64,000 nt of DNA from Anaerohalosphaeraceae bacterium (GTDB taxonomy: Bacteria; Planctomycetota; Phycisphaerae; Sedimentisphaerales; Anaerohalosphaeraceae), in NCBI GenBank assembly GCA_037479115.1, contig JBBFLK010000007.1:1-64000 (forward strand). The letters run 5' to 3'. Under the pieces are notes generated by a model, which saw only the letters and a list, made by a program, of their open reading frames with translations, did not search any database and was not told the DNA's origin. Below are positions 1 through 64,000 of the stretch, one piece after another. The translations under genes were made by a program, and so were the position numbers. Position 1 is the first letter of the stretch. Every line of letters starts with the position of its first letter.

Positions 1-2
1 CG

Positions 3-89
3 CCGATTATGTTAGACTGGTTGGGACCCGATTATATGACCAAAGAAGAATATGCTCTGCGGGGGTACGATCTACCATGGCTTCCCTAA
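3..89 (+). CDS. Possible C-terminal end of an unidentified protein (partial, enters from the left edge)
   Basis: The third frame is open from the window edge for 28 codons and ends at a TAA. The final residues are rich in aromatic and acidic residues (ending GYDLPWLP), which looks protein-like, but the fragment is too short to assign to a family. A second frame (bases 2-213) is also open and cannot be excluded as the true one. The gene lies on the same strand as nifA, about 250 bases upstream, and is probably a separate unit. Confidence 0.3.
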   Translation, partial: PIMLDWLGPDYMTKEEYALRGYDLPWLP

Positions 90-340
90 AGCCGGTTTTC
101 GATGTACATCTGCCCCCCCAATGGAAATCACTGGAAGTGTATCATTCTTCCTTTTTCAGCAAAACCGATTATTGGACATCGTCCAGCCCAATGGGCATAG
201 ATTTTGCATATTAGAATAACGACATACCCCTGATTGTGTCGTAAGACCCTGTTTTTACAGAAGTTTAAGGGGTGTCCTTGTCTTTGGACGGTTACAATAT
301 TGTAGATATGCTCAAATGATAATACATAAATGTAGAAAAA

Positions 341-1879
341 ATGGATAACGAGATTTCAAGCCGGTCACTGAAACAGCTGAGTGTATTGCATTCGATCGTG
401 CAGATTATCACCAACAGTTCAGGTCAGAAGCAGATGCTTGACGAAGTGCTGAATACATTGCGCCGTGAGATGGGCATGTGTCGCGGTGCGTTTATGCTGT
501 CAACGCCGGACGGACAGGAATTGGTTGTCGAGGCGGCCAGCGATGAACAGATTCACAGCGAATCCCATTTGGTGCGTTATCGGCGCGGAGAAGGAATCAC
601 CGGAAGGGTTTTGGCCACGGGCCAGCCGGCGGTTGTTCCCCGTATTGCCGATGAGCCTGAATTTCGCAGCCGAATTCACCCGCGGCGACAGAAAAGTGAT
701 CGCGAGTACAGCTTTATCTGCGTTCCAATCATGTTAAAAACGGAAATTATCGGAACTTTTGGGGTTGATATTCTTGCGGAAAATCTGGAACATCTGCAGG
801 AATTGCAGCGTTTTTTGAGTATTGTTGCTGCCCTGGTTTCCAACGACCTGCATCATCGCCGCGATCTGCTGATTGAAAAACAGAATCTGGCTGAAGAGAA
901 TGTTCGGCTTAAAAACGAACTTCGTGAAAAATACCGTCCGGATAATATTATCGGCAACTCCAATTCCATGCGTATGGTTTATCAGAAGATTCAGCAGGTT
1001 GCTGCCAGCAATACGACGGTACTGATTCGAGGCGAAACGGGAACCGGCAAGGAACTTGTGGCATCGGCGATTCATTATGCCGGACCAAGGTCAGAGAAGG
1101 CATTTGTGAAGGTGAACTGCTCGGCGCTGAATGAAAATGTTCTTGAAAGCGAGTTGTTCGGCCATGAGAAGGGCGCTTTTACCGGGGCCATGCAGACGCG
1201 AATCGGCAGGCTGGAAGAGGCCGACGGCGGAACGTTGTTCCTGGATGAAATCGGGGATTTTTCTCCGACCATTCAGGTTAAGCTGCTCCGGGTACTTCAG
1301 GAAAAGGAATTTCAGCGAGTCGGGAGCAACACAACCATAAAAACAGATGTACGAATCATCGCGGCGACCAATCGCAACCTGGAGCAACTGGTTCAGCAGA
1401 ATTTGTTTCGACCGGATTTTTATTATCGGGTCAATGTATTTCCGATTTATCTTCCGCCGCTGCGTGAGCGGAAGGATGACTTGCTGCTTTTGGCGGATCA
1501 TTTTGTTAAGGTCCTGTCGCATAAACTCGGCAAGAAGATTCGCCGTATCAGTACAACGGCGATCAATATGATGATGACCTATCACTGGCCGGGCAATGTG
1601 CGCGAACTGGAAAACTGCATCGAACATGCGATTCTGCTCAGTGATGACGGTGTCATTCACGGGTATCATCTGCCGCCGACGCTGCAGGTCCCCACACAGC
1701 AGGATAATGCTCCTCAGGGAACCCTAAAAAGCCGTGTTTCGCTGCTGGAGCGGGATATGATTGTTGATTCGCTCAAACGGCACAGCGGCCGTATCAGCCG
1801 TGCGGCACAGGAACTGGGGATTACGGAACGCATGCTGCGCTATAAAATCAAGAAAATGAATATCAATTACGAAAAATAA
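341..1879 (+). CDS. nifA: NifA-type sigma-54-dependent transcriptional activator
   Basis: A 512-residue bacterial enhancer-binding protein. Residues about 15-170 form a GAF domain. The AAA+ domain (about 200-430) has Walker A GETGTGKE at 231-238, the sigma-54 contact loop GAFTGA at 278-283 and Walker [11 protein letters not shown] at 297-306. A Fis-type helix-turn-helix closes the C-terminus. This is the order found in NifA. Its place directly upstream of a nifH with a -24/-12 promoter supports the name. The interdomain cysteine motif of intrinsically oxygen-sensitive NifA proteins is not seen, because after the AAA+ domain there is only one Cys (in ENCIEHA). No nifL is adjacent. A hairpin terminator follows the gene, so it is probably its own transcription unit. 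The ATG at 341 has only a weak ribosome site. Confidence 0.9.
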
Positions 1880-1905
1880 AGGATCCCTTCTGAATGCTGT
1901 CTGTC

Positions 1906-1937
1906 AAAACGCCGGGATGAATAACCGGCGTTTTTTT
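1906..1937 (+). terminator. Rho-independent terminator after nifA
   Basis: Perfect 10-base inverted repeat AAAACGCCGG (1906-1915) and CCGGCGTTTT (1925-1934) with a 9-base loop, continuing into a run of seven T. It lies 26 bases after the nifA stop codon and separates nifA from the nifH promoter region. Confidence 0.85.
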
Positions 1938-1938
1938 A

Positions 1939-2081
1939 TGACAACTATTTCAATGCCGACAGCAGCATGACAAATATTTCCGAACATTCGTAATATGTTC
2001 AGCTGCCGCATGTTATGAATGAACAGGAAAGCAGAATGAGTCGGAAGTCGGCTGTTTGTGACAAAAATTTCCGAATGGGCG
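1939..2081 (+). repeat. Three-copy upstream motif in the nifH control region (candidate activator sites)
   Basis: Three related direct repeats begin with TGACAA and share ATTTC: TGACAACTATTTC at 1939-1951, TGACAAATATTTCCGAAC starting at 1968 and TGACAAAAATTTCCGAAT starting at 2059. Copies 2 and 3 share 15 of 17 leading bases. The starts lie 265, 236 and 145 bases upstream of the -24 element, the range where enhancer-binding proteins act. No exact NifA site TGT-N10-ACA is present; the nearest is TGT-N9-ACA at 2011-2025. An inverted repeat GAACAT-N7-ATGTTC follows copy 2. Binding by the local NifA is inference. Confidence 0.5.
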
Positions 2082-2202
2082 AATGTCCGGACGGATTGCC
2101 ATAATCGTTCCGCCCGTTCCGGTCCATTCATCCGTCCTTGTTTTCAGAGGAATATTCGGCATCAGAGAAAAATCAGGAGATGGTTATCCTGTCTTTCCCC
2201 TT

Positions 2203-2218
2203 CGGCACACTGTTTGCA
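2203..2218 (+). promoter_or_regulatory. Sigma-54 (-24/-12) promoter of the nif operon
   Basis: CGGCAC-ACTGT-TTGCA matches the sigma-54 consensus TGGCAC-N5-TTGCW at all but the first base, with the invariant GG at 2204-2205 and GC at 2216-2217 exactly 12 bases apart. It lies 60 bases upstream of the nifH ATG. With an adjacent NifA-type activator, this is the expected driver of nifH and the genes that follow. Confidence 0.85.
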
Positions 2219-2275
2219 TTCATCTGTTTTCAGTGTATGCGTAAACGGATTCAGCAGGATTTATCAGGAGTGTAG

Positions 2276-3097
<822 letters not shown>

Positions 3098-3191
3098 TTC
3101 CCTAAAGGGGGGCCTCAAGGATTATTTCGAAGCATGTTCAAATAAAAAACACAATTGCAGTCTATTTATCGGTAACGAAAGGAGCCAGCCC

Positions 3192-3518
3192 ATGATTATG
3201 ATTCGTGCCATCGTTCGCCCGGAAAAGGTGGATGAAGTAATGTCGGCCCTGATGTACGCGGGGTTTCCGGCCGTCACGAAAATGGATGTTTTCGGCCGCG
3301 GCAAGCAGCGGGGCGTCAAGATCGGTGAAATCACGTATGACGAACTGCCGAAGGAGCTTCTGATGATCGTTGTGCCTGACAGTGAAAAGGAATTTGTTAT
3401 CGAAACGATTATGAAGGCAGCACGTACCGGCTCCAAGGGTGCATTCGGTGACGGGAAGATATTCGTCTCGGCAGTCAGCGAGGTTTATACCGTCAGTTCC
3501 GGTCAAAAAGAAGTTTAA
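3192..3518 (+). CDS. nifI1: Nitrogen regulatory PII-like protein NifI1
   Basis: 108 residues of the GlnB/PII superfamily (starts MIMIRAIVRPEKVDEVMSAL, then a T-loop region and the LLMIVVPDSE and GDGKIFVSAV segments). The position between nifH and nifD is diagnostic for NifI1, which together with NifI2 binds dinitrogenase and blocks activity when nitrogen is sufficient, relieved by 2-oxoglutarate, as described for methanogens. The ATG follows AAAGGAG. The 94-base gap from nifH holds a short GC-rich inverted repeat (CCCT-AA-AGGG) that might lower downstream transcription. Confidence 0.93.
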   Translation: MIMIRAIVRPEKVDEVMSALMYAGFPAVTKMDVFGRGKQRGVKIGEITYDELPKELLMIVVPDSEKEFVIETIMKAARTGSKGAFGDGKIFVSAVSEVYTVSSGQKEV

Positions 3519-3531
3519 AGGACGGCGCATC

Positions 3532-3933
3532 ATGAAAGAAGTAGTGGCAATTATTCGCATGAATAAAATGAATGAGACCAAGCGGGCGCTGGCGGATGCG
3601 GGAATTTATTCTTTTACCGCAAAAAAGGTCGCCGGCCGCGGCCGCGGCAAGGTCAGTTCACTTTTGCTCAAAGGGGCTGAAGACGGTTATGATGAAGCCA
3701 TCAATCAGCTGGAGGCCGGTCCGAAACTGTTCCCCAAACGGCTGCTGATGATTGCGGTGCCTGATTCAAAAGTACCGATGGTTGTCGACACGATCATTGA
3801 CGTCAACAGGACGGGCAATCCGGGTGATGGAAAAATATTTGTGATGCCTTTGCTGGACGCTATTCGTATTCGAACCGCCGAAAACGGGGATAAAGCCCTG
3901 GATGAAATCAACGGAATCAGCATTTCATTATAA
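3532..3933 (+). CDS. nifI2: Nitrogen regulatory PII-like protein NifI2
   Basis: 133 residues from the ATG at 3532 (MKEVVAIIRMNKMNETKRAL), 13 bases after nifI1. An in-frame extension upstream lies inside nifI1 and is not used, because the PII fold begins at this ATG and AAAGGACGG precedes it. The longer T-loop region (FTAKKVAGRGRGKVSSLLLKG) is typical of NifI2, and the C-terminal half keeps GDGKIFVMPLLDAIRIRTAENG. It is the partner of NifI1 in a hetero-oligomer that switches nitrogenase off after translation. It is followed by nifD 17 bases later. Confidence 0.93.
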   Translation: MKEVVAIIRMNKMNETKRALADAGIYSFTAKKVAGRGRGKVSSLLLKGAEDGYDEAINQLEAGPKLFPKRLLMIAVPDSKVPMVVDTIIDVNRTGNPGDGKIFVMPLLDAIRIRTAENGDKALDEINGISISL

Positions 3934-3950
3934 ACATAGGGAGTACTGCA

Positions 3951-5579
3951 ATGGCCCATTTACCTGACCCATCCAATGTCAAAAAACAGTTAATCCAGAA
4001 GTATCCGACCAAGGTAGCACGGAAAAGGTCCCAGCAGATCGTCATCAATGCGGTCGCGGAAGACAAGACGGTGCCGGAAATTTTGGCCAATGTGCGAACC
4101 ACACCCGGAATTATTACTCAGCGAGGCTGTACCTATGCCGGATGTAAGGGTGTGGTGCTGGGGCCGACACGCGATATCGTCAATATTACCCACGGCCCCA
4201 TCGGCTGCGGATTTTACTCCTGGCTGACCCGCCGCAATCAGACGCGTCCTGAAGGTCCGGAGGATCACAATTTTATGACCTATTGTTTCTCAACGGACAT
4301 GCAGGATGATCAGATTATCTTCGGCGGTGAAAAGAAACTTCGTCAGGCCATTCAGGAAGCCTATGATTTATTTCATCCCAAGGCGATCGCCGTTTTTGCG
4401 ACCTGCCCGGTCGGTCTGATTGGGGATGATATTCACGCGGTCTGCCGTGAGATGAAGGAAAAGCTCGGAATCAATGTCTTTGGATTCAGCTGCGAAGGGT
4501 ACAAGGGCGTCAGCCAGTCGGCGGGGCACCATATCGCCAATAACCAGCTGTTCAAGCACGTAATCGGACGGGATGATACTGTGGATCCGCACCCGTTTAA
4601 GATCAATATGCTGGGGGAATACAACATCGGCGGCGACGCATTTGTGATCGAAGACATTCTCGAGCGATGCGGCATTAAGCTGGTTGCTACATTCAGCGGC
4701 AACAGCACTGTCGGCAAGTTTGAAAATGCTCATACCGCGGACCTCAACTGTGTGATGTGTCACAGGTCGATTAACTATGTGGCTGATATGATTGAGAAGA
4801 AATATGGTGTGCCGTGGATCAAGGTCAACTTTATCGGTGCTCAATCAACGGCAAAGTCGCTGCGCAAGATTGCAGTCTATTTTGACAATCCGGAGCTGAC
4901 GGCACGTGTCGAGAAAGTCATTGAAGAAGAAACGAAAGCGGTTGAAGCCGTCCGAAAGGAGGTAAAAAGCCGATGTGAAGGCAAGCTGGCGATGCTGTTT
5001 GTCGGCGGCAGCCGGGCACACCATTATCAGGACCTGTTTAGGGAAATCGGCATGAAAACCATCGCGGCGGGGTATGAATTTGCTCATCGTGATGATTATG
5101 AAGGCCGCAGGGTGCTGCCGACCATTCAGGTGGATGCCGACAGCCGGAATATCGAAGAGCTGACGGTTGAGCCTGATCCGGAAAAATACCGGCCCCGTCG
5201 TACACCTGAACAGCTTAAGGCGCTGAACGAAAAAGGTCTGGAAGTCAAAGGATATGAGGGCATGATGCCGCAGATGGATAATCAGACCCTTGTCATTGAT
5301 GATATCAGCCAATATGAAACGGAAAAACTGCTGGAGATTTACAAACCAGCGATCTTCTGTGCCGGTATCAAAGAGAAGTTTGGCGTGCAGAAATTCGGGA
5401 TTCCCTGTCTGCAGCTTCACAGCTACGATTACGGCGGGCCGTTTGCCGGCTTTAAGGGGGCGATCAACTTCTACAAAACCGTGGACCGGATGATCAATAC
5501 GCAGCTCTGGTCGTACATCAAAGCTCCCTGGCAGGTCAATGGAAAACCGCTTCTGGAAGCCGAACTGGTGAACAGTTAA
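3951..5579 (+). CDS. nifD: Nitrogenase molybdenum-iron protein alpha chain NifD
   Basis: 542 residues. P-cluster ligands are Cys60 (RGCTYAG), Cys86 (HGPIGCG) and Cys152 (FATCPVG). The FeMo-cofactor ligands are Cys270 (in VMCHRSINYV) and His490 (in LQLHSYDYGGPF). The active-site segment GVSQSAGHHIAN (about 186-197) matches the His195 region of Azotobacter NifD. The protein is about 50 residues longer than the Azotobacter form, with an extra segment around residues 390-440, an insertion like that known from clostridial MoFe proteins. All ligands for a molybdenum enzyme are present, and the vanadium/iron-only gene nifG type is absent. Pairs with nifK 23 bases downstream. Confidence 0.96.
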   Translation: MAHLPDPSNVKKQLIQKYPTKVARKRSQQIVINAVAEDKTVPEILANVRTTPGIITQRGCTYAGCKGVVLGPTRDIVNITHGPIGCGFYSWLTRRNQTRPEGPEDHNFMTYCFSTDMQDDQIIFGGEKKLRQAIQEAYDLFHPKAIAVFATCPVGLIGDDIHAVCREMKEKLGINVFGFSCEGYKGVSQSAGHHIANNQLFKHVIGRDDTVDPHPFKINMLGEYNIGGDAFVIEDILERCGIKLVATFSGNSTVGKFENAHTADLNCVMCHRSINYVADMIEKKYGVPWIKVNFIGAQSTAKSLRKIAVYFDNPELTARVEKVIEEETKAVEAVRKEVKSRCEGKLAMLFVGGSRAHHYQDLFREIGMKTIAAGYEFAHRDDYEGRRVLPTIQVDADSRNIEELTVEPDPEKYRPRRTPEQLKALNEKGLEVKGYEGMMPQMDNQTLVIDDISQYETEKLLEIYKPAIFCAGIKEKFGVQKFGIPCLQLHSYDYGGPFAGFKGAINFYKTVDRMINTQLWSYIKAPWQVNGKPLLEAELVNS

Positions 5580-5602
5580 CAATCATCCTGTGCGAGGTTT
5601 TT

Positions 5603-6982
5603 ATGCTGTTGCGACACACGACATCAGAAATCAAGGAAAGGTCGGCGCTGACGATTAACCCGGCCAAAACCTGTCAACCCATCGGTGCCATGTATGCTGC
5701 CCTGGGAATTCATCGCTGCCTGCCCCACAGTCATGGCTCGCAGGGCTGCTGTGCCTATCATCGCAGCACCCTGACCCGTCACTACAAGGAGCCGGTGATG
5801 GCCTCGACCAGCTCTTTTACGGAAGGGTCGGCCGTCTTCGGCGGACAGAGCAACCTGCTGCAGGCGATTCATAATATCTTTTCCATTTACGAACCGGATG
5901 TCATTGCGATTCATACAACTTGTCTTTCGGAAACAATCGGTGATGATATACCGCAGATTATTGCCACCGCCCGCGACAAAAAATATATCCCGGACGGCAG
6001 GTATGTGATCCATGCCAATACCCCCAGCTATGTCGGCTCACATGTCACCGGTTTTTCCAATATGGTCAAGGGAATGGTGACGTATTTTGCCGAGCCCGGA
6101 ACGCAGACCAAAACCATCAACATTATTCCCGGCTGGGTGGAACCTTCGGATATGCGGGAAATCAAACGCATCTGTTATATGATGGGAATCGAAATCATTC
6201 TGTTTCCGGATACCTCTGATGTTCTGGATTGCCCGCAGACCGGCCGGTTTGAATTTTATCCCAAAGGCGGGACCACCATCGAGGAATTAAAGGCCGCCGG
6301 TCGAAGTCGTATGACACTGGCCCTGGGACGGTCCGCTTCGGTTGCCGCGGCACGAGAACTGGATTCCAAATGCAAAGTCGCCTGTGAGGTGATGGAATTG
6401 CCGATTGGTCTTCGGGCCACCGACCAGTTTGTCGATACCTTGCGGCGGGTCGCTCGCGTGGAAGTGCCGACCTTGCTTGAAGATGAACGCGGCCGTCTGA
6501 TGGATATGATGACAGATATGCATCAGTATTTTGCCGGCAGGCGTGTGGCCCTGTGGGGCGATCCGGACCAGCTGGTATCGCTGACGGAATTTCTGGTTGA
6601 TCTGGATATGCGGCCGGTGTACATCGTGACCGGTACACCCGGCAAAAAGTTCCTATCGCGTATTGAAAAAGCGCTGCGGGGCAAAGTGCCCGAAGCCAAA
6701 GTACAGGAAGGACCCTGTTCCGATATGTTTCTGCTGCACCAGTGGATTAAGCAGGAAAAAGTTGACCTGCTGATCGGGAATACCTACGGCAAATACATCA
6801 GCCGCGATGAAGACATCCCGCTGCTGCGTTATGGATTCCCGATTCTGGACCGCATCGGCCATTCGTATTTTCCGTCCGTGGGGTATGTCGGGGCCATGCG
6901 GCTGCTGGAAAAAATTCTTGGCCTGCTGATGGATCGTCAGGACCGTGACGCGCCGGAAGAAAGTTTCGAACTGGTTATGTAG
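5603..6982 (+). CDS. nifK: Nitrogenase molybdenum-iron protein beta chain NifK
   Basis: 459 residues. P-cluster ligands are Cys24 (KTCQPIG), Cys49 (GSQGCCAYHR) and Cys107 (HTTCLSE), spaced as in NifK. The protein lacks the roughly 50-residue N-terminal extension of Azotobacter NifK, so it is the short form seen in clostridia; this fits the long NifD form upstream. Forms the alpha2beta2 MoFe protein with NifD. The ATG at 5603 is 23 bases after nifD, and nifE follows 32 bases after its stop. Confidence 0.96.
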   Translation: MLLRHTTSEIKERSALTINPAKTCQPIGAMYAALGIHRCLPHSHGSQGCCAYHRSTLTRHYKEPVMASTSSFTEGSAVFGGQSNLLQAIHNIFSIYEPDVIAIHTTCLSETIGDDIPQIIATARDKKYIPDGRYVIHANTPSYVGSHVTGFSNMVKGMVTYFAEPGTQTKTINIIPGWVEPSDMREIKRICYMMGIEIILFPDTSDVLDCPQTGRFEFYPKGGTTIEELKAAGRSRMTLALGRSASVAAARELDSKCKVACEVMELPIGLRATDQFVDTLRRVARVEVPTLLEDERGRLMDMMTDMHQYFAGRRVALWGDPDQLVSLTEFLVDLDMRPVYIVTGTPGKKFLSRIEKALRGKVPEAKVQEGPCSDMFLLHQWIKQEKVDLLIGNTYGKYISRDEDIPLLRYGFPILDRIGHSYFPSVGYVGAMRLLEKILGLLMDRQDRDAPEESFELVM

Positions 6983-7014
6983 CTGAAAATGAAATCAACC
7001 GGGGGACTATTCCC

Positions 7015-8370
7015 ATGTCAGAGATTCTGGAAAAAAGGAAAAAACAGATTCGCCGCAAGGGAGCCGGCCCGTATGAAATGACCTGTGAAAAACACAGCCT
7101 GGCCGGCGCCGTCAGTCAGAGGGCCTGTGTCTTTTGCGGCAGCCGGGTGGTGTTGTACCCCATTGCCGATGCACTTCACCTGATTCACGGACCGGTGGGC
7201 TGTGCGGCCTATACCTGGGATATCCGCGGAGCGTTGTCGTCCGGGCCTCAGCTTCATCGAAGGAGTTTCACCACGGACCTGCGGGAACAGGATGTCATCC
7301 ACGGCGGTGAGAAAAAGTTATATCAGTGCCTTAAAGAGTTGATTGCATATTACCGGCCCAAAGCCGTATTTGTTTACTCCACCTGCATCGTGGGGGTGAT
7401 CGGCGATGACGTAGAGGCGGTGTGCAGACAAGTCTCCCGCGAAACCGGATTGACGGTTATCTCCGTTGCTTCCGAGGGGTTCAAAGGCACAAAGAAAGAC
7501 GGGTATCGTGCCGCTTGCCGTGCGTTATCTGAGCTGGTCGGGACCGGGGATATTTCCTCCATCAGTCCGTTCAGTTTAAATATTCTGGGCGATTTTAATA
7601 TCGCCGGCGAGACCTGGGCCATTCGCGAGTATTACCGGCGCATGGGGATCGAAGTGGTCTCCACGATTACCGGAGACGGTCGGGTGGAGGATATCCGGCG
7701 GGCCCACGGGGCACGGCTCAATGTTGTGCAATGCAGCGGTTCGATGGTGCACCTGGCCAGGGAGATGAAAGAAAAATACGGCATTCCGTACATTCATGTT
7801 TCCTACTTCGGCCTGCAGGATATGAGCAAAGCCCTCTATGACGTGGCGGAATTCTTTCAGGACGCCGCCGCCATGCAGAAAGCACGCCGTCTGGTGCGGG
7901 AGGAAATCGACCGCGTCCTGCCTGAGCTGATGCGAATTCGTACGGATGTTCAGGGGAAAAAAGCCGGCATTTATACCGGCGGGGCCTTTAAGGCGTTTTC
8001 CCTGGTGGCTTCCCTGCGGATGCTGGGTATCCGAACGGCCTTTGTTGGTTCCCAGACTGGAAGCCCGGATGATTATAAACGGCTTGAAGAATTTTGCGAC
8101 CCCGGGACGATTATTGTGGATGACGCCAATACGATGGAATTGGTGCGGTTCTCACAGGAAACAGAAATAGATTTATTGATCGGCGGTGTCAAAGAACGGC
8201 CCGTGGCCTACAAGCTGGGTATCGGATTTTGCGACCACAATCACGAACGAAAAATATCCCTGGCCGGTTTTGAAGGCATGCTTCATTTCGCCCAGGAAGT
8301 TCATGCGTCCGTAATGAGTCCGGTCTGGAAGCTGATTGACCGGAAAAACATTAATGTCGGGAATGCCTGA
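7015..8370 (+). CDS. nifE: FeMo-cofactor scaffold protein NifE
   Basis: 451 residues, paralogous to NifD. It keeps the cluster-binding Cys residues (RACVFCGSR, HGPVGCAAY, YSTCIVGVIGDD) but lacks the FeMo-cofactor His; the matching region reads IGFCDHNHERKISLAGFEGM, as in NifE (DHNHERK is characteristic). With NifN it forms the scaffold on which NifB-cofactor is matured with Mo and homocitrate. The ATG at 7015 has GGGGGA upstream. The 3' end overlaps possible early starts of nifN. Confidence 0.94.
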   Translation: MSEILEKRKKQIRRKGAGPYEMTCEKHSLAGAVSQRACVFCGSRVVLYPIADALHLIHGPVGCAAYTWDIRGALSSGPQLHRRSFTTDLREQDVIHGGEKKLYQCLKELIAYYRPKAVFVYSTCIVGVIGDDVEAVCRQVSRETGLTVISVASEGFKGTKKDGYRAACRALSELVGTGDISSISPFSLNILGDFNIAGETWAIREYYRRMGIEVVSTITGDGRVEDIRRAHGARLNVVQCSGSMVHLAREMKEKYGIPYIHVSYFGLQDMSKALYDVAEFFQDAAAMQKARRLVREEIDRVLPELMRIRTDVQGKKAGIYTGGAFKAFSLVASLRMLGIRTAFVGSQTGSPDDYKRLEEFCDPGTIIVDDANTMELVRFSQETEIDLLIGGVKERPVAYKLGIGFCDHNHERKISLAGFEGMLHFAQEVHASVMSPVWKLIDRKNINVGNA

Positions 8371-8371
8371 A

Positions 8372-9730
8372 ATGTCTTCACAGATGTCAACCATATTTAC
8401 AGCAACCCGCAATCCCTGCCGGATGTGCACGCCCCTGGGAGCTGTGATGGTGTTCAGCGGTATTGCCGATGCGGTGCCGTTTCTTCACGGGTCGCAGGGA
8501 TGCAGCACTTATATCCGTCGATACCTGATCGGGCATTTCCGTGAGCCGGTGGATATCGCCTGCTCCAACTTTTCGGAATCGTCGGTGATATTCGGCGGCT
8601 GGCAGAACCTTCAGGCAGGAATTCAGACGATCATCGAGCAGTATCATCCGCAGCTGATAGGGATTGCCACAACATGTCTTGCGGAAACAATAGGTGAAGA
8701 TCTGCCTCAAATGATTCGAAGGCTTCAGAATGAACTGCCGGAAAGCGGCCCAATTCTTGTGTCTGTTTCAACGCCGAGTTATCAGGGTTCTCACACGGAC
8801 GGTTTTCGCCGTGCTGTCAAAGCCGTAGTGGAAAAACTGGCACAGGACGGCCCGGCAGGCAGGCACATTAATGTGTTCAGCGGAATGATTTCCCCCGAAG
8901 ACATTCGACACCTGAAAGATATATTTATGGATTTCGGGCTGGACGCAATGATCCTTCCGGATTACAGCGATGCTTTTGACAGCGGGATCTGGAGCCGCTA
9001 TGAAAAAAATATAGAATCCGGTACAGCCATAGAGTCCATTCGCCGCTGCGGACAGGCACAGGCCTCTATTGAATTCGGTTCCGTCGGAGATGCGTCCGCT
9101 TCCGCCGGTGATGCACTTCTGCGCCGATTCGGTACGCCGTTATACGAACTGGCGTTTCCGATCGGTGTCAGGCTGAATGATATATTCTTTGAAAGACTCA
9201 GAATGTTGTCCGGCTGTGAGGTCCCGTCTCGTTATGTCGGGCAGAGAAGCCGTCTGATTGATTCGTATGTGGATGCCCATAAATACGTCTTCGGCAAAAA
9301 AACCGTGCTTTACGGACCGGCCGACTGGGTGGCGGCCCTGGCGGTTTTCCTCGATGAAATCGGAATGATACCTGTTTTGTGTGCGGCTGCGGACTGCACG
9401 GGCAAGCTAAAAGAGTATCTTGCGGAACATCTAGGGCCTGACAAGGCGGAACGGATAGCCGTCATTGAAGATACGGATTTTGCTTCCATCGAGGAAAAGG
9501 CTGCCGCTCTCAGGCCGGATATCCTTATCGGGGACAGCAACGGCTACAAAATATCCCGAAATCTCAGGGTTCCCCTGGTGCGGCTGGGGCTGCCGATTCA
9601 TGACCGGATCGGTGCTTCACGCATTACAGCCTTGGGTTACCGGGGAACCCAGCAGTTATTTGATCGGATTGTCAACGCGCTGCTGGAAACTCAACAGGAC
9701 AATTCGCCTGTAGGATATACCCGTTTATGA
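8372..9730 (+). CDS. nifN: FeMo-cofactor scaffold protein NifN
   Basis: About 452 residues from the ATG at 8372, paralogous to NifK, with NPCRMCTPLGA near the N-terminus, HGSQGCSTYIRRYL and TTCLAETIGEDLP. Forms the NifEN complex. The start is uncertain: in-frame ATGs at 8354 and 8363, and a TTG at 8336, lie inside the end of nifE. I chose 8372 because it begins one base after the nifE stop codon, with CGGGA nine bases upstream, and gives the usual distance to the NPCxxCTPLGA motif. Translation is probably coupled to nifE. Confidence 0.92.
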   Translation: MSSQMSTIFTATRNPCRMCTPLGAVMVFSGIADAVPFLHGSQGCSTYIRRYLIGHFREPVDIACSNFSESSVIFGGWQNLQAGIQTIIEQYHPQLIGIATTCLAETIGEDLPQMIRRLQNELPESGPILVSVSTPSYQGSHTDGFRRAVKAVVEKLAQDGPAGRHINVFSGMISPEDIRHLKDIFMDFGLDAMILPDYSDAFDSGIWSRYEKNIESGTAIESIRRCGQAQASIEFGSVGDASASAGDALLRRFGTPLYELAFPIGVRLNDIFFERLRMLSGCEVPSRYVGQRSRLIDSYVDAHKYVFGKKTVLYGPADWVAALAVFLDEIGMIPVLCAAADCTGKLKEYLAEHLGPDKAERIAVIEDTDFASIEEKAAALRPDILIGDSNGYKISRNLRVPLVRLGLPIHDRIGASRITALGYRGTQQLFDRIVNALLETQQDNSPVGYTRL

Positions 9731-9760
9731 TCCATGAATCGAAAGAAATGAGGTGGTATT

Positions 9761-11032
9761 GTGATACCGGACAGGACTCAGCATCCATGCTTTAACGAGA
9801 GAGCCAAACTGCAATTCGGCAGGATTCATCTGCCGGTAGCTCCCCAGTGCAATATCCAGTGCAATTTCTGCAACCGCAAGTATGACTGCGTCAATGACAA
9901 CCGTCCCGGTGTGACCAGCGCTGTTCTGACACCCGCCCAGGCGGTGACTTATCTGCATAAAATGGTGAAGATGATGCCGAATCTTTCCGTAGTGGGTATT
10001 GCCGGTCCGGGTGACCCCTTTGCCGACCCCGACCGGACGATGGAAACCCTGCGCCGGGTTCGTGCGGATTTTCCTTCGATGCTTTTGTGTGTTGCATCCA
10101 ACGGCCTGAATGTCGCTCCTTACGTGGATGAGATGGTCAATCTGAATGTGACGCATCTGACAATGACGGTTAATGCCGTGGATCCCGAAATCGGTCAGGC
10201 GATTTATGCCTGGGTGCGCGACGGCAAAAAGATTTACCGGGGACGCGCCGGTGCGGAAGTGCTGCTGTCACGCCAGATGGAATCGCTGCGTTTGTGCAGA
10301 CAGCGCGGCCTGACAATCAAGATTAACTCGATTGTAATTCCCGGCATCAATGAGCATCACATTGCGGAGATTGCCAGGGTTGTTGCACAGGAGGGAGCGG
10401 ACCTGTTCAACTGTATCGGAATATGTCCTACGTCCGAGACTCCCTTTGAAACCATTCTTCCGCCGGGCAAAGAAGAAATCGAACATTTACGCCGTCAGGC
10501 AGAACAGCATCTGCCGCAGATGCGGCACTGTACCCGCTGTCGGGCGGATGCGGTCGGCTGCCTGGGCGATGGGGTGAATATGCAGGCGGTTGAAATCATG
10601 CGTCAGATCGTCCGTGGTTCGGAACCTGCCGGCGACCGTCCTTTTGCAGCCGTTGCCAGCATGGAAGGGTATCTGATTAATCAGCACCTGGGCCGTGCGA
10701 TGGACATGTATATTTACGGATACGAAAATAACCGACTGAAATTCATTGAAACCCGAACAGCTCCTCCAGCCGGCGAGGGGGACCTGCGATGGAAAAAACT
10801 GGCGGGTGTGCTCAGGGATTGTCAGGCTCTCTTTGCCTGTCAGGCAGGCCCCTCGCCGGTGAAAATCTTGGAGCAGTACGGTATCAGGATCATTCAGGCG
10901 GAAGGGCTTATCGAACAGGTATTGACGGATTTCTTTGAAGGCAGGCCTGTGATTTCTGCTCCCAAATCCTCGGCCTGTCAGTCGGGATGTGCAAAAGAAA
11001 AATCCGGCGAAGGCTGCGGTTGTTCAGTTTAA
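9761..11032 (+). CDS. nifB: FeMo-cofactor biosynthesis radical SAM protein NifB with C-terminal NifX-like domain
   Basis: 423 residues starting at GTG (GAGGTGG is the ribosome site). The radical SAM motif CNIQCNFC (Cys30, Cys34, Cys37) is followed by YDC and the NRPGV segment typical of NifB, which makes NifB-co, the [8Fe-9S-C] precursor. Residues about 290-395 form a NifX/NafY-like cofactor-binding domain (AAVASMEGYLINQHLGRA onward), the two-domain form of NifB. The C-terminus ends in a Cys/Gly tail (GEGCGCSV). This fused domain may explain why no separate nifX is present. Located after nifN, followed by the ferredoxin gene. Confidence 0.95.
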   Translation: MIPDRTQHPCFNERAKLQFGRIHLPVAPQCNIQCNFCNRKYDCVNDNRPGVTSAVLTPAQAVTYLHKMVKMMPNLSVVGIAGPGDPFADPDRTMETLRRVRADFPSMLLCVASNGLNVAPYVDEMVNLNVTHLTMTVNAVDPEIGQAIYAWVRDGKKIYRGRAGAEVLLSRQMESLRLCRQRGLTIKINSIVIPGINEHHIAEIARVVAQEGADLFNCIGICPTSETPFETILPPGKEEIEHLRRQAEQHLPQMRHCTRCRADAVGCLGDGVNMQAVEIMRQIVRGSEPAGDRPFAAVASMEGYLINQHLGRAMDMYIYGYENNRLKFIETRTAPPAGEGDLRWKKLAGVLRDCQALFACQAGPSPVKILEQYGIRIIQAEGLIEQVLTDFFEGRPVISAPKSSACQSGCAKEKSGEGCGCSV

Positions 11033-11055
11033 CTTTTATGTCAGGAGAATCCATT

Positions 11056-11358
11056 ATGAAAAAGCCGAAACTGCATATTTTAATCTGCAATAGTTTTCGT
11101 CTCAGCGGCCAGCCGCAGGGGGTCTGCAGCAGGAAAAACGCCCCGGCTCTTCTGCAGTATATCGAAGAAGGCCTCCTTGATCGCGGTCTGGATGCCATGG
11201 TGTCCAGCACCGGATGTCTGAAAGTCTGTGACCGCGGTCCCGCCATGGTAGTCTATCCGCAGGGATGGTGGTACGGCGAATTATCGGAAGAGCGGATTGA
11301 TGAAATTCTCGATGCGCTGCAGGAAGGCAGACCTGTCGAAGAGTATTTACTTTGTTAA
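11056..11358 (+). CDS. Thioredoxin-fold [2Fe-2S] ferredoxin of the nif operon
   Basis: 100 residues from the ATG at 11056 (AGGAG upstream). Four Cys are placed as in thioredoxin-like [2Fe-2S] ferredoxins: one in ILICNSFR, one in GVCSRK, then a CLKVC pair in STGCLKVCDRGP, followed by MVVYPQGWWYG. The family often sits next to nifB in anaerobes; a role in electron supply to nitrogenase or to cofactor assembly is likely but unproven. An extra Cys is the last residue. The gene lies 23 bases after nifB and 14 bases before nifV. Confidence 0.85.
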   Translation: MKKPKLHILICNSFRLSGQPQGVCSRKNAPALLQYIEEGLLDRGLDAMVSSTGCLKVCDRGPAMVVYPQGWWYGELSEERIDEILDALQEGRPVEEYLLC

Positions 11359-11372
11359 CAGGCGGGAGTTTT

Positions 11373-12518
11373 ATGAATTACGGCAATGAGTCTAATCACA
11401 CTGTGGACATTGTCGATACGACGCTGCGGGACGGCGAGCAAGCCGCAGGAGTTGTTTTCCGTGCAGAAGAGAAAATTGCCATAGCCGCTCAGCTGGCCGC
11501 AATAGGGGTGAGGGAACTGGAAATCGGCGTGGCGGCGGCAGATGGTCCCGACCAGGAGGCAATTCAGGAGATGTTGCGTCTTGGTTTGGCACCGCGGGTG
11601 ACGGTCTGGTGTCGGGCTGATGAAGCGGATTTGCATTGCGCCCGGCGGATGGGGGCAAGAGCCGTTCATCTGTCATTTCCGGCTTCGGAAATTCTGATAA
11701 AGGCTCATTGCAAGGACAAATTCTGGGTTATGGATAGAATTCGCTCGCTGATCCCGTATGCCAATCAGAACTTTGAATATGTTTCCGTCGGACTGCAGGA
11801 CGCGTCGCGGGCTGAGCTGACATTTATCTATCAGTTATGCCGCATGCTGGAAGGACTCGGCATTCATCGCGTCCGTCTGGCTGATACGGTCGGAGTCTGG
11901 GATCCATTCCTGACCTATGAAACCATCAGCCGGATTCACAGTCAATTCCCGCAACTGCCGTTGGGATTTCATGCCCATAACGACTTGGGGATGGCCACAG
12001 CTAATACCGTGGCGGCGATTCGTGCCGGCGCATCCAGTGTGGATGTCACAGTCAACGGCCTGGGAGAACGGGCCGGCAATGCGGCTTTGGAAGAAGTGGT
12101 TATGGCCTGCCGGATAATTTTGCGGTTCGACGTTGGAATTGATACAAGCCGTTTGACGGAATTGTCGCAATGGATCGGAGACCTGTCAGACCGGCCGGTG
12201 CCGTTTCAGAAACCCATTACCGGAAAAGGTGTTTTTCTGCATGAATCCGGGATTCATGTTCATGCGATGATTCATGATTGCCGCAGCTATGAACCCTTTA
12301 TGCCTGAATCCATAGGACGGCCGCGTGAGGATTACGTCATCGGAAAACATTCGGGCAGAACCGCATTACGAACGATGATGAACCGCTGGGGGTTGTCCGG
12401 TAACAATCTGGCTGACAACCGTCTGATGACCCTGATTCGTCAGGCGGCCATTGCTCATAAACGCGCTCTGACAAAAGAAGAGGTGGAAAACTTATGTCAT
12501 CAATTGGATATACCGTGA
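11373..12518 (+). CDS. nifV: Homocitrate synthase NifV
   Basis: 381 residues from the ATG at 11373 (GGCGGGAG upstream). A TTG 21 bases earlier would overlap the ferredoxin end and lacks a good ribosome site. An HMGL-like TIM barrel with DTTLRDGEQAAGV at the N-terminus, the substrate/metal segment GFHAHNDLGMATANT, and VNGLGERAGNA. It condenses acetyl-CoA with 2-oxoglutarate to make R-homocitrate, the organic ligand of FeMo-co. Its position in the operon distinguishes it from isopropylmalate or lysine-pathway homocitrate synthases. The 3' end overlaps modA by 25 bases. Confidence 0.92.
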   Translation: MNYGNESNHTVDIVDTTLRDGEQAAGVVFRAEEKIAIAAQLAAIGVRELEIGVAAADGPDQEAIQEMLRLGLAPRVTVWCRADEADLHCARRMGARAVHLSFPASEILIKAHCKDKFWVMDRIRSLIPYANQNFEYVSVGLQDASRAELTFIYQLCRMLEGLGIHRVRLADTVGVWDPFLTYETISRIHSQFPQLPLGFHAHNDLGMATANTVAAIRAGASSVDVTVNGLGERAGNAALEEVVMACRIILRFDVGIDTSRLTELSQWIGDLSDRPVPFQKPITGKGVFLHESGIHVHAMIHDCRSYEPFMPESIGRPREDYVIGKHSGRTALRTMMNRWGLSGNNLADNRLMTLIRQAAIAHKRALTKEEVENLCHQLDIP

Positions 12519-13315
12519 AAAACAAACATCCAGTCTTGATATTTCTGATTTCCACAGCAGCTGCCGCTTTTGTTATGCGGATCATGTCTGATGCGAATCA
12601 GAAACCGCAGGTGCCTGAATCAAAACCGATATTTGTTTTTGCTGCTTCCGGGACCGCAGCTGCCGTGCAGAGAATTGCCGCACTTTACTCGCAGGAAAAT
12701 CATGTGCAGATTCAGTTAAATCTGGCTTCCTCGGCCGTTCTGGCAAGGCAGATAGAGGCAGGAGCGGACTGGGATGTTTTTATTTCCGCCAATCGGCAAT
12801 GGATGGATTATGTGATTGAACGCAAATCGCTGAAAGCGGCTGAGGTCGTTAAAGTGCTCAAAGACAGATTGGCTCTGATTGTGCCGGCCGACAGCGGGAA
12901 TATGCCTTTTGCAGCGGGCAATCCGTCTTTTGCGCAGCATTTTCAGGGACTTCTGGCAATCGGGGATCCGGTGACGGTGCCGGCAGGTGTCTATGCCAAA
13001 CAGGCCTTGGAAAAAATGGGCTGGTGGCAGTCCCTGAGCAGTAGAATGGTTCTGACGGTGGATACGGCGGCGATCCTGCGTTATGTCGAAACAAAGCAAT
13101 GCCAGGCGGGGATTGTGTATCTGTCCAGTGCAAAAATGTCGTCCAGGGTTCTGTGTGTATCTGTATTCGATGAAAGTCTTCATGACCCTATATATTTTTT
13201 TGCGACAGCCAATGTTTCTTCAGAACGGGGCCGGTTGTTTCTGCAGTATTTAACCACATCAGCCAGGGCTGCAGAAATATTTACTGCCTGTGGTTTTCAG
13301 CCGGTGAAGGAGTGA
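12494..13315 (+). CDS. modA: Molybdate ABC transporter substrate-binding protein ModA
   Basis: 273 residues with an N-terminal membrane segment or signal peptide (HPVLIFLISTAAAAFVMRI) and the ModA fold: FAASGTAAAVQRIA, NLASSAVLARQIEAGADWDVFISANRQWMD, VPAGVYAKQALEKMG, and GIVYLSS near the end. Binds molybdate outside the inner membrane. The ATG at 12494 overlaps nifV by 25 bases, so it is translationally coupled to the nif operon. No lipobox is seen, so it is periplasmic or anchored through an uncleaved helix. It supplies Mo for FeMo-co. Confidence 0.88.
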   Translation: MSSIGYTVKNKHPVLIFLISTAAAAFVMRIMSDANQKPQVPESKPIFVFAASGTAAAVQRIAALYSQENHVQIQLNLASSAVLARQIEAGADWDVFISANRQWMDYVIERKSLKAAEVVKVLKDRLALIVPADSGNMPFAAGNPSFAQHFQGLLAIGDPVTVPAGVYAKQALEKMGWWQSLSSRMVLTVDTAAILRYVETKQCQAGIVYLSSAKMSSRVLCVSVFDESLHDPIYFFATANVSSERGRLFLQYLTTSARAAEIFTACGFQPVKE

Positions 13316-13321
13316 ATCATT

Positions 13322-13996
13322 ATGTTGGATGCGGTCTGGATATCTTTAAAAGTGGCATCTGTATCGATGCTGGTCATTCTTGTTCCGGGAATTGCTCTGG
13401 GATGGCTGCTTGCCCGGCGTCGTTTTGCCGGACAGTCTGTTCTGCATTCTTTGCTGTATCTGCCGATGGTCATTCCCCCGGTGGTGACGGGCTATCTGAC
13501 GCTGCTGGTATTCGGCAGACAGGGGTGGATCGGCAAATGGCTGGACCGATTCTGGGGAATTTCACTTGCTTTTGACTGGACCGGGGCGGTTTTGGTTTCC
13601 TCTATTGTGAGTCTGCCTTTGCTGGTTAGATCGGTGAAACTGTCTGTAGAGATGATTGATCGGCGATTGAATGATGCTTCGGCGGTTCTGGGGGCAACGC
13701 CGGTTCGGACTTTTTGTACTATTACGCTTCCTTTGGCCGGCCCCGGCATTTTCGCAGGCCTGATTCTGGCCTTTGCCCGAAGTCTCGGCGAGTTCGGGGC
13801 TACTGTCATATTTGCAGGCAATATCCCCGGAAAAACACAAACGATAGCCCTGGCGGTCTATTCGATGATTCAGACGCCAGGCGGCGATCGTGCCGCGATG
13901 CAGTTGGCGGCAATCTCCGTGATTTTGGCCGTACTGACCGTGATTGCTTCTGATTATCTGGAGCGAAAGATGCGGGCGGCAGGAGTCCGATCATGA
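13322..13996 (+). CDS. modB: Molybdate ABC transporter permease ModB
   Basis: 224 residues with about five to six hydrophobic segments and the ABC-permease EAA-like loop (NDASAVLGATPVRTFCTITLPLAGPGI). The segment RSLGEFGATVIFAGNIPGKTQT is characteristic of ModB. The ATG at 13322 is seven bases after modA, and its stop overlaps the modC start by four bases (ATGA). Inner-membrane channel for molybdate together with ModC. Confidence 0.93.
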   Translation: MLDAVWISLKVASVSMLVILVPGIALGWLLARRRFAGQSVLHSLLYLPMVIPPVVTGYLTLLVFGRQGWIGKWLDRFWGISLAFDWTGAVLVSSIVSLPLLVRSVKLSVEMIDRRLNDASAVLGATPVRTFCTITLPLAGPGIFAGLILAFARSLGEFGATVIFAGNIPGKTQTIALAVYSMIQTPGGDRAAMQLAAISVILAVLTVIASDYLERKMRAAGVRS

Positions 13997-14769
13997 CTCT
14001 GAATGTGCAAATTCAATCAGCACGGGGCCGTTTTACGCTGGATGTCAAAATGCAGTTTCGTCCGGGGATTACGGCTCTGTTTGGTCCTTCCGGTGCCGGA
14101 AAAACCACGCTGCTCCACTGTATCGCCGGACTGATTCGGCCCGACAGCGGGGTCATTACACTGAATGGAGAACCGCTGTTTGATTCTCAACGGAAAATTC
14201 ATATTCCCCCGTATCATCGTCGTATCGGGATCGTATTTCAGGATTGTCTTCTTTTTCCGCATCTTTCAGTCCGCGGCAATCTCGAATATGGACAAACGGG
14301 CGATAAGCGTACCCGTAAACAGCAGTTTGAAAAAATTACAGCCCTGCTGGAAATCGAATCCCTGCTGGACCGCGGTGTAAGTTGTCTTTCAGGCGGCGAG
14401 AAAAAACGTGTCGCACTGTCCCGGGCGATTCTCGCCAACCCCCGATGGCTTTTGCTGGATGAGCCGTTCAACGGCCTGGACCAGTCTCTCAAAGACCAGA
14501 TTATGATGTATCTGAGCAGACTTTATGAGGCAACATCTGTGCCGATGATTTTAGTCAGCCACTGTTTAGACGAAATTATTGAATTGGCCGATGAAGTCGT
14601 TTTTATGGAAAAGGGACGTTCAATTGCGAAGGGAACGCTGGATGCGGGCAAAACGGGATGCTTCTGTCAGTCTCAGGATCCGAGTGACCTGCGGGAAATC
14701 AAACATTGGCTGATCAGGAATCATTCTCTGCGACTGGAGCCCTATCGCAGCCGAATACGAGTCATATAA
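13993..14769 (+). CDS. modC: Molybdate ABC transporter ATP-binding protein ModC (short form)
   Basis: 258 residues. Walker A GPSGAGKTT, Q-loop VFQDCLLFPHLSV, signature LSGGEKKRVALSRA and Walker B LLLDEPF are all present. E. coli ModC is near 350 residues with a C-terminal molybdate-binding MOP/TOBE domain; here the protein ends soon after the nucleotide-binding domain, so that domain is absent. Last gene of the nif-mod unit. No strong terminator follows; only a weak 4-bp hairpin with a T run near 14858-14877. Confidence 0.92.
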   Translation: MTLNVQIQSARGRFTLDVKMQFRPGITALFGPSGAGKTTLLHCIAGLIRPDSGVITLNGEPLFDSQRKIHIPPYHRRIGIVFQDCLLFPHLSVRGNLEYGQTGDKRTRKQQFEKITALLEIESLLDRGVSCLSGGEKKRVALSRAILANPRWLLLDEPFNGLDQSLKDQIMMYLSRLYEATSVPMILVSHCLDEIIELADEVVFMEKGRSIAKGTLDAGKTGCFCQSQDPSDLREIKHWLIRNHSLRLEPYRSRIRVI

Positions 14770-14936
14770 ATCAAGAGACCCCATCGCTTCAGTTGAATCA
14801 TCATAAAGGTTTCCGGCCTTAAAACTTCTATTTCTCTTTAAACCGTGCAGAAGCGTACTTCGGGAAGTCTTTTTTTATTCGGATTTCGGGTTTTTGCTGA
14901 TTCCTCGTTTCCCTCTGCACCTGGCTCCCTCGGTTT

Positions 14937-15779
14937 TTAATAGCCGATAACGGCGATCCCTAATTGGTCGGCCAGCGCGAGGGTTTCGGGTTTATCCAAG
15001 ATGAGTACTTTTCCCTTTTCGACGACAAGGCAGGCGGCTCGATTTCGATGGAGGGCCTCGATGGTGTCTTTGCCGACGCAGGGGACGTCAAACCGCATAT
15101 CCTGCTGGGGTTTGGCGGCTTTCAGGAGGGTCCAGCCGCCTTTTTTGCACAATTGGCCGGCCCGCTCAATCATAGCCGCGGTGCCTTCGATGGCCTCGAC
15201 AGCGATGATTTCCCGTTCGCGGACGGCGATGGCCTGGCCGATATCGAGACGTCCGAGTTCTTTGACCAGCGGCCAGCCGAATTGGATATCCTCCCAGACG
15301 GAATCGGACGGTCGGCAGCGGGTCATTAATCCTTCCGAAGCCATATGTTCCTGACAGTACATAGTCGAATCCTCCAGAATGATTCCGGCTGAGGCGAATT
15401 CGTCGGCGATGGCCTGCAGAACGGTATCGTTTCGTTTGTCTTTGCCCCGCAGCCGGACATACCAGATGCGAAGAGCCCGCCAATCAGGCAGATATTTCAG
15501 GATGCGAAACGGCGTGAATATTTTGGCTTTTTCCACCCGGCCGACCATGATGGTTTGGCGGACGCCGTGTTTTCGGAGCTTTCGAAGCCATCCGCCCGGA
15601 CGCGCAATCGCCCCCCAAAAAAAGATGTCCGCGTGTTCTGCCAGCGAAGGTTCTGCATTATCCGCCAGTCCTACGCAGACAACCTTTCGTCCGGCTTTGC
15701 GGGCGCCGTCAGCTACCAAAAAGGGGAATCGTCCCTGGCCGGCAATGAGACCTAATGGTTCAGGGGGTTGTCTGTCCAT
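14937..15779 (-). CDS. lpxI: UDP-2,3-diacylglucosamine pyrophosphatase LpxI
   Basis: 280 residues, the usual length for LpxI (DUF1009). Begins with PLGLIAGQGRFPFLVADGARKAGRKV and ends with the catalytic region DMRFDVPCVGKDTIEALH; the Asp in this region is essential in Caulobacter LpxI. Makes lipid X in lipid A synthesis, replacing LpxH. Its ATG overlaps the end of lpxD by 20 bases, so the two are coupled. It is the last gene of the long minus-strand run starting at pyrK and converges on modC. Implies a lipid A-bearing outer membrane. Confidence 0.92.
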   Translation of the reverse strand: MDRQPPEPLGLIAGQGRFPFLVADGARKAGRKVVCVGLADNAEPSLAEHADIFFWGAIARPGGWLRKLRKHGVRQTIMVGRVEKAKIFTPFRILKYLPDWRALRIWYVRLRGKDKRNDTVLQAIADEFASAGIILEDSTMYCQEHMASEGLMTRCRPSDSVWEDIQFGWPLVKELGRLDIGQAIAVREREIIAVEAIEGTAAMIERAGQLCKKGGWTLLKAAKPQQDMRFDVPCVGKDTIEALHRNRAACLVVEKGKVLILDKPETLALADQLGIAVIGY

Positions 15780-16803
15780 TTTCTTTTGTTAGGTCGTCCA
15801 ATCGGCGTTCGAGTTCCTTCAGTTTTTTTCGCATCTCCGGCAGAAACTCAATCAGGGCGTAAGCCCGTTTTGCCTTGGCCACATCGATAGCCGGTGTGCC
15901 CCCGACGGTTGCTTCATCCGGCACATCATTGATGACACCGGCTTTGGCGGCGATTTTGACCATATTGCCGACCCGAATATGGCCGACTACGCCGACTTGA
16001 CCGCCCATTACGACGTGATGGCCGATGACGGCCGAGCCGGCGATGCCCACCTGCGGCACCAGCAGACAGCAGGGGCCGATTTTGGTACCGTGGCCGATGG
16101 CGACGAGGTCGCCGATTTTGCTGCCTTCACCGATGACGGTGTTGTCCAGCGTGCCTCGTTCGATGGCGCATCCGGCGCCGATTTCCACATCATCTTCCAG
16201 AATGACCCGACCGATTTGCGGGATTTTATGATGCTGGCCTTTGTGGGTTGCAAAACCGAACCCGTCCTGGCCGATGGACGAATTGGACTGAACGATGACC
16301 CGGTTTCCGATAAGGGTGCCGTCATAGATAACGGCGTTCGGGTAGAAGATGCAGTCATCGCCGATTTGGACCTTCGGGCCGATAAAGACGCCGGGGTAAA
16401 AATAGCAGTTTTTGCCGATTTTCACATCATCACAGATTGTCACACCGCGGCTGACCTGACAGTCCGGACCGAGCTGGGCGGTCGGGGCAATAGAGGCCTG
16501 CGGGCTTATCCCGACTTTGGGATGTTCCCGGTGCCCGTGAAGCAGCACGACAATCTGCATAAAGGCATAATAGGGGTCATCGACAATCAGCTGAGCGGCG
16601 GTGCACTCCATCTCCTTTTGAACAATGACGGCACTGGCTTTGGTTTTTTTGACCAGCGGTTCGTATTTTGGATTGCTCAAAAAAGTAATCTCGCCGCAAC
16701 CGGCTTTATCGAGAGTCGAAGCCTCCCGAATTAAGATATTCGGGTCTCCGACCAGCCGCCCGCCTACATATTCGGCTAATTCCTGCAGTGTTTTTGTCTT
16801 CAT
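15760..16803 (-). CDS. lpxD: UDP-3-O-acylglucosamine N-acyltransferase LpxD
   Basis: 347 residues. An N-terminal uridine-binding domain (about 1-100, with TLDKAGCGEITFLSNPKY) is followed by a left-handed beta-helix of hexapeptide repeats (about 105-310) and a C-terminal helix. The active-site His region GFGFATHKGQHHKIPQIGRV is conserved. Transfers the second N-linked acyl chain in lipid A synthesis. Upstream by 65 bases is the glycosyltransferase gene; the start has GAGAA at fair spacing. Confidence 0.94.
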   Translation of the reverse strand: MKTKTLQELAEYVGGRLVGDPNILIREASTLDKAGCGEITFLSNPKYEPLVKKTKASAVIVQKEMECTAAQLIVDDPYYAFMQIVVLLHGHREHPKVGISPQASIAPTAQLGPDCQVSRGVTICDDVKIGKNCYFYPGVFIGPKVQIGDDCIFYPNAVIYDGTLIGNRVIVQSNSSIGQDGFGFATHKGQHHKIPQIGRVILEDDVEIGAGCAIERGTLDNTVIGEGSKIGDLVAIGHGTKIGPCCLLVPQVGIAGSAVIGHHVVMGGQVGVVGHIRVGNMVKIAAKAGVINDVPDEATVGGTPAIDVAKAKRAYALIEFLPEMRKKLKELERRLDDLTKENGQTTP

Positions 16804-16868
16804 ATCGTTCTCGTTTTTTCCTTTTTCAAATGACGTGCCATTATAGGCAAAGAATCCCTCTCGTCAAA

Positions 16869-17876
16869 TCAAAGTATTTCCTGCAGCATTGTCAGGGCCT
16901 GATGGACGCTCGGTTCCGAAAATTGCCGAAAGAGAGCTTGCTCGAGTCGTAAAATACGCACTTTTGGACCAACGGGGGCAAATTTATCCGGGTCCGTCGG
17001 GCCGAACACCGCCAGGGTTGGCTTGGCCAGAGCAGCAGCCAGGTGGGTGATCCCACTGTCGTTTCCGACGTAGCCGTCCGAACAGGCAAGAACCTGGAGA
17101 AGCTGAGTGAGCGATAACTCCGAAAAGCATGGATATTGCTGAAAGGCCCGGAGGGTTCTCACCGAAAACCGCTCTCTTTCGGCCGGGCCGAGAAGGAAAA
17201 TGACCTCGTATTGTTCCTGCCGGAGCATCTGAGCCAGATGCACGAAGTTTTCAGAGGCCCAGCACTTTATCTGTCCGCCGCTGCCGGGATGAATCAATAC
17301 AATCGAACGGTCGGGGTTGATTCCCAGCTGCTGGATTTGTTCCCGGCCGGCTGAAAAATCCGTTGGATGGGGTTCAAGGAGCGGAGAGGGGGGCTGCCAG
17401 TTGTCCAGGGAAATCTGATTATCCGCCGCTATCTCTTCCAAATAAAACCGCCCGATGGGACCCTTGTAAGATTCTTTATCCGGCGGCAGCACCAAAACCT
17501 GAGCGGACTGGCTGCAATGGACTGTAAACAGCAGGTTTTGCTCAAAATCAGGGTTTTCATGCCCTAAAAAACTGACGACTTGTTCATATCCGGCAAAGGA
17601 GTACACCAGCGGGTCGTGCTCCTGAACTTCGAAAGACTCTGTTTTCTGGAAAAGCCGATGGAGTGGGATGGACTCGAGGGAGCGAATCCGGTCCACAGCG
17701 GAACGGCCCGGATAAAATTCAATGTACTCCGTATGGCCGATCCAATCCACCTGTTCGATTCCCAGTCGCTGCTTCATCAGAGAGGCGGTCGGCAGGGCCA
17801 GGAGGCAGTCCCCGATGGCTCCCGGATGAAGAATCAGTCCTTTTCGATAGGTTTGTTTGCCGAATATGGATTCCAT
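16869..17876 (-). CDS. Family 9 glycosyltransferase (ADP-heptose:LPS heptosyltransferase type)
   Basis: 335 residues from the ATG at 17876. GT9 hallmarks: an N-terminal Rossmann start GLILHPGAIGDCLLALPTASLM, the central IVLIHPGSGGQIKCWASENF, and YVGNDSGITHLAAALAKPTLAVFGPTDPDKFAPVG. These match heptosyltransferases that build the LPS inner core; the donor sugar cannot be read from sequence. The start is chosen because TAATG overlaps the mnmA stop by one base with GAGGGA just upstream. An in-frame ATG at 17903 would extend it by nine residues into mnmA. Confidence 0.85.
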   Translation of the reverse strand: MESIFGKQTYRKGLILHPGAIGDCLLALPTASLMKQRLGIEQVDWIGHTEYIEFYPGRSAVDRIRSLESIPLHRLFQKTESFEVQEHDPLVYSFAGYEQVVSFLGHENPDFEQNLLFTVHCSQSAQVLVLPPDKESYKGPIGRFYLEEIAADNQISLDNWQPPSPLLEPHPTDFSAGREQIQQLGINPDRSIVLIHPGSGGQIKCWASENFVHLAQMLRQEQYEVIFLLGPAERERFSVRTLRAFQQYPCFSELSLTQLLQVLACSDGYVGNDSGITHLAAALAKPTLAVFGPTDPDKFAPVGPKVRILRLEQALFRQFSEPSVHQALTMLQEIL

Positions 17877-18934
17877 TATTCCCTCATGACCTGTCCAATC
17901 CATCCGCCGCCGGCCACCTGAAAAGTGGGTTCTGCAGGCAGATAAAACACAGCCGCCTGCCCCGGTGTGACGGCGGATACCGGCTCATCAAAAAGCACCT
18001 CTGCCGTATCAGCAGAAAGGGGGGTTACCGCGGCCCAGGCGCCGCTGTGATTATACCGTATTTTGACCAGGGAGCGAAAGGGTTGCGCCGGAGGTTCGAT
18101 AAGCCAGTTGACCTGTTCGGCCAGCAGCCGGCGGCTGTACAAATCTTCGCGGCCGCCCAGAACGACCGTATGGGTCGGGGCCTCGATGCGGACGACATAT
18201 GCCGGTTTGCCCAAGGCAATGCGAAGCCCCCGCCGCTGCCCGATGGTAAAGCGGTAAATGCCCTCGTGCTGTCCGAGCAGCCGGCCGGATGTATCGACAA
18301 TCGGCCCCGGCTGGAATGCCTTGGGCCGGCGATGCAGCAGGACAGAGGCATAATCATTGTCCGGAATAAAGCAGATTTCCTGCGAATCCTCTTTGCTGTG
18401 GGTGTGCAGGCCGAATCGCTGGGCCGTCCGGCGGGTGTCCTCTTTGCTGACCTGCTCGGCCATCGGCAGGAGGATTTTCGAGAGCATTTCCCGTCGAATC
18501 ATCGAGAGAACATACGATTGGTCTTTGGCGGTGTTGGAGGCCTGGTAGAGTCCATATTGTCCGTTTTGGCAAAGGATACGTGCGTAATGGCCGGTGGCCA
18601 GAAAGTCCGCCCCGTGCTCGCGGGCGAAGTCCCACAGGAGACCGAATTTGATGATTCGGTTGCACAAAACGCAGGGATTCGGGGTTTTGCCCTCCAGATA
18701 AGTATCACAGAAATAATCGAGGATTTGCTCAAAACGAGGCCGAAGGTCCAGCACATAAAAAGGCATTCCCAGCTGCCGGCAGACTTTTTCGGCGTCTTCC
18801 ATGGCCGCCTGAAACCGGTCATGGGTGATCATAAAGACACCGGCACACTCATAGCCCTGCCGGCAAAGCAGGGCAGCGGCGGCAGAACTGTCCACTCCTC
18901 CGCTGACGGCTGCAAAAACACGCCTGGACGTCAT
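17876..18934 (-). CDS. mnmA: tRNA-specific 2-thiouridylase MnmA
   Basis: 352 residues. PP-loop SGGVDSS at 11-17 binds ATP. The catalytic cysteines are Cys91 (NPCVLCNRIIKFG) and Cys187 (SQEICFIPD). Thiolates U34 of tRNA-Lys, -Glu and -Gln. The C-terminal beta-barrel domains are complete. Sits seven bases after the AsmA-like gene and overlaps the glycosyltransferase start by one base. Its inclusion with lipid A genes is probably operon packing rather than shared function. Confidence 0.95.
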   Translation of the reverse strand: MTSRRVFAAVSGGVDSSAAAALLCRQGYECAGVFMITHDRFQAAMEDAEKVCRQLGMPFYVLDLRPRFEQILDYFCDTYLEGKTPNPCVLCNRIIKFGLLWDFAREHGADFLATGHYARILCQNGQYGLYQASNTAKDQSYVLSMIRREMLSKILLPMAEQVSKEDTRRTAQRFGLHTHSKEDSQEICFIPDNDYASVLLHRRPKAFQPGPIVDTSGRLLGQHEGIYRFTIGQRRGLRIALGKPAYVVRIEAPTHTVVLGGREDLYSRRLLAEQVNWLIEPPAQPFRSLVKIRYNHSGAWAAVTPLSADTAEVLFDEPVSAVTPGQAAVFYLPAEPTFQVAGGGWIGQVMRE

Positions 18935-18941
18935 TCACTTC

Positions 18942-19754
18942 CTACTCTTCTTTCTCTTTCTTTCTGAAGAGTCCCTGGACAGCTTCCCCGACTCCTTTTC
19001 CGAGGTCTTTGCCTTCTTTGAGCAGCGTTTGTCCGGTCTCAAGGACCTGTCTTCCGGTTTCTTTGAGTGCATCATTGAGCGGGTTGAGCAAGTCGGTCGG
19101 AAGGAGGTCTTTGCCCTGTTGGGCGATACCGGCGGCGATGGCGGTCAGGACCTTAGCGGTCAACTCTCCGACATTTACTTTCCCGTCCTTGCCTACATCC
19201 GTCATGTGAATCGGAGCCAGTTTGAGCGTAATCGTATCGGCCTTGCCGGGCACCGGAAGCAGTTTGACCTTGACAGAAACCTCCTCCAGCAGAAGGTCCT
19301 TGATGAGCAGATTTTTGCCGGCTTGCTTTTCCTCCGGTTTGGATTCGGTTTTCGGCAGGTTATTCAGGATTTGCTGAAGATTGTTTGTCAGGCCCTTCTG
19401 CTCAATGACCACCTCGACCTTTTGGAGATGGATTTGTTCAATCTGAACCGTGTCGCTGAACAGACTGCCGGTATTCAGACGAATGTGCCCAAACCCCATC
19501 GTCAACAGATGCGGATGTTCGTATCCGTCGGGGTTGCTGATTTGCAGGGCCGCCATTTCCAGTTTTCCCTGCCAGGGCGCCAGCGAGACAGACTGCACAG
19601 TGACCGGCACCTTCAGAACAGCCGAGCCGGCTGTCTGAACAGCGGCCTTCAGAGCCATCCCTCCGAACATCTTCAAAAGAAGCGAAAGCACGGCGACCAG
19701 GGCAATCAGTACCAGCAGGACGGTCCAAATCAGATTTTTCTTTTTTTCAGCCAT
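18942..19754 (-). CDS. AsmA-like membrane-anchored protein
   Basis: 270 residues with one N-terminal transmembrane helix (about 9-30, LIWTVLLVLIALVAVLSLLL) and an exported body with VPVTVQSVSLAPWQGKLEMAALQISNPDGY and a run of amphipathic strands, the pattern of AsmA/DUF748 outer-membrane-biogenesis proteins. It is much shorter than classical AsmA and ends in a Lys/Glu-rich amphipathic region. Lies between the transglutaminase/TPR gene and mnmA. A role in envelope lipid transport is only an inference from fold likeness and the nearby lipid A genes. Confidence 0.6.
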   Translation of the reverse strand: MAEKKKNLIWTVLLVLIALVAVLSLLLKMFGGMALKAAVQTAGSAVLKVPVTVQSVSLAPWQGKLEMAALQISNPDGYEHPHLLTMGFGHIRLNTGSLFSDTVQIEQIHLQKVEVVIEQKGLTNNLQQILNNLPKTESKPEEKQAGKNLLIKDLLLEEVSVKVKLLPVPGKADTITLKLAPIHMTDVGKDGKVNVGELTAKVLTAIAAGIAQQGKDLLPTDLLNPLNDALKETGRQVLETGQTLLKEGKDLGKGVGEAVQGLFRKKEKEE

Positions 19755-19763
19755 ACGTTCTCC

Positions 19764-21446
19764 TTATTTTAAGAGTTCCTCCTCGACATTCCAGCCGAGC
19801 GAGCGGGCAATCTGAGCGTGTTTCCGGGAGGCGGGTTTGTTGTTGAGATAATAGTAGCAGACAGCCAGACCGTGGTGCGCCGCGGCGTAGTTGGGATCGA
19901 GCTGAACGGCCTGCTGATAACTCGAAAGGGCTTTTTCGTATTTTTTCTGCCGCAGAAAGGCCACAGCCAGATTGTAATAAAGGCCCGGGGCGGGATTGAT
20001 TTGAACGGCTTTCTGATAGGCGGCAACGGCTTCGTCGATTTGGCCGGCATCCAGCAGGGTGTTGCCGAGATTCTGAAGAGCCGCCGTATTTTGCGGGTCG
20101 CGGGCCAGGACCTGCCGATAGGCCTGGGCGGCCTGGTCATAGCGTTTTTCCTTGTAATAAGCGTCGGCCAGTCCAAACCAGGCATAAAGCGTCAGGGCAT
20201 CTTCTTTTTGGACAGCGGCGGTAAACTCTTCAATCGCCCAATCCGTTCGGTTCATTTCCAGATAGACATTGCCCAGTTCGATGCGTGCCGCTGTCAGGGT
20301 GGGATTATAGTACAGGGCTTTGGCGAGCATTTCCTGTGCGGCGGGAAGATTTTTTAATTCAAAATGCAGCCGCCCGAGAGCCAAATAATTTTCCGCTTCC
20401 TGCGGGGCTGTCCCGACAGCGATACGCAAATGCTCGAAGGCCTTCTCAGTTAATCCCTGTCGGCGATAAACATGGGCCAGATTGCGATGGGCATCCGTCA
20501 GCGAGGGGTCAAAATCCAGAGCTTTCAGATAACACTGAGCCGCCTGCGGAAGGTCATTTTGCTGAAGATAGGCGTTTCCGAGATTGTTCAGCGTCTTAGA
20601 GTCGTCCGGAAGGAATCTCAGGGCCTGCCGATATTCCTGAATTGCCTGTTCGATTTGGCCTTTCTGCAGGTAGATATTTCCGAGATTGGTGCGGGCTTCG
20701 GCCAGGGTCGGATTGATTTGAACCGCCCGGGCTAATTCGATAAAGGCCTGCTCAATTTGGCCGACCGTTTTGTAGCTGTTGCCCAGATTGTTAAAGAAGC
20801 AGCCGAGGGTCTGCCGCTTGTCGAGGTTGACCATATAAAGAGGGTGCCCGGCCGGCGGCTTGAAGGTATCTCGGTAATATGCATCGTCTGCTGTGCCGCC
20901 GCCGGCGGTTGTTTCGATATTGAGACGGATTTTGCCGTCGTCATACCGGACAAAAAAATGGCCGGGTACAACGACTCCGTAAAGCGGCAGACCAAGACGT
21001 TCTCCGACAGCCAGATATAAAACCGACAGACTGAGGCAATAGCCGCGTTTTTGGTCAAGCACCGTATGGAGGAATAAATCGTCAGGATTGTCGGCGGTTT
21101 TTACGCTTTGAAACCGCTGTTCTTCAAACAAATATCGGTTGATTTCCGCCACGGCCCGGGCGTCGAGCGGGATTTTCTTTTCATCAAGCCGCCGCCGGAT
21201 TTCTTCAGCCATCGAATCGATTTTTCTGCGGTAGGTGTGGAGGGTTTTGTTGGTTCCCCAGTTCCGGGAGATTATCAGGGCGGCGGTTCCGAGGTCAATC
21301 TGGTCCGCCGGCAGCCGCAGGACCCCCTCGACCGTGTGAACCCGCAGCCCCTGAAGCTGCGAATTGGCCAACTCCGCCGATGCGGTTGGGCAGTACACCC
21401 CCGGGAAAACCAGCGCGACTGTGAGAAGCCAGGCCGTTTTATTCAT
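19764..21446 (-). CDS. Exported transglutaminase-like (SirB1-type) protein with TPR array
   Basis: 560 residues. Signal peptide (AWLLTVALVFPGVYCPTASA). Residues about 60-200 resemble the SirB1/transglutaminase-like fold, with a Cys-His-Asp set in GYCLSLSVLYLAVGERLGLPLYG (Cys), VVPGHFFVRYDDG (His, Asp). Residues about 210-550 are TPR units in tandem (repeated N-LGNxYxxxGQ-xxA). Probably a periplasmic scaffold or peptidase-like protein; many relatives have lost catalysis and the substrate is unknown. Its start overlaps the YggU-like gene by eight bases. Confidence 0.75.
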   Translation of the reverse strand: MNKTAWLLTVALVFPGVYCPTASAELANSQLQGLRVHTVEGVLRLPADQIDLGTAALIISRNWGTNKTLHTYRRKIDSMAEEIRRRLDEKKIPLDARAVAEINRYLFEEQRFQSVKTADNPDDLFLHTVLDQKRGYCLSLSVLYLAVGERLGLPLYGVVVPGHFFVRYDDGKIRLNIETTAGGGTADDAYYRDTFKPPAGHPLYMVNLDKRQTLGCFFNNLGNSYKTVGQIEQAFIELARAVQINPTLAEARTNLGNIYLQKGQIEQAIQEYRQALRFLPDDSKTLNNLGNAYLQQNDLPQAAQCYLKALDFDPSLTDAHRNLAHVYRRQGLTEKAFEHLRIAVGTAPQEAENYLALGRLHFELKNLPAAQEMLAKALYYNPTLTAARIELGNVYLEMNRTDWAIEEFTAAVQKEDALTLYAWFGLADAYYKEKRYDQAAQAYRQVLARDPQNTAALQNLGNTLLDAGQIDEAVAAYQKAVQINPAPGLYYNLAVAFLRQKKYEKALSSYQQAVQLDPNYAAAHHGLAVCYYYLNNKPASRKHAQIARSLGWNVEEELLK

Positions 21447-21756
21447 AGGTCTGATTATCCTCTTTCAGGGTCCGAAGAATCTGTTCAGGAGTTATCCGGT
21501 CTATCCGGAGGATTTTGACCGGGGATGCCGCACCGGCGGCAATTGTAATCTGATTTTTTCGAATCCCAAGAACCCCGCTGAGAAACTCCAGCAGCATCCG
21601 GTTGGCTTTTCCGTCTTCCGGCGGGGCGGCAATTTTGACCTTCAGAGCCCCCCCGAGGGTGCCTGCAATCGAAGTGCGGCTGCTCCCGGGGACCGCTTTT
21701 ACGGCGAACTGAACACCCGTATCGGTTTTCTCTATCTTCAGCGAGGAGGGATTCAT
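21439..21756 (-). CDS. YggU/DUF167 family protein
   Basis: 105 residues matching DUF167: VQFAVKAVPGSSRTSIAG near the start, LKVKIAAPPEDGKANRMLLEFLSGVLGIRKNQITIAAGAASPVKIL. The family is widespread and of unknown function. Overlaps the upstream 99-residue gene by four bases (ATGA) and the downstream TPR gene by eight, so it is part of the same operon. Confidence 0.85.
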   Translation of the reverse strand: MNPSSLKIEKTDTGVQFAVKAVPGSSRTSIAGTLGGALKVKIAAPPEDGKANRMLLEFLSGVLGIRKNQITIAAGAASPVKILRIDRITPEQILRTLKEDNQTYE

Positions 21757-22052
21757 GGATTTTCACGGTATTTTTTGCCGATGGAAAACTGAATATACCG
21801 TTCAATCTGGTCGGCCAGAACATTCAGCGTACTGCAGTCAAAATCCATATATTGGTCCTGGAGCCATTGGCCGTTCAGCATTTTTTTGAAAAACTTGACC
21901 CGGATGAAGGTTTTTTCGTTTTCCGGAGAGCCCATCGGGCGTTTTTTCTGCTCCCACATTTCGACTTTCCATTCGTCGCTTACCAGAACCAGACAGGAAC
22001 CGGTGTGAACAGCGGTCGGGAAAAAATCATAAAGCGCGTTTAAAATATCCAT
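21753..22052 (-). CDS. Unknown 99-residue protein
   Basis: Starts MDILNALYDFFPTAVHTGSC and has a mixed alpha/beta look with a charged centre; no signal peptide, membrane helix or metal motif. I do not recognise the family. The four-base overlap with the DUF167 gene and even codon use support that it is a real gene of the operon. The ribosome site is weak. It lies 69 bases after pyrD. Confidence 0.65.
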   Translation of the reverse strand: MDILNALYDFFPTAVHTGSCLVLVSDEWKVEMWEQKKRPMGSPENEKTFIRVKFFKKMLNGQWLQDQYMDFDCSTLNVLADQIERYIQFSIGKKYRENP

Positions 22053-22121
22053 ACGTTAATCGGTCCGCAAATCCCTGATACCTATCGCCTGCAAAGCAGC
22101 CATTATAGCGATGAAGCCGGT

Positions 22122-23057
22122 TTACCGCAAGGCGCCGGTCAGGTCGGCAATGTGAGAAATGCGATGGGCTCTGCAGTAGGTTTCAAGTCCCTGACGGATA
22201 CGGACGGCCGCATCGGGCTGGATAAAGGTGGCGGTTCCTACGGCGACAGCCGATGCACCGGCCAAAAGGAACTCGACGGCATCGGAGGCCGTTCGGATTC
22301 CGCCCATTCCGAGAAGAGGAATGCCGGCGGGGCGGGCGGCTTCCGTATAGACCTTGTGAACCAGGTAGACGGCGATCGGTTTGACGGCCGGACCGCTCAA
22401 ACCGCCGGTTCGGTTGGCCAGGACCGGTTTTCTCGTTTCGATATCAATCACCATCGCTGTAAAGGTATTCACCAGACTTAAGGCGTCCGCTCCGCCCTGT
22501 ATAGCGGCCCGGGCCGCAGCGGAAATATCCGTAACGGTGGGGGTCAGTTTGACCATCAGGGGTTTGACGCCGGCAGCCTTTTTGGCCTGACGGGTGATTT
22601 CTTCAATCAGCTTCGGGTCGGTGCCGAAGGTAATCCCGCCTTGTTTGACATTCGGGCAGCTGATGTTCAGTTCGAAACCATCAACGGCTTCCAGAGGGGC
22701 CAGCCGCTCAATCACGGCAAGGTATTCTTCCACCGTTCGGCCTGCTACATTGACAAAAACAGCGGTCGGAAGGGACGCAAGAAGCGGGATTTTTTCCCGA
22801 ATAAAGGCCTCCAGTCCGATATTGGCCAGACCGATGGCATTCAGCATCCCGGAATCGGTTTCTACGATTCTTGGGGTTGGGTTGCCCGGGCGGGGATGCA
22901 GCGTAATGCTTTTGGTGACCAGGCCGCCGAGGCTTTTCAGGTCGAAAAAGTCTGCCAGCTCATCGGCATAGCCGCAGGTGCCGGAAGCCAGAAAAATCGG
23001 ATTGGCCAATCGGAGACCGGCAAAATTTGTCGACATATTCGGGCAATTATCCGTCAT
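22122..23057 (-). CDS. pyrD: Dihydroorotate dehydrogenase, class 1B catalytic subunit
   Basis: 311 residues, FMN TIM barrel. ASGTCGYADELADFFDL, NAIGLANIGLEAF, the active-site segment FELNISCPNVKQGG (catalytic Cys as in class 1B), and the phosphate-binding GMGGIRTASDAVEFLLAGASAVAVGTA are present. Makes orotate, with electrons leaving through PyrK to NAD. The ATG overlaps the end of pyrK by four bases. Cytoplasmic, fourth step of UMP synthesis. Confidence 0.95.
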   Translation of the reverse strand: MTDNCPNMSTNFAGLRLANPIFLASGTCGYADELADFFDLKSLGGLVTKSITLHPRPGNPTPRIVETDSGMLNAIGLANIGLEAFIREKIPLLASLPTAVFVNVAGRTVEEYLAVIERLAPLEAVDGFELNISCPNVKQGGITFGTDPKLIEEITRQAKKAAGVKPLMVKLTPTVTDISAAARAAIQGGADALSLVNTFTAMVIDIETRKPVLANRTGGLSGPAVKPIAVYLVHKVYTEAARPAGIPLLGMGGIRTASDAVEFLLAGASAVAVGTATFIQPDAAVRIRQGLETYCRAHRISHIADLTGALR

Positions 23058-24013
23058 TGTCCTTCCCCAAAAATCACAGTGCGGCTGTCAAAGACCGGAC
23101 CATCCTTGCAGCAGAGCTGATAGATTGGACTTTCCGGCTTATCCGTTCGAATCCGAACGGCGCAGCTCTGGCAAAGTCCGATGCCGCAGGCCATCATCCG
23201 CTCCATGCTCACCTGACAAAGAATTCGAGTTCGGAAAGCGATTTCCGCACAAGCTGCCAGCATCGGCTCCGGCCCGCAGGCGTAAATGACGGTTTGTTCA
23301 GGGTTCGGTTTTTGCTTTTCAATCCATTCTTTCAGCAGTTCTGTGACAAATCCTTTGCGTCCGACAGAGCCGTCGTCAGTGGCCAGATGAACCGGGATGT
23401 TCAGCCGCTCAAATTCCTCCACCGTCGCGCCGGTTATGTTGCCGATTTTCAGTTCGAAAGGCATGTAGTCTATGGAACGGGCCCCCGCAAAAGCCGTTAC
23501 GGCCGTATGGGGATAACTTTTTCTCAGGAAAGAGGCCAAATGGAGTATCGGAGGGGCTCCCATTCCGCCCGTTACAAGAAGGGCATTTTTCATTGTTTCT
23601 GGATACCAAAAGCCGTTTCCGAGAGGACCGATCAGAGAAATGCAATCGCCGGGTTTGAGGGAGGTCATGCGGACCGTAGCGGGTCCCAGGACACAGTAGA
23701 TCACCTCGAGGCAAACATAAGTGCCTTGCTCAGAGTAACTTGTAAAGATGTCAGAGAAGCTGAAAGGCCTCCGAAGAAGGATGGTTCTTTCGGCACGGTC
23801 CCGAAGAGTTTCTTCGATGGCTTCCGCCGGCGGCAAAGACAGATGGGACAAATCAAACTGAGCAAATTGTCCAGGCAGAGCCTTTGAAAATAAACGGCTT
23901 CCTTCGGGGTCCAGTTTCAGCAGAAGCTTCCAAAAACGGGGTCGAATCGGCTCGTTGGCTGTCACCAACGCCTGTACGAGTGCTTTGGAGCCGGGCTTGT
24001 GTTCTGATTTCAT
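23054..24013 (-). CDS. pyrK: Dihydroorotate dehydrogenase electron-transfer subunit PyrK
   Basis: 319 residues. FAD-binding barrel with LLRRPFSFSD, an NAD-binding half (ALLVTGGMGAPPILHLASFL), and a C-terminal [2Fe-2S] site with the cysteines in MMACGIGLCQSCAVRI and YQLCCKDGPVFD. Typical PyrK is near 260 residues; the extra length here is mostly an N-terminal segment and a loop between PGQFAQF and RRPFSF. First gene of the minus-strand run, preceded by a promoter and a leader terminator that suggest attenuation. Confidence 0.92.
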   Translation of the reverse strand: MKSEHKPGSKALVQALVTANEPIRPRFWKLLLKLDPEGSRLFSKALPGQFAQFDLSHLSLPPAEAIEETLRDRAERTILLRRPFSFSDIFTSYSEQGTYVCLEVIYCVLGPATVRMTSLKPGDCISLIGPLGNGFWYPETMKNALLVTGGMGAPPILHLASFLRKSYPHTAVTAFAGARSIDYMPFELKIGNITGATVEEFERLNIPVHLATDDGSVGRKGFVTELLKEWIEKQKPNPEQTVIYACGPEPMLAACAEIAFRTRILCQVSMERMMACGIGLCQSCAVRIRTDKPESPIYQLCCKDGPVFDSRTVIFGEGQ

Positions 24014-24047
24014 AAGCGGCTATGATACAACGGCTTAAGATTTTGTC

Positions 24048-24091
24048 AAAAAAAAGCTTCCGGAATATTCATCCACAGATACTCCGGAAGC
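24048..24091 (-). terminator. Leader terminator (candidate attenuator) upstream of pyrK
   Basis: On the minus strand a perfect 9-bp stem, GCTTCCGGA (24091-24083) with TCCGGAAGC (24064-24056), closes an 18-base loop and is followed by eight T (24055-24048). It ends about 35 bases before the pyrK start and lies downstream of a sigma-70 promoter, with no gene between. So it can only act on the pyr transcript leader. The + strand lacks a T run after the stem. Confidence 0.75.
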
Positions 24092-24153
24092 CCGCCACGG
24101 CAAAGAAAACCGCTATTTTCAAACGTTTCCGTTTCGTTTTCGAAACTGTGCTC

Positions 24154-24182
24154 ACTATACCGGGGACCGGCCGGATTGTCAA
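24154..24182 (-). promoter_or_regulatory. Sigma-70 promoter of the pyrK-pyrD operon
   Basis: Read on the minus strand: TTGACA (24182-24177), 17-base spacer, TATAGT (24159-24154). This is near consensus. Predicted start of transcription is near 24147, giving a leader of about 134 bases that holds a hairpin GTTTCG-TTTT-CGAAAC at 24131-24146 and the intrinsic terminator. Confidence 0.8.
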
Positions 24183-24340
24183 TCGCCTAAAAAAAATAAA
24201 TCTTACCATGTAAAAGGATATGTCATATCTGATAACAGATATATTAATGCCTCTTGATACGGGGATTTTTTTCATTTTTTTGTATTCATAATTCCTTTTT
24301 GTTGTTATACTTACTTGGAGAAGAAAGGAGAGGATTTCGA

Positions 24341-24376
24341 ATGGCTGACCAACAAAAAGGGGGTTTGGTGCCGTGA
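24341..24376 (+). CDS. Candidate 11-residue leader peptide overlapping the receiver gene start
   Basis: ATG at 24341 follows AAGAAAGGAGAGG, the best ribosome site in this stretch, and encodes MADQQKGGLVP before a TGA. The TGA overlaps the GTG start of the next gene as GTGA. The layout suggests translational coupling: ribosomes load at this ATG and restart at the GTG, which has no site of its own. It may have no function as a peptide. Confidence 0.4.
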   Translation: MADQQKGGLVP

Positions 24377-24825
24377 GAAAAAAGCCGATTATTTTGGTTG
24401 CAGAAGGGGATGACAATCACTTTGCCTGTTTCCGGAAAAACCTGCAGCGGATGCAGTTTGAGGTCCTCCGCTTTTCGGACGGGCCCGGTCTTCTGGCTGC
24501 CTTAGACCAGTATCAGAATGCCGAAACGGTGCTCAGCAGACCCTGTCTGCTGTTTTTGGACCTCCAGCTTCCGGAAGCAGACAGTTTGGAGGTTCTGGAG
24601 ACCATCAAATCTTCTCCGCTGCTGAAAAAACTTCCTGTTGTCATTCTGCTCGGGGGCGAGGATGAACAGGTCGTGGAAGAGTGCTATCGCCGCGGATGTG
24701 CTTTTTGTCTGAGAAAACCGGTTCTTCCGGACCGCCTGGAAGAGGTTGTCCGGCATGTTTCAGACTTTTTGTCAGTGGTCGAGCTGCCGGAACTGGCGGT
24801 CCTCAACTTGACGGGGGTACAATGA
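24373..24825 (+). CDS. Receiver-only response regulator with atypical switch residue
   Basis: 150 residues, a single CheY-like domain starting at GTG. The acidic pocket is EGDDN, the phosphoacceptor Asp is in LLFLDLQLPEAD, and the conserved Lys is in CLRKPVLP. The Thr/Ser that normally precedes the loop after beta-4 is replaced (VVILLGGEDE instead of the usual T-A/S), so signalling may be altered. It overlaps the next receiver gene by four bases (ATGA). Resembles Rcp1-type receivers that pair with phytochrome-like or hybrid kinases; no output domain is present. Confidence 0.75.
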   Translation: MRKKPIILVAEGDDNHFACFRKNLQRMQFEVLRFSDGPGLLAALDQYQNAETVLSRPCLLFLDLQLPEADSLEVLETIKSSPLLKKLPVVILLGGEDEQVVEECYRRGCAFCLRKPVLPDRLEEVVRHVSDFLSVVELPELAVLNLTGVQ

Positions 24826-25286
24826 TGAACCAGTCGGGACCCATAATTCTTATTGCGGAAGATGATTTCGGGCATTTTGCACTGATTCAGAAAAACCTTC
24901 GCCGCAGCTGTGTTTTAAAGGAGATTATTCATTTCCGCAACGGCGAGGAGCTGCTGGGGTATCTGTTTCATCAGGGGCCAAACCGCCTGGAGAACGAACG
25001 GTATCTGATTCTGATGGACATTCGGCTGCCGGGAAAGAACGGCATTGAGGTTCTCCGAAGCATCAAGGAAGACCCCACGCTGTACGCGATTCCTGTTTTT
25101 ATGCTGACCACGTCCTCCAATCCGGCGGATATTGAGCGGAGTTATGAACTGGGCTGTGCGGCCTATATGAACAAGCCGGGCAGCTACAGCGAATTCGTCA
25201 AGTCGGTGGATTCACTGGGGCGGATGATTTCCCTGTCGGAGTTTGACTGGCCGCCTCTGCGGTACTCCTCCTTTTTGTCTCATTAA
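24822..25286 (+). CDS. Receiver-only response regulator (Rcp1-like)
   Basis: 154 residues from the ATG at 24822, which overlaps the previous stop codon. Canonical receiver: AEDDFGHFALIQKNL, phosphoacceptor Asp in LILMDIRLPGKNG, Thr in VFMLTTSSNPADI, Lys in YMNKPGSYSEF. The long alpha-2/beta-3 segment with GPNRLENERY is typical of Rcp1-like regulators. No output domain. Probably a phosphorelay partner or diffusible phosphate carrier for a kinase coded elsewhere or at 29068-29838. Confidence 0.85.
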   Translation: MMNQSGPIILIAEDDFGHFALIQKNLRRSCVLKEIIHFRNGEELLGYLFHQGPNRLENERYLILMDIRLPGKNGIEVLRSIKEDPTLYAIPVFMLTTSSNPADIERSYELGCAAYMNKPGSYSEFVKSVDSLGRMISLSEFDWPPLRYSSFLSH

Positions 25287-25353
25287 AAACCGGACTTTGC
25301 CGCGGAAAGCGGGCTTGATTTTGCCGTTTTTTTCTGGTAAATACCCATTCCCT

Positions 25354-26748
25354 ATGAAGAAAAAATGGATGACAATCTTTTCGCTGCTGCTGTCGGCTTT
25401 TCCGGTTTTCGGGGCCTCAAAAAAAGAAACTCCGTCCGTATCGGAGCTGATTCGAAGCATCAATCCGGCCAAAGAAAAGATTGCTGTCACGGCCGTGCGG
25501 GCCGATACAGGGCAGCTTCTTTTTTCGCACCAGAGCAAACAGCCCATGATTCCCGCTTCAAATATGAAACTGATTGTCTCGGCGGCGGCCCTTCATTATT
25601 TGGGACCGAACTATGCGTTTGAAACCCGCGTGGGACTGCTGGACGGAAATCTGGTTGTGATCGGGGGCGGAGACCCGCTGTTGGGAGAACCGGGACTGCA
25701 CGGCCCGAAAGCGGATTCCATTTTTGAGCAGATTGCACAGGACCTGCTGGACCGCGAAATAAAGGTTCTGGATGATGTCATTCTGGATGATACGTTTTTT
25801 GACAGCAATCGGGTTCATCCGCAGTGGCCGGCGGACCAGCTGAATCGGTGGTATGCCTGCGAAGTGTCCGGTCTGAATTTTCATCGAAACTGCATCCGGA
25901 TGAACGTCCGAAGGGGAAGCGGCGGGGCGATCATTGATATCGAGCCGTCAACTCAATATGTGAAAATCGTCAATCAGGTGAAACTGGTTTCCTCCGGTTC
26001 CAGTGCGGTCGGCGCCTATCGAAACAGAATCCCCAATGTTCTGACGGTTCGCGGCAATCTCAATCAAAGTGCCGGATTTGATGTGGCCATCGAGAATCCC
26101 GCCGGGTTCTTCGGGACGCTTTTGACCGAAAAACTGGCCCAAAAAGGGATTGAAGTTCGGGGAAAACTGATTCAGAAGTATGTAAAAAACGACCCGGGCA
26201 TTCAGACAATCCGGGTTTTCCGCACACCTCTCTCAGAAGTATTGAATCGGTCGAACAAGGACAGTCTCGGACTGGCGGCGGAGGCACTGGTAAAAACCAT
26301 CTCCGCGGAAAATACCCAGGGGCGAATCAACGGCGAATGGCCTCATGGGCTGCATCTGGTCGGCCGCTATCTGCTTTCGCTGGGCATTCCAGAAGACGAG
26401 TTTGTTCTCAAAGACGGCAGCGGCCTGAGCCGCGACAATCGGCTCAGTTCGAATGCAATCGTCCGCGTTCTGCGGGATATGTCTGCAAAACCCTACCGTC
26501 AGATGTTTGAAAATTCCCTCTCCCAGGGCGGAGTGGACGGCACAGCGGAACGATATTTTCGAGACCCGCCTTATAAAGGGAAAATTGCAGGCAAGACCGG
26601 CTATATCAGCGGAGTCCGCTCGTTCTCCGGCATCTGCCGCACGCCGCAGGGGGATTATCTGTTCAGCATTCTGACGGAGGGGGGCAGCAGTGAAATGCGC
26701 AACAAAATCAATGACATCACCCGGGCGATTTTTGACGGGCGCTGGTAG
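25354..26748 (+). CDS. dacB: D-alanyl-D-alanine carboxypeptidase/endopeptidase, PBP4 (DacB, S13) family
   Basis: 464 residues from the ATG at 25354, with a signal peptide (WMTIFSLLLSAFPVFGA). Active-site motifs of S13 peptidases: SNMK (Ser69, Lys72), SNK in NRSNKDSLGLAAEAL where SxN is expected, and KTG in IAGKTGYISGVRSF. Cleaves D-Ala from peptidoglycan stems or cross-links in the periplasm. SxN is read here as S-N-K, so the third residue differs from the common Asn. Faces the CNNM genes convergently, only seven bases apart. Confidence 0.88.
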   Translation: MKKKWMTIFSLLLSAFPVFGASKKETPSVSELIRSINPAKEKIAVTAVRADTGQLLFSHQSKQPMIPASNMKLIVSAAALHYLGPNYAFETRVGLLDGNLVVIGGGDPLLGEPGLHGPKADSIFEQIAQDLLDREIKVLDDVILDDTFFDSNRVHPQWPADQLNRWYACEVSGLNFHRNCIRMNVRRGSGGAIIDIEPSTQYVKIVNQVKLVSSGSSAVGAYRNRIPNVLTVRGNLNQSAGFDVAIENPAGFFGTLLTEKLAQKGIEVRGKLIQKYVKNDPGIQTIRVFRTPLSEVLNRSNKDSLGLAAEALVKTISAENTQGRINGEWPHGLHLVGRYLLSLGIPEDEFVLKDGSGLSRDNRLSSNAIVRVLRDMSAKPYRQMFENSLSQGGVDGTAERYFRDPPYKGKIAGKTGYISGVRSFSGICRTPQGDYLFSILTEGGSSEMRNKINDITRAIFDGRW

Positions 26749-26755
26749 AGCCGAA

Positions 26756-27760
26756 TCAGGGCAGTTCGCCGGTGAACTCCTCCGCCAAATCCCGGCAGGT
26801 AATCAGACCGAGATAGTCCTGACGGGACCCCGAAGAGGTTTCTGAAACCACCAGGGCCAGCGGCTGTTTGTGCCGGCACATCTGATGAAGTGCGGACAAA
26901 ACGGAACACCCGGCCGGAAGGGTCAAAATCGGCTTCAGATAGGGTTCCAGCCCTGAACAGGTTTCCAAATCCGTCAGGACGTCATAGACCTCTATCCAGC
27001 CGCGAATGGTTTGAGGGGTCTGTTCATAGACGGGCAGTCGGGAAAACGGCGACTGAGCCAGACGGGCCCGGAGAGCTTCACCGCCGGTATGGACTTCGAG
27101 CATCTGGACCCGGCGCCACGGAGTCATCACGGAAGCAATCGGCAGCGAGGGGGTCCGAAGCAGCCGCTCCATCATCGCTTTTTGGATGTCGCTCAGAAGG
27201 CCCTCCTCCCGCGTCTCGTGGAAAATCTGCTGAATCTGTTCCCGCTGGGTCAAATCGACGGCCTGAGGGGTATCAATGGAGGTGTGAAAAATCCGATTGA
27301 GCCGTCCGGAGCCCCATTTCAGAACGGATGTTATGCCGCTTTTGGTAAATAACGTATAAACAAACCAAATGACCGGAGACAGGGCCAGCAGAAAAGTGTT
27401 GGCTCGATAATAAAAGAGATTTTTCGGAAGGATATCGACACAGATAAACAGCAGAGGTGTCATAACCGCTGTGGAATACAGTTCGGCCAGCGCCGGATGT
27501 TTTAATCGAGTATAAAAAAGATAAGTGGCCAGACTTGTAGCAAAATAATTGGCCAGATTGTTGGCCATCAGCAGGCTGAGCACCAGCCCATGACTGTCTC
27601 GAACAGCCTGAGAAAGAAGCAGATGAAGCGGTCTTTTCTGCTCAGCGCCGAGCCGAAGCCAAAAACGGCTGAGCCGATAGGTTCCGGTCTCAGAACCGGC
27701 CATGATTCCGCTCAGACCAATCAGTACCGCCAGGGCGGCCAAAGAAAGATAGAGGTTCAT
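26756..27760 (-). CDS. CNNM-type membrane protein with CBS pair (CorC/HlyC-like family)
   Basis: About 334 residues from the ATG at 27760. An N-terminal CNNM (DUF21) domain with three to four membrane helices (about 1-150; GIMAGSETGTYRLSRFWL, LLMANNLANYFAT) is followed by a CBS pair (about 190-325; ASVMTPWRRVQMLEV, SRLPVYEQTPQTIRGWIEVYDVL). Relatives move Mg2+ or other divalent cations. Its start overlaps the end of the next CNNM gene by four bases, so the two are made together and may form a heterodimer. There is no CorC_HlyC C-terminal domain. Confidence 0.82.
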   Translation of the reverse strand: MNLYLSLAALAVLIGLSGIMAGSETGTYRLSRFWLRLGAEQKRPLHLLLSQAVRDSHGLVLSLLMANNLANYFATSLATYLFYTRLKHPALAELYSTAVMTPLLFICVDILPKNLFYYRANTFLLALSPVIWFVYTLFTKSGITSVLKWGSGRLNRIFHTSIDTPQAVDLTQREQIQQIFHETREEGLLSDIQKAMMERLLRTPSLPIASVMTPWRRVQMLEVHTGGEALRARLAQSPFSRLPVYEQTPQTIRGWIEVYDVLTDLETCSGLEPYLKPILTLPAGCSVLSALHQMCRHKQPLALVVSETSSGSRQDYLGLITCRDLAEEFTGELP

Positions 27761-29043
27761 GACGGTTTCTCCTCTTCCTCCCCGCCGGAAGCAGAACGCA
27801 GCGTCAGGATCAGGGAGGCAATCCGGTTTCGAGAAACGGTCTCCACAGTAAATTCGAGGTTTTTCCACTGAATTTTGTCGCCGGGGCGAGGTGCCCGGCC
27901 GAGCAGGGCGGTTACAAGCCCGCCGACAGTGGCCAGATGGCGATACTCCGGCTCGATTTCATCCGGTGCAATCCACTCATATAGAGGCAAATCAGCCCCC
28001 AATCGATACGTTAACGGACCGAGCACCTGAATGGGAGATTCGCTTTCAGATGTCTCCGGAGAGGAGATGAGTTCTCGCAGCAGGTCCTGCAGACTGACAG
28101 AGCCGGCGATTCCGCCGTATTCGTCCACAACAATCGCGAATTCCTTCTTTTCTTTTCGAAAGGTTTCCAGAAGTGATTCGGCTTTTTTCTGTTCCGGCAC
28201 AAAAAGGGGGGCGCGCAGCAAAGAAGAAAGAGGAGCATTTCTTTGCTGCAGGAGGTCCGGAAGATAAAGCACACCCAGAATGTTGTCAATCCGTTCCCGA
28301 TACACGGGTAGGTACTTCTGACGATGCTTTGCGAACAGTTGTAAGATGACGGAAACAGATGTTGTTTCTTCACAGGCAGGCATATCGACCCGGGGTGTCA
28401 TCAGATGACGCACCTTCAGGAAGCCGAAATGGACCACTTCCGTTAAAATCCGGTTTTCATCGGGAGAGAGCAGGCCCTGACGGGCGGAAGAGTGGAACAG
28501 AAGGTTCAGAGAAGAGGCATTGACGGAAGGGGATGTCGGATGACAGCGGTTTCCCAGAACGAGCCGGCAGAACGGACGGACTAACCCAAAATCCAGAGCG
28601 GACATCAGAGGGCCGAGCACCTGAAGTCCCAGCCAGCAGGGCAGGGAGGCCCATCGACAGAATTGCGGTGCATTGGAATAAGCCAGTGATTTGGGAAGCA
28701 TTTCACCAAAAAGCACAAGAACCACAAAGAAAAAGGCGGCACATAAAGAGCCGGCCATCGGATTGACTTCTTTGGCGATTTTCAGGGAAAAAACGCTGGC
28801 CAGTGCATAGAACGAGACATTGACCAGCATGTTGCTGAACAGAATGGCGGTCAGAAACTGACTGGGCCGAAGCAGAAGCTGATGCACCAGCCGTTCCGTA
28901 GGAAGAGCAGATTTGGCAAAAAGGGTTAATTGACGGTGAGAAAGATGAAAAAAGGCCGTTTCGGAAGCGGAGCAGAAGGCCGAACCGCACAGCAGGACCG
29001 CCATTGCCAGAAGACGCCATCCGTATTGCCACCCTGCTTCCAT
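27757..29043 (-). CDS. CNNM/CBS/CorC-HlyC-type membrane protein
   Basis: 428 residues. DUF21/CNNM membrane domain (about 1-180, CSASETAFFHLSHRQL, LVLFGEMLPKSLAYSN), CBS pair (about 215-330, VRHLMTPRVDMPACEE, YLPVYRERIDNILGVLYLPDLL, FAIVVDEYGGIAGSVSLQDLL) and a C-terminal CorC_HlyC domain (about 345-420, GLVTALLGRAPRPGDKI). Full-length member of the family; ion specificity cannot be told. Upstream 24 bases is the histidine kinase gene, in the same direction. Confidence 0.87.
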   Translation of the reverse strand: MEAGWQYGWRLLAMAVLLCGSAFCSASETAFFHLSHRQLTLFAKSALPTERLVHQLLLRPSQFLTAILFSNMLVNVSFYALASVFSLKIAKEVNPMAGSLCAAFFFVVLVLFGEMLPKSLAYSNAPQFCRWASLPCWLGLQVLGPLMSALDFGLVRPFCRLVLGNRCHPTSPSVNASSLNLLFHSSARQGLLSPDENRILTEVVHFGFLKVRHLMTPRVDMPACEETTSVSVILQLFAKHRQKYLPVYRERIDNILGVLYLPDLLQQRNAPLSSLLRAPLFVPEQKKAESLLETFRKEKKEFAIVVDEYGGIAGSVSLQDLLRELISSPETSESESPIQVLGPLTYRLGADLPLYEWIAPDEIEPEYRHLATVGGLVTALLGRAPRPGDKIQWKNLEFTVETVSRNRIASLILTLRSASGGEEEEKPS

Positions 29044-29067
29044 TGTGGTGATGCAGAATCCAAAACC

Positions 29068-29838
29068 TTATGAACGCTCCGGCAGCCAGAGGGTAAAAAC
29101 AGTTCCCTGACCGGGGGCGGACTGAACCTGAAGGGTTCCGCCGTGATTTTCAAGAACTTTTTTGCAGAAGGCCAGTCCGAGTCCGTGGCCCTTTCGCTGT
29201 CCCTGTTTTCCATCCTTGGTGGTGAAAAACGGTTCAAAGATGTGAGGCATCTGCTCCGGCGGAATGCCGCAGCCGGTATCGGAGATATGAATCTGAAGAC
29301 CTTCCAGATGAGGATTAGCTCGAATCTCCAGACGACCGCCTTTGCCGAGCATGGCTTCCCGTGCATTCAGAATGAGATTCATCAGGACCTGTCGCATTCC
29401 AATCGGGTCCATCAGAGCGTACAAATCTTCGGGGATGTCTTTGACAACCCGAATGCCGTCCTTTCGAAAGTCACGGGCCATTGTGGAGAAAGCATCATCC
29501 AGAAGTTTCCGAATGGAGTATCGGACTTTGGACATTTCCTTTTGGCCGGCAAGAACAGGCACCTGCTGAAGGATTTCGGCGGCCTGGCTGCCGAGATGAA
29601 CGGCTTTTTTGAGTGCCTTTTGGATTAATTCCGTGTCGGCGGAGTCCTGAAGAGCCATCTGGGCATAACTGGTCAGGGGGGTCAGCAGGTTGTTGATTTC
29701 ATGAGCCACCATGGCCCAGGCCTTCCCGACCATAGACAATTGCTCCATCTGTTCCAGTCGGGCGGACAATTCCTGATTCTTCCGCTTAACCAGCTCAATC
29801 TTCCGATGCAGATTTTGCCGTTTCTCCAGGATGTTCAA
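29068..29838 (-). CDS. Soluble histidine kinase
   Basis: 256 residues from a TTG start with GGAG ten bases upstream. No membrane helix: an N-terminal coiled coil (about 1-35) is followed by the H-box AMVAHEINNLLTPL (phospho-His near 46) and a complete HATPase domain with N-box LMNLILNAREA, G1 DTGCGIP, F-box FEPFFTTK and G2 GHGLGLAFCKK. Typical NtrB-like core. No sensor domain, so input must come through the coiled coil or a partner. Receivers lie at 24373-25286 and 30261-30731. Confidence 0.88.
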   Translation of the reverse strand: MNILEKRQNLHRKIELVKRKNQELSARLEQMEQLSMVGKAWAMVAHEINNLLTPLTSYAQMALQDSADTELIQKALKKAVHLGSQAAEILQQVPVLAGQKEMSKVRYSIRKLLDDAFSTMARDFRKDGIRVVKDIPEDLYALMDPIGMRQVLMNLILNAREAMLGKGGRLEIRANPHLEGLQIHISDTGCGIPPEQMPHIFEPFFTTKDGKQGQRKGHGLGLAFCKKVLENHGGTLQVQSAPGQGTVFTLWLPERS

Positions 29839-29952
29839 CAGATGTTTTCTCCTTCACCAATCGAAAACATAAAAGTCTTGTTCTTTGTCACAATAAAAGA
29901 TACTCTATCTCTGTCAAATAATATCGGTTAAGCTGAGTTTTTTCTTGAGATT

Positions 29953-30219
29953 ATGGATTATCAGGACATTGTAGAGGAATTGCTGTCGGTCCTGTCGAGC
30001 AGGAACGTCCTGATTCGCCAGGAAACCATGGGGGGCGGCGGGGGAGGGCTTTGCGAAATTCGCGGCCGAAAAATCTTTTTCCTGGATTCACAAGCATCCT
30101 CAATGGACTGTGCTGTTCAGGCCGCCAAAGCTGTTTTAAAGGTAGTCGAGGACCCGGAAACTATCTATCTTAAACCGGCTGTACGGGATTTTCTTGACAG
30201 GGTCAGCCAGATGGAGTGA
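29953..30219 (+). CDS. Unknown 88-residue protein
   Basis: Starts MDYQDIVEELLSVLSSRNVLIRQETM, then six Gly in a row and GLCEIRGRKIFFLDSQASSMDCAVQAAKAV. The pattern (helix, Gly loop, two short strands, helix) is regular and soluble, but I cannot name the family. It is divergent from the kinase gene and 41 bases ahead of a receiver gene, so a link to signalling is possible. Ribosome site is weak (GAG). Confidence 0.6.
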   Translation: MDYQDIVEELLSVLSSRNVLIRQETMGGGGGGLCEIRGRKIFFLDSQASSMDCAVQAAKAVLKVVEDPETIYLKPAVRDFLDRVSQME

Positions 30220-30260
30220 AGTATCAGGTGAATAGTAGGTTTTGAAGGGACAAGACAAAT

Positions 30261-30731
30261 ATGACTCATAATGTCGACAATAGACTGCCTTTGGTTCTGG
30301 TTGTTGATGACAATCCTCAGAACCTCGAATTGATATTGGCCTGTCTGGAAGATGTGGAATGCCGGACCATTTCGGCCACGGACGGTTTTACTGCGCTGGA
30401 ACTGGTTAAGACAGAACATCCGGATCTGGTGCTGCTGGACGTGATGATGCCGAAAATCAGCGGCTTCGAAGTCTGCCGGCGAATCAAGAGCAATCCGGAG
30501 ACCGAAGAAATTCCGGTTATTATGGTGACAGCGCTGAATGAACTGGGGGATATTGAACGGGCAATTCAATCCGGAACGGATGATTTTCTCAGCAAGCCGA
30601 TAAACAAATGGGAGCTGGTGGTTCGGGTCCGCACCATGCTGAAGATTAAGCATTTGAGCGACAGACTGGAACGGACGTTGGCTTATTTAAATGAAATCGA
30701 GAAAACATCCGGCACCGACAGGGGGGGCTAA
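30261..30731 (+). CDS. Response regulator receiver protein (PleD/CheY-type)
   Basis: 156 residues. Receiver core: VLVVDDNPQNLELI, phosphoacceptor Asp in LVLLDVMMPKISGFEVC, Thr in VIMVTALNELGD, Lys in FLSKPINKWEL. A C-terminal helix (about 125-150) extends as a possible coiled coil without an output domain. The ribosome site GAAGGGA is well placed. Adjacent to the kinase and the 88-residue protein. Confidence 0.88.
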   Translation: MTHNVDNRLPLVLVVDDNPQNLELILACLEDVECRTISATDGFTALELVKTEHPDLVLLDVMMPKISGFEVCRRIKSNPETEEIPVIMVTALNELGDIERAIQSGTDDFLSKPINKWELVVRVRTMLKIKHLSDRLERTLAYLNEIEKTSGTDRGG

Positions 30732-31034
30732 CGGTCATTTTGGGACATTGATTGTATCCGTTTTCCTCAGAGTTGAGCCACTGGGGAGGTTTACCTTTTG
30801 TTGATTTATAACTCTTTTTTTTACAAAAGAGTTAGGCATCCCTTTTCGGCTGTACAATTCCTTTTATCCCACCAGCCCCTACAGCCGCTAAAATTAGGCC
30901 GTTCGCAGAAAGGATTGCATCTTTTTTTATTTATCGGGTTTTGCCCCTCTTAATCGGCATTGCGGGCTTGTCGATAACATCAGCGGATGCCTGACAGATG
31001 AACATCAACGGAACTGCTGAGGATACGCTCTTTT
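30732..31034. other. Non-coding region before the TPR gene (303 bases)
   Basis: Holds an A/T-rich inverted repeat AACTCTTTT (30810-30818) and AAAAGAGTT (30825-30833), which could form a hairpin but has no T run after it. No convincing promoter pair, gene or RNA was found in the remainder. Confidence 0.4.
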
Positions 31035-32654
31035 ATGAGTAAACTGCTTGAGATTTTCGGAAAGGCAATCACAGTCGATACGGCTGAATTGATATGGCAT
31101 TGGTTAATGACGATTCGCACCCAGCATCAGCCGGCTCCGCCGCCCTGGCAGGCTGAACTGGACGGCGTTCTCGAACAGCTGGGACGCCGCGATTACCGTA
31201 CAGCGGAAGAAGCGCTCAAACGGTATCTGTCGGAGGTTCCGGATTGCCTTTTCGGGCGGATTACGGCGGCGTCCGTGTGCCTGTATCGAAACGACCTCCC
31301 GGGGGCTTATGAGCAGCTTCAGAGCGTCTATCTGCGCCAGCCGAGCAATACGATGGCGCTGTATGCGATGGGCTACTGCCGGGAGCGGATGGGGCAGTTG
31401 AGCGAAGCGCTGGAGTTCTATCAGGACTGCATTAAGTTCAAAAGTCACCTTCAGCTGCCGCGGCTTCGGATGGCGGCGATTTATTTCCAGTCCGGCCGTC
31501 TGGATAAGACCATTCGGGAATATGAGATGCTGACAACCGAGCATCCGGAGGATATCAGTGCACACGTGCTTTTGGGGAACTTGTACCTGCTGGACGGCCG
31601 GGCTGAGCAGGCCGTTGACACGTTTAACATGGCGATTTTGTCGCATCCGGATAATTTCCGGCAGGACAGCCCTAACGAAGAAATCCAGCGGATGCTCGAG
31701 AACGGGCTGTTTGAAGAAGCCGTGGAGAATATCCTCGGATTGATGGAGCAGACCGGACCGCAGCCGGATTTGTATTTGCATCTGGCGGATATTTACAGCC
31801 GGAATGACAATCCCTCAGAGGCAATTGTGCATTATGAGCAGGCCCTTCGTCTTCAGCCCAATTATCTGGAGGCGGCGATCAAATTGGGGACTCAGTATCT
31901 GCGGAATCGTCAATATACGCCGGCCGCGGAACAATTTAATCAGGCGGCGGAAATCAATGATGAGATTGTGGATGCCTATATGGGGCTTTGTCGAGCCCAG
32001 TACGCCGCCGGACAGACGGACGAAGCCGAACAAACTCTGGCACTGGGGGCGGCCATCCAGCAAAACAGCGGACTTCTTTATTCCGAGACGGCGCTGCTGT
32101 ATTTCCAGGCGGCCCTGGATGCCCATCGAATTCTTCATCAGGATATCGAAAAAACGACAATTCAGATGGAAGATGTTCTGGAGGCCCACAAAAGACAGAT
32201 AGCCCGGCGCATCCATTGTGCGGATGTGTATTATAAATACGGCATTTTGCTTATGGGCGGTGCCCGGTATGAAGAGGCAATCGAACAGTTTCAGAAAGCC
32301 CTGAGCATCAACAGTACCCATTATCGCGCCCGGACAAAACTGGCAATGTGTCTGTTTGAAACAGGACGAACGGAGGAAGCGCTTCACGAAATAACCAGCG
32401 AACCCCCCCTCGAACAGAATCTTCTGCAGCTGCATTATCGAACGGCCGTACTGTTTTGTGATCAAAAACAATTCACTCGTGCCATGCGGCACCTGAAGGC
32501 GGTGTTCCAGCAGGAGGATGCCTCCGACCTGTACCAGAATATTGAATTGGTTCTGGAAAATCTGGGCCTGATTGACCGGACGTTAAGCACCTGGAAGCAG
32601 CTTTCGGAAATGTCGGAAAACATTTTGCCGCAGCCGGCGGGCTCTAAGGAGTAA
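31035..32654 (+). CDS. Large tetratricopeptide-repeat protein
   Basis: 539 residues without a signal peptide or membrane helix. From about residue 45 to the end it is built of TPR-like helix pairs (TAEEALKRYLSEVP, ALYAMGYCRERMGQLSEALEFYQD, LYLHLADIYSRNDNPSEAIVHYEQALRLQPN, YEEAIEQFQKALSINS and others). Likely a cytoplasmic scaffold. The partners cannot be read from sequence; it sits alone between the receiver gene and a terminator. The ATG has GAGGA upstream at wide spacing. Confidence 0.75.
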   Translation: MSKLLEIFGKAITVDTAELIWHWLMTIRTQHQPAPPPWQAELDGVLEQLGRRDYRTAEEALKRYLSEVPDCLFGRITAASVCLYRNDLPGAYEQLQSVYLRQPSNTMALYAMGYCRERMGQLSEALEFYQDCIKFKSHLQLPRLRMAAIYFQSGRLDKTIREYEMLTTEHPEDISAHVLLGNLYLLDGRAEQAVDTFNMAILSHPDNFRQDSPNEEIQRMLENGLFEEAVENILGLMEQTGPQPDLYLHLADIYSRNDNPSEAIVHYEQALRLQPNYLEAAIKLGTQYLRNRQYTPAAEQFNQAAEINDEIVDAYMGLCRAQYAAGQTDEAEQTLALGAAIQQNSGLLYSETALLYFQAALDAHRILHQDIEKTTIQMEDVLEAHKRQIARRIHCADVYYKYGILLMGGARYEEAIEQFQKALSINSTHYRARTKLAMCLFETGRTEEALHEITSEPPLEQNLLQLHYRTAVLFCDQKQFTRAMRHLKAVFQQEDASDLYQNIELVLENLGLIDRTLSTWKQLSEMSENILPQPAGSKE

Positions 32655-32794
32655 CTCTACGGCAGTCTGACCCCAAGATAGTTCCGTCTGAAAAATATAG
32701 ATTTCCGCCTGAAAAAACGATTTGCTTTGGCCTCTCTGTCTGTGAATGCAACATAAGATACATTATAGGACGTTATAGGGGGGGGCAAAAAAAG

Positions 32795-32825
32795 AAAAAA
32801 GCCCGCGTTCAGCGGGCCTTTTGTT
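32795..32825. terminator. Bidirectional terminator between two convergent units
   Basis: GCCCGC (32801-32806) pairs with GCGGGC (32812-32817) around a 5-base loop. It is flanked by an A-rich run on the left and T-rich sequence on the right, so it can serve both the rightward TPR gene and the leftward FloA operon. Confidence 0.8.
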
Positions 32826-32845
32826 TGGAAACGGTTTGCCTGCGG

Positions 32846-33355
32846 CTATCTACGCAAACCAAGCGGTTTTTCTAAAATCTCCGAGGCGGCGATTAAACAG
32901 CGAATCTGATGCGGGTCTGAAAGCATTTTTCTGAGCAAATGGACATCCAGGCCGGACCGGACGGACTGTTTTTCATGCCGTAAGGATTGAATCTGCGCAT
33001 CTTCTTTCTCCCCGGAGACGGGGTTGGATACAGCGGCCGGCTCCTGGACAACAGGTTTTTCTTTTTGTTTCGGAAACGGCTGATGCGCCTCAGCTCTTGA
33101 CGCGTAAGGCATTTGCCTGACAGGTCTGCGCGGCGGTATGGCTGTTTTTTCCGCAACGTTTGCATAAGGAAGCGGATGTTTCGGTTGAGGACGGACCTTT
33201 GGATGCAAAGGTTCACCGGGCTTGGCCGGCGTCTGTCTTCCAGTATCTTCTTCGAGTTCCAGACCTTCTTTTTCGGCTTTTTTCTTCAGGGCGTTTCCGA
33301 TGGCCGATATAAGAAGAAAGACACCGATTATGATAATTTCAATCAGGTTGTCCAT
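32846..33355 (-). CDS. Unknown membrane-anchored protein at the end of the FloA operon
   Basis: 169 residues with one N-terminal helix (LIEIIIIGVFLLISAIGNAL), then a long Pro/Lys/Glu-rich low-complexity middle (about 25-120) and a short helical C-terminus (LLRKMLSDPHQIRCLIAASEILEKPLGL). I do not recognise it. It follows floA by 49 bases with GGAG at its start, so it may be a membrane partner of the flotillin-like protein; this is inference from position. Confidence 0.6.
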   Translation of the reverse strand: MDNLIEIIIIGVFLLISAIGNALKKKAEKEGLELEEDTGRQTPAKPGEPLHPKVRPQPKHPLPYANVAEKTAIPPRRPVRQMPYASRAEAHQPFPKQKEKPVVQEPAAVSNPVSGEKEDAQIQSLRHEKQSVRSGLDVHLLRKMLSDPHQIRCLIAASEILEKPLGLRR

Positions 33356-33404
33356 AGGGGGCTTCTCCCCGACAAAAACAGAGTTAAAAAGGAATCAATT
33401 TATC

Positions 33405-34442
33405 TTATTCCTCTTTCCTTTCGGTTCCTCCGCGGGCGATTGAATCACGCATACTCGTATCCGCCTTAATGTTCTGCATCCGGTAGTAATCCATAATCCC
33501 CAGATTGCCCTGCCGGAAGGCCTCCGCGATGGCCTTGGGGATTTCCGCTTCGGCCAGGACGACTTTGGCCCGGTTTTCCTCGACGAGGGCTTTCATTTCC
33601 TGTTCGCGGGCCACCGCCATAGCACGGCGTTTTTCCGCCTCGGCTTTGGCACGCTTCAGGTCGGCTTCGGCCTGGGCGCCCTGCAGCTGAGCCCCGATGT
33701 TTTCGCCCACATCCACATCGGCAATATCAATGGAGAGAATCTCGAAGGCCGTGCCGGCATCCAGACCCTTGTCCAGAACGGATTTGGAGATTTTATCCGG
33801 ATTTTCCAGAACTTGTTTGTGGGTAATCGCACTGCCGATGGTGGTTACAATGCCTTCGCCGACACGGGCGATGATGGTTTCTTCGGTGGCTCCGCCGATC
33901 AGTCGGTCGATATTGGCCCGGACAGTGACTCGGGCCTTGGCTTTCAGCTGGATGCCGTCCTGTGCTACGGCATCCACGGTTTCCTTGCCTTTCCGCGGGT
34001 CCGGACAGTCAATCACCTTGGGATTGACGCTGGTTTGAACGGCATCGAGAATATCGCGTCCAGCCAGGTCAATCGCTGTGGCCACCTTCCAGGTGAGGTT
34101 GATATTGGCCCGGTCGGCGGCAATCAGAGCCCGGACAACGTTGGGAACTCGCCCTCCCGCCAGATAGTGGCTTTCCAGCTGAGAGGTGCTGATGTCCAGC
34201 CCGGCCTTGCTGGCCATAATTCGGCTTCGGACAATCGTTCGAGCGTCCACCTTTCGGAAGGTCATTCCAATCAGCTCCAGCAGCGAGACGTGAGCCCCGG
34301 ACAGCCAGGCCTGTATCCAGAGACTGCCGTATTTTAAGATGACCATCAAAAAGGCCAGAACAATAATGCCGACAATAACAAAAAGGGCAATTTTGAACTG
34401 AACCGGAATTTCCAGCAGAATAAGGTGCTGCAAACTGTTCAT
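33405..34442 (-). CDS. floA: Flotillin-like protein FloA
   Basis: 345 residues. An N-terminal membrane hairpin (about 15-45, [24 protein letters not shown]) is followed by the FloA/YqfA domain with [49 protein letters not shown] and an Ala/Glu-rich coiled coil (about 235-300). Forms oligomers in membrane microdomains. It sits downstream of two NfeD-family genes, a pairing known for stomatin and flotillin genes in many bacteria. Confidence 0.93.
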
Positions 34443-34496
34443 ATCAAATCCTTTCAGAAAAACCCTTCCTTATAAAACCGATTGTTTAGTTGCCGT

Positions 34497-35003
34497 TTAT
34501 TTTATTTCTTCCACAGGCCGTACGGTCAGCGTTGTTCCCTGAACCCGAATGACCCTGACTTTTCTATCCACATCAATAAAGCCCCTTTCGGAAACGCACT
34601 CCAGACGCCGTCCGTCAAAGTCGCAAATGCCGACAGGCCGCAGGGGAGTTCGAACAATTCCCTCTCTCGAGAGCATTTCCTGCAGGTCCCGGCAGTCCGG
34701 GACGGCATCCCCCCTGCCGACATCCGGTTTCCCGAGAATCATTTTTTGACCGATGGATGTCTTTGGGAAAAGTCGATAGACTATCATCCAGATTACAGGG
34801 ATTAACGCAGCCGCCGTGCCTACCCCAATCCATCCGCTCAAAGGTCCATACTCAAAAAAGATGGCAATCCCAGCTCCCAGCGAGACCAGAGCCGAAACAG
34901 TCAAAATTCCGAAACTGGGAACGAAGATTTCAAGAACCAGCAGGATAGCGCAGGCAGCAAAAAGAAAAACGGCCAATACAAACCAGAGTATATCCGTTAT
35001 CAT
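34497..35003 (-). CDS. Short NfeD protein (NfeD1b type)
   Basis: 168 residues from the ATG at 35003, which overlaps the stop codon of the larger NfeD gene as ATGA. Three to four membrane helices (about 5-90) precede an OB-fold-like C-terminal domain (about 105-165, GRRLECVSERGFIDVDRKVRVIRVQGTTLTVRPVE). No protease domain. Works with flotillin/stomatin-type proteins in known systems. An in-frame extension upstream is not used because it lies inside the neighbouring gene. Confidence 0.85.
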   Translation of the reverse strand: MITDILWFVLAVFLFAACAILLVLEIFVPSFGILTVSALVSLGAGIAIFFEYGPLSGWIGVGTAAALIPVIWMIVYRLFPKTSIGQKMILGKPDVGRGDAVPDCRDLQEMLSREGIVRTPLRPVGICDFDGRRLECVSERGFIDVDRKVRVIRVQGTTLTVRPVEEIK

Positions 35004-36559
35004 TCTTTTTTCTCCTGCTCTTTGACGATGACCCGATTGCCGGAAATTCTTCGAATCACGACGGGTTTGTTCGGTTCTATGAATTCGGCCTCGGAGACTA
35101 CATCGACGATTTTGTCGCCGAAACGGGCCTGGCCGGCCGGTCGGCACGTGCTGACGACAATTCCTGTATCACCTGGTCGAAGAGTCTGTTCCTGTTGTTC
35201 GGGCATACCTGTGGCGCTAATCGGCAGTGCGGTCTGGGGGACGGCGTCCCGGAGCACAAGTCCTTTGATAAAAAGGCCCTTGGGAAACACATATTTTGCC
35301 AGCAGATACGCAATCACAAGAAAGAGCAAAAACCCCAGAGAGACCCCCGTCAGATTGTCCAGAAAGTCTTTCCATTGCCCATCCCCCTGCGGCCAGGGGA
35401 ATTCATCGGGGGCGTTTTTGATCAGCATTCCAAAGAGCCCCGCCAGAATAAGAAAAATGCCGGCCGCACCGGTCAGACCGAATCCGGGAATAATAAAGAT
35501 TTCAATCAGCAGCAGCACAATTCCGAGTATCAGAAGGGCAATTTCAATCCAGTTGGCCATTCCGATAAGGTACTTGCTCCCAACCAAAATAATCAGACAC
35601 GACAGGGCAAGCAGACTGGGCAGCCCGATTCCCGGCGTGTTCAGCTCAACGTAAATGCCTAAAAGGATGCCCAAAACAAGGATGCTGACGACAAGCGGAG
35701 AATTCAAAAACCGGACCAACTCCTCCGACCAGGTCGTTTCGAGTGTGAGAACAGGCCGTTCAAAGACGATTCCGTCTCGTTTTTCCAGAAAAGCCAGGGC
35801 CTCCTCCAGATCCGCGGCAACCGCCCGGGCGATACCGTATTCGAGGGCTTTGGCGGCCGTCAGGGTGAGCAGTTCTCCCTCTTTAACAACTAATTTTCGA
35901 TTGTTCAGGTCATAGGTATTCGGGTCGTTCGGAAGGTATTCTTTTTCGAAATATTCATTCTGACCGGTTTTTTTGTTTCGGACTTGCCAGACTTCCAGCT
36001 CCCGACTGACCATAGCCTTTAAGAGGGCTTCGGGATATCCGTTGGCCTGGGCCGCTCGGCTGAATGCAGCGCGGACAAAGCTTTCGATTTTTTCGCGTTC
36101 CGCCCCTTCCAGCGGTGTGCCCATGGCGACCGGAGCGCTGCAGCCGATGGTGGTATTTTCCCGCATGATGATGTCTTTGCAGGAGGTGCTGATCATCGCT
36201 CCGGCGCTGATGGCCTCCGTACTCACATAGGCGACGGTGTGAATTTTTTTGCCGATGTCGAGTATCAGATACTTGCTGATGTCGTCAGCGCTTTCCACCA
36301 GGCCGCCGTAGGTGCTGATGTCCAGAATCAGATAATCCGCCCCCCGCCGAATCGCTTCATTGCTCCTCCGCACGATGGAGCGATAGAGTCCGTCATCAAT
36401 CATTTCATGACAGGATATGACGACAGCTTTCCTGACGGGAGGCGCTCCGTCCTCGGCGGCAATCAGAATACAGGCCAGGAGAAAACCGAACAGCAGCCCT
36501 CCCCTGCCGAACCGATTTCGTTCCGCTCTTTGGAGATAAGCACCTGAAAAACCCTTCAT
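35000..36559 (-). CDS. NfeD-family membrane serine protease with ClpP-like domain (NfeD1a type)
   Basis: 519 residues from the ATG at 36559 (GGAG eight bases upstream). A signal/anchor helix (about 20-35), a periplasmic ClpP-class domain (about 45-290) with the nucleophile Ser in TEAISAGAMISTSCKDIIM and a nearby Lys in EREKIESFVRAAF as a likely dyad partner, four to five membrane helices (about 300-420) and a C-terminal OB domain (about 440-515). Matches the STOPP/1510-N protease type. Upstream codons in frame give no signal peptide, so I prefer this start. Confidence 0.87.
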   Translation of the reverse strand: MKGFSGAYLQRAERNRFGRGGLLFGFLLACILIAAEDGAPPVRKAVVISCHEMIDDGLYRSIVRRSNEAIRRGADYLILDISTYGGLVESADDISKYLILDIGKKIHTVAYVSTEAISAGAMISTSCKDIIMRENTTIGCSAPVAMGTPLEGAEREKIESFVRAAFSRAAQANGYPEALLKAMVSRELEVWQVRNKKTGQNEYFEKEYLPNDPNTYDLNNRKLVVKEGELLTLTAAKALEYGIARAVAADLEEALAFLEKRDGIVFERPVLTLETTWSEELVRFLNSPLVVSILVLGILLGIYVELNTPGIGLPSLLALSCLIILVGSKYLIGMANWIEIALLILGIVLLLIEIFIIPGFGLTGAAGIFLILAGLFGMLIKNAPDEFPWPQGDGQWKDFLDNLTGVSLGFLLFLVIAYLLAKYVFPKGLFIKGLVLRDAVPQTALPISATGMPEQQEQTLRPGDTGIVVSTCRPAGQARFGDKIVDVVSEAEFIEPNKPVVIRRISGNRVIVKEQEKKE

Positions 36560-36648
36560 GGTTCGACTCCTTGGCATCTGCACGCAGGACATTGTATCCG
36601 GCCGAAGGAAAAGAACAATGAAAAATTTCCCGAAAGGGTTTCGGCCCG

Positions 36649-38541
36649 CTATTTTTCTCCTACGAGGACCTCGGCAATGTTGAAGGCATGGTCCTTGATG
36701 CGGCGATAGGACGAGAGCATATCCGTGTAAATCAGACTCTTGATGGGACTGACTTGGCCGGACTCGACGCGGGCCAGGTGGTGGGCCCGGCACTCCTTCA
36801 TATATTTTGTAATGGCTGTTCCCTTGCTTTGGGCCTCGCTGAAAAACTCCGGTGTGGGGTTGTCTTCCTCCAGAACGGTTTGAACCATTCGAAGATAATC
36901 CACCACCTTCTTGTGCAGGGTCTGGAGTTCTACAAGACCTTCCTCACTGATGGTCAGCTGATTGTCACGAAGCTTCAGCCGCAGCTTCAGAATCGCGGCA
37001 ATATAGTCGCTGACCGACTCAAATTCATCGGCCATCCGAATCTGCCGGCGGCTTTCATCAATCACTTCGTGAGAAATATTGCCCGAGAGAATGTCTCCTA
37101 AAAACTGCACAATTTCCATCTGGATAATATCCAGGTCGTTTTCTTTCTGGAAGATTTCATCCGCTTTCTTTTCATCGGGCGTCTGATTGGACAGCATCGG
37201 CTGCAGGTCGTCCATCATCTGCAGAACCATTTGTCCCATGCGGACGACTTCCTTGAGAGACTGCTGAATGCCGATGGCGGGCGTATCGAGCATGCGGACA
37301 TTCAGATAGGTCAGCCGCGGGATTTCCGGCTGCGGTTCTTCCTTGACCAGCCACATCAGAAACCGGGCCAGCAGACCCGCCAGCGGAAGAAAAATCAGCG
37401 TGTTGACAATGTTAAACAGCGAGTGCGTCAGCGCAATAGCCGGCTGCGAATACGGATACTTCACGAAGCGGTCTTTGTTATAAACCGGTTTTTCGGGCAG
37501 ATTGCGTTTTTCAAAGGCTTCTTTGAAGTCAGCCGCCATCATAAACGGCCTGTCGGGAAAGACTTCTTTGTGTTCCAGTCCGTCTATCAGGGAAGAAGGG
37601 ACCTGAAAAACGGCCTCCTGCGGCAATCCGGCCTTTTGGAAATATTCATAGACAACCGGGTCGTCTTTTTCCGACACCACAACGGCCTGTACTTTTTCGA
37701 TATTTTGAGCGGTAATGATTCGCTCAATGAATCCGGCATACCAGGGGAAAATCAGGGTGATCCAGCAGACGCCGCTGATGTTGAAAAAGGAATGGGCCAA
37801 GGCGGCACGGCGGGCATTGCTGCTGGCGCCGATAGAGGCCAATAACGCCGTAATGGTTGTTCCGATGTTTTCCCCGAGAATCAAAGCAGCCGCGGTCGGA
37901 AAGCTGATGATGCCGGTGTCCGCCAGGCTGAGCGTAATGCCTAATGTGGCGGAGGAGGACTGAACAACGGCGGTTAACACAGTTCCAACCAGGACACACT
38001 TCCAGATACCCCCATAGCTGTCCGGCTGGAACCGGTGGAACCAGCTGATGAAACCCGGCATATCTTTCAGAGGGGAAAAGCCGTTCTTCATCAGCTCCAG
38101 CCCGAAGAAAACCATTCCAAGCCCCATCAGGAACATCGCGGTGAATCGGATGCGGTCTCGCTTGGAGAACAAATAAAAGAATGCGGCCAGCCCCAAAAGA
38201 GGCAGGCCGTACTGTCCGACCTTAATCACCAGAATCCACCCGGTGATGGTCGTGCCGATGTTGGCGCCCATAATCACACCGATGGCCTGCAGGAGGGTCA
38301 TCAGCCCGGCATTCACAAGTCCGACCACCATCACGGTGGTGACTGAACTGGACTGAATGACCATCGTCACCAGCAGACCGACGCCGCAGGCCAGGATGCG
38401 GTTGTTGGTGACGGCTCCAATCAGCTTGCGAAGACGCTCCCCTGCAACGGCCTGCATCCCCTCAGACATATTCTTCATTCCGAGGAGGAAAATTCCCAGT
38501 CCGCCGCAGACCTGATAGATAATCTCAAGGGTCTGATTCAT
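36649..38541 (-). CDS. Na/Pi cotransporter family protein with C-terminal PhoU-like domain
   Basis: 630 residues. Two inverted Na/Pi repeats, each with the QSSS motif (MVIQSSSVTTVMVV and AVVQSSSATLGITL) and a GANIGTTIT / GENIGTTITA motif. Between the second repeat and the last membrane helices is a soluble insertion of about 100 residues (about 275-380). Residues about 430-630 are PhoU-like helices. Likely imports or exports phosphate with sodium. Spacing to the NfeD gene is about 90 bases. Confidence 0.88.
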   Translation of the reverse strand: MNQTLEIIYQVCGGLGIFLLGMKNMSEGMQAVAGERLRKLIGAVTNNRILACGVGLLVTMVIQSSSVTTVMVVGLVNAGLMTLLQAIGVIMGANIGTTITGWILVIKVGQYGLPLLGLAAFFYLFSKRDRIRFTAMFLMGLGMVFFGLELMKNGFSPLKDMPGFISWFHRFQPDSYGGIWKCVLVGTVLTAVVQSSSATLGITLSLADTGIISFPTAAALILGENIGTTITALLASIGASSNARRAALAHSFFNISGVCWITLIFPWYAGFIERIITAQNIEKVQAVVVSEKDDPVVYEYFQKAGLPQEAVFQVPSSLIDGLEHKEVFPDRPFMMAADFKEAFEKRNLPEKPVYNKDRFVKYPYSQPAIALTHSLFNIVNTLIFLPLAGLLARFLMWLVKEEPQPEIPRLTYLNVRMLDTPAIGIQQSLKEVVRMGQMVLQMMDDLQPMLSNQTPDEKKADEIFQKENDLDIIQMEIVQFLGDILSGNISHEVIDESRRQIRMADEFESVSDYIAAILKLRLKLRDNQLTISEEGLVELQTLHKKVVDYLRMVQTVLEEDNPTPEFFSEAQSKGTAITKYMKECRAHHLARVESGQVSPIKSLIYTDMLSSYRRIKDHAFNIAEVLVGEK

Positions 38542-38686
38542 CCGATACTGTTCCTTTGCTTATTCTGTTAGACAATGGTTAAAAGCGGACATTTTTCAGC
38601 CGGTATTTGGTATGGATATATCCGCCCCTCTGCCTGCTGTCAAGGCAGAAAAAAAACTGCAGGGGTAAAATTGCCGGTTTTTTCGG

Positions 38687-39808
38687 TCAGCGTTGGGCCA
38701 GTCGCCTTAAGATGTCAATCCCTCGGTCGATAGTTTGTTCTGTTGTGGCATAACTGATGCGAAAATGGGTGTCTTTTTCGCTGAACACATTTCCCGGAAT
38801 AATCAGGACATTGTTTTCGATGGCGGTTTTGACAAATTCGGTTGCGCTGGCCGCCCAATCCGGCTTTTGAACAAACAAATAAAAGGCCCCGCCGGGTTTT
38901 TCGAGGTGATAATATCCTTTCAATCCTTCAATCAGTCGGTCGCGTTTCTGCCGGTATTGTTCAACATAAGGACGAATATCAAATTCAAGGGCGGCGATGG
39001 AGGCGATTTGAAACGGTGTCGGCGCGCAGACAAAGGTGTACTGCTGAATCATGTTCATCGCTTCCATCAAAGGAGCCAGCGTTTTCGGACAGGCGGCGTA
39101 TCCCATTCGCCAGCCGGTCATTGCGGCGCTTTTGCTGAATCCCTTCAGGAGCAGGGTTTTTTCATAAAACCGCCCTGTGCAGGGATTGGGACGGTCATAG
39201 CTGAAGACATCGTAAATCTCATCGCTGAGAAGGATAAGATCATGCTTGCGGGCAATCTCCGTTACGGCACGGACTTCTTCTTCGGTGTAAACCGTACCGG
39301 TGGGATTGGCCGGAGAATTCAGAACAATCATTTTGGTTTTGGCGGTGACGGCCCGGGCGATTTTTTCGGCAGGCAGTCGGAAATCCGGATACGTATCCAC
39401 AAAGACACACGTGCCGCCCAGAAGATTCACGACATGTTTGTAAATAACGAAATACGGGTCCATCAGAATCACTTCGTCACCCGGATTGACCAGGGCCATA
39501 AAGGCCAGCAGCAGTCCCCCGCTTACACCGCTGGTAATCATGCAGAGCGGCTCCTCCCAGCCGGTTTCCTGACGCACTTTGCTGCGCACTTTTTCCAGCA
39601 GCCGGGCATCGCCGCTGGTTTGCGAATAGCGATTTTGTCCATCGAGGATTGCCTGAATAGCCGCCTTCTTGATAGGTTCTGGGACGTCAAAATCCGGCTG
39701 GCCGATGGAAAAATTCACAGGGTTTTGAAGTTTATCCGCCAGCGCAAAAACCTTTCGGATACCGCTGGCATCAATTTTTTTCGTTCTCTGTGCCAAATAA
39801 TCCGCCAT
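38687..39808 (-). CDS. Class I PLP-dependent aminotransferase
   Basis: 373 residues from the ATG at 39808 (CAGGAGC upstream). Fold type I: SIGQPDFDVPEPIKKA, TSGVSGGLLLAFMALVNPGDEV, NSPANPTGTVYTEEEV, DEIYDVFSYD, and the PLP Lys in LLLKGFSKSAAMTGWRMGY. A C-terminal FRISYAT segment is present. Closest to aspartate/aromatic aminotransferases of the AspB type; substrate unknown. An in-frame ATG further upstream would add an unconserved stretch and overlap the small basic protein gene. Confidence 0.88.
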   Translation of the reverse strand: MADYLAQRTKKIDASGIRKVFALADKLQNPVNFSIGQPDFDVPEPIKKAAIQAILDGQNRYSQTSGDARLLEKVRSKVRQETGWEEPLCMITSGVSGGLLLAFMALVNPGDEVILMDPYFVIYKHVVNLLGGTCVFVDTYPDFRLPAEKIARAVTAKTKMIVLNSPANPTGTVYTEEEVRAVTEIARKHDLILLSDEIYDVFSYDRPNPCTGRFYEKTLLLKGFSKSAAMTGWRMGYAACPKTLAPLMEAMNMIQQYTFVCAPTPFQIASIAALEFDIRPYVEQYRQKRDRLIEGLKGYYHLEKPGGAFYLFVQKPDWAASATEFVKTAIENNVLIIPGNVFSEKDTHFRISYATTEQTIDRGIDILRRLAQR

Positions 39809-39887
39809 TGTTTTGCTCCTGAAAGCGCATAAAAAAGCCGCCCCGCAAATTCTGGACAGGAACGGCCTTGATTTTGGTTCGTCCGAT

Positions 39888-40145
39888 TTATTTTTTGGCA
39901 CCGGCAGCCGGCGAAGCGGCTGCAGACGGTGCGGCGGCTGCCGCTTCCTGGCCTTCCGCCGCTTTTTCCTTGGCAGCCTTCTTGCCGCTGCTGCTCTTGC
40001 GGTGAGCCACCTTCGGAAGGCCCATCACTTTCCCTTCTTCCCAGCGTTCCTCTTTCTTGAGAATCTCAATTCTTTCGCCTCTGGAAAGGACATTGCGGTG
40101 TCGTTTCAGAGCATCTTTCAGTTTTAATGAACGATCAATTGACAT
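39888..40145 (-). CDS. Small basic protein of the TIGR04137 type (PVC-associated)
   Basis: 85 residues. The first half (MSIDRSLKLKDALKRHRNVL, then SRGERIEILKKEERWEEGKVMGLPKV) matches the conserved part of the TIGR04137 small basic protein known from Chlamydiae, Verrucomicrobia and Planctomycetes. The second half is a low-complexity Ala/Lys tail. The function is not established, though ribosome or nucleic-acid association is often suggested. Start has GGAG at good spacing. A useful lineage marker here. Confidence 0.82.
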   Translation of the reverse strand: MSIDRSLKLKDALKRHRNVLSRGERIEILKKEERWEEGKVMGLPKVAHRKSSSGKKAAKEKAAEGQEAAAAAPSAAASPAAGAKK

Positions 40146-40173
40146 TTCTTAGACTCCTCGAATTACGTCAGTG

Positions 40174-40995
40174 CTAATTCGTTTTTACTTTCATCCCATA
40201 CGCATCCTGAAAAGGCGTGCGTCCAAAACTTTCAAAACCATCCGGGGCCTTATATTGCGCACCGATGGATTTAATTTTGTTCAGCATTTGCTGTCCGTCT
40301 GTGCCCGCTTTTAAAGGAGAGTCAAACCGGTCTTTTGTAACCAGCAAATAGTAGCTGCCGCGCCGCATGATTTCAGTTTTAATTCCGTTGTTTTCAAAAT
40401 GGGCCTGAACCGGCACCAAATGGTCGCGGTTGGCATAGGTTGCGATAACAATAACATGGTCCTTTTCAGCTGAAGCCGGCTTGGGCGGTTCAGAGGCCGC
40501 AGACGCCGTCTGTGTCGGCCTTGTCTCAGATGCCGCAGGCGGTGTTGAAGTCGGAGCAGCCGGTCTTGTCGTCGGGGCAGGCTGAGGCGGCGGCGTCTGC
40601 GCCGTCCGTGACGGAGCAGGTGCTGTCGGTGCAGGTGTCGCCGGTTTGGGGGCGGGCGGCTCTGCGGAAACCCCTGTTGTTGTTGACGATGGAGTGGAGA
40701 CTGATTGGGTTTCCAGCCGCTCTTTGCTGCGGTTTACCCAGATAAGAAAAGCGATCACAAGGACAAAAGCCCCCGCTGCAACCAGCGTGCCTTGATTGAG
40801 TCGATACGGGGTTTCGCGTTCTGCCGGGACAGGGCGGATTCCTACAGAGACCGGTTTTTTCTCCGGCTGTTTGGGGACCTGAGGTTCCGGGATGGCCGGT
40901 TCGACGCGGGTATTCTGCATCAGCCGCTTCATTCGAGCCTGACCCTGCCGGATGGCCTCGCTGAGTGCCTTATGGTTATACTGCTTGGCCGCCAT
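40174..40995 (-). CDS. Membrane protein with Pro/Ala/Thr-rich linker and SPOR-like C-terminal domain
   Basis: 273 residues. Cytoplasmic N-terminus (about 1-68), one membrane helix (about 69-88, LVAAGAFVLVIAFLIWVN), a linker of Pro/Ala/Thr repeats (about 100-175) and a C-terminal domain (about 180-270) with DHVIVIATYANRDHLVPVQAHF and ENNGIKTEIMRRGSYYLLVT, the beta-alpha pattern of SPOR domains. A peptidoglycan role is suggested by that pattern only. First gene of the leftward operon, divergent from rpmF. Confidence 0.65.
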   Translation of the reverse strand: MAAKQYNHKALSEAIRQGQARMKRLMQNTRVEPAIPEPQVPKQPEKKPVSVGIRPVPAERETPYRLNQGTLVAAGAFVLVIAFLIWVNRSKERLETQSVSTPSSTTTGVSAEPPAPKPATPAPTAPAPSRTAQTPPPQPAPTTRPAAPTSTPPAASETRPTQTASAASEPPKPASAEKDHVIVIATYANRDHLVPVQAHFENNGIKTEIMRRGSYYLLVTKDRFDSPLKAGTDGQQMLNKIKSIGAQYKAPDGFESFGRTPFQDAYGMKVKTN

Positions 40996-41049
40996 GTTTC
41001 TGTCCTAACACGTTTTCTTCAAAGACTTTTTTCGTTTTCTGCCTCTCAG

Positions 41050-41078
41050 AAAATATTGAATTTACCGCAAAAATGCAA
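41050..41078 (-). promoter_or_regulatory. Candidate sigma-70 promoter for the leftward operon
   Basis: On the minus strand: TTGCAT (41078-41073), 17-base spacer, TATTTT (41055-41050), about 55 bases ahead of the gene starting at 40995. Moderate match; spacing is ideal. Confidence 0.45.
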
Positions 41079-41128
41079 TTCGAAAAAGAAAAATTCAGTC
41101 TTTTTTTAACGAGAATCTTGTTTCTTTC

Positions 41129-41157
41129 TTGACAAAGCCGCATCGGAGGGCTATACA
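41129..41157 (+). promoter_or_regulatory. Sigma-70 promoter of the rpmF-plsX-fab operon
   Basis: TTGACA (41129-41134), 17-base spacer, TATACA (41152-41157). Near consensus. Transcription should begin near 41164, giving a leader of about 160 bases before rpmF. Confidence 0.75.
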
Positions 41158-41325
41158 AATCCATCCTTTACAAAATTTTTCTTTACGAAGCGGGAGGGGT
41201 TTGGTACTTAAAAAGGTACTTTAATTCTGATTAAGTGGAAGGTTTCCTCTGAACCGCAGAAAATAGCGGAGAAAGGGGATATTTTTTATATATTATTTTT
41301 ATTCCCGATTTTGGAGAAAGCGACG

Positions 41326-41514
41326 ATGCTTCCGGCAAAAAAAACCAGTAAGACGCGAACCCGTACCCGTCGGAGTCACCACGCCCTGAAACCGACGAAC
41401 TATTCGTATTGTCCGCACTGCGGACAGGCCAAACTGCCCCATGCGGCTTGCGGCAAATGCGGATACGTAAACCCCAAAATCACGTTGAAGATTGGACAGG
41501 ACTCGGAAGAATAA
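41326..41514 (+). CDS. rpmF: 50S ribosomal protein L32 (zinc-binding form)
   Basis: 62 residues from the ATG at 41326 (GGAGAAAG nine bases upstream). N-terminus AKKTSKTRTRTRRSHHAL is the L32 signature, followed by a four-Cys zinc site (CPHCG and CGKCG). Located ahead of plsX, the classic L32-fatty-acid arrangement. A TTG 15 bases earlier is in frame but part of the ribosome site. Confidence 0.94.
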   Translation: MLPAKKTSKTRTRTRRSHHALKPTNYSYCPHCGQAKLPHAACGKCGYVNPKITLKIGQDSEE

Positions 41515-41518
41515 CACC

Positions 41519-42529
41519 ATGCGGATAGCGATAGACGCAATGGGAGGCGACTATGCACCGGCCGAAATCGTTGCCGGAGCATTGGAGGCCAAGGAGGTCC
41601 TCGGAAAAGAACATGAAATCGTGCTGATCGGAGATGAACCCGTTATTCGGGAGCATCTGGTTCGACTCAATGCCGATCCGGACACATTCCGTATTTTTCA
41701 TGCCCCTGAAGTCATCGGAATGGATGAATCTCCTGTCGAGGCCCTGCGGCGAAAGAAAAAAAGCTCGATTGCCATAATGGCCAGAGCCGCTTCACACCGC
41801 CAGGTCGATGCGGTTCTGTCTGCCGGCAACACCGGAGCTTGTGTGGCGGCCTGTCAGCTGCGAATGCGGAATCTGGAGAATGTAATTCGTCCGGGGATTG
41901 CAACGGTCTTTCCGACTTTAGGCGGGCCTGTGATTGTCTGTGATGTCGGGGCCAATATCGTCTGCAAACCCATTCATCTGTATCAATACGCAGTGATGTC
42001 CTGTGTCTATGCGGAGGAAATGCTCGGCATTACGAACCCGCGTGTGGGAATTATGAATATCGGCGAAGAAGAGGCCAAGGGCAATGATTTGGTCAAAAAA
42101 ACACGGGCTTTGCTGAAGGCGGACCCCACCATCAATTTTGCAGGCAATCTGGAAGGCCGTGACATTTTTGACGGTCATTTCAATGTGGTGATTTGTGAAG
42201 GGTTTGTCGGCAATGTGGTTCTGAAAACCGCCGAAGGTCTGGTCAGCATGATTTTTCGGGCGATTAAGGATGAGCTGAAAAGCCATTGGTGGCTGGCTCT
42301 TCAGTTCAAGAAAGTAATGACCAATATTTATAAGAAATATGATTACAATGAATATGGGGGGGCCCTGCTGCTGGGGGTCAACGGCACGGCGGTGATTTGT
42401 CATGGCTCCAGCAAGGCCCGAACGATTAAAAATGCGATTCTGGCCTGCCGGAAGTTTTCTACACAGCGAATTAACGAAAAGATTGTTCAACGCCTGTCTC
42501 AATCGACGGTCATGTCTAATGGTCAATAA
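41519..42529 (+). CDS. plsX: Phosphate acyltransferase PlsX
   Basis: 336 residues from the ATG at 41519, five bases after rpmF. MRIAIDAMGGDYAPAEIVAG, DAVLSAGNTGAC, VCDVGANIVCKP and NVVLKTAEGL are typical of PlsX, which converts acyl-ACP to acyl-phosphate for phospholipid synthesis. The 3' end overlaps fabH by 11 bases. Confidence 0.95.
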   Translation: MRIAIDAMGGDYAPAEIVAGALEAKEVLGKEHEIVLIGDEPVIREHLVRLNADPDTFRIFHAPEVIGMDESPVEALRRKKKSSIAIMARAASHRQVDAVLSAGNTGACVAACQLRMRNLENVIRPGIATVFPTLGGPVIVCDVGANIVCKPIHLYQYAVMSCVYAEEMLGITNPRVGIMNIGEEEAKGNDLVKKTRALLKADPTINFAGNLEGRDIFDGHFNVVICEGFVGNVVLKTAEGLVSMIFRAIKDELKSHWWLALQFKKVMTNIYKKYDYNEYGGALLLGVNGTAVICHGSSKARTIKNAILACRKFSTQRINEKIVQRLSQSTVMSNGQ

Positions 42530-43535
42530 CCCAACTATTCAGTCGTCTGTGCGTCTTCGGGCCGTTGTGGCCGGTACGGGTTCGAGTGTTCCCGCCAAGG
42601 TGATGACCAACGAAGATTTTATGAAAATTGTCGATACATCGGATGAATGGATTGTCACCCGAACCGGGATTCGGGAACGGTACATCGCCGGTCCGGAAGA
42701 CACCACAGCCACTCTGGCGGCGCAGGCGGCACGCAATGCCCTCGAGCGGGCGGGGATGAAGCCGGAGGAAATCGAGCTGATTATCGTGGCTACCATCACC
42801 CCTGAAATGGTTTTCCCCTCGACGGCCTGTTTCGTGCAGTCTCTCATCGGGGCCTGCAATGCCTGGGCCTTTGACCTCAGCGCCGCCTGCAGCGGTTTTG
42901 TGTATTCCTTGTCAATTGCCCAGCAGTATCTCAGCTCCGGCCGCTATCGAACGGCCCTGGTCATCGGGGCGGAAACCCTCAGCCGGATTACCAATTACAA
43001 AGACCGCAGCAGCTGCATCCTTTTCGGAGACGGAGCCGGTGCCGTCGTGCTGAAAGCCGTCTCCAGCGGGCCGGAAGGCATTATGTACAGCACCTCTTTT
43101 TCCGACGGCAGCAGCTGGGAGGCCCTCAAATGTCAGGCTTATGGGTCCCGCCACCCGGTCGGTGTTCCGCTCGAGAATCCGGATTTGGTCTATATGGATA
43201 TCAACGGTCGGGAGGTCTATCATACGGCCGTCAGACGCATTGTCGAGCTGGTCAACGAGTGCCTGGAAAAATGCGACCTGCGGGTTGAAGATATCGCTAT
43301 GTTTATCCCGCATCAGATGAATGCAAGGATTATTGAATCCGTCGGCAAGCGTCTGCATTTTGAGGATGAGAAAATCTTTATCAACATCGACAAGTACGGA
43401 AACACTTCGGCGGCCTCCATCCCCATCGCTCTGGATGAGTGCTGCCGAACCGGAAAAGTCAAGAGCGGAGATATTGTTCTGCTGGTGGCCTTTGGAGGGG
43501 GATTGACCTGGGGCGCCAACGTTATCCAGTTGTAA
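42519..43535 (+). CDS. fabH: 3-oxoacyl-ACP synthase III FabH
   Basis: 338 residues from the ATG at 42519, overlapping plsX by 11 bases. Catalytic triad: Cys124 in FDLSAACSGFVYSL, His in FIPHQMNARII, Asn in KYGNTSAASIPIAL. Also DEWIVTRTGIRERYIA. Condenses acetyl-CoA with malonyl-ACP to start fatty acids. The start is in frame within the plsX end; longer in-frame readings overlap plsX heavily and lack family similarity. Confidence 0.95.
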   Translation: MVNNPTIQSSVRLRAVVAGTGSSVPAKVMTNEDFMKIVDTSDEWIVTRTGIRERYIAGPEDTTATLAAQAARNALERAGMKPEEIELIIVATITPEMVFPSTACFVQSLIGACNAWAFDLSAACSGFVYSLSIAQQYLSSGRYRTALVIGAETLSRITNYKDRSSCILFGDGAGAVVLKAVSSGPEGIMYSTSFSDGSSWEALKCQAYGSRHPVGVPLENPDLVYMDINGREVYHTAVRRIVELVNECLEKCDLRVEDIAMFIPHQMNARIIESVGKRLHFEDEKIFINIDKYGNTSAASIPIALDECCRTGKVKSGDIVLLVAFGGGLTWGANVIQL

Positions 43536-43558
43536 ACCCTTCGCTTTCAGGGATGAAG

Positions 43559-44500
43559 ATGGACAAGAAGAAAATCGCATTTCTGTTCCCCGGTCAGGGA
43601 GCTCAGACACTCGGAATGGGCACGGATCTTCCGGCACGATGGCCTTCCGCCGCACGTCTTTTTGAAAAGGCGTCCCGGATTCTGGGCTATGACGTCCAGC
43701 AGTTGTGTGCCGAAGGTCCGGAGGAAAAACTGAATTCAACGGTGTATTCCCAGCCGGCGATTTTTGTTGTCTCCGCCGCCCTTCTGGAGATTTTGCGGCA
43801 GGAACGGCCTGATTTAAATCCGGATGTGACGGCCGGGTTGAGCATGGGAGAATATACGGCTCTGTATGCGGCCGGCTGGATTGAATTCGAAGAGGCGCTG
43901 CGGCTTGTCCAGAAGCGCGGACAAGCGATGCAGGCGGCGGCGGATGCCTCTTCCGGTTCCATGGTCAGCATTCTCGGTCTGGATGAAGATAAAGTGCGTC
44001 AATTGTGCATGCAGGCCGCTCAGGGACAGGTCCTGGAGCCGGTGAACTTCAACTGTCCGGGGCAGATTGTCATCAGCGGACACAAAGAGGCCTGTGAGCG
44101 GGCCGCCGCACTTGCGGAAGAGTTTGGGGCTGTCAAGGCCGTCCCGCTGGCCGTGGCCGGAGCGTTTCATACGATTTTAATGGAGCCGGCCGCCCGACAG
44201 CTCTCAGAGGCCCTCGAACAAACTGAGATTCGGCCTTCCGACAAAGTAAAGGTGATAGCCAACATTGATGCTTCGTATTATTCCACCCCGCAGTCCGTTC
44301 GACAGGGACTGGTCAAACAGCTTATTGCCCCGATTTTGTGGCAAAACTGTATGGAACGGCTTCTTCGGGAGCAGGTGGAAGAGTTCTATGAAATCGGTCC
44401 GGGACGTGTTCTGACCGGTTTAATGAAACGAATAGACCGAAAAGCCAGGGTTATTACCGTCAATTCGGCGGAGGCATTTGCCGCCCTGCCGAATCCGTAA
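43559..44500 (+). CDS. fabD: Malonyl-CoA:ACP transacylase FabD
   Basis: 313 residues from the ATG at 43559 (AGGGATGA as ribosome site; another ATG lies six bases earlier but is too close to it). FLFPGQGAQTLGMG, the nucleophile elbow GLSMGEYTALYAAG (Leu where His is more common) and His in VAGAFHTILMEPA. Loads malonate on ACP. Followed by fabG 24 bases on. Confidence 0.94.
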   Translation: MDKKKIAFLFPGQGAQTLGMGTDLPARWPSAARLFEKASRILGYDVQQLCAEGPEEKLNSTVYSQPAIFVVSAALLEILRQERPDLNPDVTAGLSMGEYTALYAAGWIEFEEALRLVQKRGQAMQAAADASSGSMVSILGLDEDKVRQLCMQAAQGQVLEPVNFNCPGQIVISGHKEACERAAALAEEFGAVKAVPLAVAGAFHTILMEPAARQLSEALEQTEIRPSDKVKVIANIDASYYSTPQSVRQGLVKQLIAPILWQNCMERLLREQVEEFYEIGPGRVLTGLMKRIDRKARVITVNSAEAFAALPNP

Positions 44501-44524
44501 GAAGTTTGTACTTGGGAGATGAAA

Positions 44525-45262
44525 ATGGCAGAACAGAGATTAGCAGTTGTTACCGGAGCCGCCCGAGGAATCGGAAGAGCCATTGTCCTCGAACTGCTTC
44601 GTCAGGGCCGCAAGGTAGCCGGGCTGGACTTGAATGCCCAGCAGCTCGAGGAACTCAGAAAGGTTGCAGCAGATCATGGATTTTCCGTCATTACCAAGGT
44701 TGTGGATATCACAAAGACGGATTTGCTGACCCAGATTCTCGAGGAACTGGCGGAAGAACACGGCGGCATCGGGATTTTGGTGAACAATGCCGGCATTACG
44801 CGGGATAAATTGATGATTCAGATGGATGATGAAGATTTTGACCGGGTTATATCGGTAAATCTTCGTGCCGCTTTTACGGCTACCCGGGTTGCCGCCCGGT
44901 CGATGGTGCGAAACAAATTCGGCCGGATTATCAGCATCAGTTCGGTGGCCGGTGTAATGGGACAGGCCGGTTCAGCCAACTATGCGGCCAGCAAGGCAGG
45001 ACTCATTGGGATGACCAAGTCGGTGGCCCGTGAGCTGGGAAAGAAAAATATAACAGCCAACTGTATCGCTCCGGGGTTTATTATGACGGATATGACCCAG
45101 GGGCTTCCGGATGCCGTCAAGGAAGGAGCGATGGCGGTTATTCCTCTCAAACGCTTCGGAACTCCGGAGGATGTGGCCCGTGCGGTGGCCTTTTTGGCCT
45201 CCGATGAGGCCGGCTATATTACCGGTCAGGTTCTCTGTGTAGACGGCGGTATGGCAATGTAA
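44525..45262 (+). CDS. fabG: 3-oxoacyl-ACP reductase FabG
   Basis: 245 residues from the ATG at 44525; GGGAG is six bases upstream, while the ATG at 44519 abuts it. SDR fold with TGAARGIGRAI at 10-20, NNAGITRDKLM, and the active-site Ser-Tyr-Lys in SISSVAGVMGQAG and NYAASKAG. NADPH-dependent reduction step in fatty-acid elongation. Confidence 0.95.
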   Translation: MAEQRLAVVTGAARGIGRAIVLELLRQGRKVAGLDLNAQQLEELRKVAADHGFSVITKVVDITKTDLLTQILEELAEEHGGIGILVNNAGITRDKLMIQMDDEDFDRVISVNLRAAFTATRVAARSMVRNKFGRIISISSVAGVMGQAGSANYAASKAGLIGMTKSVARELGKKNITANCIAPGFIMTDMTQGLPDAVKEGAMAVIPLKRFGTPEDVARAVAFLASDEAGYITGQVLCVDGGMAM

Positions 45263-45282
45263 GAAAATTGCCTAAAAAAGGA

Positions 45283-45311
45283 TTGAAAAGGGATTTTGGT
45301 CTGGTTATATT
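45283..45311 (+). promoter_or_regulatory. Internal sigma-70 promoter ahead of acpP
   Basis: TTGAAA (45283-45288), 17-base spacer, TATATT (45306-45311). Just past the likely start site is a short hairpin ACCCG-N6-CGGGT (45322-45337). This gives acpP and fabF a second promoter, matching the usual need for abundant ACP. Confidence 0.7.
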
Positions 45312-45394
45312 ACCGCCGAAAACCCGGAAATTCGGGTATAAACGGATTGGAAAAACACAGAAAGGATATTATTAACAGGTAAGGAGTTTAACCA

Positions 45395-45688
45395 GTGGGT
45401 GCGGATATTGATGTTCAGGCAATTGAAGCAAAGGTCATTGAAATCGTCAGCGAACAAATGGGTGTGGACAAGTCCGAAATCACCCGCGAGACGTCTTTTA
45501 TCAATGATTTGAATGCTGATTCGCTGGATACCGTGGAATTGGTGATGGAGTTCGAGGATGAGTTCGATATGAGCATCCCGGACGAGGAAGCCGAAAAGAT
45601 TCAGACCGTCGGTGCGGCAATCGATTATATTATCGATATTATGAAGAAAAAGGGCACAGAGGGCGCCGCAAAGAAGGACCAGGAGTAA
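45395..45688 (+). CDS. acpP: Acyl carrier protein
   Basis: 97 residues starting at GTG with AAGGAG upstream. The phosphopantetheine site is Ser43 in [13 protein letters not shown]. Acidic helices II and III are complete. The C-terminus carries an extra Lys/Glu-rich tail of about 15 residues past the usual end. Lies 11 bases before fabF. Confidence 0.96.
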
Positions 45689-45699
45689 GCGGCACACCC

Positions 45700-46947
45700 A
45701 TGAAGTTTCAGCGACGTGTTGTTATAACAGGACTTGGGTGTGTAACGGCGTTGGCGGAGTCGGCTGACGGGCTTTATGAAGCCCTCTGTCGGGGTGAAAG
45801 CGGGATTTCCACCATTGAGTCATTTGATACGTCGGAGTTCCCTGTTCATTTCGGCGGCGAAATCAAGAAGTTTGACATCGACAATTATGTGCCGTCTCGG
45901 GAAGGCCGACGAATGGACCGTTTTACCCAAATGGCCCTTGCGTCTGCTATCCAGGCAGTCAACGACAGCGGTCTTGACTTTGAAAAGGAAGACAAAGAGC
46001 GGGTCGGCGTCATCATCGGCACCGGTATCGGCGGGATTAAGGAGATTGAAGAGCAGTATCTTCGTCTTCTCCAGAAAGGGCCTCGAAAGGTATCCCCCTT
46101 CTGCGTGCCTAAATTGATGGGCAATGCCGCCAGCGGGTGTGTTTCGATTCAGTATGGGCTCAAAGGCCCGAATATGTGTGTGGTGACGGCGTGTGCGTCG
46201 GCTGCTCATGCCGTAGGCGAGGCATTTTACAATATTTTGTGCGGCCGAAGCGAAATTGTCATCACCGGCGGCTCGGAAGCTGCTTTAACTCCCGTTGGGT
46301 TAGCTTCCTTCTGCGCATTAAAGTCGCTGAGCACCCGAAATGATGACCCGCAGCACGCCTCTCGCCCGTTCGATGTGTCTCGAGATGGTTTTGTTCTGGC
46401 CGAAGGTGCGGCGGTCCTGATTCTGGAAGAATACGAGCATGCCCGAAAACGAGGAGCGAAGATTTATGCGGAAATGCTCGGCTATGGAGCGACTGGGGAC
46501 GGCTATCACATCACCGCCCCGCTCGAAGATGGTTCCGGAGCAGCCAAAGCAATGAGATTAGCCCTCGAACAGGCCCAGCTGAATCCAGACCAGATTGACT
46601 ATATTAACGCGCATGGAACCAGTACCGAGCTGAATGATGCGGCGGAATCTCTGGCCATTCGGACGGTCTTTGGGGAACATGCATACAAGCTGTCGGTCAA
46701 TTCGACCAAAAGCTGTCTGGGGCATTCGCTTGGCGCCAGCGGAGCAATCGAGCTTCTGGTTTGTGCCAAGACTATTGAAAAAGGGATTATCCATCCCACG
46801 ATTAATCTCGAAACGGTAGCTCCGGAATGCGACCCGAAGATGGATTTTGTTCCGAAGAAGGCCAAAGAAAGAAATGTTCGATACGCCTTGAGCAATTCTC
46901 TCGGTTTCGGAGGCCATAACTGCAGTTTAATCATCGGAAAAGTGTAG
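45700..46947 (+). CDS. fabF: 3-oxoacyl-ACP synthase II FabF
   Basis: 415 residues. Catalytic Cys165 in VVTACASAAHAVGEAF, His in NAHGTSTELND and His in KSCLGHSLGASGAIE; C-terminal NSLGFGGHNCSLII. Elongating condensing enzyme. Last gene of the fab operon, followed by a strong terminator. Confidence 0.96.
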   Translation: MKFQRRVVITGLGCVTALAESADGLYEALCRGESGISTIESFDTSEFPVHFGGEIKKFDIDNYVPSREGRRMDRFTQMALASAIQAVNDSGLDFEKEDKERVGVIIGTGIGGIKEIEEQYLRLLQKGPRKVSPFCVPKLMGNAASGCVSIQYGLKGPNMCVVTACASAAHAVGEAFYNILCGRSEIVITGGSEAALTPVGLASFCALKSLSTRNDDPQHASRPFDVSRDGFVLAEGAAVLILEEYEHARKRGAKIYAEMLGYGATGDGYHITAPLEDGSGAAKAMRLALEQAQLNPDQIDYINAHGTSTELNDAAESLAIRTVFGEHAYKLSVNSTKSCLGHSLGASGAIELLVCAKTIEKGIIHPTINLETVAPECDPKMDFVPKKAKERNVRYALSNSLGFGGHNCSLIIGKV

Positions 46948-46976
46948 TTTTTCCGGTTTCATTTGGAGATTTTTAC

Positions 46977-47009
46977 ACCCCGGGGCTTTGCACCCGGGGT
47001 TATTTTTTG
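46977..47009 (+). terminator. Terminator of the fab operon
   Basis: ACCCCGGG (46977-46984) pairs with CCCGGGGT (46993-47000) around an 8-base loop, followed by TATTTTTT. It lies 30 bases after the fabF stop codon. Confidence 0.85.
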
Positions 47010-47054
47010 AGAAATGCAGGCAACAAAATCTGTCGGTCGGAGTTTTTAAAAGAA

Positions 47055-48035
47055 ATGACATTCATTGCGGATTTAGCAGGACTGATTATCGGAATCGGGC
47101 TGCTTCTGAAAGGGGCTGACTGGCTGGTAGAGGGTTCAGCATCTCTGGCCCGACGTCTCGGTCTGAGCCCGCTTATCATCGGTCTGACCATTGTTGCGAT
47201 GGGCACTTCCGCTCCGGAGACGGCCGCCAGCATTGCCGCTGCGCTGGTGGGTTCGGGAGACATTGCGGTCGGCAATGTTTACGGCTCAAATATCGCAAAT
47301 CTGGCTTTAATCGGCGGGCTTTGTGCCCTCATCCGGCCGATTCAGGTTCAGCCGATCTCTCTGCGAAGGGATATGCCGTTTTTGATCGGCACAGCATTGC
47401 TGCTTTGGCCGTTCCTGAAAAACGGAACCGTAAGCCGCCTTGCTGCTTTTGTGCTGATTTTGGTTTTCTCAGGGCTTATGGCGTTTATGGTTGCCAGTGA
47501 AAAAAAGCGGTTTTCCTCCGTTGAAGACCTCTCGCCGGAAGAAAAGCTTTACCTGCAGAAAGCCCCGAAACCTATTGGTTTGAGTCTGCTGCTGATTCTT
47601 TTGGGGTTGCCGGCACTGGCTTTCGGTGCAAAATTGACAATTTGGGGTGCTTCTTCGTTTGGCCGGCAAGCGGGATTGTCTGAAGCCGTCATCGGCCTGA
47701 CGATTGTAGCGGTGGGTACCTCCCTGCCGGAACTGATTACTTCTTTGGTGGCGTCTTTTAAGAAACAGGACGACTTGTCTATCGGGAATTTGGTCGGCTC
47801 CAACATTTTTAACACGCTGTTTGTCATCGGTACAGCCGGATTGGCCCGTCCTTTTGCTGTCAGCCCTCGGCTTCTGGGGGCGGACTATTGGATTATGGTT
47901 GCCGTAAGCATCCTGTTTGCCTGTTTTGCCTTTGCAAGGGATAAAATCAGCCGTATGGCAGGGTTTTTTCTGCTGGCTGTTTACGCAGCCTATCTGTTTT
48001 ATCTTCTTTCTTCAAACCGCATCGAATCGCTGTAG
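47055..48035 (+). CDS. Ca2+/Na+ antiporter (CaCA family, YrbG-like)
   Basis: 326 residues from the ATG at 47055, about ten membrane helices. Two alpha-repeats with the ion-binding motifs GTSAPETAASIAA and GTSLPELITSLVA, and the paired GNVYGSNIANL and GNLVGSNIFNTL. Exchanges Ca2+ for Na+ or H+. Its 3' end overlaps the convergent ASKHA gene by 37 bases. Confidence 0.9.
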   Translation: MTFIADLAGLIIGIGLLLKGADWLVEGSASLARRLGLSPLIIGLTIVAMGTSAPETAASIAAALVGSGDIAVGNVYGSNIANLALIGGLCALIRPIQVQPISLRRDMPFLIGTALLLWPFLKNGTVSRLAAFVLILVFSGLMAFMVASEKKRFSSVEDLSPEEKLYLQKAPKPIGLSLLLILLGLPALAFGAKLTIWGASSFGRQAGLSEAVIGLTIVAVGTSLPELITSLVASFKKQDDLSIGNLVGSNIFNTLFVIGTAGLARPFAVSPRLLGADYWIMVAVSILFACFAFARDKISRMAGFFLLAVYAAYLFYLLSSNRIESL

Positions 48036-49777
48036 ATGTCCTGGAAGTCGGGCCGGCGGGCCAGTTCGACATATTCAATCTTCCGGGCCAGCCGGGAAGC
48101 TCGCTGCCTGCATTGGCGGTTGAGCAAAATCATCTGGGCTCCGGCACCCGCCGCATTCCCGATAAACTGTATCTTGTCAGGGGCAATGGAAGGCAGAAGT
48201 CCGATTCGGATTGCACTGGTTTTTTGGATATAATTTCCGAAAGCTCCCGCCAGAAAGAGAGTCTGTATCTCTTCTAATTCGATATCCATCGTTCGGAGCA
48301 GAACGGAAATCCCTGCGAAGATAGCGGCCTTGGCCAGCTGGAGCTCGCGGATATCTTTCTGTGTCAGCAGCACAGCCGGCTGGCGGGTTCCGTTTTTCCA
48401 GGCCAGCACAAAGGCCGGCTGATTTTCGAACTGTGTGAGCCGTTCAAAGAGAGCCGGCGTCAGGTTATCCCGAAGTTTTGAAATAGGTGCGAACGCTCCG
48501 CAGGGTTCGAGGATACCCGCCTGAAGCAGCACAGCCGCCGCATCAATCAAACCGCTTCCGCAGATGGTTTGGGGTTCATCTAGACCGATGACATCCAGAA
48601 CGATGTCCCCTTCCGAAAGAAGAACGCGCTGAATCGCTCCATTTTCGGCTCGGCTTCCATACAAAATACGTGCCCCTTCGAGAGCCGGCCCTGCAGCACA
48701 GCTGGCTGCCAGAAGCCGGTCTTTGCTGCCGAGGACGATTTCACCGTTGGTGCCGATGTCTACAAGCAGGGAAATCGAGTCGAGTCTATCCATCCCGGCC
48801 GCCAGGGCAGCGGCAACCGTATCCGAGCCGACAAATCCGGCAATATTTTCCACCGTGTAGAGTCGCCCGGCCGGATGGATGTGAAGCCCCGCTTTGGCAG
48901 CCGGCTGGTCGCAGGAAGAAAGGGAGTATGGGCGATACGGAGATTTTCCGAGTGATTCCACCGGATATCCCAGAAGCAGATGATTCATCGTGGTGTTGCC
49001 GACTGCGGTGATTTCGTAAATAGTTTCGGGCGAAATCTGCTGCTTTCGGCACAGGCAGACAATCATTTCATTGAGTCTTTCTTTCAGACATCTTCCGAGC
49101 CGCTGAAGCCCTTCCGGAGTCTGCGCGTAAACAATCCGGCTAATGACATCGTCCCCGTACTGAATCTGGGGATTGGCGGCCGAAAGAGTTTGAAGGATTT
49201 GTCCGTTTTTCAGGTCGATTAAATACAAAACGACTGTCGTGGTGCCGATATCAGCTGCCGCTCCGTAAAAACACGCTGTAGTATCGCCAGGCTCCAAACA
49301 AAGCAGACAGCGGTGTTCTTCTTCCACTGTCAGAACCGCCGTTGCACCGTTTGGAAAGGCGGCCCAACTGTCCGGAAGGGAAGCATCCGGATGGATAACC
49401 ACCGGCGAATGGAAAAAGGAGACCAGTTGCTCAAGAAATCGGCTTGCTGACGCGGGAATTTCGGGAAAAAAATGTTTTTGGATACGAGAGTCCGCGGTCG
49501 TTTTGCCCTCAATACCCCGTTCGAGAATCTGGCTTATTCCTCCCCTGCTTTCCGGCGGTATTCGAACGGTTAAATCCTCATAAACCTTGTATTGACAAGC
49601 CAATACCTCACTTCCGGACGGTTCAAGAATCACCCGGCATTTCCGGCAGACCCCTGCCCCATGACAGGGAGCATACAGAGCAAGTCCCGCCTGGCTGGAG
49701 GCCTCTAAAAGAGTGGCACCCGGATGAACCCTGACGGTTTGCCTGTCGGGCAGAAATGTAATCGTACAGGATTTCAC
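47999..49777 (-). CDS. Ferredoxin-fused ASKHA ATPase, reductive activator of corrinoid proteins (RACE/DUF4445)
   Basis: 592 residues. N-terminal [2Fe-2S] ferredoxin domain (about 1-80) with cysteines in LYAPCHGAGVCRKCRVIL and VLACQYK, then the linker domain and the ASKHA-type region (about 175-530) with AADIGTTTVVLYLIDL, SLLVDIGTNGEIVLG and LFLAGAFGNYI. Such proteins use ATP and an electron to rescue Co(II) corrinoids in methyltransferase systems. No corrinoid protein or methyltransferase is coded nearby, so the partner is unknown. Confidence 0.88.
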   Translation of the reverse strand: MKSCTITFLPDRQTVRVHPGATLLEASSQAGLALYAPCHGAGVCRKCRVILEPSGSEVLACQYKVYEDLTVRIPPESRGGISQILERGIEGKTTADSRIQKHFFPEIPASASRFLEQLVSFFHSPVVIHPDASLPDSWAAFPNGATAVLTVEEEHRCLLCLEPGDTTACFYGAAADIGTTTVVLYLIDLKNGQILQTLSAANPQIQYGDDVISRIVYAQTPEGLQRLGRCLKERLNEMIVCLCRKQQISPETIYEITAVGNTTMNHLLLGYPVESLGKSPYRPYSLSSCDQPAAKAGLHIHPAGRLYTVENIAGFVGSDTVAAALAAGMDRLDSISLLVDIGTNGEIVLGSKDRLLAASCAAGPALEGARILYGSRAENGAIQRVLLSEGDIVLDVIGLDEPQTICGSGLIDAAAVLLQAGILEPCGAFAPISKLRDNLTPALFERLTQFENQPAFVLAWKNGTRQPAVLLTQKDIRELQLAKAAIFAGISVLLRTMDIELEEIQTLFLAGAFGNYIQKTSAIRIGLLPSIAPDKIQFIGNAAGAGAQMILLNRQCRQRASRLARKIEYVELARRPDFQDIYSDSMRFEERR

Positions 49778-49867
49778 CGGTTTGCCCCTTTAAAAAAAGA
49801 AAGCGAAATGAACCGTTCGCATCGATTCGATTCCGCATCTTTCCGCCCTCGAAATTTCTCAGGCGGT

Positions 49868-49900
49868 AAAAAAACGCCGGCTCAGCTGATTTTGTGCCGG
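49868..49900 (-). terminator. Terminator overlapping the end of the small basic ribosomal-type gene
   Basis: On the minus strand CCGGC and GCCGG pair around a 14-base loop that spans the TGA stop codon, followed by seven T (49874-49868). The stem is short but the T run is clean. Confidence 0.55.
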
Positions 49901-49962
49901 ATTTTCCAGCGCATATGACGTTTTTTGCTGCCAATCTTGCGTCTTCGTCTCGGTTTTCCCAT
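49882..49962 (-). CDS. 26-residue Arg/Lys-rich protein, AURKAIP1/COX24-domain (bS22/mS38-like) type
   Basis: A very short gene, ATG at 49962 with CAGGAG seven bases upstream, stop TGA at 49884-49882. It starts MGKPRRRRKIGSKKRHMRWK and ends IRHKIS; over half of the residues are Lys, Arg or His. The order of basic residues fits the AURKAIP1/COX24 domain proteins, the bacterial relatives of mitochondrial mS38, which sit in the small ribosomal subunit near helix 44. It has its own ribosome site and terminator. Too short for most gene callers. Family assignment is from remembered consensus. Confidence 0.65.
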   Translation of the reverse strand: MGKPRRRRKIGSKKRHMRWKIRHKIS

Positions 49963-50061
49963 TCGGTTCTCCTGCTAAAAAAGTCATTTTCTTGTCGGGG
50001 GTATAGTAAGGTGGTATGATGAAAAAATCAAGAGAATGTTCTTTTTTTGGAGGATTCAAAA

Positions 50062-50361
50062 ATGATTCAATGCAAAGATTGTGAAATGTTCGAAATGGAC
50101 CCGTCCGGGAACCGGAGATTTCGTTGCGACCCATTTCTAAATATAAAAGAGCCGGAATGTCTTCAGAAAATGCAAATCCTCCGACTGGATATTTTGATAT
50201 CGATTTATCGGGGGATGTCGGCCTGGCAGGAAAAAATGGGGCCTCTTCAGGATAAACTCATCCGGTATTTCAAACGGGAAATTGAGGATCTGGATGAGTC
50301 CGAAAACTGGAAAATCGGCCCGGACGAGGAAGATGACGATTCGGAAGAGCCGCTATTTTGA
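50062..50361 (+). CDS. Unknown Cys-containing acidic protein
   Basis: 99 residues from the ATG at 50062, with a strong ribosome site GGAGGA. The first 40 residues carry four Cys (CKDC, then FRCDPF and PECLQ), a possible zinc or iron site; then a helix (ILRLDILISIYRGMSAWQEKMG) and an acidic tail rich in Asp/Glu. Family not recognised. It is divergent from the 26-residue ribosomal-type gene and shares the short intergenic region with it. Confidence 0.65.
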   Translation: MIQCKDCEMFEMDPSGNRRFRCDPFLNIKEPECLQKMQILRLDILISIYRGMSAWQEKMGPLQDKLIRYFKREIEDLDESENWKIGPDEEDDDSEEPLF

Positions 50362-50485
50362 TTTCCTCATCAATACTGGATATAACGCATCCGATTATAT
50401 TTCAGAGATTGCACCCCTTCTTTAAAACAGGGCAATAGAAGGCAAATTTGAAACGTCTAACCAATTAGAAAAATGGCAAGTTAGG

Positions 50486-51046
50486 ATGAGTGAGCAGCCG
50501 GACATTGCAGAACTTCTTGAGGAATGCAGACGCGGAAATCCGGACGCACTGGGCCGGCTGGTGGATATGTACTCAGCCCGCTGCTATGGATACTTTTACC
50601 GTCTGACCGGCAACCGGGACGCCAGTGAAGAACTGCTCAGCGAGCTGTATATCCGGCTGATTGAGAAAATCAGGACGTTTGAAGGCGGCTCTTTTGAAAA
50701 ATGGCTGTTTACCATCGCATCAAACCTGTTCCGGGACCGTTTGAGAAAACAGTATCGTCAAAAACGGCTTCTGGAGGAGCAGCAGCGTTTGGCCGAAATA
50801 GAATCCGAACCGCCTCGTGAACTCGACGGGGCCTTATCGGACCGTCTGCAGCAGGGATTAAACCGGCTGGATGCGGAAACAGCGGAATTGATAGTCTTGC
50901 GTTTTTACGGCGATTTGAGCTTCAAAGAATTGGCCGAAATGAGAGCAGAGCCCATCGGCACAACCCTTTCGAAAGTGCACAGAGGGCTCAAGAAACTGAA
51001 AGAATGGATGGAACAATCCAATGAAAGAAAACAGACATCAGCTTGA
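50486..51046 (+). CDS. ECF-type RNA polymerase sigma factor
   Basis: 186 residues. Sigma region 2 (about 20-90, MYSARCYGYFYRLTGNRDASEELLSELYIRL, FEKWLFTIASNLFRDRLRK) and region 4 (about 125-178, DAETAELIVLRFYGDLSFKELAEMRAEPIGTTLSKVHRGLKKL). Overlaps the next gene by 26 bases, typical of sigma/anti-sigma pairs. Stimulus unknown; the operon ends with an exported coiled-coil protein. Confidence 0.87.
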   Translation: MSEQPDIAELLEECRRGNPDALGRLVDMYSARCYGYFYRLTGNRDASEELLSELYIRLIEKIRTFEGGSFEKWLFTIASNLFRDRLRKQYRQKRLLEEQQRLAEIESEPPRELDGALSDRLQQGLNRLDAETAELIVLRFYGDLSFKELAEMRAEPIGTTLSKVHRGLKKLKEWMEQSNERKQTSA

Positions 51047-51521
51047 AACCCTCCTCCGGTGTTTTTATGAGGAGGCGCAGGCCGCTCAGTTTGCCGAAGA
51101 AATTGAGGCATGTGAAAAGCTGCTGGCGGACGATTCTCCCCTGCCTCGTCCGGAAGTCCTGACAGCCATCAAGCAGGCCCTCCGTCAGCGCTCGGCCGTC
51201 TTGGCACGCAGAAGACATTTCTATCGACAGGTGCTTACGGCGGCTGCAGCCTGTCTGGCGGCAGGGGTTGGTTTGTTGTGGACCCTTCATCGGCCGTCCC
51301 CCGAGGCCGTTTCCGTTCCAACGGCGGCTCTCACGAGCAGTATGGTTCAGGACTTCTTTACCGATGAGACGGTTTCAGAGATATCCTCCAAACTGGATGA
51401 TATTACCGAGCAGCTTCATGCGGATTCGTCGTCCAACAGGACCGATTCCTGGGAGGCGGAAATCAACCGCGAAATTGAAGAAATGGTGCTGATCGCACAG
51501 GCAGATTTCTGGAAAGGATAA
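51021..51521 (+). CDS. Probable membrane-bound anti-sigma factor
   Basis: 166 residues: a cytoplasmic N-terminal half (about 1-65), a membrane helix (about 69-88, VLTAAAACLAAGVGLLWTLH) and a periplasmic tail. No zinc-type HxxxCxxC anti-sigma motif is present, so the call rests on the overlap with the sigma gene and the topology. The periplasmic part is acidic and helical at its end. Confidence 0.6.
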   Translation: MKENRHQLETLLRCFYEEAQAAQFAEEIEACEKLLADDSPLPRPEVLTAIKQALRQRSAVLARRRHFYRQVLTAAAACLAAGVGLLWTLHRPSPEAVSVPTAALTSSMVQDFFTDETVSEISSKLDDITEQLHADSSSNRTDSWEAEINREIEEMVLIAQADFWKG

Positions 51522-51525
51522 GCCC

Positions 51526-52440
51526 ATGATGTTTCCATCCTGGATGCAGAAACGGGTCTGGTTTTTAGTGTCAATAGTATGGCTGCTGATGGGCAGCTGG
51601 ACGGCTTTAAACGCTCAGGAAAGCGCGTCTGATATATGGACGGAAGACAGCCCTCCCCCGCTGGAGGAGCCGTGGAGCGGCCGTCGGCTGGAGAGTTTCC
51701 TGGCCCGTTTGGAACAGGAGGATCCGAATCGTGCCGCTGAACTGCGTTCGCTTCGGCAGAGCAATCCGGAGAAATTTCAGGAAATTATCCGTGCCGAGCT
51801 GGAGCGTTTTCTGCGTTCCGGCGACCGTCCTCGCTCGCCGGAGCCGATGGCAGGCCCGCAAGGCCCGATGGGGCCGGGGCCGGGTCGGGGGCCTGAAGGG
51901 GCTGGTCCCGGCGGTCCGGGAGGCGGTCCCGGGTCCCGATGGCTGGAACACCTCCAGCGGCGGCATGAGGAGTTCATCCAGTGGCTTCAAAAGAATAATC
52001 CGGAACTGGCGGCGGAGCTGGAGCAGATTCGCGAGAAAGACCCCGGCCTTTACTTTACACGGGTCATGGATGCCCGCCGGCGGTATGACCCCATTATGGA
52101 GACGGAAAAAAGGAATCCGGAACTGGCCAAAGTCCTTCTGGAAGACCTGGCGATGCAGAAACAGCGAGATGAGCTGCTCAGGAAACTGCGCGGAACAGAG
52201 GGGGCCGAACGTGAAAAACTTCTGCAGGAGCTCAAGGCCCTTGTCTCGCAGCGGTTTGACCTGATTATTCGCAAAAAAACTCTTCAGTATCAGGAGCTGG
52301 AACAGCGGCTCAAACGGCTGCAGGAGGAAATCGAGAAACGGCGTTCTGAAATCAGCAAACTTCAGGCCGGCAAACAGCAGGCCGTTGAAGAACATGTAAA
52401 AGACCTGACTGCTCAGGCGGAAAAAATGACCTGGGATTAA
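51526..52440 (+). CDS. Exported coiled-coil protein with Gly/Pro-rich hinge in the ECF sigma operon
   Basis: 304 residues. Signal peptide (FLVSIVWLLMGSWTALNA). A helical part (about 45-95, LESFLARLEQEDPNRAAELRSL), a hinge of Gly/Pro repeats (GPQGPMGPGPGRGPEGAGPG region, about 105-140) and a long charged coiled coil (about 145-300) with many Glu/Lys/Arg. No catalytic motif. Lies five bases after the anti-sigma gene; perhaps the periplasmic sensor or target of the system. The coiled coil resembles CpxP/Spy-like stress proteins only in general character. Confidence 0.6.
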   Translation: MMFPSWMQKRVWFLVSIVWLLMGSWTALNAQESASDIWTEDSPPPLEEPWSGRRLESFLARLEQEDPNRAAELRSLRQSNPEKFQEIIRAELERFLRSGDRPRSPEPMAGPQGPMGPGPGRGPEGAGPGGPGGGPGSRWLEHLQRRHEEFIQWLQKNNPELAAELEQIREKDPGLYFTRVMDARRRYDPIMETEKRNPELAKVLLEDLAMQKQRDELLRKLRGTEGAEREKLLQELKALVSQRFDLIIRKKTLQYQELEQRLKRLQEEIEKRRSEISKLQAGKQQAVEEHVKDLTAQAEKMTWD

Positions 52441-52449
52441 TCGAACCGC

Positions 52450-53286
52450 TCAAAAACGGCGGGCCATTTGTTCTCGCCGGGTTGCCTCCTGAAGAGTGCG
52501 TTTTTCTTTGGCGGTCAGAGAGTGTATCCCTTCGCGGTTGACTTTCTCAAGAATGCGGTCCACTTCGGCTTCAAACTGCCGTTCTTCCTCAAGGCGTCGC
52601 TGCCAATTCAGTTTTTTCCGGGAAAGTCGAAACCTGGTAAACCAGGGTTTGTAGAGAACATACAGGGCGCCGGCAGCCAATCCTGTGAGATGGGCGGCCT
52701 CTCCGCCGGCGTTTTGACCTGTGGCAAACCGCAGCAGACTCAGGATAATCATAATTCCCACCAAAAACACAATCCGGACGGGAATCAGCCCATAAATAAA
52801 GACGAGCATATTCGGGTAGAGAATTGCCACGGCCATCAGAACGGCATTGAGAGCTCCGGAGGCCCCTGCCATCGGTCCGGCCGGAAGGAGATGAAGGAGA
52901 ACCAGCAGGATATAGACCAGTCCGCCGGCGGCTCCGCTGACCAGATAGAACCGCAGGAAGGTCCGGCGGCCCCACTGGTGCTCCAGAATCGGCCCAAAGA
53001 AATACAGGACAATCATATTGAAAAGAAAATGCATAGTGTCCCAGTGGAGGAACTGATAGGTAATCAGCCGCCAGACCTGCAGGGAGCGCAGAAGCGTTTC
53101 AGGCCAAACGGCTCCCCAGGTAAAAAAGAAGTCTCCGAGGGTCGGCGAGATGCAAAGAACAAACACAACAAAATTCAGCACCAGCAGCCATTTGACAACA
53201 CTCCAGCCTCGAAAGGCCTCGCCCAAACGCAGAGTCCCGCCTTCTCCCCACGAATCCCGAACATATTCTCGGTCGTACAGTCCCAT
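52450..53286 (-). CDS. Rhomboid-family intramembrane serine protease
   Basis: 278 residues from the ATG at 53286; another ATG 18 bases upstream has no ribosome site. Six membrane helices with HFLFNMIVLYFFGP, the nucleophile Ser143 in AGASGALNAVL and the partner His199 in GGEAAHLTGLAAG. The Asn and His of the oxyanion site are in helix 2. A C-terminal cytoplasmic coiled coil (about 215-278) is unusual in length. Converges on the ECF operon, ten bases apart. Confidence 0.9.
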   Translation of the reverse strand: MGLYDREYVRDSWGEGGTLRLGEAFRGWSVVKWLLVLNFVVFVLCISPTLGDFFFTWGAVWPETLLRSLQVWRLITYQFLHWDTMHFLFNMIVLYFFGPILEHQWGRRTFLRFYLVSGAAGGLVYILLVLLHLLPAGPMAGASGALNAVLMAVAILYPNMLVFIYGLIPVRIVFLVGIMIILSLLRFATGQNAGGEAAHLTGLAAGALYVLYKPWFTRFRLSRKKLNWQRRLEEERQFEAEVDRILEKVNREGIHSLTAKEKRTLQEATRREQMARRF

Positions 53287-53343
53287 CCGCCAACACTCAT
53301 ACAAAAACGTTGCTTTTTCATTTTTCCCGGATGTCTATTGGAT

Positions 53344-53374
53344 GCCTGGATTCCCGCCTGCGCGGGAATGACAG
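53344..53374. repeat. Palindromic intergenic element (REP-like)
   Basis: TTCCCGC-CTGC-GCGGGAA (53351-53368) with flanks GGA and TGACA is the core of a common intergenic palindrome that often forms pairs. A looser palindrome CCGCC-TGCC-GGCGG follows at 53439-53452. The open frame across it encodes the RLRGND string typical of such repeats and is not a real gene. Confidence 0.6.
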
Positions 53375-53542
53375 CGATTCAAGGGCTGTCTGTGAAGGTC
53401 TGACAGCACTTACAACAGCAATCCAAAAGTCCGGATTTCCGCCTGCCGGCGGCTTCCGCACAGTCTCTTTCAATATCCCTGAAATGAGCGGCAGATTCAA
53501 TCGCAAAATCGGAGGATTATCCCGGCAGAAGAAGATTTGAAA

Positions 53543-53625
53543 TGGGCCGGGGTGGATTCGAACCACCGTAGGCGCTAGCCAATGGATTTACAGTCCATCC
53601 CCTTTAGCCGCTCGGGCACCGACCC
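53543..53625 (-). tRNA. tRNA-Tyr (anticodon GTA)
   Basis: Read on the minus strand: acceptor GGGTCGG pairs with CCGGCCC (one G-U pair), discriminator A, D arm with GCCCGAGCGGC, anticodon arm ATGGACTGTAAATCCAT with GTA, a long class II variable arm and T arm with GGTTCGAATCC. About 83 bases; CCA is not encoded. Confidence 0.94.
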
Positions 53626-53715
53626 ATACGGTCTCTACCAATTTACGGTTTTTTCATTTTTTTTCAACAGGATTTTTCCAAAACTTACCGGAAAATGCCG
53701 ACCAGATGGTCCAAG

Positions 53716-53747
53716 AAAAAAGCCCGGCGGAGAACCGGGCTTTTTTT
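53716..53747. terminator. Terminator at the end of trpB
   Basis: AAGCCCGG (53720-53727) pairs with CCGGGCTT (53735-53742) around a 7-base loop, with A-rich sequence before and seven T after. Works in both directions; it ends the leftward trpB unit and separates it from tRNA-Tyr. Confidence 0.85.
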
Positions 53748-53765
53748 GTCCTGTTCCGTTCGTTT

Positions 53766-55154
53766 TTACCACTTGCCGGATTTTCGCATTTCGGCTTTGG
53801 GATAATCTTTCAGGCACGCCTCTGTCTTTGCAAGTTCTTCATCGGGCAGTGCGTACGGTTTGAGTTTGCCGGACATGTAGGCGTCGTAGCCGGTCAGGTC
53901 CATCAGACCGTGGCCGCTGTAGTTGAAGAGGATGACTTTTTCTTTGCCTTCTTCTTTGGCTTTTTTGGCTTCCTGGATGGCACAGGCGACGGCGTGTGAG
54001 GTTTCCGGGGCGCAGATAAATCCCTCGGTTCTGGCCCAGGTCATCGCGGCTTCGTAGCATTCGACCTGATCAATGGCCCGCGGCTTGTGGAGGCCTTCGA
54101 CAACACACTGACAGACCAGCGGGGCCATTCCGTGATAACGGAGACCGCCGGCGTGGATGGGCGGAGGCACAAAGGCATGTCCGAGCGTAAACATCGCCAG
54201 CAGCGGAGTGGTGCCGGCTGTATCGCCAAAGTCATAGGCAAACGGGCCGCGGGTCAGGGTCGGGCAGGCGGTCGGTTCGACGGGAATAATCTCCATTTCG
54301 GTTCCGTTGATCTTATCGAGGGTAAACGGAAAGGCCAGACCGGCAAAATTGCTTCCGCCGCCTGCACAGCCGATTACGACATCCGGCAGCTTCTCGCCAA
54401 TACTCTTGAGCTGGGCTTTGGCCTCCAGTCCGATGATGGTCTGATGCAGCATCACGTGATTGAGGACGCTGCCGAGCGAGTATCGGGTCTTTCCGGTCGG
54501 GTCTGTGACGGCCTGTTCAATGGCTTCAGAAATGGCAATCCCCAGACTGCCCGGCGTATCCGGGGTCTTGGCGAGGATGTCGCGTCCTGCCTTTGTTTCG
54601 GTGCTGGGGCTGGCCACGCATTTGGCCCCCCAGACCTGCATCATCAGTTTTCGGAAGGGTTTTTGGTCGAAACTGATGCGAACCATAAAAACCTTGCATT
54701 CAAGGCCTACTAACTGACAGGCAAAGGCCAAAGCAGACCCCCATTGTCCGGCTCCGGTTTCGGTTGTGAGACGCTTGATGCCGAACTGTTTGTTGTACCA
54801 GGCCTGAGGAACGGCCGTGTTGGGTTTGTGGCTGCCGGGCGGGCTGACGCTTTCATCCTTGTAATAGATTTTGGCCGGGGTGCCCAGATACCGCTCAAGG
54901 CGTTCCGCCCGCCGCAGCGGAGTCGGACGCCATTGATAAAGGATATCCAGAATCTCCTCGGGGATATCAATCCACCGCTGGGTGCTGACCTCCTGCTCAA
55001 TGAGATTCATCGGAAAAACCGGAGCCAGCATATCCGGAGTGACGGGTTTTCCGTCGGGTGTCAGGGGCGGCAGCGGCGGAGTCGGCAGGTCGGCGGCGAT
55101 GTTGTACCACTTTCGAGGTATGTCTTTTTCATGAAGCAAAATCTTTCGAGTCAT
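53766..55154 (-). CDS. trpB: Tryptophan synthase beta-like enzyme, TrpB2 class
   Basis: 462 residues, longer than TrpB1 (near 400). PLP Lys110 in [11 protein letters not shown], the glycine loop [10 protein letters not shown], the [14 protein letters not shown] segment, and an extended N-terminus that starts [20 protein letters not shown] are typical of TrpB2. Catalyses indole plus serine to tryptophan; no trpA is present here, so it may work alone as an indole salvage enzyme. Its ATG overlaps the trpR-like gene by four bases. Confidence 0.92.
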
Positions 55155-55450
55155 TGGCTGCTCCTCTTTTTCAGATAACGATTGGTTATGGAATCAGGGT
55201 TTTTGAGAATTTTTGACCCTCGGGTAATTTTGCAAAGACTGATTTTCAGGTCTGAGGCGATTTGTCTTTGCGGGACCCTTTCGGAGAGCATCCGCATCAG
55301 CTGCCATCGCAAAGACAGGTCGTGAAGTTCCGCGGGAGTAAGAATTTCAGCCAAAAACTGCTTCATTTCCTCCGGAAGGCGGATATGGCAGAGCGCCTCC
55401 ACAAGTCCCTCGAATCCTGATTGTTCCGCTTGTTTGATGTTGCCTGCCAT
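55151..55450 (-). CDS. TrpR/YerC-type regulator
   Basis: 99 residues from the ATG at 55450 (AAAGGAATCT upstream). The Trp-repressor fold: [47 protein letters not shown], then the recognition helix [11 protein letters not shown]. Gram-positive YerC and proteobacterial TrpR share this fold. Overlap with trpB suggests it controls that gene, and binding of tryptophan is likely but not shown. A longer in-frame start adds a hydrophobic stretch I judge untranslated. Confidence 0.85.
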
Positions 55451-55516
55451 AGATTCCTTTATAGTTTCTGTAAAAAGAAATGTAAAGAAGAAACCCATGA
55501 ATGTCGGAAAATCTTT

Positions 55517-56299
55517 TCAGGCGGCGTAATTGTGCAGCCCCTTGAAGACAGCGGACAGATTGACCCAAAGCAGGGTGCAGAGGACCGCCAAGAATCCGAC
55601 AAGAATCATCCACAAGTTGCTTTTTACGAAACGAACACCAAAAGCGGCCCGCCAATGAAAATAGGCCAGATAGAGCAGCCAGCAGGCCAAAGACCAGAGT
55701 TCTTTGGGGTCCCAGCTCCACCAATCTCCCCAGGCGATTTTGGCCCAGATGCTGCCGAGAATCAGTCCCATTGTCAAAAAAGGAAAGGCCAAACGCACCA
55801 ATCGGCAGGCCCGGTATTCTCGCTGGACAGGGGCAGCAAAAAGCCCCCCTGCCGCCTGAACGGCTGCCTGGGCCAGCAGGATGTACGCAAACATATACGT
55901 TCCCACGTGCGGGATAAAAAAAGGGCTTTGCAGGGCCGGCGGCAACGGACGCGGGTGTTCCGGAAAAACGAATCCGGCGGGAAACAAGATGCAGAAACCG
56001 AGCAGGCCTTCGGCAAATTCAGAAAGCGGGTCTGTCATCCCCAGCCATCGTCGGCAAAACCAGGATAACGGACCGAGAAGCATTGCGAGGGTCAGAAAGA
56101 TTTCAAACATAGTCTGGAGCGGAAATCCGAAGGCCCCCAGCCAATGGAAGAGCCAGGCAGCGGCCGAGGCAATGCAGCCGGCCGTCCAGAACAATCGGCG
56201 CATTCGCAACGCAGGGAAGAAGACTCCTGCTGCCGATAGGGCATAAAAAACCATTCCCAGATAAATCAGGAAACCGATGGGTGAAGTTTTAATCTGAAT
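55517..56299 (-). CDS. ccsA: CcsA/CcmC-type cytochrome c assembly protein (probable AUU start)
   Basis: About 260 residues if it starts at the ATT at 56299, or 245 from the ATG at 56254. Six to eight membrane helices with the heme-handling WWD motif WGDWWSWDPKELWSL and conserved His in HWLGAFGFPLQT and FFIPHVGTYM. With ResB it forms the System II cytochrome c synthetase. The ATT reading adds a complete first helix (SPIGFLIYLGMVFYALSA) and has AAAGGAG seven bases upstream, while the ATG at 56254 cuts into that helix and has no ribosome site. Confidence 0.88.
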   Translation of the reverse strand: MQIKTSPIGFLIYLGMVFYALSAAGVFFPALRMRRLFWTAGCIASAAAWLFHWLGAFGFPLQTMFEIFLTLAMLLGPLSWFCRRWLGMTDPLSEFAEGLLGFCILFPAGFVFPEHPRPLPPALQSPFFIPHVGTYMFAYILLAQAAVQAAGGLFAAPVQREYRACRLVRLAFPFLTMGLILGSIWAKIAWGDWWSWDPKELWSLACWLLYLAYFHWRAAFGVRFVKSNLWMILVGFLAVLCTLLWVNLSAVFKGLHNYAA

Positions 56300-57317
56300 G
56301 GTGCCGCTCCTTTCTGAATGCGTGCAAAAGGGGAATCAGCCAAAAATGTCCTGCTGTACCGAGCATCAGGAGAGAATATCCTGTCAATACAGCCGGAAAC
56401 CCGCGATTGCTCACAACACCGAGTATTGAGTAATATCCTTTCTCATCTTGCCCCCAAGATTGCTGAATAAAGGTGTATCCGCCGTAAACCAGAGGGCGAT
56501 TGACCCGAATGGAATGAACGGTCGATTGTCCGTTCCGGTGGAGGCTGATGCGGCTCTCATACTGTCTGGGCATTTGCGGGGCTGAATAAGCGATGATGCA
56601 GCGGTTGAAAGGCGGCGCCCAGAAATCCTTTTGTTCCCAGACATAATAATACTCCTCGGTTCCGTCCGGCCAGAGCAGTTTGAGTTCAAAACCGGGATTT
56701 CGAATCTGAGCCGGTCCTTCCGCCGGAACGGCGCGTCCCTGCTGACGGCGCAGCTGAAGATTGTTATAGCGCTGAAGCACTTCGAGGCGGAGCCCCCCTT
56801 CCAGCTCGACAGGCCCTTCCGGAATCTGCGGAAGAGTGCAGAGATTCTGCCGTGTGTTTTTGTCGAACAGGCGAAGAGAAGGCGAGTCATAATAAGTTAT
56901 AGTGAACTCTTCTAAACGGAAATCAAAAGGAAGAGAGCCGATTTCACGGCCGGCGGCATCATACACTTTATTGGTTTCTTCCTGTTCCGAAAGAATTAGA
57001 TACCCTTTTGCAATTTCCGGGGCTCTCCCGAAACGATTTCTCCACTCGAAAGACCTGGGCCCCCCCCATAAACCGCCTGCAAAAACGAACAAGGTTCCTA
57101 AATGCAGCATTAAGAGAAACGGCTTTGTCCAGAACGTTGGATTCCGCAAAGAAAAAAGAAGAAATAAGACCCAGATAAGCCAGAAAAGACTGAGCGGACC
57201 GGATTGGAAAAATGAGGCGGCCGCCCGGCTGCCGAGGAATGAGGCGAAGACGCACAGAACGGCCCACAATCCGAGCAGAATTACTGAGGCAAGCAGCCAA
57301 AACTGATGTTTTTTCAT
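56289..57317 (-). CDS. ResB-like cytochrome c biogenesis protein
   Basis: 342 residues. Three N-terminal membrane helices (about 8-100), a long periplasmic domain (about 105-300) and a final helix (about 310-335). Segments LPFDFRLEEFTITYYDSPSLRLF and HSIRVNRPLVYGGYTFIQQSWGQD are typical of ResB, the partner of CcsA. The 3' end overlaps the probable AUU start of ccsA by 11 bases, so the two are coupled. Confidence 0.85.
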   Translation of the reverse strand: MKKHQFWLLASVILLGLWAVLCVFASFLGSRAAASFFQSGPLSLFWLIWVLFLLFSLRNPTFWTKPFLLMLHLGTLFVFAGGLWGGPRSFEWRNRFGRAPEIAKGYLILSEQEETNKVYDAAGREIGSLPFDFRLEEFTITYYDSPSLRLFDKNTRQNLCTLPQIPEGPVELEGGLRLEVLQRYNNLQLRRQQGRAVPAEGPAQIRNPGFELKLLWPDGTEEYYYVWEQKDFWAPPFNRCIIAYSAPQMPRQYESRISLHRNGQSTVHSIRVNRPLVYGGYTFIQQSWGQDEKGYYSILGVVSNRGFPAVLTGYSLLMLGTAGHFWLIPLLHAFRKERHHSD

Positions 57318-57440
57318 TTGTTCCCCGAAAAAAACGTTTGAAATTTCGGGGTTATTATGTCGGCTTTCCAGGCCATTTTCAAGGAAAAATGCGGCGGAGC
57401 ATTCCGTGTTATTCTATCCACATCGTCCTGAAAAATGGTA

Positions 57441-57468
57441 TTGCTTTTCTAAAAGGAGCCCTTATAAT
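57441..57468 (+). promoter_or_regulatory. Candidate sigma-70 promoter for the TPR/alpha-CTD gene
   Basis: TTGCTT (57441-57446), 16-base spacer, TATAAT (57463-57468), a perfect -10. It overlaps an AAAAGGAG and ATG at 57467 that could instead start a 48-codon frame ending at 57613; the two readings compete, and I favour the promoter. Confidence 0.5.
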
Positions 57469-57575
57469 GCATGGTTTATTCGATTTGGGAAGAAATGCTT
57501 TTCTTGCCGTGATAAACAGAACGAGTGGGGCCTTTTTCGGAGGCCCGGGAAAAGAGCGTATCAGGAGCGGTTTAT

Positions 57576-58871
57576 ATGGTATCCCTTGCACAGGCAGAGA
57601 TGGAACTATTTGACAAAGAGACATCAGCCCTTACGTTGGAGATGATTCGGCAAATGTGGCTTTCCGCCAATTCGAGCGAACGCTCTCGAACGGCCCTGCT
57701 GGAGAAAGCTCGGAACTCGAAAAATATGACGGCCTGCGGTCTGGCCTATCTTTTCTGCGGCCAGAACACACAAGCCGTCAGCACACTCGAAAAGGCCCCG
57801 GACAGTTGGCAGAAATATATGGGGCTTGGATATGCCTACCGGCAGCTTCAGGAATATGAAAAGGCCGCTGCTGCCTTTGACAAGGCCGTTCAATACGAAG
57901 CAGATCCGATGTTTGCGGCTCTGGAAAAAGCGGCGGCTTACCGAATGGCCGGCGACCTTGACAAGGCCGCCCAGACCCTTGCCGCCTACAGCCAGATGGA
58001 AAACATCAGTGCGGAATACCACTTTCAAATGGGCAAGCTGCTGGATGCACAGGGGGACTATGAAAAGGCCGTTCAGCATTACCAGACAGCCCTCGAAATC
58101 GACCCGTCCCATGCGGAAGCCCGTTTTGCGCTGGCTTACGCCTGCGACCTTCGGGGCGACGAAGAGACCGCGGTGTCGCTGTATCAGGAACTGATTCGAC
58201 AGCAGCCGACTCATGTCAATGCCCTGCTGAATCTGGCGGTGCTGTATGAGGATGCCGGTCAGTATGAGCAGGCCCTTCGCTGTGTGGAGACAGTTCTCCG
58301 CTCGCATCCCAATCATCCCAAAGCCCGTCTGTTCCAAAAAGACATCTCCAGCTCCAAGGTGATGGTCTATGACGAGGAACGGGAGAAGCGCAAAGACCGG
58401 CAGAATAAGATTCTTGAAATTCCGATTTCCGACTTTGAGTTATCGGTTCGAAGCCGCAACTGTTTGAAGAAAATGAATATCGAAACCCTCGGAGACCTTC
58501 TGAAGACAACGGAGGCGGACCTGCTTTCGTATAAGAATTTCGGGGAAACTTCGCTGATGGAAATCAAGCGGATTCTGGAGTCAAAAGGCCTCCGTCTCGG
58601 GATGGCTCTGGAGGAAAAGCCGGTTGGAGCGGCCGAGCCCCCTGTTGTGCCCGGCGCCAGTCCGGAGGTTTTGTCCAAATCGGTGGATGAGCTCGAACTG
58701 TCAGTACGGGCTCGGCGAGCAATGACGCGTCTGGGCGTCAAAACGCTGCTGGACCTGATCGGAAAGACGGAAGCCGAGCTGCTCGGCTGCAAAAACTTCG
58801 GAATGACCAGTCTGAATGAGGTCAAGGAAAAACTCAGCAAGTACGGCCTCAGCCTCCGAAAGCTGGAATGA
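57576..58871 (+). CDS. TPR protein with two RNA polymerase alpha-CTD-like modules
   Basis: 431 residues from the ATG at 57576 (AGGAG eight bases upstream). The first 285 residues are TPR units (KYMGLGYAYRQLQEYEKAAAAFDKAV, YEKAVQHYQTALEIDPSHAEARFALAYA). Then come two helix-hairpin-helix modules like the alpha subunit C-terminal domain: about 287-345 (ELSVRSRNCLKKMNIETLGD, LLSYKNFGETSLMEIKRIL) and about 372-430 (ELSVRARRAMTRLGVKTLLD, LLGCKNFGMTSLNEVKEKL). This pairing is known from planctomycete genomes; DNA or polymerase contact is inferred from the fold only. Confidence 0.8.
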   Translation: MVSLAQAEMELFDKETSALTLEMIRQMWLSANSSERSRTALLEKARNSKNMTACGLAYLFCGQNTQAVSTLEKAPDSWQKYMGLGYAYRQLQEYEKAAAAFDKAVQYEADPMFAALEKAAAYRMAGDLDKAAQTLAAYSQMENISAEYHFQMGKLLDAQGDYEKAVQHYQTALEIDPSHAEARFALAYACDLRGDEETAVSLYQELIRQQPTHVNALLNLAVLYEDAGQYEQALRCVETVLRSHPNHPKARLFQKDISSSKVMVYDEEREKRKDRQNKILEIPISDFELSVRSRNCLKKMNIETLGDLLKTTEADLLSYKNFGETSLMEIKRILESKGLRLGMALEEKPVGAAEPPVVPGASPEVLSKSVDELELSVRARRAMTRLGVKTLLDLIGKTEAELLGCKNFGMTSLNEVKEKLSKYGLSLRKLE

Positions 58872-58937
58872 ACGTCCACCCGAAGCCGGAATGAGAAACC
58901 GACGTTGAATCAGACGGACTTTTCTCCGGGATGCGCC

Positions 58938-60167
58938 GTGAGACAGAAGAACTGGATACGGATTCTGACGGCGTGGCTGATGCTGTATGCCGGCTGCAGC
59001 CGAACCCCTTTGCCGGATGTAACCAGCGGCATGGAGGAGCCTGAAGACCGCTGGATGCGGGTTTTGCTCTTTGGCAATTTGAATGAGTGCACGGTGTACA
59101 GTTACGGCAGTCTGGTCATTGAAGACCAGCAGACCGCTGCCAGCGTCCGCTTTGAAAAACCGTATCAGACCCTTTTGGTTCGATGGGACGGCGAAGGATT
59201 CCAGGTCGGCGACCATCGGTTTCAAAACGATATTCTGATTCGTACGGGAAGTCCGTTTGTTTTTGAAGTGGAGCAGGTTCCGTTTCGGGGACATCTGCGC
59301 CTGGTTCAGAACCCGGAGGGGAATGGGTTTCTGGCGGTCAATCATGTTCCGCTGGAATCCTATCTGCAGGGAGTGGTTCCGGCGGAGATGCATTCCTACT
59401 GGGAACCGGAGGCCTTAAAGGCCCAGGCAATTGTCTGCCGCACGTATTCGCTGTATATCAAATACCGATTCGGCGCCGGACGTCTTTGGGATTTGAAGCG
59501 TACCCAGGCCAATCAGGTCTATAACGGAGTGCAGGCGGAAACCAGACCGACGAATCTGGCGGTGTTTGAGACCGCCGGCCAGGTGCTGGTTTGCCCGGAT
59601 TCAAAGGGGCAGTGGCGGCTTTTCCCGGCGTATTACAGCTCCATCTGCGGAGGGCATACGGAAAACAGCCGCAATGTCTTTGGAGACACCGTCAGGACGC
59701 TCGAAGGGGTTCCCTGTCCTTTTTGCCGGCAAACAGCCCGTGCAGACTTTTATTTCTGGAGCGGCGTTCTGGTGGACCGCAAAACCCTCACGGAACGGCT
59801 CGTTCAGCGGTATCCTGCCCTGTCTCGCCTGGGCGAAATTGAGCAGATTGAACCGGTGCGCCTCTCCGAGTATGGTCGAGTCACTTCTGTGCGTCTGCAC
59901 GGCATCAGCGGCCAGACAGCTCTTCTGCGCGGGGAGGATTTTCGGCTGACCGTTGATCCGAGCGGACGGCGGCTCAGGAGTACGATATTTACCCTGCGGT
60001 CAACCGCGGCGGGCTTTGAATTTATCGACGGACGGGGATTCGGACACGGGGTAGGACTATGTCAGAGCGGAGCGCAGGCCCTGGCCCGTCAGGGGAAAAC
60101 CTGTCGGGAAATTACTGACTATTATTATCCGGGCAGCCGGATTGTTCAGCTGGCAGAGAACGGATGA
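58938..60167 (+). CDS. SpoIID/LytB-domain lipoprotein
   Basis: 409 residues from a GTG at 58938; a TTG at 58905 is possible. The start gives a short lipoprotein signal (ILTAWLMLYAGC, lipobox LYAGC). The SpoIID domain covers about 140-400 with LQGVVPAEMHSYWEPEALKAQAIVCRTYSLY, the substrate Glu in PAEM and the segments YYSSICGGHTE and GRGFGHGVGLCQSGAQALA. Such proteins cleave glycan strands of peptidoglycan. Overlaps tgt by four bases (ATGA). Confidence 0.83.
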   Translation: MRQKNWIRILTAWLMLYAGCSRTPLPDVTSGMEEPEDRWMRVLLFGNLNECTVYSYGSLVIEDQQTAASVRFEKPYQTLLVRWDGEGFQVGDHRFQNDILIRTGSPFVFEVEQVPFRGHLRLVQNPEGNGFLAVNHVPLESYLQGVVPAEMHSYWEPEALKAQAIVCRTYSLYIKYRFGAGRLWDLKRTQANQVYNGVQAETRPTNLAVFETAGQVLVCPDSKGQWRLFPAYYSSICGGHTENSRNVFGDTVRTLEGVPCPFCRQTARADFYFWSGVLVDRKTLTERLVQRYPALSRLGEIEQIEPVRLSEYGRVTSVRLHGISGQTALLRGEDFRLTVDPSGRRLRSTIFTLRSTAAGFEFIDGRGFGHGVGLCQSGAQALARQGKTCREITDYYYPGSRIVQLAENG

Positions 60168-61318
60168 GACCATTTACTGTTGAAGCAAAGGATTCCCAAA
60201 CGGCGGCTCGATGCGGACAGCTGCGGACGGAACACGGTGCGGTTCAGACACCGGCGTTTATGCCGGTGGGCACACGCGGCTGCGTCAAGGGCATTCTTCC
60301 TCAGCAGCTTCGCCAGACCGGGGCGGAAATCATGCTGGCCAATACGTATCATCTGCTGCTTCGGCCCGGGGCGGATGTGGTGGAATCTCTGGGCGGTCTG
60401 CACCGGTTTAGCGGCTGGGACGGGCCGATTTTGACGGACAGCGGCGGCTATCAGATTTTTTCGCTGAGCAGCCTGAACCGCGTGGACGACGACCGGGTTG
60501 AATTTGCCAGCCATATCGACGGGTCTCCGGTGGTCCTGGATGCAGTTATCGCCACGCAGATTCAAAACCGGCTCGGTGCGGATATCATTATGTGTTTTGA
60601 CGAATGTACACCGTATCCGTGTCCGCCGGACCGTCTGGAAAAGGCGGTCGAGCGAACCGTTCGCTGGGCGCAGTGGTGCCGACAGGCCCATCAGAATCCG
60701 CGGCAGCTGCTGTTCGGAATTGTCCAGGGCGGGACGGATTTGCGGCTGCGCCGTCAGTGTGCTGAAGCCCTGGTTCCGATGGATTTTGACGGCTATGCCG
60801 TCGGAGGGCTGAGCGTGGGGGAAGGTCATGACGCTCTCGTGCAGACGACGGCCTTTACAGCCCCGCTGCTGCCGGCGGACCGTCCGCGGTACCTGATGGG
60901 AGTCGGTATGCCGGCGGACATTGTGGCAGCGGTGCGGGCCGGTATCGATATGTTTGACTGTGTTCTGCCCACCCGAAACGGACGCAATGCTTTTGCGTTT
61001 ACGGAAAACGGACCGATTCGGCTCCGCAACAGCCGGTGGACGCAGGATTCCGGGCCGATTGAAGAAGACTGTCCCTGTCCGGCCTGCCAATCGTTTTCGA
61101 AAGCCGCAATCCGGCATTTTTTTAATGTGGGAGAAATGCTCGGGCCGATTCTTGCGACCCTGCACAATTTAACGTATTATCAGCGTCTGATGCAGACCAT
61201 CCGTCAGAGGATTCGGGACGGTTCCTTTGAGGCATGGTCCAGAGAGTTTATTGAAAGACACAGAAAAGATTTGCAAATGGAACATTCGGAAATCACAGAG
61301 AGGAAGGAAGGCCTATGA
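60164..61318 (+). CDS. tgt: Queuine/preQ1 tRNA-ribosyltransferase Tgt
   Basis: 384 residues. Catalytic Asp residues in LTDSGGYQIFSLS and MFDCVLPTRNGRNA, plus FGIVQGG and the zinc site CPCPAC with a later His in SKAAIRHFFN. Exchanges G34 for preQ1 in tRNA-Asp, -Asn, -His and -Tyr. The tgt-yajC-secD order is conserved in many bacteria. Overlaps yajC by four bases. Confidence 0.95.
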   Translation: MRPFTVEAKDSQTAARCGQLRTEHGAVQTPAFMPVGTRGCVKGILPQQLRQTGAEIMLANTYHLLLRPGADVVESLGGLHRFSGWDGPILTDSGGYQIFSLSSLNRVDDDRVEFASHIDGSPVVLDAVIATQIQNRLGADIIMCFDECTPYPCPPDRLEKAVERTVRWAQWCRQAHQNPRQLLFGIVQGGTDLRLRRQCAEALVPMDFDGYAVGGLSVGEGHDALVQTTAFTAPLLPADRPRYLMGVGMPADIVAAVRAGIDMFDCVLPTRNGRNAFAFTENGPIRLRNSRWTQDSGPIEEDCPCPACQSFSKAAIRHFFNVGEMLGPILATLHNLTYYQRLMQTIRQRIRDGSFEAWSREFIERHRKDLQMEHSEITERKEGL

Positions 61319-61743
61319 AATCGATATGGATGCTGGCCGCCGCCGAAACGCCGGCGGAGCAGACGGAAGTCATCACCGCCCAGCCTCAGACAGAGGGCAA
61401 AACGGAGACCTCGATACTGGAACAGAAAACCGCCGGTGAGCCGGGCGAGGGGCCGGACAGGCCTCAGCCGAATCCGTGGGTTCAGATGCTGCCGTTTTTC
61501 ATCATTCTGATTGTGATGTATCTGCTGCTGTTTCGAGGCCCCCGACGCAAACAGCAGGAACATCAAAAAATGGTGTCTTCTCTGAAGAAAAATGACCGCG
61601 TCCGAACCATCGGCGGCATCTACGGAACGGTGGTGGATGTGCGGCCGGATGAAATCGTTCTGAAAGTGGATGAGTCCACCAATACGAAAATCCGGGTGAT
61701 TCCGTCGGCCATTGCCACGGTGATTACAGACGAAAAGAAATAA
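61315..61743 (+). CDS. yajC: Preprotein translocase subunit YajC
   Basis: 142 residues, longer than usual (near 110) because of a Pro/Glu/Thr-rich N-terminal stretch of about 50 residues. One membrane helix (MLPFFIILIVMYLLLF) followed by RGPRRKQQEHQKMVSSLKKNDRV and a small beta domain (RTIGGIYGTVVDVRPDEIVLKV), as in YajC. Accessory to SecDF. ATGA overlap with tgt. Confidence 0.92.
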   Translation: MKSIWMLAAAETPAEQTEVITAQPQTEGKTETSILEQKTAGEPGEGPDRPQPNPWVQMLPFFIILIVMYLLLFRGPRRKQQEHQKMVSSLKKNDRVRTIGGIYGTVVDVRPDEIVLKVDESTNTKIRVIPSAIATVITDEKK

Positions 61744-61782
61744 CGGCAACGCAAAGGATTAACTCTCAGACAGGAACCCATT

Positions 61783-64000
61783 ATGAATAAGAACTTAATC
61801 TGGAAATTGCTTCTGATTGCGGTACTGCTGATTTTGGCTTTTTGGGTTGTTTATCCTCCGCAGGAACGGCTGAAACTGGGCCTGGACCTGGCCGGCGGCA
61901 CCAGTTTGATTTATGAAATCGACACGACGGGGCTTACCGCCGAGGAGCGCAAAGGGCTGGCCGAAAGCATGATTCCCATTCTGATGAAGCGAATCGACCC
62001 GACGAACATGGCCAACATCGTGATGCGTCCTCAGGAGGATACCCGGATTGAGATTCAGCTTCCGGTTGCCAGTCCGGAGACCCGCCGCAAACGGCAGGCG
62101 TTTCAGGAGGCGATTCAGAGTCTGGAACGGGACAATCTGAATCTGCTCCAGATCAAAAAGGCGCTGTCTCTGCCGAAAGAGGAGCGGCAGGCCCAGCTGA
62201 CGGCAATGGCTCAGGGCCATCCGGAGCGGCTCGCTGTTTTGACGGCTTTGGCCGAAACATATGACTGGCGGACTTCGCTTCAGAATGAGCGGGACCAGGC
62301 GTGGGCCCAGATGGAAGCCCTGCTTGCGCCGCTTCGGGAGCAGGGGTTGGATACCGATACCATCCAGTCCAACATTGCTCTGTGGAATGAACAGCCGCAA
62401 GAGCGGCGAACGGAGGCGATGAAGGGGTTTGTCAAGTGGCTCAAGCCCGCCGAACCGGCTCAGGAGGAGCTGACGGAGGAACAGACGGCCCTGCTGGATG
62501 TTCTGCAGCAGTATTTGGCGTTTTACGGCCGTTGGGCCATGTCGGTCAACGAATTAACTCGGCCGATAGACGGGGCCAATGTCCGGTGGAATAAGGCCGT
62601 TGCCGACCTGAATCGGCTGAATCTGAATCTGCAGCAGCTGCAGGATATTCTCGACCTGCCGGCCAATTCGGCCCGTCGGCGGGAAGCCCTGGACGAGCTG
62701 AAAAAGCAGTTTCCGGATCGGGCGGAAAAACTCAGTCAGGTGGAAAAACTCTTTGAGGACTACCGCAAGGTAGCCGGCCTGCTGGATGACCCGGAGGACC
62801 TCAAGCGGATGCTGAAGGGCGCCGGTGTTCTCGAATTCCGGATTCTGCCGACCCCTGACGACGGCCGAACCAACATGGATGAGATTCGCGGCTATCTGGA
62901 AGCCCTTCGTTTAAAAGGACCGCGACAGGCCTCCGACGCCAAATATGTCTGGGTCGAAATTGAGGACCCGGCCAACTGGCCGCAGGGGCTGGGAATTGTA
63001 GGCACGTTTGGGGATAAGCAGTACGTGCTGGCCAGCAATCAGCCGAAGGAATGTATGCTGCATTCTCCGGACAAAAAATGGAGGCTTCGGCGGGCATCCC
63101 CGACGCGGGACGACAAAGGACATCGGGCTATCAGCTTTACATTTAATCAGACAGCCGCCAATCTGTTTTTCAATCTGACCCAGTCGAATCTTGGCCGACC
63201 GCTGTGCATCATTCTGGATGACAGGGCTCTGTCGGCTCCGACCATTCGGGCGGCCATCAGCACACAAGGAATCATCGAAGGCCGATTCAGCCCCACGGAG
63301 CAGATGGATTTGGTTAACAAACTTAACGCCGGTTCGTTTCGGGCCAAGCTGTCGGAAGTGCCGATCTCCGAAAAAACCATCGGTCCCCTGCTGGGAGCTG
63401 ACAATCTGCGGCAGGGCCTTCGAGCCGGGTATACGGGGCTGATAGCCGTCGGAGTTTTCATGCTTTTCTATTACCTGCTGGCCGGAGTGCTCGCAGATAT
63501 TGCCCTGATGCTGAACCTGCTGTTTGTTCTGGCGATGATGGCGGCCTTTAATGCCACGTTTACGCTGCCGGGCATCGCCGGTTTAATCCTGACAATCGGC
63601 ATGAGCGTGGATGCCAACGTGCTGATTTTTGAACGAATCCGCGAGGAGCAGAAACGCGGCTCGGCCCTTCGTGCGGCGATTGCCAATGGTTACGGTCGGG
63701 CTTTTCGGACGATTTTTGACGCCAACCTGACTACATTCGGCGTTGCCTTTATTCTGCTGATGGTGGCCTCGGAGGAAATCAAGGGATTTGCCATCGTTTT
63801 GATGCTCGGTATTGTGTCGAGCATGTTTACCGGATTGTTTGTCACGCGGGTGATTTTTGATTTTCTGATCAGCCGCAGGATTCTGACTCAGCCGCTGAAA
63901 ATGTTTGCTCTTTTCCAGCAGGTTCGTGTGGACTGGATGAGTCTTCGGCCGGTGTTTCTGGTCATTTCCGGAACGCTGATGCTCGGCGGTCTGGCGGTTT
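61783..64000 (+). CDS. secD: SecD-SecF fusion protein translocase subunit (partial, runs off the right edge)
   Basis: At least 739 codons, open to the window end. First helix (about 5-24), LKLGLDLAGGTSLIYE, then an unusually long segment (about 110-345) rich in charged helices before GAGVLEFRILP (from 346). The SecD core (about 346-690) has AISFTFNQTAANLFFNLT, GSFRAKLSEVPISEKTIGPLLGADN and five helices, with SVDANVLIFERIREE. After the last SecD helix the frame continues (LISRRILTQPLKMF, then WMSLRPVFLVISGTLMLGG), which is the start of a SecF domain. So the protein is a SecDF fusion. Ribosome site CAGGAACC. Confidence 0.92.
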   Translation, partial: MNKNLIWKLLLIAVLLILAFWVVYPPQERLKLGLDLAGGTSLIYEIDTTGLTAEERKGLAESMIPILMKRIDPTNMANIVMRPQEDTRIEIQLPVASPETRRKRQAFQEAIQSLERDNLNLLQIKKALSLPKEERQAQLTAMAQGHPERLAVLTALAETYDWRTSLQNERDQAWAQMEALLAPLREQGLDTDTIQSNIALWNEQPQERRTEAMKGFVKWLKPAEPAQEELTEEQTALLDVLQQYLAFYGRWAMSVNELTRPIDGANVRWNKAVADLNRLNLNLQQLQDILDLPANSARRREALDELKKQFPDRAEKLSQVEKLFEDYRKVAGLLDDPEDLKRMLKGAGVLEFRILPTPDDGRTNMDEIRGYLEALRLKGPRQASDAKYVWVEIEDPANWPQGLGIVGTFGDKQYVLASNQPKECMLHSPDKKWRLRRASPTRDDKGHRAISFTFNQTAANLFFNLTQSNLGRPLCIILDDRALSAPTIRAAISTQGIIEGRFSPTEQMDLVNKLNAGSFRAKLSEVPISEKTIGPLLGADNLRQGLRAGYTGLIAVGVFMLFYYLLAGVLADIALMLNLLFVLAMMAAFNATFTLPGIAGLILTIGMSVDANVLIFERIREEQKRGSALRAAIANGYGRAFRTIFDANLTTFGVAFILLMVASEEIKGFAIVLMLGIVSSMFTGLFVTRVIFDFLISRRILTQPLKMFALFQQVRVDWMSLRPVFLVISGTLMLGGLAV

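Follow-up and report, generated by a model that had tools for sequence, protein, structure and literature searches.

In the NtrC to NifA cascade of Klebsiella, a general nitrogen regulator acts on the nitrogen-assimilation genes and on nifA, and NifA in turn acts on nifH. The canonical NifA sequence, TGT-N10-ACA, serves as the enhancer for nif sigma-54 promoters. It is the usual query when NifA targets are looked for, and promoters such as the one described here would be missed in this way. Two sites of the form TAC-N6-GTA were established for AnfA by mutation and gel shift before anfH of Rhodobacter capsulatus; they lie between the terminator of the activator gene and the sigma-54 promoter, and the activator gene is located directly upstream of the nitrogenase operon (PMC7294313). 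The sites of VnfA1 from Azotobacter vinelandii are GT[T/A]C-N6-GTAC, usually two per promoter and similarly spaced, in a sigma-54-dependent system with paralogous NifA-family activators in one cell (PMC9542535). DVUA0143 of Desulfovibrio is an AnfA/VnfA-like protein proposed to regulate nif, for which a motif before nitrogenase operons has been predicted (PMC4641369); it comes from another phylum, and its motif was published only as a figure logo. For planctomycete NifA, no account of the binding sites was found in the open-access literature.

The window analyzed here is a stretch of 64,000 nucleotides from an Anaerohalosphaeraceae bacterium of the Planctomycetota. The gene for a nifA-type enhancer-binding protein (341-1879, forward strand; 512 aa) is followed, after an intergenic region of 399 bp (1880-2278), by nifH (2279-3097, forward strand; 459 bits with TIGR01287), which heads a cluster with nifI1, nifI2, nifD, nifK, nifE, nifN, nifB, and a nifV-like gene, in that order. 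The NifA has a GAF domain, an AAA+ domain with GAFTGA, and a Fis-type HTH, and is linked to the nif operon; its score with TIGR01817, 514.1 bits, is narrowly under the curated cut-off of 528.85. The initial annotation had described a sigma-54 promoter before nifH, with no exact TGT-N10-ACA site in the region, and both statements held: the -24/-12 element CGGCACACTGTTTGCA is found at 2203-2218 on the forward strand with one mismatch, and there is no TGT-N10-ACA in 1880-2278. A terminator-like hairpin, AAAACGCCGG...CCGGCGTTTTTTT (1906-1937, forward strand), was assigned as the probable nifA terminator by sequence inspection only. Between nifA and the nifH promoter, TGACAA does occur three times on the forward strand, at 1939, 1968, and 2059, as had been noted, although copies 2 and 3 share 16 of their 17 leading bases, not 15. 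These copies contain three predicted enhancer sites, all on the forward strand. Site 1, GACAACTATTTC (1940-1951), begins just 3' of the terminator and is the distal member of a helically phased pair with site 2, GACAAATATTTC (1969-1980), 29 bp away; site 3, GACAAAAATTTC (2060-2071), is 91 bp from site 2.

TGACAA by itself is weak evidence, since 56 copies are present in the window and 30 are expected, and as a motif on its own it was rejected. By contrast, the 12-mer GACAANTATTTC, with at most one mismatch, is found three times in the 399-bp intergenic region, whereas in 3000 dinucleotide shuffles it averaged 0.015 occurrences and never exceeded 1. A leave-out matrix, prepared from 13 promoters of the same NifA class with the window and G027, the genome of its closest nif relative, excluded, ranks sites 1, 2, and 3 as 1, 6, and 4 among about 128,000 window positions. 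Furthermore, the pair with G as its outer base and 29-bp spacing occurs at a single location in the 3.0-Mb genome, at nifH. Single sites carry no signal, because the single-site pattern gave 72 matches in the genome and 68 in the reversed control, and a genome-wide regulon from this pattern was also rejected. For the two other exact single-site matches in the genome, there was no sigma-54 promoter within the 3 kb examined.

The way proposed to check the motif was its discovery before nifH in related genomes, and there it is present, not absent. All seven genomes of the order with nifH, the window's own included, hold it in the nifH upstream region, and GACA-N4-TGTC is enriched upstream of nifH in planctomycetes. 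The layout, a pair 29-30 bp apart with a third site 75-94 bp further, recurs in related planctomycetes, including all nif-bearing relatives of the order, and in all of the latter the third site is at a distance of 79-92 bp and the -24/-12 element is downstream of the site triplet. With respect to the nifH start, the sites are at -339, -310, and -219 in the window, and at -340, -311, and -219 in G027. The alignment of these two regions shows conserved islands in otherwise diverged sequence, among them all three sites as well as the -24/-12 element. Comparable triplets are seen in G121, G104, G088, G139, and G098, and in the further planctomycete loci L110 and L070/L108. A fully matching G pair is found in 2 of 59 relatives, G000 (the window's own genome) and G027, which are the two among them with nifH; at up to two mismatches the G pair is noisy in these relatives, which leaves full matches as the only informative ones. 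Of the 18 nifH sites of the order, 12 have TTTC as their right arm; the dyad is therefore not perfect, and the two half-sites may differ in importance, with one of them dominant. The gene nifH itself is not in the same-genus relatives listed, yet it is 96% identical in G027, which belongs to another genus of the family; this patchy distribution may arise from either loss or transfer.

What kind of site is this? Inverted-repeat enrichment upstream of nifH was determined for 80 nifH loci from many phyla, together with further planctomycete loci. Most sulfate reducers, Bacteroidetes, Verrucomicrobia, and spirochaetes show enrichment of TACA-N4-TGTA, while Desulfobulbaceae show TGTC-N8-GACA or TTGT-N10-ACAA, of the canonical NifA type, together with GACA-N4-TGTC. 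The spacing of adjacent sites has a peak at 29-32 bp, about three helical turns, with 24 pairs in 94 promoters versus 0.4 in shuffles. The window sites are GAC-N6-TTC, with an exact left arm and a degenerate right arm compared with the AC-N6-GT geometry, and relatives have GAC-N6-GTC and TAC-N6-GTA at the equivalent places. Since the xAC-N6-GTx' geometry is that of AnfA and VnfA, we read the window sites as the same dyad, in which the outer T has become G and the right TGTC has become TTTC. The paired arrangement at fixed spacing upstream of a sigma-54 promoter, typical of AnfA and VnfA sites, is present, at 29 bp in the window, but the outer T is not, since in the nifH promoters of the order 28 of the 36 outer bases are G.

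The locus resembles that of AnfA in the dyad as read here, in the place of two similar sites between the activator-gene terminator and the sigma-54 promoter, and in the activator gene directly upstream of the nitrogenase operon. It differs in the outer G, in the right arm, which is mostly TTTC, in the third site, and in the Mo-type nifH cluster with nifI1 and nifI2; moreover, the AnfA sites were gel-shifted, whereas those of the window are predicted. The dyad spacing as read here, two similarly spaced motifs in a promoter, sigma-54 dependence, and paralogous NifA-family activators in one cell are shared with VnfA1, while the base identity is different, and the nitrogenase is the V form there and the Mo form here. 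With the canonical NifA sequence, the sites have in common the enhancer role at nif sigma-54 promoters and the distance from the promoter, but neither the half-site sequence nor the geometry. The suggestion that these are sites of a NifA with altered specificity is well supported, because the motif, its spacing, and its place before the sigma-54 nifH promoter are conserved together with orthologous NifA genes. However, the sites are not a planctomycete-only stand-in for TGT-N10-ACA, but the T-to-G variant of a dyad found before nifH in many phyla. This alternative site code is conserved across planctomycetes, Bacteroidetes, Verrucomicrobia, spirochaetes, and sulfate reducers. In three Desulfobulbaceae nifH promoters (L029, L046, and L095), at about -280 to -225, GACA-N4-TGTC is followed 27 bp further by a canonical TGT-N10-ACA, as if two kinds of activator worked on one promoter, and the L095 genome has both kinds of NifA.

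In a quick tree of NifA-family proteins, the window NifA is in a clade of 17 NifA (SH-aLRT 96) from planctomycetes, one MAG labelled Acidobacteriota, and unclassified MAGs, separate from the clade with the enterobacterial and rhizobial NifA. AnfA references were sought by way of AnfD, which gave two loci and one usable candidate. This sole AnfA candidate in the tree (n = 1), encoded beside anfHD of Desulfobulbus elongatus, joins the T-type clade and not that of the window. The paired Cys motif described for AnfA and VnfA (PMC7294313) was not found in the N-terminal GAF region of the window NifA, where the translation has Cys only at 47 and 127. The members of the clade have Arg, or His once, at the fourth residue of the helix motif R-h-h-x-Y-K, which is Arg500 in the window, and other NifA-family proteins have Gly, Ser, Asn, Ala, or Thr at this position. 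G121 (C73; L013, L020) has a further NifA-like gene, which is convergent with nifA and some 2.8 kb away from it; its helix is ARIVGHK, and it is sister to the Arg clade.

We propose, with a probability of roughly 0.8, that the three copies make up the nifH operon's enhancer, most likely bound by the adjacent NifA, that they are an AnfA/VnfA-type dyad with a G tied to Arg500, and that a sister activator acts upstream. NifA dimers would bind the sites, starting with the helically phased pair at 29-bp spacing, and the bound protein would contact sigma-54 RNA polymerase at 2203-2218 by DNA looping, activating nifH. The right arm would have drifted to TTTC in the planctomycete order, giving GAC-N6-TTC.

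The sister activator is encoded in the same genome (C6:23668-25152). It is 49% identical to the window NifA, and its recognition helix, ITERMLGYKMRK, differs from that of NifA at one aligned position, with Gly in place of Arg500. Directly 3' of its gene are TACAAAAATGTA and TACAATATTGTT, 30 bp apart, followed by a sigma-54 promoter, an outer-membrane-type protein, and an ammonium transporter. Paired T-type sites (TACA-N4-TGTA) at the sister gene are seen in seven of the eight genomes examined, nif-less ones among them. A T pair with at most two mismatches is found at only four places in the whole genome: before nifA (293-334), at the sister-linked amt operon, at another amtB, which follows a P-II gene, and at a class-I glutamine amidotransferase gene. 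A sigma-54-like element is near each of them, and relaxing the limit to three mismatches adds a T pair in front of the sister gene. In a count covering six genomes, 28 of 36 outer bases at nifH are G, whereas at the nifA and amt sites the outer base is T in 37 of 44 and G in 1 of 44 (Fisher p = 3e-13, for sites that are not independent). The comparison offers a natural experiment: between two paralogous activators within a single cell, one residue and one base of each half-site seem to have changed in step.

Across genomes, the G form of the site is correlated with Arg or His at this one position of the recognition helix. The outer bases of perfect-core dyads are G 32, A 11, T 6, and C 1 for Arg/His activators, and T 55, G 20, A 7, and C 6 for activators with other residues. 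From this correlation, it may be Arg500 itself that reads the G. There is a serious alternative, to which we give somewhat less than even odds: NifA binds the sites, but the Gly-to-Arg change is a by-stander, and the T-to-G change results from other HTH differences or from drift of the whole clade. Further residues do differ between the two activators (KKMNI versus RKYHL). Arg/His has a single origin on the tree, so that the independent-contrast support is a single pair, and no statistical test is possible. There are also exceptions. Those with G and a non-Arg activator are mostly Desulfobulbaceae, L095 among them, in which the local activator has Gly or Asn and TGT-N10-ACA is often alongside; conversely, G104 has an Arg activator but T at the outer left bases. 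Against this alternative, counted by row, Arg goes with G in 12 and with T in 1, and non-Arg goes with T in 24 and with G in 6. Furthermore, Arg500 aligns, in our own alignment, with Arg89 of Fis, a residue that normally touches phosphate, although one structure shows it swung into the major groove beside guanine N7 (PMC4784862). A nif-less planctomycete relative, G055 (C68, L214, L215), also bears on this point. Its amt-linked activator has Arg in the helix TPRIIRYK and is 57% identical to the window NifA and 53% to the sister activator, and its amt promoter has the G-type sites GACAATTATGTC and GACAAATATGTC, 29 bp apart, before TGGCACGATGATTGCT. Here the target gene is unchanged while the activator type and the base have changed; thus, it is the regulator, rather than the target, that the base goes with. 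The G055 activator is nearest to the Arg clade and therefore does not count as a separate origin of Arg.

It is unlikely that the sites belong to another activator, such as the amtB-linked sister protein or a response regulator, that controls nifH directly while NifA binds elsewhere. Such a reading draws on the several sigma-54 enhancer-binding proteins in the genome, on the same architecture of the sister's sites, and on the presumed control of amt genes by an Arg-type activator in G055. However, the sister promoters carry T-type rather than G-type pairs in seven of the eight genomes, and the sister protein also occurs in genomes that have no nif genes, whereas an exact G pair was seen solely in the company of nifA and nifH. 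The initial annotation had also allowed for the site of another regulator, and this is made less likely because the genome provides the sister activator with T-type sites of its own, which are distinct from these. Descent of the sites from canonical NifA sites by degeneration is very improbable. A TGT does stand before copy 3 (TGTGACAAAAATTTCC), and both kinds of site span about 16 bp, but the region lacks TGT-N10-ACA, the positions conserved in planctomycetes are GACA and TKTC with N4 between them rather than TGT and ACA at N10, and the window NifA is outside the enterobacterial and rhizobial clade. Finally, chance A/T-rich repeats, or a non-NifA element such as a sigma-70 -35-like TTGACA or terminator-flanking sequence, are scarcely credible despite the excess of TGACAA in the window and the abutment of site 1 on the nifA terminator, given the shuffles, the leave-out matrix ranks, the conserved spacing, and the conservation across genomes.

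What, then, controls nifA in a locus where NifA is the probable activator of nifH? Before nifA is a perfect T-type pair, TACAATATTGTA (293-304) and TACATAAATGTA (323-334), 30 bp apart on the forward strand, the second site of which ends 7 bp before the nifA ATG; they are presumed sites of the amtB-linked sister activator. A putative sigma-54 promoter of nifA, GGGCATAGATTTTGCA (193-208, forward strand), is weak, and orthologous loci have stronger versions of it. Six other genomes share with the window a -24/-12-like element about 150-220 bp before nifA and a T-type pair 30 bp apart just before the start codon, although G098 has one T-type site and a weaker copy rather than the full pair. This arrangement suggests that nifA is under the control of the sister activator. 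Because the T pair is downstream of the putative promoter, repression or another arrangement is possible there, and the sister activator could either activate nifA from a downstream enhancer or repress it.

In the cascade that we infer, also for its direction, the sister activator would act on amtB, glnK/amtB, and nifA, and NifA would act on the nifH operon. We consider the chances evenly balanced that such an insulated cascade of two paralogues replaces the one from NtrC to NifA, with the Gly-type protein reading TAC-N6-GTA at amtB, glnK/amtB, and nifA, the Arg500-type protein reading GAC-N6-(G/T)TC at nifH, one helix change corresponding to one base per half-site, and the nifA pair working downstream of its promoter. 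As in Klebsiella, a general nitrogen regulator would stand above nifA and NifA above nifH, but the upper tier in the window's genome would be a NifA-family paralogue and not NtrC. No protein in the genome is over the TIGR01818 (NtrC) cut-off, and a published survey reports limited conservation of NtrB and NtrC in Planctomycetota (PMC12316311); together, these fit a NifA-family protein as the upper tier. The scheme points to a way in which nif could be brought under nitrogen control in bacteria without a recognizable NtrC. The site architecture was already known from AnfA and VnfA. The open-access literature, to which the search was confined with subscription papers outside its scope, gave no description of the G variant, of the link to the helix residue, or of a two-tier cascade of NifA-family proteins, and as far as searched these appear to be new. 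At the class-I glutamine amidotransferase gene (G000 C24:23570-23611, L202), a sigma-54-like promoter is followed by a T-type pair directly before the start codon, as at nifA.
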